From Candidatus Methylomirabilota bacterium (GTDB lineage Bacteria; Methylomirabilota; Methylomirabilia; Methylomirabilales; JACPAU01), in the NCBI GenBank assembly GCA_016180705.1, contig JACPAU010000198.1, positions 1 through 11,330 of the forward strand: 11,330 nucleotides of DNA. The letters are read 5' to 3'. Under the pieces are notes generated by a model, which saw only the letters and a list, made by a program, of their open reading frames with translations, ran no database searches and was not told the origin of the DNA. The position numbers and the translations under genes are program-made. Shown here one piece after another: positions 1 through 11,330 of the stretch. Each line of letters starts with the position of its first letter. Positions within the stretch are counted from its first letter, which is position 1.

Positions 1-33
1 CTGCGGGGGCCGGGCGGGGGCAGGACGGCCGCC

Positions 34-1341
34 TTACCGGGTCAGCCCCCACTCCCGGAAGGCGGAGGTGTCCACCAGGATGGTCTGGTCGCGGCGGGCA
101 CCGGTGGAGATGAGGGAGACGTCCACGCCGGCCAGCGCCTGGAGCCGGTCCAGGTAGACGCGACAGGCCTTCGGCAGCTGCTCGAGTTTCAGGGCGCCGA
201 TCGTGCTCTCCTCCCAGCCGGACAGGTCCTCGTAGACCGGCGCGCACTCGGCCAGGATGCCGGTCTCGTTGGGGAAGGCGGTGAGCCGCTCCCCCCGGTA
301 CTGGTAGCCGGTGCAGACCCGGATCCCGGGGAGCGTGTCGAGCACGTCGAGTTTCGTGAGGGCGAGCGTGCGCAGACCGTTGACGCGGACGGCGTAGCGG
401 AGCGCCACGGCGTCCAGCCAGCCGCAGCGCCGCGGCCGCCCGGTCGTGGCGCCGTACTCCTGCCCCCGGTCCCGGAGCAGTTGGCCCGTGGCATCGGTCA
501 GTTCCGTCGGGAAGGGCCCCTCCCCCACCCGGGTCGTGTAGGCCTTCATCACCCCTACCACCCCGTCAATGTGCGTAGGCCCCACCCCGGCACCCGTGCA
601 GGCTCCCCCCGCCGTGGCGCTCGAAGAGGTCACGTAGGGGTAGGTTCCCAGGTCCACGTCGAGTAATGTCCCCTGCGCTCCCTCGAACAGGGTCCGCCGC
701 CCCTCCGCGATGAGGCGGTTGATGACCTCGGAGGCGTCCACCAGGAAGGCCTTGACCTGCTCGAAGTGCTGCATCTGCTCCCGGAAGAGGGCGGTGGGGT
801 CCAGGGTGTGCAGGAGGCTCCCGGGCCCCGCCTGGGCCTTTTTCTCCGCCAGGGCGGCGGCGAGCCGCTCCCGGAACGCGACGGGGTCGTACAGGTCGCC
901 GATCCGGATCCCCAGCCGGGCCATCTTGTCGGCGTAGGCCGGCCCGATCCCGCGCCCGGTCGTCCCGATCCGCGGCGTCGCGTGCCGCTCCCGCTCCACG
1001 TCCAGGATCTTGTGGTAGGGCAGGACCAGGTGGGCGCTCTTGCCGATGTACAGGCTCCCCTCCACCCGGACCTGCAGTTTCCGGAGTTGCTCGATCTCGT
1101 GGGTCAGGGCCGGCAGGTCAATGACCACGCCGTTGCCGAGGATGCACATCTTCCCCATCCGGAGGATGCCCGAGGGGACCAGGTGCAGGACGACCTTCGC
1201 CTCGGCCACCACCACCGTGTGGCCGGCGTTGTTGCCTCCCTGGAAGCGGACGACGGCGTCGAAGGACTCGGAGAGGATGTCCACCACCTTCCCCTTGCCC
1301 TCGTCCCCCCACTGGGTTCCGACCACGATCAGGTTGGCCAC
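34..1341 (-). CDS. purA: Adenylosuccinate synthetase
   Basis: Joins IMP and aspartate using GTP to make adenylosuccinate, the first step from IMP to AMP, in the cytoplasm. The 435-residue product fits the family length of about 430. Visible motifs are the N-terminal G-D-E-G-K-G-K loop (residues 12-18, catalytic Asp13), N-N-A-G-H with catalytic His41, the T-T-G-R-G-I-G-P-A-Y segment, the V-G-x-G-P-F-P-T-E loop, the T-T-G-R-P-R-R-C-G-W-L-D segment, the guanine-binding T-K-L-D, and a C-terminal S-T-G-A-R-R-D-Q-T-I where many homologues have G-P-D-R. The frame stays open far upstream, but homology begins at the GTG at 1341-1339, which has GGAG 7 nt before it, so I chose that start. It overlaps the end of hisZ by 13 nt and is the last gene of the leftward operon. 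Only 33 nt lie beyond its stop, and they hold nothing recognisable. Identity is very secure. Confidence 0.97.
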   Translation of the reverse strand: MANLIVVGTQWGDEGKGKVVDILSESFDAVVRFQGGNNAGHTVVVAEAKVVLHLVPSGILRMGKMCILGNGVVIDLPALTHEIEQLRKLQVRVEGSLYIGKSAHLVLPYHKILDVERERHATPRIGTTGRGIGPAYADKMARLGIRIGDLYDPVAFRERLAAALAEKKAQAGPGSLLHTLDPTALFREQMQHFEQVKAFLVDASEVINRLIAEGRRTLFEGAQGTLLDVDLGTYPYVTSSSATAGGACTGAGVGPTHIDGVVGVMKAYTTRVGEGPFPTELTDATGQLLRDRGQEYGATTGRPRRCGWLDAVALRYAVRVNGLRTLALTKLDVLDTLPGIRVCTGYQYRGERLTAFPNETGILAECAPVYEDLSGWEESTIGALKLEQLPKACRVYLDRLQALAGVDVSLISTGARRDQTILVDTSAFREWGLTR

Positions 1342-2624
1342 GCCAGCGCTCCGCTCATGACCCGCTCGCAGAACTGGGCGACCGCAAACGGCGTCTCCTT
1401 CCCCGACTCGGTGTCCCGCAGGATCAGGCTGTCCGTCTGTTGCCCCGGCTGCCCCAGGATCAGGGCGTACCGGATCCCGCAGGTCTTCGCGTAGGTGAGC
1501 GAGCCCTCCAAATCCCGGACGATGATGTCCCGGGCCGCCGGGTAGCCCTTCGACCGGAGGGTCCGCGCCAGGATCAGGGCCTGCCACTTGTCCGGGTGGA
1601 AGTCAATGATCAGGAAGAGCGGCCCCGTGTCCCGCGGCAGCGCCTGCTGCTTCTCCAGCGCCCGGAGGATCTGCTCCAGGTCGAAGGCGAACCCGGTGGC
1701 CGCGCACTCGTAGCCGAACTGCCCGAGGAGGCTGTCGTAGCGGCCGCCCCCGCCCAGTTGGGCTCCCAGCCCCTCCGCGAAGACCTGGAAGAAGATCCCG
1801 GTGTAGTACTCCAGGCCGGTGTGCTCGGCCAGGTCGAGGATGACCTGGTCCGTGAGGCCGTAGACCCGCAGGACCTCGTACACCCGGCGCAGGTTCTCCA
1901 GGGCCCGCTTCGAGCGCTCGGAGGCGGCGAGAGCCTCCGCCCGCTCGAGCACCTCCTCCTGCCCGTAGAGTTCGGTTAGCCCCCGGATTCCCGCCTTCAC
2001 GCCCTCGGAGCAGGCTAGGTCCTGGAGGAGGAGGTCCAGGGCGAGCGCGTCCTTGCGCCGGAGGGCCGCCAGGATCTCCCCCCGGCGGTCGGGCCGCGGC
2101 GGGAGGCCGTCCAGCATCCCCCGCAGGAACTCCACCTGCCCCACGTCAATCTGGAACCGGGCGAGCCCCACTTCGCGGCAGGACTCGACCGCCATGGCGA
2201 TGGCCTCGGCGTCCGCCTCGGGCTGGGGGAGGCCGATGAGCTCGACGCCGGCCTGGTGGAACTCCCGCTGCCGCCCCTCCGCCGCCATCTCGTGGCGGAA
2301 GACGGGGGCGGCGTAGCAGAGGCGGAGGGGCAGGGGGTGGTGCCGCAGCGTCGTCGCCACCATCCGGGCCACCTGCGAGGTGAGGTCCGGGCGCAGCGCC
2401 AGCAGCCGGCCGGTCTGCCGGTCCACGAACTTCTCCACCTTCTCGCTGTCGGGGAGCGCGGCGGCGAAGACCTCCAGGTACTCGAAGGTGGGGACGACCA
2501 CCTCCCGGAAGCCCCAGCGCTCGAAGACCGAGAGGAGGCGGCTCTCGGCGAAGCGCAGGCGGGCCGCCTCCTTCGGCGGCATCACCCGGACGCCCTGGGG
2601 GATGGCGGTGGCGGGGCGGTCCAT
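1329..2624 (-). CDS. hisZ: ATP phosphoribosyltransferase regulatory subunit HisZ
   Basis: HisZ is a catalytically inactive relative of histidyl-tRNA synthetase. It pairs with short-form HisG to form the ATP phosphoribosyltransferase that starts histidine synthesis and gives it feedback control. The 431-residue product has the class II synthetase fold motifs: an N-terminal P-Q-G-V-R-V-M-P-P-K-E-A segment, L-R-P-D-L-T-S-Q-V-A-R-M (77-88), motif 2 around F-R-H-E-M (109-113), and L-G-G-G-G-R-Y-D-S-L-L (290-300). The active-site segment expected as R-G-L-D-Y-Y in true HisRS reads T-G-L-E-Y-Y (269-274), so the HisRS catalytic arginine is missing. With the L-R-P-D variant, this favours HisZ over HisRS. 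A C-terminal region of about 100 residues remains. It starts 6 nt after serA with no clear Shine-Dalgarno, implying translational coupling. No hisG is in the window. A divergent HisRS is the less likely alternative. Confidence 0.9.
   Translation of the reverse strand: MDRPATAIPQGVRVMPPKEAARLRFAESRLLSVFERWGFREVVVPTFEYLEVFAAALPDSEKVEKFVDRQTGRLLALRPDLTSQVARMVATTLRHHPLPLRLCYAAPVFRHEMAAEGRQREFHQAGVELIGLPQPEADAEAIAMAVESCREVGLARFQIDVGQVEFLRGMLDGLPPRPDRRGEILAALRRKDALALDLLLQDLACSEGVKAGIRGLTELYGQEEVLERAEALAASERSKRALENLRRVYEVLRVYGLTDQVILDLAEHTGLEYYTGIFFQVFAEGLGAQLGGGGRYDSLLGQFGYECAATGFAFDLEQILRALEKQQALPRDTGPLFLIIDFHPDKWQALILARTLRSKGYPAARDIIVRDLEGSLTYAKTCGIRYALILGQPGQQTDSLILRDTESGKETPFAVAQFCERVMSGALAWPT
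1349..1352 (-). promoter_or_regulatory. Ribosome binding site of purA, inside hisZ
   Basis: GGAG on the minus strand lies 7 nt before the GTG at 1341. It sits inside the last codons of hisZ and supports the short purA start over the much longer upstream open frame. Translation of the two genes is probably coupled. Confidence 0.7.
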
Positions 2625-2630
2625 GGCCGG

Positions 2631-4235
2631 CTACACGTGCACCAGTTTCGCGAAGACGATGTCCGGCATCCGCCGGATCTCCTCCAGCACCGGGGGCGGG
2701 ATGGGGGTATCCACGTTCACCACCGAGACCGCCCGCCCGCCGGGGTGGGTCCGGCCGAGCTGCATGCCGGCGATGTTGACCCGGTTCTTCCCGAGCAGCG
2801 TCCCGATCCGGCCGATGACGCCGGGGACGTCCATGTTCGAGAAGACGAGCAGGTAGCCCTCGGGGATGGCCTCCAGGGAGAACTCGTTGATCCGGACCAC
2901 CCGGGGCTGGGACCTCTGGAAGAGCGCGCCGGCGACGGCCGTGGGATCCTTGTCGGTCCCGATGGTGACGGTGATGAGGCTGGCGTAGTCCCCTTCCTCC
3001 GAGGTCTTGCTCTCCACCACCTTCACCCCGCGCTGCTTGGCGAAGGGGAGCGCGTTCACGACGTTGACCGAGCCCGAGAGGATGGGATCGAGGAGCCCCT
3101 TGACCACGGCGGCCGTGAGGGGGGCGGTGTTCACGGAGGCCACCTCCCCCTGGTAGGCGATCCGGATCTCCTGCATCCGGCCCTCGCTCAGCTGGGAGCA
3201 GAGGCGTCCCATCTTTTCGGCCAGGGTGAAGTAGGGCTTGATCTTGGCCAGGAGCTCCGGGTCGATGCTCGGGGCGTTCACGGCGTTCCGGACCACGCCC
3301 TGCTCCAGGAAGTCCACGACCTGCTCGGCGATGGCGATGGCCACGTTCTCCTGGGCCTCCTCCGTCGCCGAACCCAGGTGCGGGGTGCAGATGAAGTTGT
3401 CTAGGCCGAGGAGGGGGCTGTCCGCCGCCGGCTCGTTGACGAAGACGTCGAAGGCCGCCCCCGCCACCTGTCCGCTCCGCAACGCCTCGTAGAGGGCCTG
3501 CTCGTCCACGATGCCGCCCCGGGCGCAATTGATGATCCGCACCCCGCGCTTCATCGTGGCGATGGCCTTGCCGTCGATCAAGTTCCGGGTGTCCGGCCCG
3601 AAGGGGACGTGGACGCTGAGGAAGTCGGAGCGCCGGAAGACCTCCTCCAGCTCCACCAGTTCGACCCCGAGGGGCGCAGCGACCTCCCGGGAGATGAAGG
3701 GGTCGTAGGCGATGACGCGCATCGCGAGCGCCTTGGCCCGGCGGGCGACCTCGGAGCCGACGCGGCCGAGCCCGATGACCCCCAGGACCTTGTTGAACAG
3801 CTCCACGTTTAGGAAGCGGGACTTCTCCCAGCGGCCCTGCTTCAGGGACATGGTGGCCTGCGGGATGTTCTTGGCGAGAGCGAGCAGCATCGCGATGGTA
3901 TGCTCGGCCGTGGTCACCGTGTTGCCGCTCGGGGCGTTCATGACCACGACCCCGCGGGCCGTGGCCGCCTCGAGGTCAATGTTGTCCACGCCCACGCCGG
4001 CCCGGCCGACCACCTTCAGGCGCGTGCCCGCCGCCAGGACCTCGGCCGTCACCTTCGTGGCGCTCCGGACCACGAGTGCGTCGTAGTCGCCGATGCAGCG
4101 GAGCAGTTCCTCGGGGGTGAGCCGGTTCTTCACGTCCAGGGCGAAGCCGGGGCTGTGCCGGAGCACCTCCAGCCCCCGGGGAGCCAGGTTGTCGGTGACG
4201 AGGATCCGCTTGGGTTCGTTGGTCTCCGATGGCAT
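2631..4235 (-). CDS. serA: D-3-phosphoglycerate dehydrogenase, long form with ACT domain
   Basis: Oxidises 3-phosphoglycerate to 3-phosphohydroxypyruvate with NAD+, the first committed step of serine synthesis, in the cytoplasm. The 534-residue product has the long type 1 layout: a split substrate domain (about 1-100 and 290-315), an NAD-binding Rossmann domain with G-L-G-R-V-G (155-160) and acidic Asp178, an intervening ASB-type domain (about 320-455), and a C-terminal ACT domain (about 460-534) with N-M-D-V-P-G-V-I-G (467-475), the usual site of serine feedback. Catalytic residues Arg239 (C-A-R-G-G), Glu268 (N-E-P) and His286 (T-P-H-L-G) are all present. The ATG has a strong AGGAG 8 nt upstream (4244-4248). 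It lies between a class V aminotransferase and hisZ, consistent with an amino-acid synthesis operon. Confidence 0.97.
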   Translation of the reverse strand: MPSETNEPKRILVTDNLAPRGLEVLRHSPGFALDVKNRLTPEELLRCIGDYDALVVRSATKVTAEVLAAGTRLKVVGRAGVGVDNIDLEAATARGVVVMNAPSGNTVTTAEHTIAMLLALAKNIPQATMSLKQGRWEKSRFLNVELFNKVLGVIGLGRVGSEVARRAKALAMRVIAYDPFISREVAAPLGVELVELEEVFRRSDFLSVHVPFGPDTRNLIDGKAIATMKRGVRIINCARGGIVDEQALYEALRSGQVAGAAFDVFVNEPAADSPLLGLDNFICTPHLGSATEEAQENVAIAIAEQVVDFLEQGVVRNAVNAPSIDPELLAKIKPYFTLAEKMGRLCSQLSEGRMQEIRIAYQGEVASVNTAPLTAAVVKGLLDPILSGSVNVVNALPFAKQRGVKVVESKTSEEGDYASLITVTIGTDKDPTAVAGALFQRSQPRVVRINEFSLEAIPEGYLLVFSNMDVPGVIGRIGTLLGKNRVNIAGMQLGRTHPGGRAVSVVNVDTPIPPPVLEEIRRMPDIVFAKLVHV

Positions 4236-4322
4236 CCGGTTCTCTCCTGGGTGTCCCGCGCACGCACGCCCCCCGCGGCGGGCGCGACCGGTCCTCCGGG
4301 GGGGGATGCGGGGCGGGCGGGA
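4236..4322. other. Spacer between aminotransferase and serA
   Basis: These 87 nt are extremely GC-rich and contain only the serA Shine-Dalgarno (4244-4248, minus strand). I see no convincing promoter, attenuator or terminator, so serA is probably transcribed from the promoter ahead of the aminotransferase. Confidence 0.5.
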
Positions 4323-5456
4323 CTACTTCTGGAGCACGTCCTGGGCGGCGCGCAGGCCGTCGCCCAGCCGCACGGGGTAGCCCAGTTCGGCCAGCGTGAA
4401 CTCGAGGGCGGCGATCCCCGTGAGCACGTCGTACGCGTCAGCGTAGCCGAGGCTCGCGATCCGGAAGATCTTCCCCCGCATGGACCCCTGGCCGCCGGCG
4501 ATGGAGATGCCGTGCTTGTCCCGGAGGAGCCGCACGACGGCGCCGCCGTCCAGGCCCTCCGGGACCTTCACGGCCGTGACCGCCGGGGTGGGCCGCTCGG
4601 CGAACAGGGTGAGCCCGAGCGCCGTCGCGGCGGCCCGCGTCGCCGCGGCCAGCCGCTCGTGGCGGGCGAAGATGGCCTCGAGCCCCTCGGCCTGCATGAG
4701 TTCCAGGGCGACCTTGAGGCCGGCGACGAGAGAGACCGCCGGCGTCCAGGCCGTCTGGTGCTTCGCCTGGCTCTTCCGCTCCGTGAGGAAATCGAAGTAG
4801 TAGCGGGGGAGGCGCGCCCGCCCGGCCGCCGCCCAGGCCCGCTCGCTCAGGCACGCGAACGCGAGGCCCGGCGGCAGCATGATGGCCTTCTGCGAGGCCG
4901 CCACCATCACGTCCACCCCCCAGTCATCGGTCGGCACATCCACCACCCCCAGGCTCGTGACCGCATCCACGACCAGGAGGGCCGGCGTCTTCCGCACGAC
5001 GGCTGCGATGGCCTCGATGTCGTTCAGGACCCCGGTGGAGGTCTCGCTGTGGGTCGCGAAGACCGCCGCGATTCCCGGCTGCCGCCGGAGGGCTTCGCCC
5101 ACGGCGGCCGGGTCCGCGACCTTCCCGTAGGGGATTTCCACGGGGATGACCGTGAGGCCGTAGGCCTGGCAGATCTCCGCCCACCGCTCGCCGAACTTCC
5201 CGCCCTTGAGGACCAGCACCTTATCGCCTGGAGAACAGGCGTTGACGACCGCCCCCTCCATGGCCCCGGTGCCGGACGCGGCCAGGATGAGGACATCCTG
5301 CCGGGTCTGGAAGAGCCACTGGAGACCCCGCCGGACCTCCTCGAAGAGGGCCTCGAACTCCGGCGTCCGATGGTGGATCACCGGGCGGGCCATCGCCTGG
5401 AGGACCTGGGGCGGGACCTCGGTTGGGCCGGGGGCGAGCAGCCGGAACTTGCGCAT
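4323..5456 (-). CDS. Class V PLP aminotransferase (serine/alanine-glyoxylate type; possible phosphoserine aminotransferase)
   Basis: A cytosolic fold-type I PLP enzyme of the alanine-glyoxylate/serine-pyruvate aminotransferase family. The 377-residue product opens with the family's L-L-A-P-G-P-T-E-V-P and H-H-R-T-P-E-F segments. It has S-G-T-G-A-M-E (61-67) for the cofactor phosphate, Asp164 (V-V-D-A-V-T-S) for the pyridine nitrogen, Lys190 (A-S-Q-K) as the Schiff-base lysine followed by P-P-G-L, and Arg332 (F-R-I-A-S-L-G) as the likely substrate carboxylate ligand. Some family members act on phosphohydroxypyruvate in place of SerC. Its position just before serA makes that role attractive here, but this is inference; serine-glyoxylate or alanine-glyoxylate activity is equally possible from sequence. 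A GTG lies two codons upstream (5462), but GAGG at 5462-5465 would overlap it and sits 5 nt before the ATG at 5456, so I chose the ATG. First gene of the operon. Confidence 0.9.
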   Translation of the reverse strand: MRKFRLLAPGPTEVPPQVLQAMARPVIHHRTPEFEALFEEVRRGLQWLFQTRQDVLILAASGTGAMEGAVVNACSPGDKVLVLKGGKFGERWAEICQAYGLTVIPVEIPYGKVADPAAVGEALRRQPGIAAVFATHSETSTGVLNDIEAIAAVVRKTPALLVVDAVTSLGVVDVPTDDWGVDVMVAASQKAIMLPPGLAFACLSERAWAAAGRARLPRYYFDFLTERKSQAKHQTAWTPAVSLVAGLKVALELMQAEGLEAIFARHERLAAATRAAATALGLTLFAERPTPAVTAVKVPEGLDGGAVVRLLRDKHGISIAGGQGSMRGKIFRIASLGYADAYDVLTGIAALEFTLAELGYPVRLGDGLRAAQDVLQK

Positions 5457-5461
5457 CCGCA

Positions 5462-5465
5462 CCTC
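5462..5465 (-). promoter_or_regulatory. Ribosome binding site deciding the aminotransferase start
   Basis: GAGG on the minus strand lies 5 nt before the ATG at 5456. It overlaps the alternative GTG at 5462-5460, so the ATG is the better start. Confidence 0.55.
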
Positions 5466-5512
5466 GCTCAGGCGGGACGGAACCTTGTGGCCGTCTTCAC
5501 AATGCGGCGGAA

Positions 5513-5541
5513 ATCACACCACATCGGGTAGGGGAAGTCAA
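5513..5541 (-). promoter_or_regulatory. Sigma70-type promoter of the aminotransferase-serA-hisZ-purA operon
   Basis: On the minus strand, TTGACT (5541-5536, 5 of 6 match to the -35 consensus) is followed after exactly 17 nt by TGTGAT (5518-5513, 4 of 6). A TG dinucleotide one base before the -10 gives an extended -10. Transcription would begin near 5506, leaving a leader of about 50 nt before the aminotransferase ATG. I see no riboswitch or leader peptide in that short leader. Confidence 0.6.
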
Positions 5542-5603
5542 GGCGCAAGCCGGCCGCCGCGAGGGCCCGGGAGGCGCCCGCGCCGCGCCGGCGCCCATTT
5601 TCG

Positions 5604-5632
5604 TTGAGCGGGACCGGGGAGTGTGCTAGCGT
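5604..5632 (+). promoter_or_regulatory. Promoter of the selenoprotein-transporter unit
   Basis: TTGAGC (5604-5609, 4 of 6 to the -35 consensus), a 17-nt spacer, then TAGCGT (5627-5632, weak -10) with TG at 5624-5625 giving an extended -10. It faces away from the minus-strand promoter at 5513-5541, so the two units are divergently transcribed. The -10 itself is poor, so confidence is moderate. Confidence 0.45.
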
Positions 5633-5667
5633 CCGGGGCCGACCGCGCGCGGGCGAAGGAGCGAGCG

Positions 5668-5672
5668 GGAGG
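5668..5672 (+). promoter_or_regulatory. Ribosome binding site of the selenoprotein gene
   Basis: GGAGG in a purine-rich run ends 6 nt before the ATG at 5679. It fixes this start over the TTG at 5604 and over the in-frame ATGs at 5691 and 5700. Confidence 0.65.
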
Positions 5673-5678
5673 GGGGAT

Positions 5679-6221
5679 ATGCGGCACCCGATGGGACCGA
5701 TGCGGCAAGGCCGGTCGGCATGCCTGGCAGGTCTCCTCGTGGCGGGCGTGCTCCTGGCGGAGATCCTTCTCGGCGCGCCCGTCGGAGCGGCGGCGCCGGC
5801 GGAGGGGGATCCGGCCCCCGACTTCGCCCTCACGCTCTTCTCGGCCAAGGCCTTCCGCCTCAGCGACCTTAAGGGCAAGCCGGTATTGGTGAACTTCTTC
5901 GCCTCCTGGTGACCGCACTGCCAGCGGGAGGCTCCCGCTCTGGTCTCCGCCTACCGGGCATACAGCGACCGCGGGGTGGAGTTCGTCGGGGTCAACGTCT
6001 TCGACAAGGAGCCGGACGGCCGCCGCTTCATCCGGGAGCGCCGGATCCCTTACCCGGCGGGCTTCGACCAGGGCGACCGGATCGCCGCCCTGTACGGGGT
6101 TGAGGGGACGCCGACCAGCGTGTTCATCACCCGATCCGGCCGCGTGATGGTGATCCAGGTGGGGGCGATGGATGCCGCCACCCTGCGGGAGGCCCTGGAG
6201 CGGCTCCTGAAGGCCAGGTGA
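5679..6221 (+). CDS. Exported TlpA/ResA-like thioredoxin, selenocysteine-containing (TGA at 5910-5912 read as Sec78)
   Basis: A predicted extracytoplasmic thiol-disulfide (here selenol-thiol) oxidoreductase of 180 residues. Residues 1-39 form a Sec-type signal peptide: arginines, a hydrophobic core at about 16-35, and a likely cleavage site after A-A-A. The mature part has the TlpA/AhpC-TSA start D-P-A-P-D-F-A-L, the L-K-G-K-P-V-L-V-N-F-F-A-S-W strand, then the in-frame TGA, then P-H-C-Q-R-E-A-P-A-L. The TGA replaces exactly the first cysteine of W-C-x-x-C, giving Sec78 and Cys81. Beyond it the frame continues to the cis-proline loop G-T-P-T (143-146, Pro145) and the final helix. Cys81 is the only mature cysteine. 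A SECIS-like hairpin follows the TGA. The real stop overlaps the next gene's GTG by 4 nt. The redox partner is unknown. A conventional caller would split this into 5679-5912 and a downstream fragment. A nonsense mutation or base error (TGC to TGA) is the alternative. Confidence 0.85.
5910..5945 (+). promoter_or_regulatory. Putative bacterial SECIS element with the Sec UGA codon
   Basis: After the TGA at 5910-5912, AGCGGGA (5923-5929) pairs perfectly with TCCCGCT (5933-5939), leaving apical loop GGC (5930-5932). The loop begins 17 nt after the UGA and carries G in its first two positions. Both fit the relaxed bacterial SECIS consensus (loop about 16-37 nt after UGA, with a conserved loop G). 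A lower helix GACC (5911-5914) with GGTC (5942-5945) would take up bases of the UGA codon itself, broadly like the E. coli fdhF element. An alternative pairs GCC (5920-5922) with GGT (5942-5944). Both are drawn by eye; no folding energy was computed. SelB would bind this hairpin to deliver Sec-tRNA. Confidence 0.75.
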
Positions 6222-7135
6222 GCCGGACCGCGCGCGGCACCCTCCTGGTCGTGGTCGCCGCCGCGTGCTGGGGTGCCTTCAGCACGGTGGCCAAGGTCCT
6301 TTTCGTCGAGGGCGCGGTCACCCCCCAGGCCCTCGCCGGGATCCGGGCCGCCCTGGCCGTGAGCCTCCTCCTCCCGGCCCTCCTTCTCTGGAACCCGGCC
6401 CTCCTCCGGATCCGCCCCGCCGACCTCCCCGTCCTGGCCTTCCTGGGGATCGCCGGGATCGCGATAAACAATTTTTTCTACCTGACCACGATCAGCCTCA
6501 CCGCCGTCGCCACCGCCGTCCTCCTCCAGTACATGAGCCCGATTCTCGTCGCCTCCTATGCTGTGGTTGTGGAGCGCCGGCCCCTCACCGGCCGGCTGCT
6601 CTCGGCCCTCGCCGCGGCCGTGGCGGGCTGCGCCCTCGTGGTCCGGGGCTACAACCCGGCGGCCCTCCGGCTGAGCCTCCCGGGGCTTCTCACGGGCCTC
6701 GGCGCCGCAGTCTTCTTCGCCGTCTACACCGTCGTCAGCCAGCGGGCGCTCGGGCGGCTCGATTCCTGGACCCTGCTCACTTATGCGTTCGGGTTCGCCG
6801 CCCTCTTCTGGTTCCTCCTGACCCCCCCGTGGGTCCTCCTGGCGGGGCACCCCCCGCGCGTCTGGGGGCTCCTCCTGCTCTTCGCCGGCCTGGGGACCGC
6901 CGTCCCCTTCGGCCTCTACCTGCGCGGCCTCACGCACGTCCCGGCCGTCACCGCCCAGATCGTGAGTACCCTGGAGCCGGTCGTGGCGGCGGCCGCCGCC
7001 TTCCTGGTCCGGGGGGAGGGGCTGGAGGCCCTGCAACTCCTGGGGGGCGGCCTGGTCCTCGGGGCGGTGCTCCTGGTCCAGGAAGTCCCTGGTGGCACGG
7101 CTTCTGCACCCTGCGCCGGCCATACGACCACGTAG
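6218..7135 (+). CDS. EamA-family (drug/metabolite transporter superfamily) membrane transporter
   Basis: An inner-membrane permease of 305 residues with about ten hydrophobic segments arranged as two EamA repeats (roughly 8-143 and 154-288). Each repeat ends in the family's P-rich signature: Q-Y-M-S-P-I-L-V (104-111) followed by V-E-R-R in the first half, and S-T-L-E-P-V-V-A (250-257) followed by R-G-E in the second. Substrates across the family range from amino acids and other metabolites to drugs, and none can be assigned here. The GTG start overlaps the selenoprotein stop as GTGA, with a weak AAGG at 6210-6213, so it is likely translated by coupling. No promoter of its own is visible. The last 15 residues or so beyond the final helix are not conserved-looking. 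Confidence 0.9.
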   Translation: MSRTARGTLLVVVAAACWGAFSTVAKVLFVEGAVTPQALAGIRAALAVSLLLPALLLWNPALLRIRPADLPVLAFLGIAGIAINNFFYLTTISLTAVATAVLLQYMSPILVASYAVVVERRPLTGRLLSALAAAVAGCALVVRGYNPAALRLSLPGLLTGLGAAVFFAVYTVVSQRALGRLDSWTLLTYAFGFAALFWFLLTPPWVLLAGHPPRVWGLLLLFAGLGTAVPFGLYLRGLTHVPAVTAQIVSTLEPVVAAAAAFLVRGEGLEALQLLGGGLVLGAVLLVQEVPGGTASAPCAGHTTT

Positions 7136-7154
7136 GGGATGCCGGCTCGAGGGG

Positions 7155-7171
7155 GTCGGCCCGGGGCCGAC
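7155..7171 (+). terminator. Hairpin after the transporter gene, possible terminator without a U-tract
   Basis: GTCGGCC (7155-7161) pairs perfectly with GGCCGAC (7165-7171) across a 3-nt loop. It lies 19 nt after the transporter stop and just ahead of the next promoter. The following bases (GGGTCTT) are not a T-run, so it is at best an atypical terminator or a 3'-end stabilising stem. Confidence 0.35.
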
Positions 7172-7176
7172 GGGTC

Positions 7177-7205
7177 TTGGCGGCGCCGTCGCGTTAGGGT
7201 ATAAA
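7177..7205 (+). promoter_or_regulatory. Promoter of the isoprenyl transferase-polX unit
   Basis: TTGGCG (7177-7182, 3 of 6 to the -35 consensus), a 17-nt spacer and TATAAA (7200-7205, 5 of 6 to the -10 consensus). AT-rich stretches are rare in this GC-rich DNA, which makes the -10 stand out. Transcription would start near 7212. Confidence 0.6.
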
Positions 7206-7230
7206 TTCCACAGTGGCCGCTGAGGTAGGT

Positions 7231-7235
7231 GGAGG
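7231..7235 (+). promoter_or_regulatory. Ribosome binding site of the isoprenyl transferase gene
   Basis: GGAGG lies 10 nt before the ATG at 7246. It favours that start over the in-frame GTG at 7213, which would coincide with the predicted transcription start. Confidence 0.5.
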
Positions 7236-7245
7236 GCACACCGCG

Positions 7246-8025
7246 ATGCTGGGACTCGGGCTGCTGTACCGGCTGTACGAGCGGCGCCTGCTCCGGGAGG
7301 TCCGGGGCGGGGTCATGCCCCGGCACATCGGCCTCATCCTGGACGGCAACCGGCGCTACGCCCGGGAACTGGGCTTCAGCGACCTCCTGGAGGGGCACCG
7401 GCGCGGGGCGGACCGGCTCGAGCGGGTCCTCGACTGGCTGGAAGAACTCGAAATCCGGATCATCACCATCTACGTCCTCTCCACCGAGAACCTGTCGCGT
7501 CCCCCCGAGGAGCTTCAAGCGCTGCTCGGCCTGATCGAGGCCAGGATGCGGAGCGTCGCCACGGACCCGAAGATTCACGCGAAGGGGGTGCGGGTCCGGG
7601 CCGTCGGGCAGCTCGACCTCTTGCCCCGGTCCGTCCAGGACGCGATCCGCGCCGCCGAGGAGGCCACCGCGGCCTACGGGAGCTTCTTCCTGAACATCGC
7701 CGTCGGCTACGGCGGCCGGCAGGAGATCGCCCACGCCGTCCAAGCCCTGCTCCTCGACCGCTCGCGGCGGGGGATGAGCCTCGAGGGGGCCGCCGCCGAC
7801 GTCACCCCGGAGGCGATCGGGAAGTACCTGTACACCTACGACCTGCCGGACCCCGACCTCATCATCCGGACGAGTGGGGAGTTCCGCCTTTCGGGCTTCC
7901 TCCTCTGGCAGTCGGCCTACAGCGAGTTCTACTTCTGCGATGCCTACTGGCCCGCCTTCCGGAAGATTGACCTGCTCCGGGCGGTCAGGGCCTATCAGCA
8001 GCGCAAGCGGCGCTTCGGCACATAG
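7246..8025 (+). CDS. uppS: cis-Prenyltransferase (isoprenyl transferase, probable undecaprenyl diphosphate synthase)
   Basis: Adds isopentenyl diphosphate in cis to an allylic primer, most likely making the undecaprenyl diphosphate carrier for peptidoglycan and other envelope glycans. It is a soluble, membrane-associated enzyme of 259 residues, close to the family's 240-260. Motifs: P-R-H-I-G-L-I-L-D-G-N-R-R with catalytic Asp33, S-T-E-N-L-S (79-84), Y-G-G-R (155-158), R-T-S-G-E-F-R-L-S (208-216), S-E-F-Y-F with Glu227, and the C-terminal R-R-F-G. D-G-N-R-R-Y replaces the D-G-N-G-R-W of E. coli UppS, a variant shared with some actinobacterial and eukaryotic or archaeal enzymes, so chain length is not certain. 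There is a short N-terminal amphipathic extension (L-G-L-L-Y-R-L-Y-E). No cdsA or dxr follows, unlike the common uppS context; polX follows after 57 nt. Confidence 0.93.
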   Translation: MLGLGLLYRLYERRLLREVRGGVMPRHIGLILDGNRRYARELGFSDLLEGHRRGADRLERVLDWLEELEIRIITIYVLSTENLSRPPEELQALLGLIEARMRSVATDPKIHAKGVRVRAVGQLDLLPRSVQDAIRAAEEATAAYGSFFLNIAVGYGGRQEIAHAVQALLLDRSRRGMSLEGAAADVTPEAIGKYLYTYDLPDPDLIIRTSGEFRLSGFLLWQSAYSEFYFCDAYWPAFRKIDLLRAVRAYQQRKRRFGT

Positions 8026-8082
8026 CCGTGGCCATCCGCGTCGGCACGTAGCGGCCGCGGCGAGGCCCACCCTCCCTTCCCC

Positions 8083-9804
8083 ATGGACAAGAAGCAGGTA
8101 GCGGCGGTCCTGGAGGAGATCGCGGCCCTCCTGGAACTCCAGGGGGAGAACCCGTTCAAGTCGCGGGCGTATCTCACGGCCGCGCGGGCCATCGAGGCCG
8201 CGGAGCAGGAGCCGGCCGACCTGGTGGAGACGGGCGCCCTCCGCGACCTGAAGGGGATCGGGGAGGCGCTGGCGGAGAAGATCACCGAACTGGTCCGCAC
8301 CGGCCGGATGCGCTACCACGAGGAGCAGAAGGCCAAGGTCCCCCCGGGACTGCTCGAGCTGCTCCGGATCCCCGGCCTCGGGCCGAAGCGGGTCAAGGTC
8401 CTCTACGAGCGCCTCGGCGTCAGCACCCTGGCGGCGCTGGAGGCGGCCTGCCGCGAGGGGAAGGTGGCGGGCCTCGAGGGCTTCGGCGCGAAGACCCAGG
8501 AGAACATTCTCAAGGGGCTCGAGCGCCTGCGGAGCCACGCCGGCCGCGTCCTGCTGGCCGAGGCCCTCCCCCTCGCGCTGGAACTTCGCGAGGCCCTGGG
8601 CAGGCACCCCGCCGCGCAGCGGGTCGAGGTGGCCGGGAGCCTGCGGCGCCGCCTGGAGACCGTCAAGGACATTGACCTCATCGCCTCGGCCACGGACGCG
8701 GCCGCCCTCATGCGGACCTTCACCACCCACCCGCTGGTCGCGGAGGTCCTCGCCGCTGGCCGGACGAAGGCGAGCGTGCGCCTCCAGACCGGCACCCAGG
8801 CCGATCTCCGGGTCGTCGCCGACACCGAGCTCCCCTTCGCCCTGCATCACCTCACCGGCAGCGTGGAGCACAACGTGGCCATGCGCAGCCGGGCCATCGC
8901 CCGCGGCCTCAAGATGAACGAGTACGGCCTCTTCGAGGGGGAGCGGCGGCTTGCTTGCAAGGACGAGGCGGCCATCTTCGAGCGCCTCGGCCTCGCCTGC
9001 ATCCCGCCCGAATTACGGGAGGACCTGGGGGAGATCGAGGCGGCGGAGCGGGGGGCCATCCCCGTCCTCGTGGAGGAGGAAGACCTGACGGGGACCTTCC
9101 ACTGCCACACCACGTGGAGCGACGGCCTGAGCAGCCTGGAGGAGATGGCCGCGGCGGCCCGGGCCATGGGCTATACGTACCTCGGCATCGCCGACCACGG
9201 CGAGGCGGCGAAGTACGCCGGGGGCCTCACCCGCCAGCAGGTCGCAGAGCAGCACGCTGCCATTGACCGGCTCAACGCGACCTTCCGGGGCTTCCGCCTC
9301 CTGAAGGGGATCGAGGCGGACATCCTGGCCGACGGCAGCCTGGACTACGACGACGAGACGCTCGCCCGCTTCGACTACGTGGTGGCCTCCGTCCACTCGG
9401 GGTTCACGATGGATGCGAAGAGCATGACCGCGCGGATCGTGAAGGCCGTAAGCCACCCGCGCCTCACGGTCCTCGGGCACGTCTCGGGCCGCCTGCTCTT
9501 GCAGCGAGAGCCGTACGCGTTCGACCTGGAGGCGGTCCTGCAGGCCGCCGCCCGGCACGGGGTGGTGGTGGAGATCAACGCCAACCCGCACCGCCTGGAC
9601 CTGGACTGGCGCCACCACCGCCGGGCCCGGGAACTGGGGGTGCTCCTGGCCATCAACCCGGACGCCCACTCGACCGAGGGCTTGCGCCACGTCAGTTACG
9701 GGGTCGGGGCGGCCCGGAAGGGCTGGTGCACGAAGGCCGATATCCTGAACGCGCGCCCGCTCCCCGAGGTGCTGGCATTCCTCGCCCGCCGGAAGGCGGC
9801 CTGA
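8083..9804 (+). CDS. polX: PolX: family X DNA polymerase with C-terminal PHP 3'-5' exonuclease
   Basis: A gap-filling repair polymerase joined to a metal-dependent PHP exonuclease, acting on DNA in the cytoplasm. The 573-residue length is typical of bacterial PolX. The N-terminal 8-kDa-like and helix-hairpin-helix region (about 1-150) includes L-K-G-I-G (56-60) and I-P-G-L-G-P-K-R (96-103). The polymerase domain has G-S-L-R-R-R (185-190) and the metal aspartates Asp196 and Asp198 (D-I-D) with Asp241 (A-D-L-R-V). The PHP domain (about 335-570) keeps the ligand set: His340, His342, Asp347, His372, Glu411, His438, His466, Asp527 and His529. All catalytic residues therefore look intact. The ATG at 8083 starts the conserved M-D-K-K-Q-V-A; no good Shine-Dalgarno precedes it (nearest GAGG is 17 nt away). 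It lies 57 nt after uppS and 7 nt before the next gene. Confidence 0.96.
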   Translation: MDKKQVAAVLEEIAALLELQGENPFKSRAYLTAARAIEAAEQEPADLVETGALRDLKGIGEALAEKITELVRTGRMRYHEEQKAKVPPGLLELLRIPGLGPKRVKVLYERLGVSTLAALEAACREGKVAGLEGFGAKTQENILKGLERLRSHAGRVLLAEALPLALELREALGRHPAAQRVEVAGSLRRRLETVKDIDLIASATDAAALMRTFTTHPLVAEVLAAGRTKASVRLQTGTQADLRVVADTELPFALHHLTGSVEHNVAMRSRAIARGLKMNEYGLFEGERRLACKDEAAIFERLGLACIPPELREDLGEIEAAERGAIPVLVEEEDLTGTFHCHTTWSDGLSSLEEMAAAARAMGYTYLGIADHGEAAKYAGGLTRQQVAEQHAAIDRLNATFRGFRLLKGIEADILADGSLDYDDETLARFDYVVASVHSGFTMDAKSMTARIVKAVSHPRLTVLGHVSGRLLLQREPYAFDLEAVLQAAARHGVVVEINANPHRLDLDWRHHRRARELGVLLAINPDAHSTEGLRHVSYGVGAARKGWCTKADILNARPLPEVLAFLARRKAA

Positions 9805-9811
9805 GGCTCCC

Positions 9812-10276
9812 GTGCACGCGGCCCGCCTGCTCCTGCTCGCCGCCCTGACCGGTTGGGTCCTCTGGCGCGTCCTGTGGGCGGACCTGCCCGCCCTGCCGCT
9901 GCCGCCTGCCCTCGCCGCGCAGCGCGGAGCGCGGGCCGCCGCCGCCGTCCTCGCGGCCGCGGTCGTGGCCGCGGGGTGGATCGGGGCGCTGCGCAGCGGG
10001 ATCCGGCGACGGGCGCGCGCCCTCGCGGACCGGGCGGCCGCGGCCGAGGTCGGGCTGGATCCGGAGCGGGTGCGGGCGGCGGCCGCCGGCCGGCAGGTCC
10101 CCTGCCCCGCCTGCGGGAAGCCGGTGGCGGTCCTGAAGGCGGCGCGCTGCGCCTATTGCGGCACGGCCTTCAGCCCGGAGGCCCGGGAGGCGATGGCGGC
10201 CACCCGAGAGGCGATCCTCCGGGACCTCGAAGCCGCCGAGGAGAACGATGGAAGGAACGGCGAGGCTGTGGTATAG
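9812..10276 (+). CDS. Small membrane protein with C-terminal CxxC-CxxC zinc ribbon, unknown function
   Basis: I do not recognise a named family. The 154-residue product has two likely transmembrane helices (about 3-22 and 43-60) followed by an arginine-rich stretch (I-R-R-R-A-R, 64-69), an Ala-rich helix, and a zinc ribbon with Cys98-x-x-Cys101 and Cys113-x-x-Cys116 (C-P-A-C ... C-A-Y-C-G). It ends in an acidic helix. The basic segment after helix two suggests by the positive-inside rule that the ribbon faces the cytoplasm. The GTG start lies 7 nt after the polX stop, with GAGG 5 nt ahead (9803-9806) overlapping that stop, so it is probably co-transcribed with polX. Its final codons contain the promoter of the next gene. 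Codon use matches the neighbours, supporting a real gene. Confidence 0.75.
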   Translation: MHAARLLLLAALTGWVLWRVLWADLPALPLPPALAAQRGARAAAAVLAAAVVAAGWIGALRSGIRRRARALADRAAAAEVGLDPERVRAAAAGRQVPCPACGKPVAVLKAARCAYCGTAFSPEAREAMAATREAILRDLEAAEENDGRNGEAVV

Positions 10277-10277
10277 T
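10269..10277 (+). promoter_or_regulatory. Extended -10 promoter of the OmpA-domain lipoprotein gene
   Basis: TG (10269-10270), one base, then TATAGT (10272-10277, 5 of 6 to the -10 consensus). The upstream -35 position has only a weak match (TGGAAG). The -10 overlaps the TAG stop of the zinc-ribbon gene. Transcription would start near 10284, giving a leader of about 78 nt. Confidence 0.5.
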
Positions 10278-10287
10278 CGTCCCGCCC

Positions 10288-10327
10288 CGGCCAGCGCGAT
10301 CCGCCGTGGGGAGGAGTCGGCTGGCCG
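10288..10327 (+). other. Stem in the 5' leader of the OmpA-domain lipoprotein mRNA
   Basis: CGGCCAGC (10288-10295) pairs perfectly over 8 bp with GCTGGCCG (10320-10327), enclosing 24 nt. It would sit almost at the 5' end of the predicted mRNA and leaves the AGGAGG at 10350-10355 free, so a stabilising role is more likely than blocking ribosomes. No known riboswitch class is recognised. Confidence 0.35.
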
Positions 10328-10349
10328 TTCGTCTCTTCCCGGGGCAAGA

Positions 10350-10355
10350 AGGAGG
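10350..10355 (+). promoter_or_regulatory. Ribosome binding site of the OmpA-domain lipoprotein gene
   Basis: A near-perfect AGGAGG lies 6 nt before the ATG at 10362 and 9 nt before a second ATG at 10365. It rules out the upstream open-frame start at 10248. Confidence 0.75.
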
Positions 10356-10361
10356 TTCGTT

Positions 10362-11201
10362 ATGATGACCCGTTCATCCATCCGAGCGCTGGTCCTGCTC
10401 CTGGGCGTCGGGGTGTTGCTGGCCGGCTGCGTGGCCAAGTCCACCTTCGAGGCCAAGGAGCAGGAGGCGGCCAAGGCCATGAGCGAACTCGACGCGGCGC
10501 GGGCCGCCGGGCGCGCGGTGTCGGCGGAGCTCGACCAGGTGAAGGCGGAGCGGGCGGCCCTGGAGAATCAGCGGGCCACGCTCCAGCGGGACCTGGAGAC
10601 GACGCGCGCGATGCTCCAGGCCGCGAACCGGCGCCTCGGCGAACTGGAGCAGGCGGTCGCGCAGCACGAGTCCGAGATCAACCGGCTGCAGAAGGTGACG
10701 ACGGAGAAGGAACAGGAGATCGCTCGGCTCAGGACCACCTACGACAGCCTCGTGCGCGACCTGAAGAAGGAGATCGAGGCGGGCGAGATCAAGGTCACCC
10801 AGTTCCGCGACCTGCTCACGGTGAATCTGGTCGAGAAGATCCTCTTCGACTCGGGGCGGGCGGAGATCAAGCCCCGGGGGCTGGAGATCCTGCAGCGCGT
10901 CGGGGACATTCTGAAGGGGGTCCAGGATAAGGTCGTCCGGATCGAGGGGCACACCGACAACGTGCCCATCGGGGCCGCTCTGCGGTCCCGCTTCCCGACC
11001 AACTGGGAACTCTCCACCGCCCGCGCGACGGTCGTGGCCCGCTTCCTCCAGGACAAGGTGGGGCTGGAGCCGACCCGCCTCTCCGCCACGGGCTACGGGC
11101 AGCACCAGCCGGTGGCTTCCAACGAGACCGAGGAAGGACGGATCCAGAACCGCCGCGTCGAATTCCGCCTCACCTACCGCGACTGGGCCTCGGTTTACTA
11201 G
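10362..11201 (+). CDS. OmpA/MotB-domain peptidoglycan-associated lipoprotein with coiled coil
   Basis: A 279-residue predicted lipoprotein tethering an envelope membrane to the cell wall. Residues 1-22 form a lipoprotein signal peptide ending in the lipobox L-A-G-C with Cys23 as the lipidated residue. Residues about 28-150 are heptad-like and charged (many Glu, Gln, Lys, Arg, Ala and Leu), a long coiled coil. Residues about 155-275 are an OmpA-C domain: I-L-F-D-S-G-R-A-E-I, G-H-T-D-N (196-200), N-W-E-L-S-T-A-R (214-221), G-Y-G and N-R-R-V-E-F (263-268). Asp199 and Arg221 match the pair that binds the diaminopimelate of peptidoglycan in OmpA. The D-N-V-P-I plus N-W-E-L-S pattern is closer to MotB-like OmpA domains than to Pal. 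No tol genes are adjacent, so I give no symbol. It is expressed from its own promoter at 10269-10277. Confidence 0.9.
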   Translation: MMTRSSIRALVLLLGVGVLLAGCVAKSTFEAKEQEAAKAMSELDAARAAGRAVSAELDQVKAERAALENQRATLQRDLETTRAMLQAANRRLGELEQAVAQHESEINRLQKVTTEKEQEIARLRTTYDSLVRDLKKEIEAGEIKVTQFRDLLTVNLVEKILFDSGRAEIKPRGLEILQRVGDILKGVQDKVVRIEGHTDNVPIGAALRSRFPTNWELSTARATVVARFLQDKVGLEPTRLSATGYGQHQPVASNETEEGRIQNRRVEFRLTYRDWASVY

Positions 11202-11211
11202 AATCGCCCGG

Positions 11212-11284
11212 CGGGGCATAGCTCAATTGGTAGAGCGCCTGGTTTGGGACCAGGAGGCTCCCGGTTCAAGCCCGGGTGCCCCGA
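11212..11284 (+). tRNA. tRNA-Pro (anticodon TGG)
   Basis: A complete 73-nt cloverleaf. The acceptor stem CGGGGCA (11212-11218) pairs with TGCCCCG (11277-11283), with discriminator A at 11284. The D stem is GCTC/GAGC (11221-11224 and 11233-11236). The anticodon stem CCTGG/CCAGG (11238-11242 and 11250-11254) carries loop TTTGGGA with anticodon TGG at 11245-11247 and G37. The variable loop is 5 nt. The T stem is CCCGG/CCGGG (11260-11264 and 11272-11276) with loop TTCAAGC. The 3' CCA is not encoded (TCC follows), so it must be added after transcription. It begins 10 nt after the lipoprotein stop, with no obvious promoter between, so it may be cut from that transcript. Confidence 0.96.
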
Positions 11285-11330
11285 TCCCGATCTAAAAAAA
11301 GCGCTCGGCGAGCCAGCCGGCCGCCGCGCC

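Follow-up and report, generated by a model that had tools for sequence, protein, structure and literature searches.

Selenoproteins carrying a U-x-x-C motif have been catalogued before. The available portions of PMC13188914 and PMC9312934 tabulate them under the Prx-like PF00578 domain, the cd02966 thiol-disulfide isomerase-like group and the PF08534 redoxin domain, and the former, a 2026 review, cites in its available portion a genome of the Methylomirabilota in which 63 selenoprotein genes are predicted. The kind of protein considered here is already known, UxxC selenoproteins of the TlpA/Prx-like type being part of these catalogues; the likeness, drawn from the same portions by domain and motif alone, consists of common Pfam domains and the UxxC motif, and the set described below differs in forming a clade of its own within one order, marked by the pattern S-x-U-[PS]-x-C-[QR]. 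The cysteine-based ResA/CcmG/TlpA proteins have in common with it the fold, the position of the redox pair, a glutamate (Glu84 in our numbering), the cis-Pro position and an N-terminal hydrophobic segment, whereas in the present protein selenocysteine (Sec) would replace the first Cys and a Thr, instead of the Leu of the two ResA chains shown, precedes the cis-Pro. Its score against the model of ResA proper (NF002854) is 106.8 bits for a cut-off of 170. The WAxxUGC_long profile NF041054 also describes a ResA-like domain, and a selenoprotein by its motif name, but it extends over 354 positions with a U-G-C motif, and our protein reaches 51.9 bits against its cut-off of 300. A search of literature titles, with most subscription journals outside its reach, returned none on TlpA selenoproteins of this order. 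What is new is an order-wide set of orthologues whose SECIS is locked, another two Sec candidates in the same genome, and an apparent Sec-to-Cys reversion that lacks the hairpin.

The gene lies in an 11,330-nucleotide stretch of DNA (hereafter the window) from an environmental bacterium belonging to NC10 (Methylomirabilota). From sequence comparisons we conclude that its UGA at 5910-5912 is almost certainly decoded as Sec. Its product is highly probably a selenoprotein of TlpA/ResA fold that is exported or anchored in the membrane, and in which Sec78 is read by means of the SECIS and serves a redox role.

Gene, fold and predicted chemistry

The features of the gene are as follows:
5668..5675, + strand: Shine-Dalgarno-like purine-rich stretch upstream of the ATG, judged by eye
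5679..6221, + strand: gene for a predicted Sec-containing TlpA/ResA-like thiol-disulfide oxidoreductase, with ATG start, 180 residues and stop TGA at 6219-6221
5679..5792, + strand: putative signal peptide or membrane anchor (hydrophobic N-terminus, by eye; the AlphaFold2 model has a helix at 19-30 with low confidence)
5910..5912, + strand: TGA, predicted Sec78, in the place of the nucleophilic Cys in W-U-P-H-C
5919..5921, + strand: Cys81 (TGC), the resolving cysteine
5928..5930, + strand: Glu84 codon GAG, the same in 37/37 TGA rows of relatives (see below), within the SECIS and aligned with the Glu of ResA WCxxCxxE
6111..6113, + strand: Pro145, the cis-Pro position in the ResA alignment, preceded by Thr144

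The frame at 5679-6221 (+) contains exactly one internal stop, the TGA of codon 78, with 102 sense codons beyond it in the ORF reading, and two Pfam domains score over cut-off in the read-through product, PF00578 (2.2e-26, residues 43-157) and PF08534 (2e-23), both spanning the TGA. These two results bear out the claim of an earlier note that a lone TGA interrupts an otherwise intact frame. The same note had placed this TGA on the first Cys of a W-C-x-x-C motif with the second Cys and the cis-Pro intact, and a sequence comparison with structure chains agrees: among solved structures ResA chains come closest (E 1.8e-24), residue 78 is aligned with the first Cys of their WCxxC, and Cys81, Glu84 and Pro145 are also in register. 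The promoter-like sequence that it had reported was not recovered, a sigma-70 scan of 5463-6300 finding none in a region where shuffles also expect none, so that the scan has little power. Sixteen NCBIfam models were listed for the read-through protein, none at its cut-off. The AlphaFold2 model, made with 20 family members, has a mean pLDDT of 87.4, every block of ten residues from 41 onward reaching at least 95, and residue 78 stands immediately before helix 79-98. Across 20 aligned rows, columns 66, 73, 76, 78, 81, 83, 84, 86 and 145 are invariant. The protein has a thioredoxin fold whose first long helix begins at the redox pair, and it has the Glu and the cis-Pro; together these features place it with the TlpA/ResA/CcmG-like group (cd02966).

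The product is very likely a thiol-disulfide oxidoreductase acting outside the cytoplasm. In the mechanism that we propose, SelB and Sec-tRNA(Sec) would decode the UGA as Sec, guided by the hairpin 17 nt downstream, and the protein would be exported or anchored in the membrane, as its hydrophobic N-terminus suggests by eye. The Sec78 selenolate, which heads the active-site helix, would then attack a substrate disulfide outside the cytoplasm, Cys81 would resolve the mixed intermediate, and the selenenylsulfide would be re-reduced, probably via a membrane carrier of the CcdA/DsbD type. Such carriers (DsbD_TM) were found in G002 and G003, which are the two near-complete assemblies among the four of the genus; no DsbD_TM match was seen in the window's genome (G000) or in G001. 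The usual substrates of the family are apocytochrome c and copper-site thiols.

A net reductase direction has a slight edge in our estimate, which was lowered a little because Thr144 is not common to the ResA chains shown; the ResA-like fold and Glu84 favour it, and the DsbA-like P-H dipeptide would either point away from a reductase or lower the pKa of the nucleophile. Two ResA chains among the solved relatives carry WCPHC and WCEHC, and we take these to be engineered variants. The protein might instead be an oxidant or isomerase of the DsbA/DsbG kind, or a thiol peroxidase, which we consider rather unlikely. The P-H dipeptide between the redox residues is held in common with DsbA, His occupies the second dipeptide place in 30/37 TGA rows as in CPHC, the motif of most DsbA proteins according to the available part of PMC4460558, the top Pfam match is AhpC-TSA, and Thr144 is absent from the ResA chains shown. 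These points are countered by ResA being the best solved relative, by the invariance of Glu84 across the 20 rows and by the Thr preceding the cis-Pro, which the same part of PMC4460558 reports in many reductants. No DsbA model appears among the Pfam and NCBIfam matches of the read-through protein, and the secondary structure of the AlphaFold2 model has no large helical insert, two further differences from DsbA.

Gene neighbourhood

Directly downstream of the gene, the window contains:
6218..7135, + strand: EamA-family transporter (Pfam), with a GTG start that overlaps the Sec gene's own stop (GTGA)

Since this GTG start overlaps the stop, the transporter is likely to be translationally coupled to the Sec gene. 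The overlap lends itself to another reading, in which Sec is real and the TGA acts mainly as a selenium-dependent switch: without selenium, translation would stop after codon 77 and less of the coupled transporter would be made. An EamA neighbour (cluster c13) also occurs in 4/20 regions of relatives as delimited by a crude ORF picker. Against this reading, polar effects are expected of any selenoprotein gene in an operon, and the active-site position of the codon favours a catalytic role; we regard a switch as very unlikely to be its main function.

The other neighbours backed by Pfam are a hisZ-like gene (PF13393), an aminotransferase (PF00266), PolX and OmpA domains; purA, serA and uppS were named by inspection, as were ubiD, rex and nuo genes near the f6 copies. 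Of the seven f3 genomes among the matches listed, five were fetched, and in each of these the Sec gene is flanked by clusters c2 and c10. No hint of a functional partner or substrate was found in the gene neighbourhood of the window and of the relatives. Between PolX and the OmpA-domain protein, a 154-amino-acid frame at 9812-10276 (+) carries two C-x-x-C pairs, resembles a zinc ribbon and has no Pfam match. One tRNA was the only Rfam match in the window at the gathering cut-off.

The TGA codon, its predicted SECIS hairpin and the Sec machinery

A search of 99 genomes with the read-through protein returned three matches from the same genus (70-77% identity), each with one TGA, and the next six best matches, all from the window's order, likewise carry one TGA. 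A set of 50 distinct rows was then aligned at codon 78, matches not covering this column being dropped and identical 150-nt contexts merged: 37 rows (30 genomes) have TGA, 11 TGC and 2 TGT, a ratio of 37:13 that is not a frequency, as the rows come from 30 returned loci and 20 places picked mostly for a flagged stop, with most Cys matches left out. One TGA row (G046) comes from outside the window's order. The order is represented by 35 genomes (G000-G034), and at least 30 of them have a TGA copy, 29 by the codon column and G020 by a SECIS match; among the matches listed, none was seen for G004, G006, G019, G021 and G033. A search with the pattern WCPHCQRE, which requires a Cys codon, gave no sequence titled NC10 or Methylomirabilota among the best 80 of 314 stretches encoding relatives. 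A TGA that lies in frame at the site of a conserved redox Cys, with TGA in some relatives and Cys in others (37 and 13 rows), is the pattern by which a selenoprotein is recognised.

The TGA is one base away from TGC and the assembly is broken into 302 contigs and 63.9% complete, so that a single mutation or miscall of TGC or TGT could in principle have produced a dead gene or a wrong sequence. This reading has a negligible probability: the TGA is shared across the order as described, and a miscall is not credible because it recurs at one codon in 30 genomes. The frame has no second internal stop, dN is lower than dS beyond the TGA in 10/10 pairs compared, and the codons beneath the hairpin are nearly frozen in the 37 TGA rows. 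The question of whether relatives have TGA or TGC/TGT at codon 78, or random disruptions, is answered in the same direction by the shared column and by the dN and dS values.

The reading of codon 78 as Sec is further supported by a hairpin just beyond it:
5923..5939, + strand: predicted bacterial SECIS hairpin, with a 7-bp stem (5923-5929 with 5933-5939) and the loop GGC (5930-5932), 17 nt after the TGA

The bacterial SECIS model given in the available part of PMC13188914 has a loop of 3-9 nt, an upper stem of 4-16 bp, a G among the first two bases of the loop, a distance of 16-37 nt after the UGA and an MFE of -7.5 or lower. The hairpin in the window lies within all of these bounds as they stand in that part, with its GGC loop, 7 bp, 17 nt and a fold energy of -14.8 kcal/mol for 41 nt. 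In all 37 distinct TGA rows a stem of 6-8 bp, capped by a G[G/U]Y loop of 3 nt, stands exactly 17 nt past the TGA; at the same place the 13 Cys rows can form a stem of only 0-2 bp, and none has the hairpin. Codon 6 after the TGA is GAG in 37/37 TGA rows, and codon 7 ends in T in 37/37.

Covariation was assessed on 33 distinct rows. Bases are paired in 98.7% of 231 cells, compared with 92.9% after shuffling, and pairing falls to 39.0-54.5% when the partner strand is slid. Double changes occur in 14 cells as opposed to 3.1 in shuffles (0/500 shuffles as high, with related rows treated as independent and kinship ignored), and compensatory two-sided changes are found at 4/7 stem pairs; the number of further pair types, a weak measure of covariation, was matched by 51/500 shuffles. 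Synonymous redrawing of codons from an uncontaminated pool gave such a stem at the fixed 17-nt place in 0.06-3% of draws per row, values that likewise ignore kinship, and with a pool containing the hairpins themselves the observed stem was reached in 5-92 of 300 draws when any place within the permitted range was counted. Taken alone, the hairpin of the window shows no unusual stability given its composition (z of -0.61, -0.19 and +0.39 for three stretches). The generic rule of stem, loop and spacing also passes 10/13 Cys rows, and therefore only the fixed geometry and the covariation discriminate. Both stand against a chance hairpin, which we rejected. The predicted SECIS is the strongest single evidence for Sec decoding.

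A covariance model of the hairpin was built on the 37 TGA rows, so its matches to those rows are circular. It gave 12 matches beyond them, ten of which were read: seven lie in TlpA-like TGA frames (two by BLAST, five by eye), and L212, L213 and L214 are weak matches that do not. The remaining two are the Cys row L036 and the unread G010:C54. Six TGA-containing SelD loci (L058-L063) have a SECIS-like hairpin 33 nt after the TGA, with a 9-bp stem and a GTG loop in 6/6 loci read; SelD of this order is thus itself a predicted selenoprotein, and the 17-nt form is not the only SECIS of the order.

The window's genome contains selA (583 bits) and a tRNA-Sec (76.7 bits; SeC in ARAGORN, anticodon tca), together with a partial selB that starts at a contig end (profile positions 147-578; 174 bits, below the cut-off of 242). 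Of the sel genes expected in the genome, selA and tRNA-Sec are thus present and selB is there in part; selD was not found in the 63.9%-complete assembly and is present, with its own TGA, in 3/3 genomes of the same genus (G001-G003). No selA turned up in G001, an assembly that is 64% complete. More widely, tRNA-Sec is over cut-off in 81/99 genomes searched, selA is present in 84/99 and selB in 17/21, the window's own being included each time, and selD is over cut-off in 40/41, with the window's genome as the sole exception. The interpretation of the TGA as Sec put forward in the earlier note is accordingly supported by three lines: the 37 TGA rows, the covarying hairpin at 17 nt, and selA with tRNA-Sec in the genome.

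TGA has been reassigned to Trp in some bacteria. Such a reassignment or near-cognate suppression, giving W-W-P-H-C, is extremely improbable here, because TGA acts as a stop at the ends of the Sec gene (6219) and the PolX frame (9802), while codon 78 occupies the place of the catalytic Cys of other rows and is accompanied by tRNA-Sec, SelA and the covarying hairpin downstream. Both this reading and that of a pseudogene or miscall were rejected on the relatives, dN < dS, the TGA stops, the machinery and the hairpin.

Candidate paralogues, a putative Cys reversion and database annotation

A tree was computed from 80 rows, comprising the 50 rows of the codon column and 30 database proteins. Its main clade (97/84) holds 33 Sec rows and one Cys row, and a second clade (99/96) holds the Sec rows L086, L098 and L100 with one Cys row, L102 standing apart. 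The Sec/Cys label needs five changes on the tree, four of them forced by starred branches. The Cys row nested in the main clade, L036 (G016:C155:8115-8585, minus strand), reads S-N-C-P-H-C and lacks a stem where the SECIS would be; it is most simply explained as a putative reversion from Sec to Cys. About 270 bases from L036 there is a selD match without TGA, in a 773-amino-acid open frame that is perhaps a fusion.

In the window's genome the covariance model of the hairpin points to two further candidate Sec genes. L209 (G000:C299:7724, plus strand; TGA at 1501) would encode a Sec TlpA paralogue with S-W-U-P-F-C, 38% identical to the window protein over 129 residues, and has an identical 17-nt hairpin. 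L216 (G000:C52, minus strand; TGA at 2097) is a third candidate of TlpA type, with T-W-U-P-D-C and 36% identity, and its hairpin differs from that of the window. In another genome, L022 (G022:C59, about 6600-7830) appears to hold two Sec TlpA genes in tandem.

In the database searches, close relatives appear only as fragments without the active site. The whole read-through protein gave 100 matches, none above 47% identity, the 47% match spanning only 26% of the query; its 81-residue C-terminus gave 25 matches, all of 76-92 amino acids and 72-97% identical. The searches admit lengths of 0.55-1.75 times the query, about 100-317 amino acids for the whole protein and about 45-142 for the C-terminus, and each could show only its own length class. 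The prediction that gene callers would leave a headless fragment is matched by 25/25 of the C-terminal matches, and the five fragments read start within the gene, past the SECIS. One of the 25, P0122, is labelled a TlpA family protein from candidate division NC10, today's Methylomirabilota. This amounts to a systematic annotation error, in which Sec TlpA proteins are recorded as headless C-terminal fragments.

L036, a Cys row without hairpin inside a Sec clade, offers a natural experiment on the evolution of the SECIS. A broader picture, which we put forward tentatively, is that an extracytoplasmic thioredoxin set of this order may have shifted to selenium. Each genome would have several TlpA paralogues with Sec at the same column, a near-frozen SECIS would, in the main lineage, constrain the active-site residues Q-R-E-[AS]-P, and a Sec-based disulfide relay would operate outside the cytoplasm, combining a ResA fold with a DsbA-like U-P-H-C and escaping recognition as annotation splits the genes. 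NC10/Methylomirabilota is the phylum of nitrite-dependent methane oxidisers, and our findings point to a redox chemistry in these bacteria that depends on selenium and takes place outside the cytoplasm.
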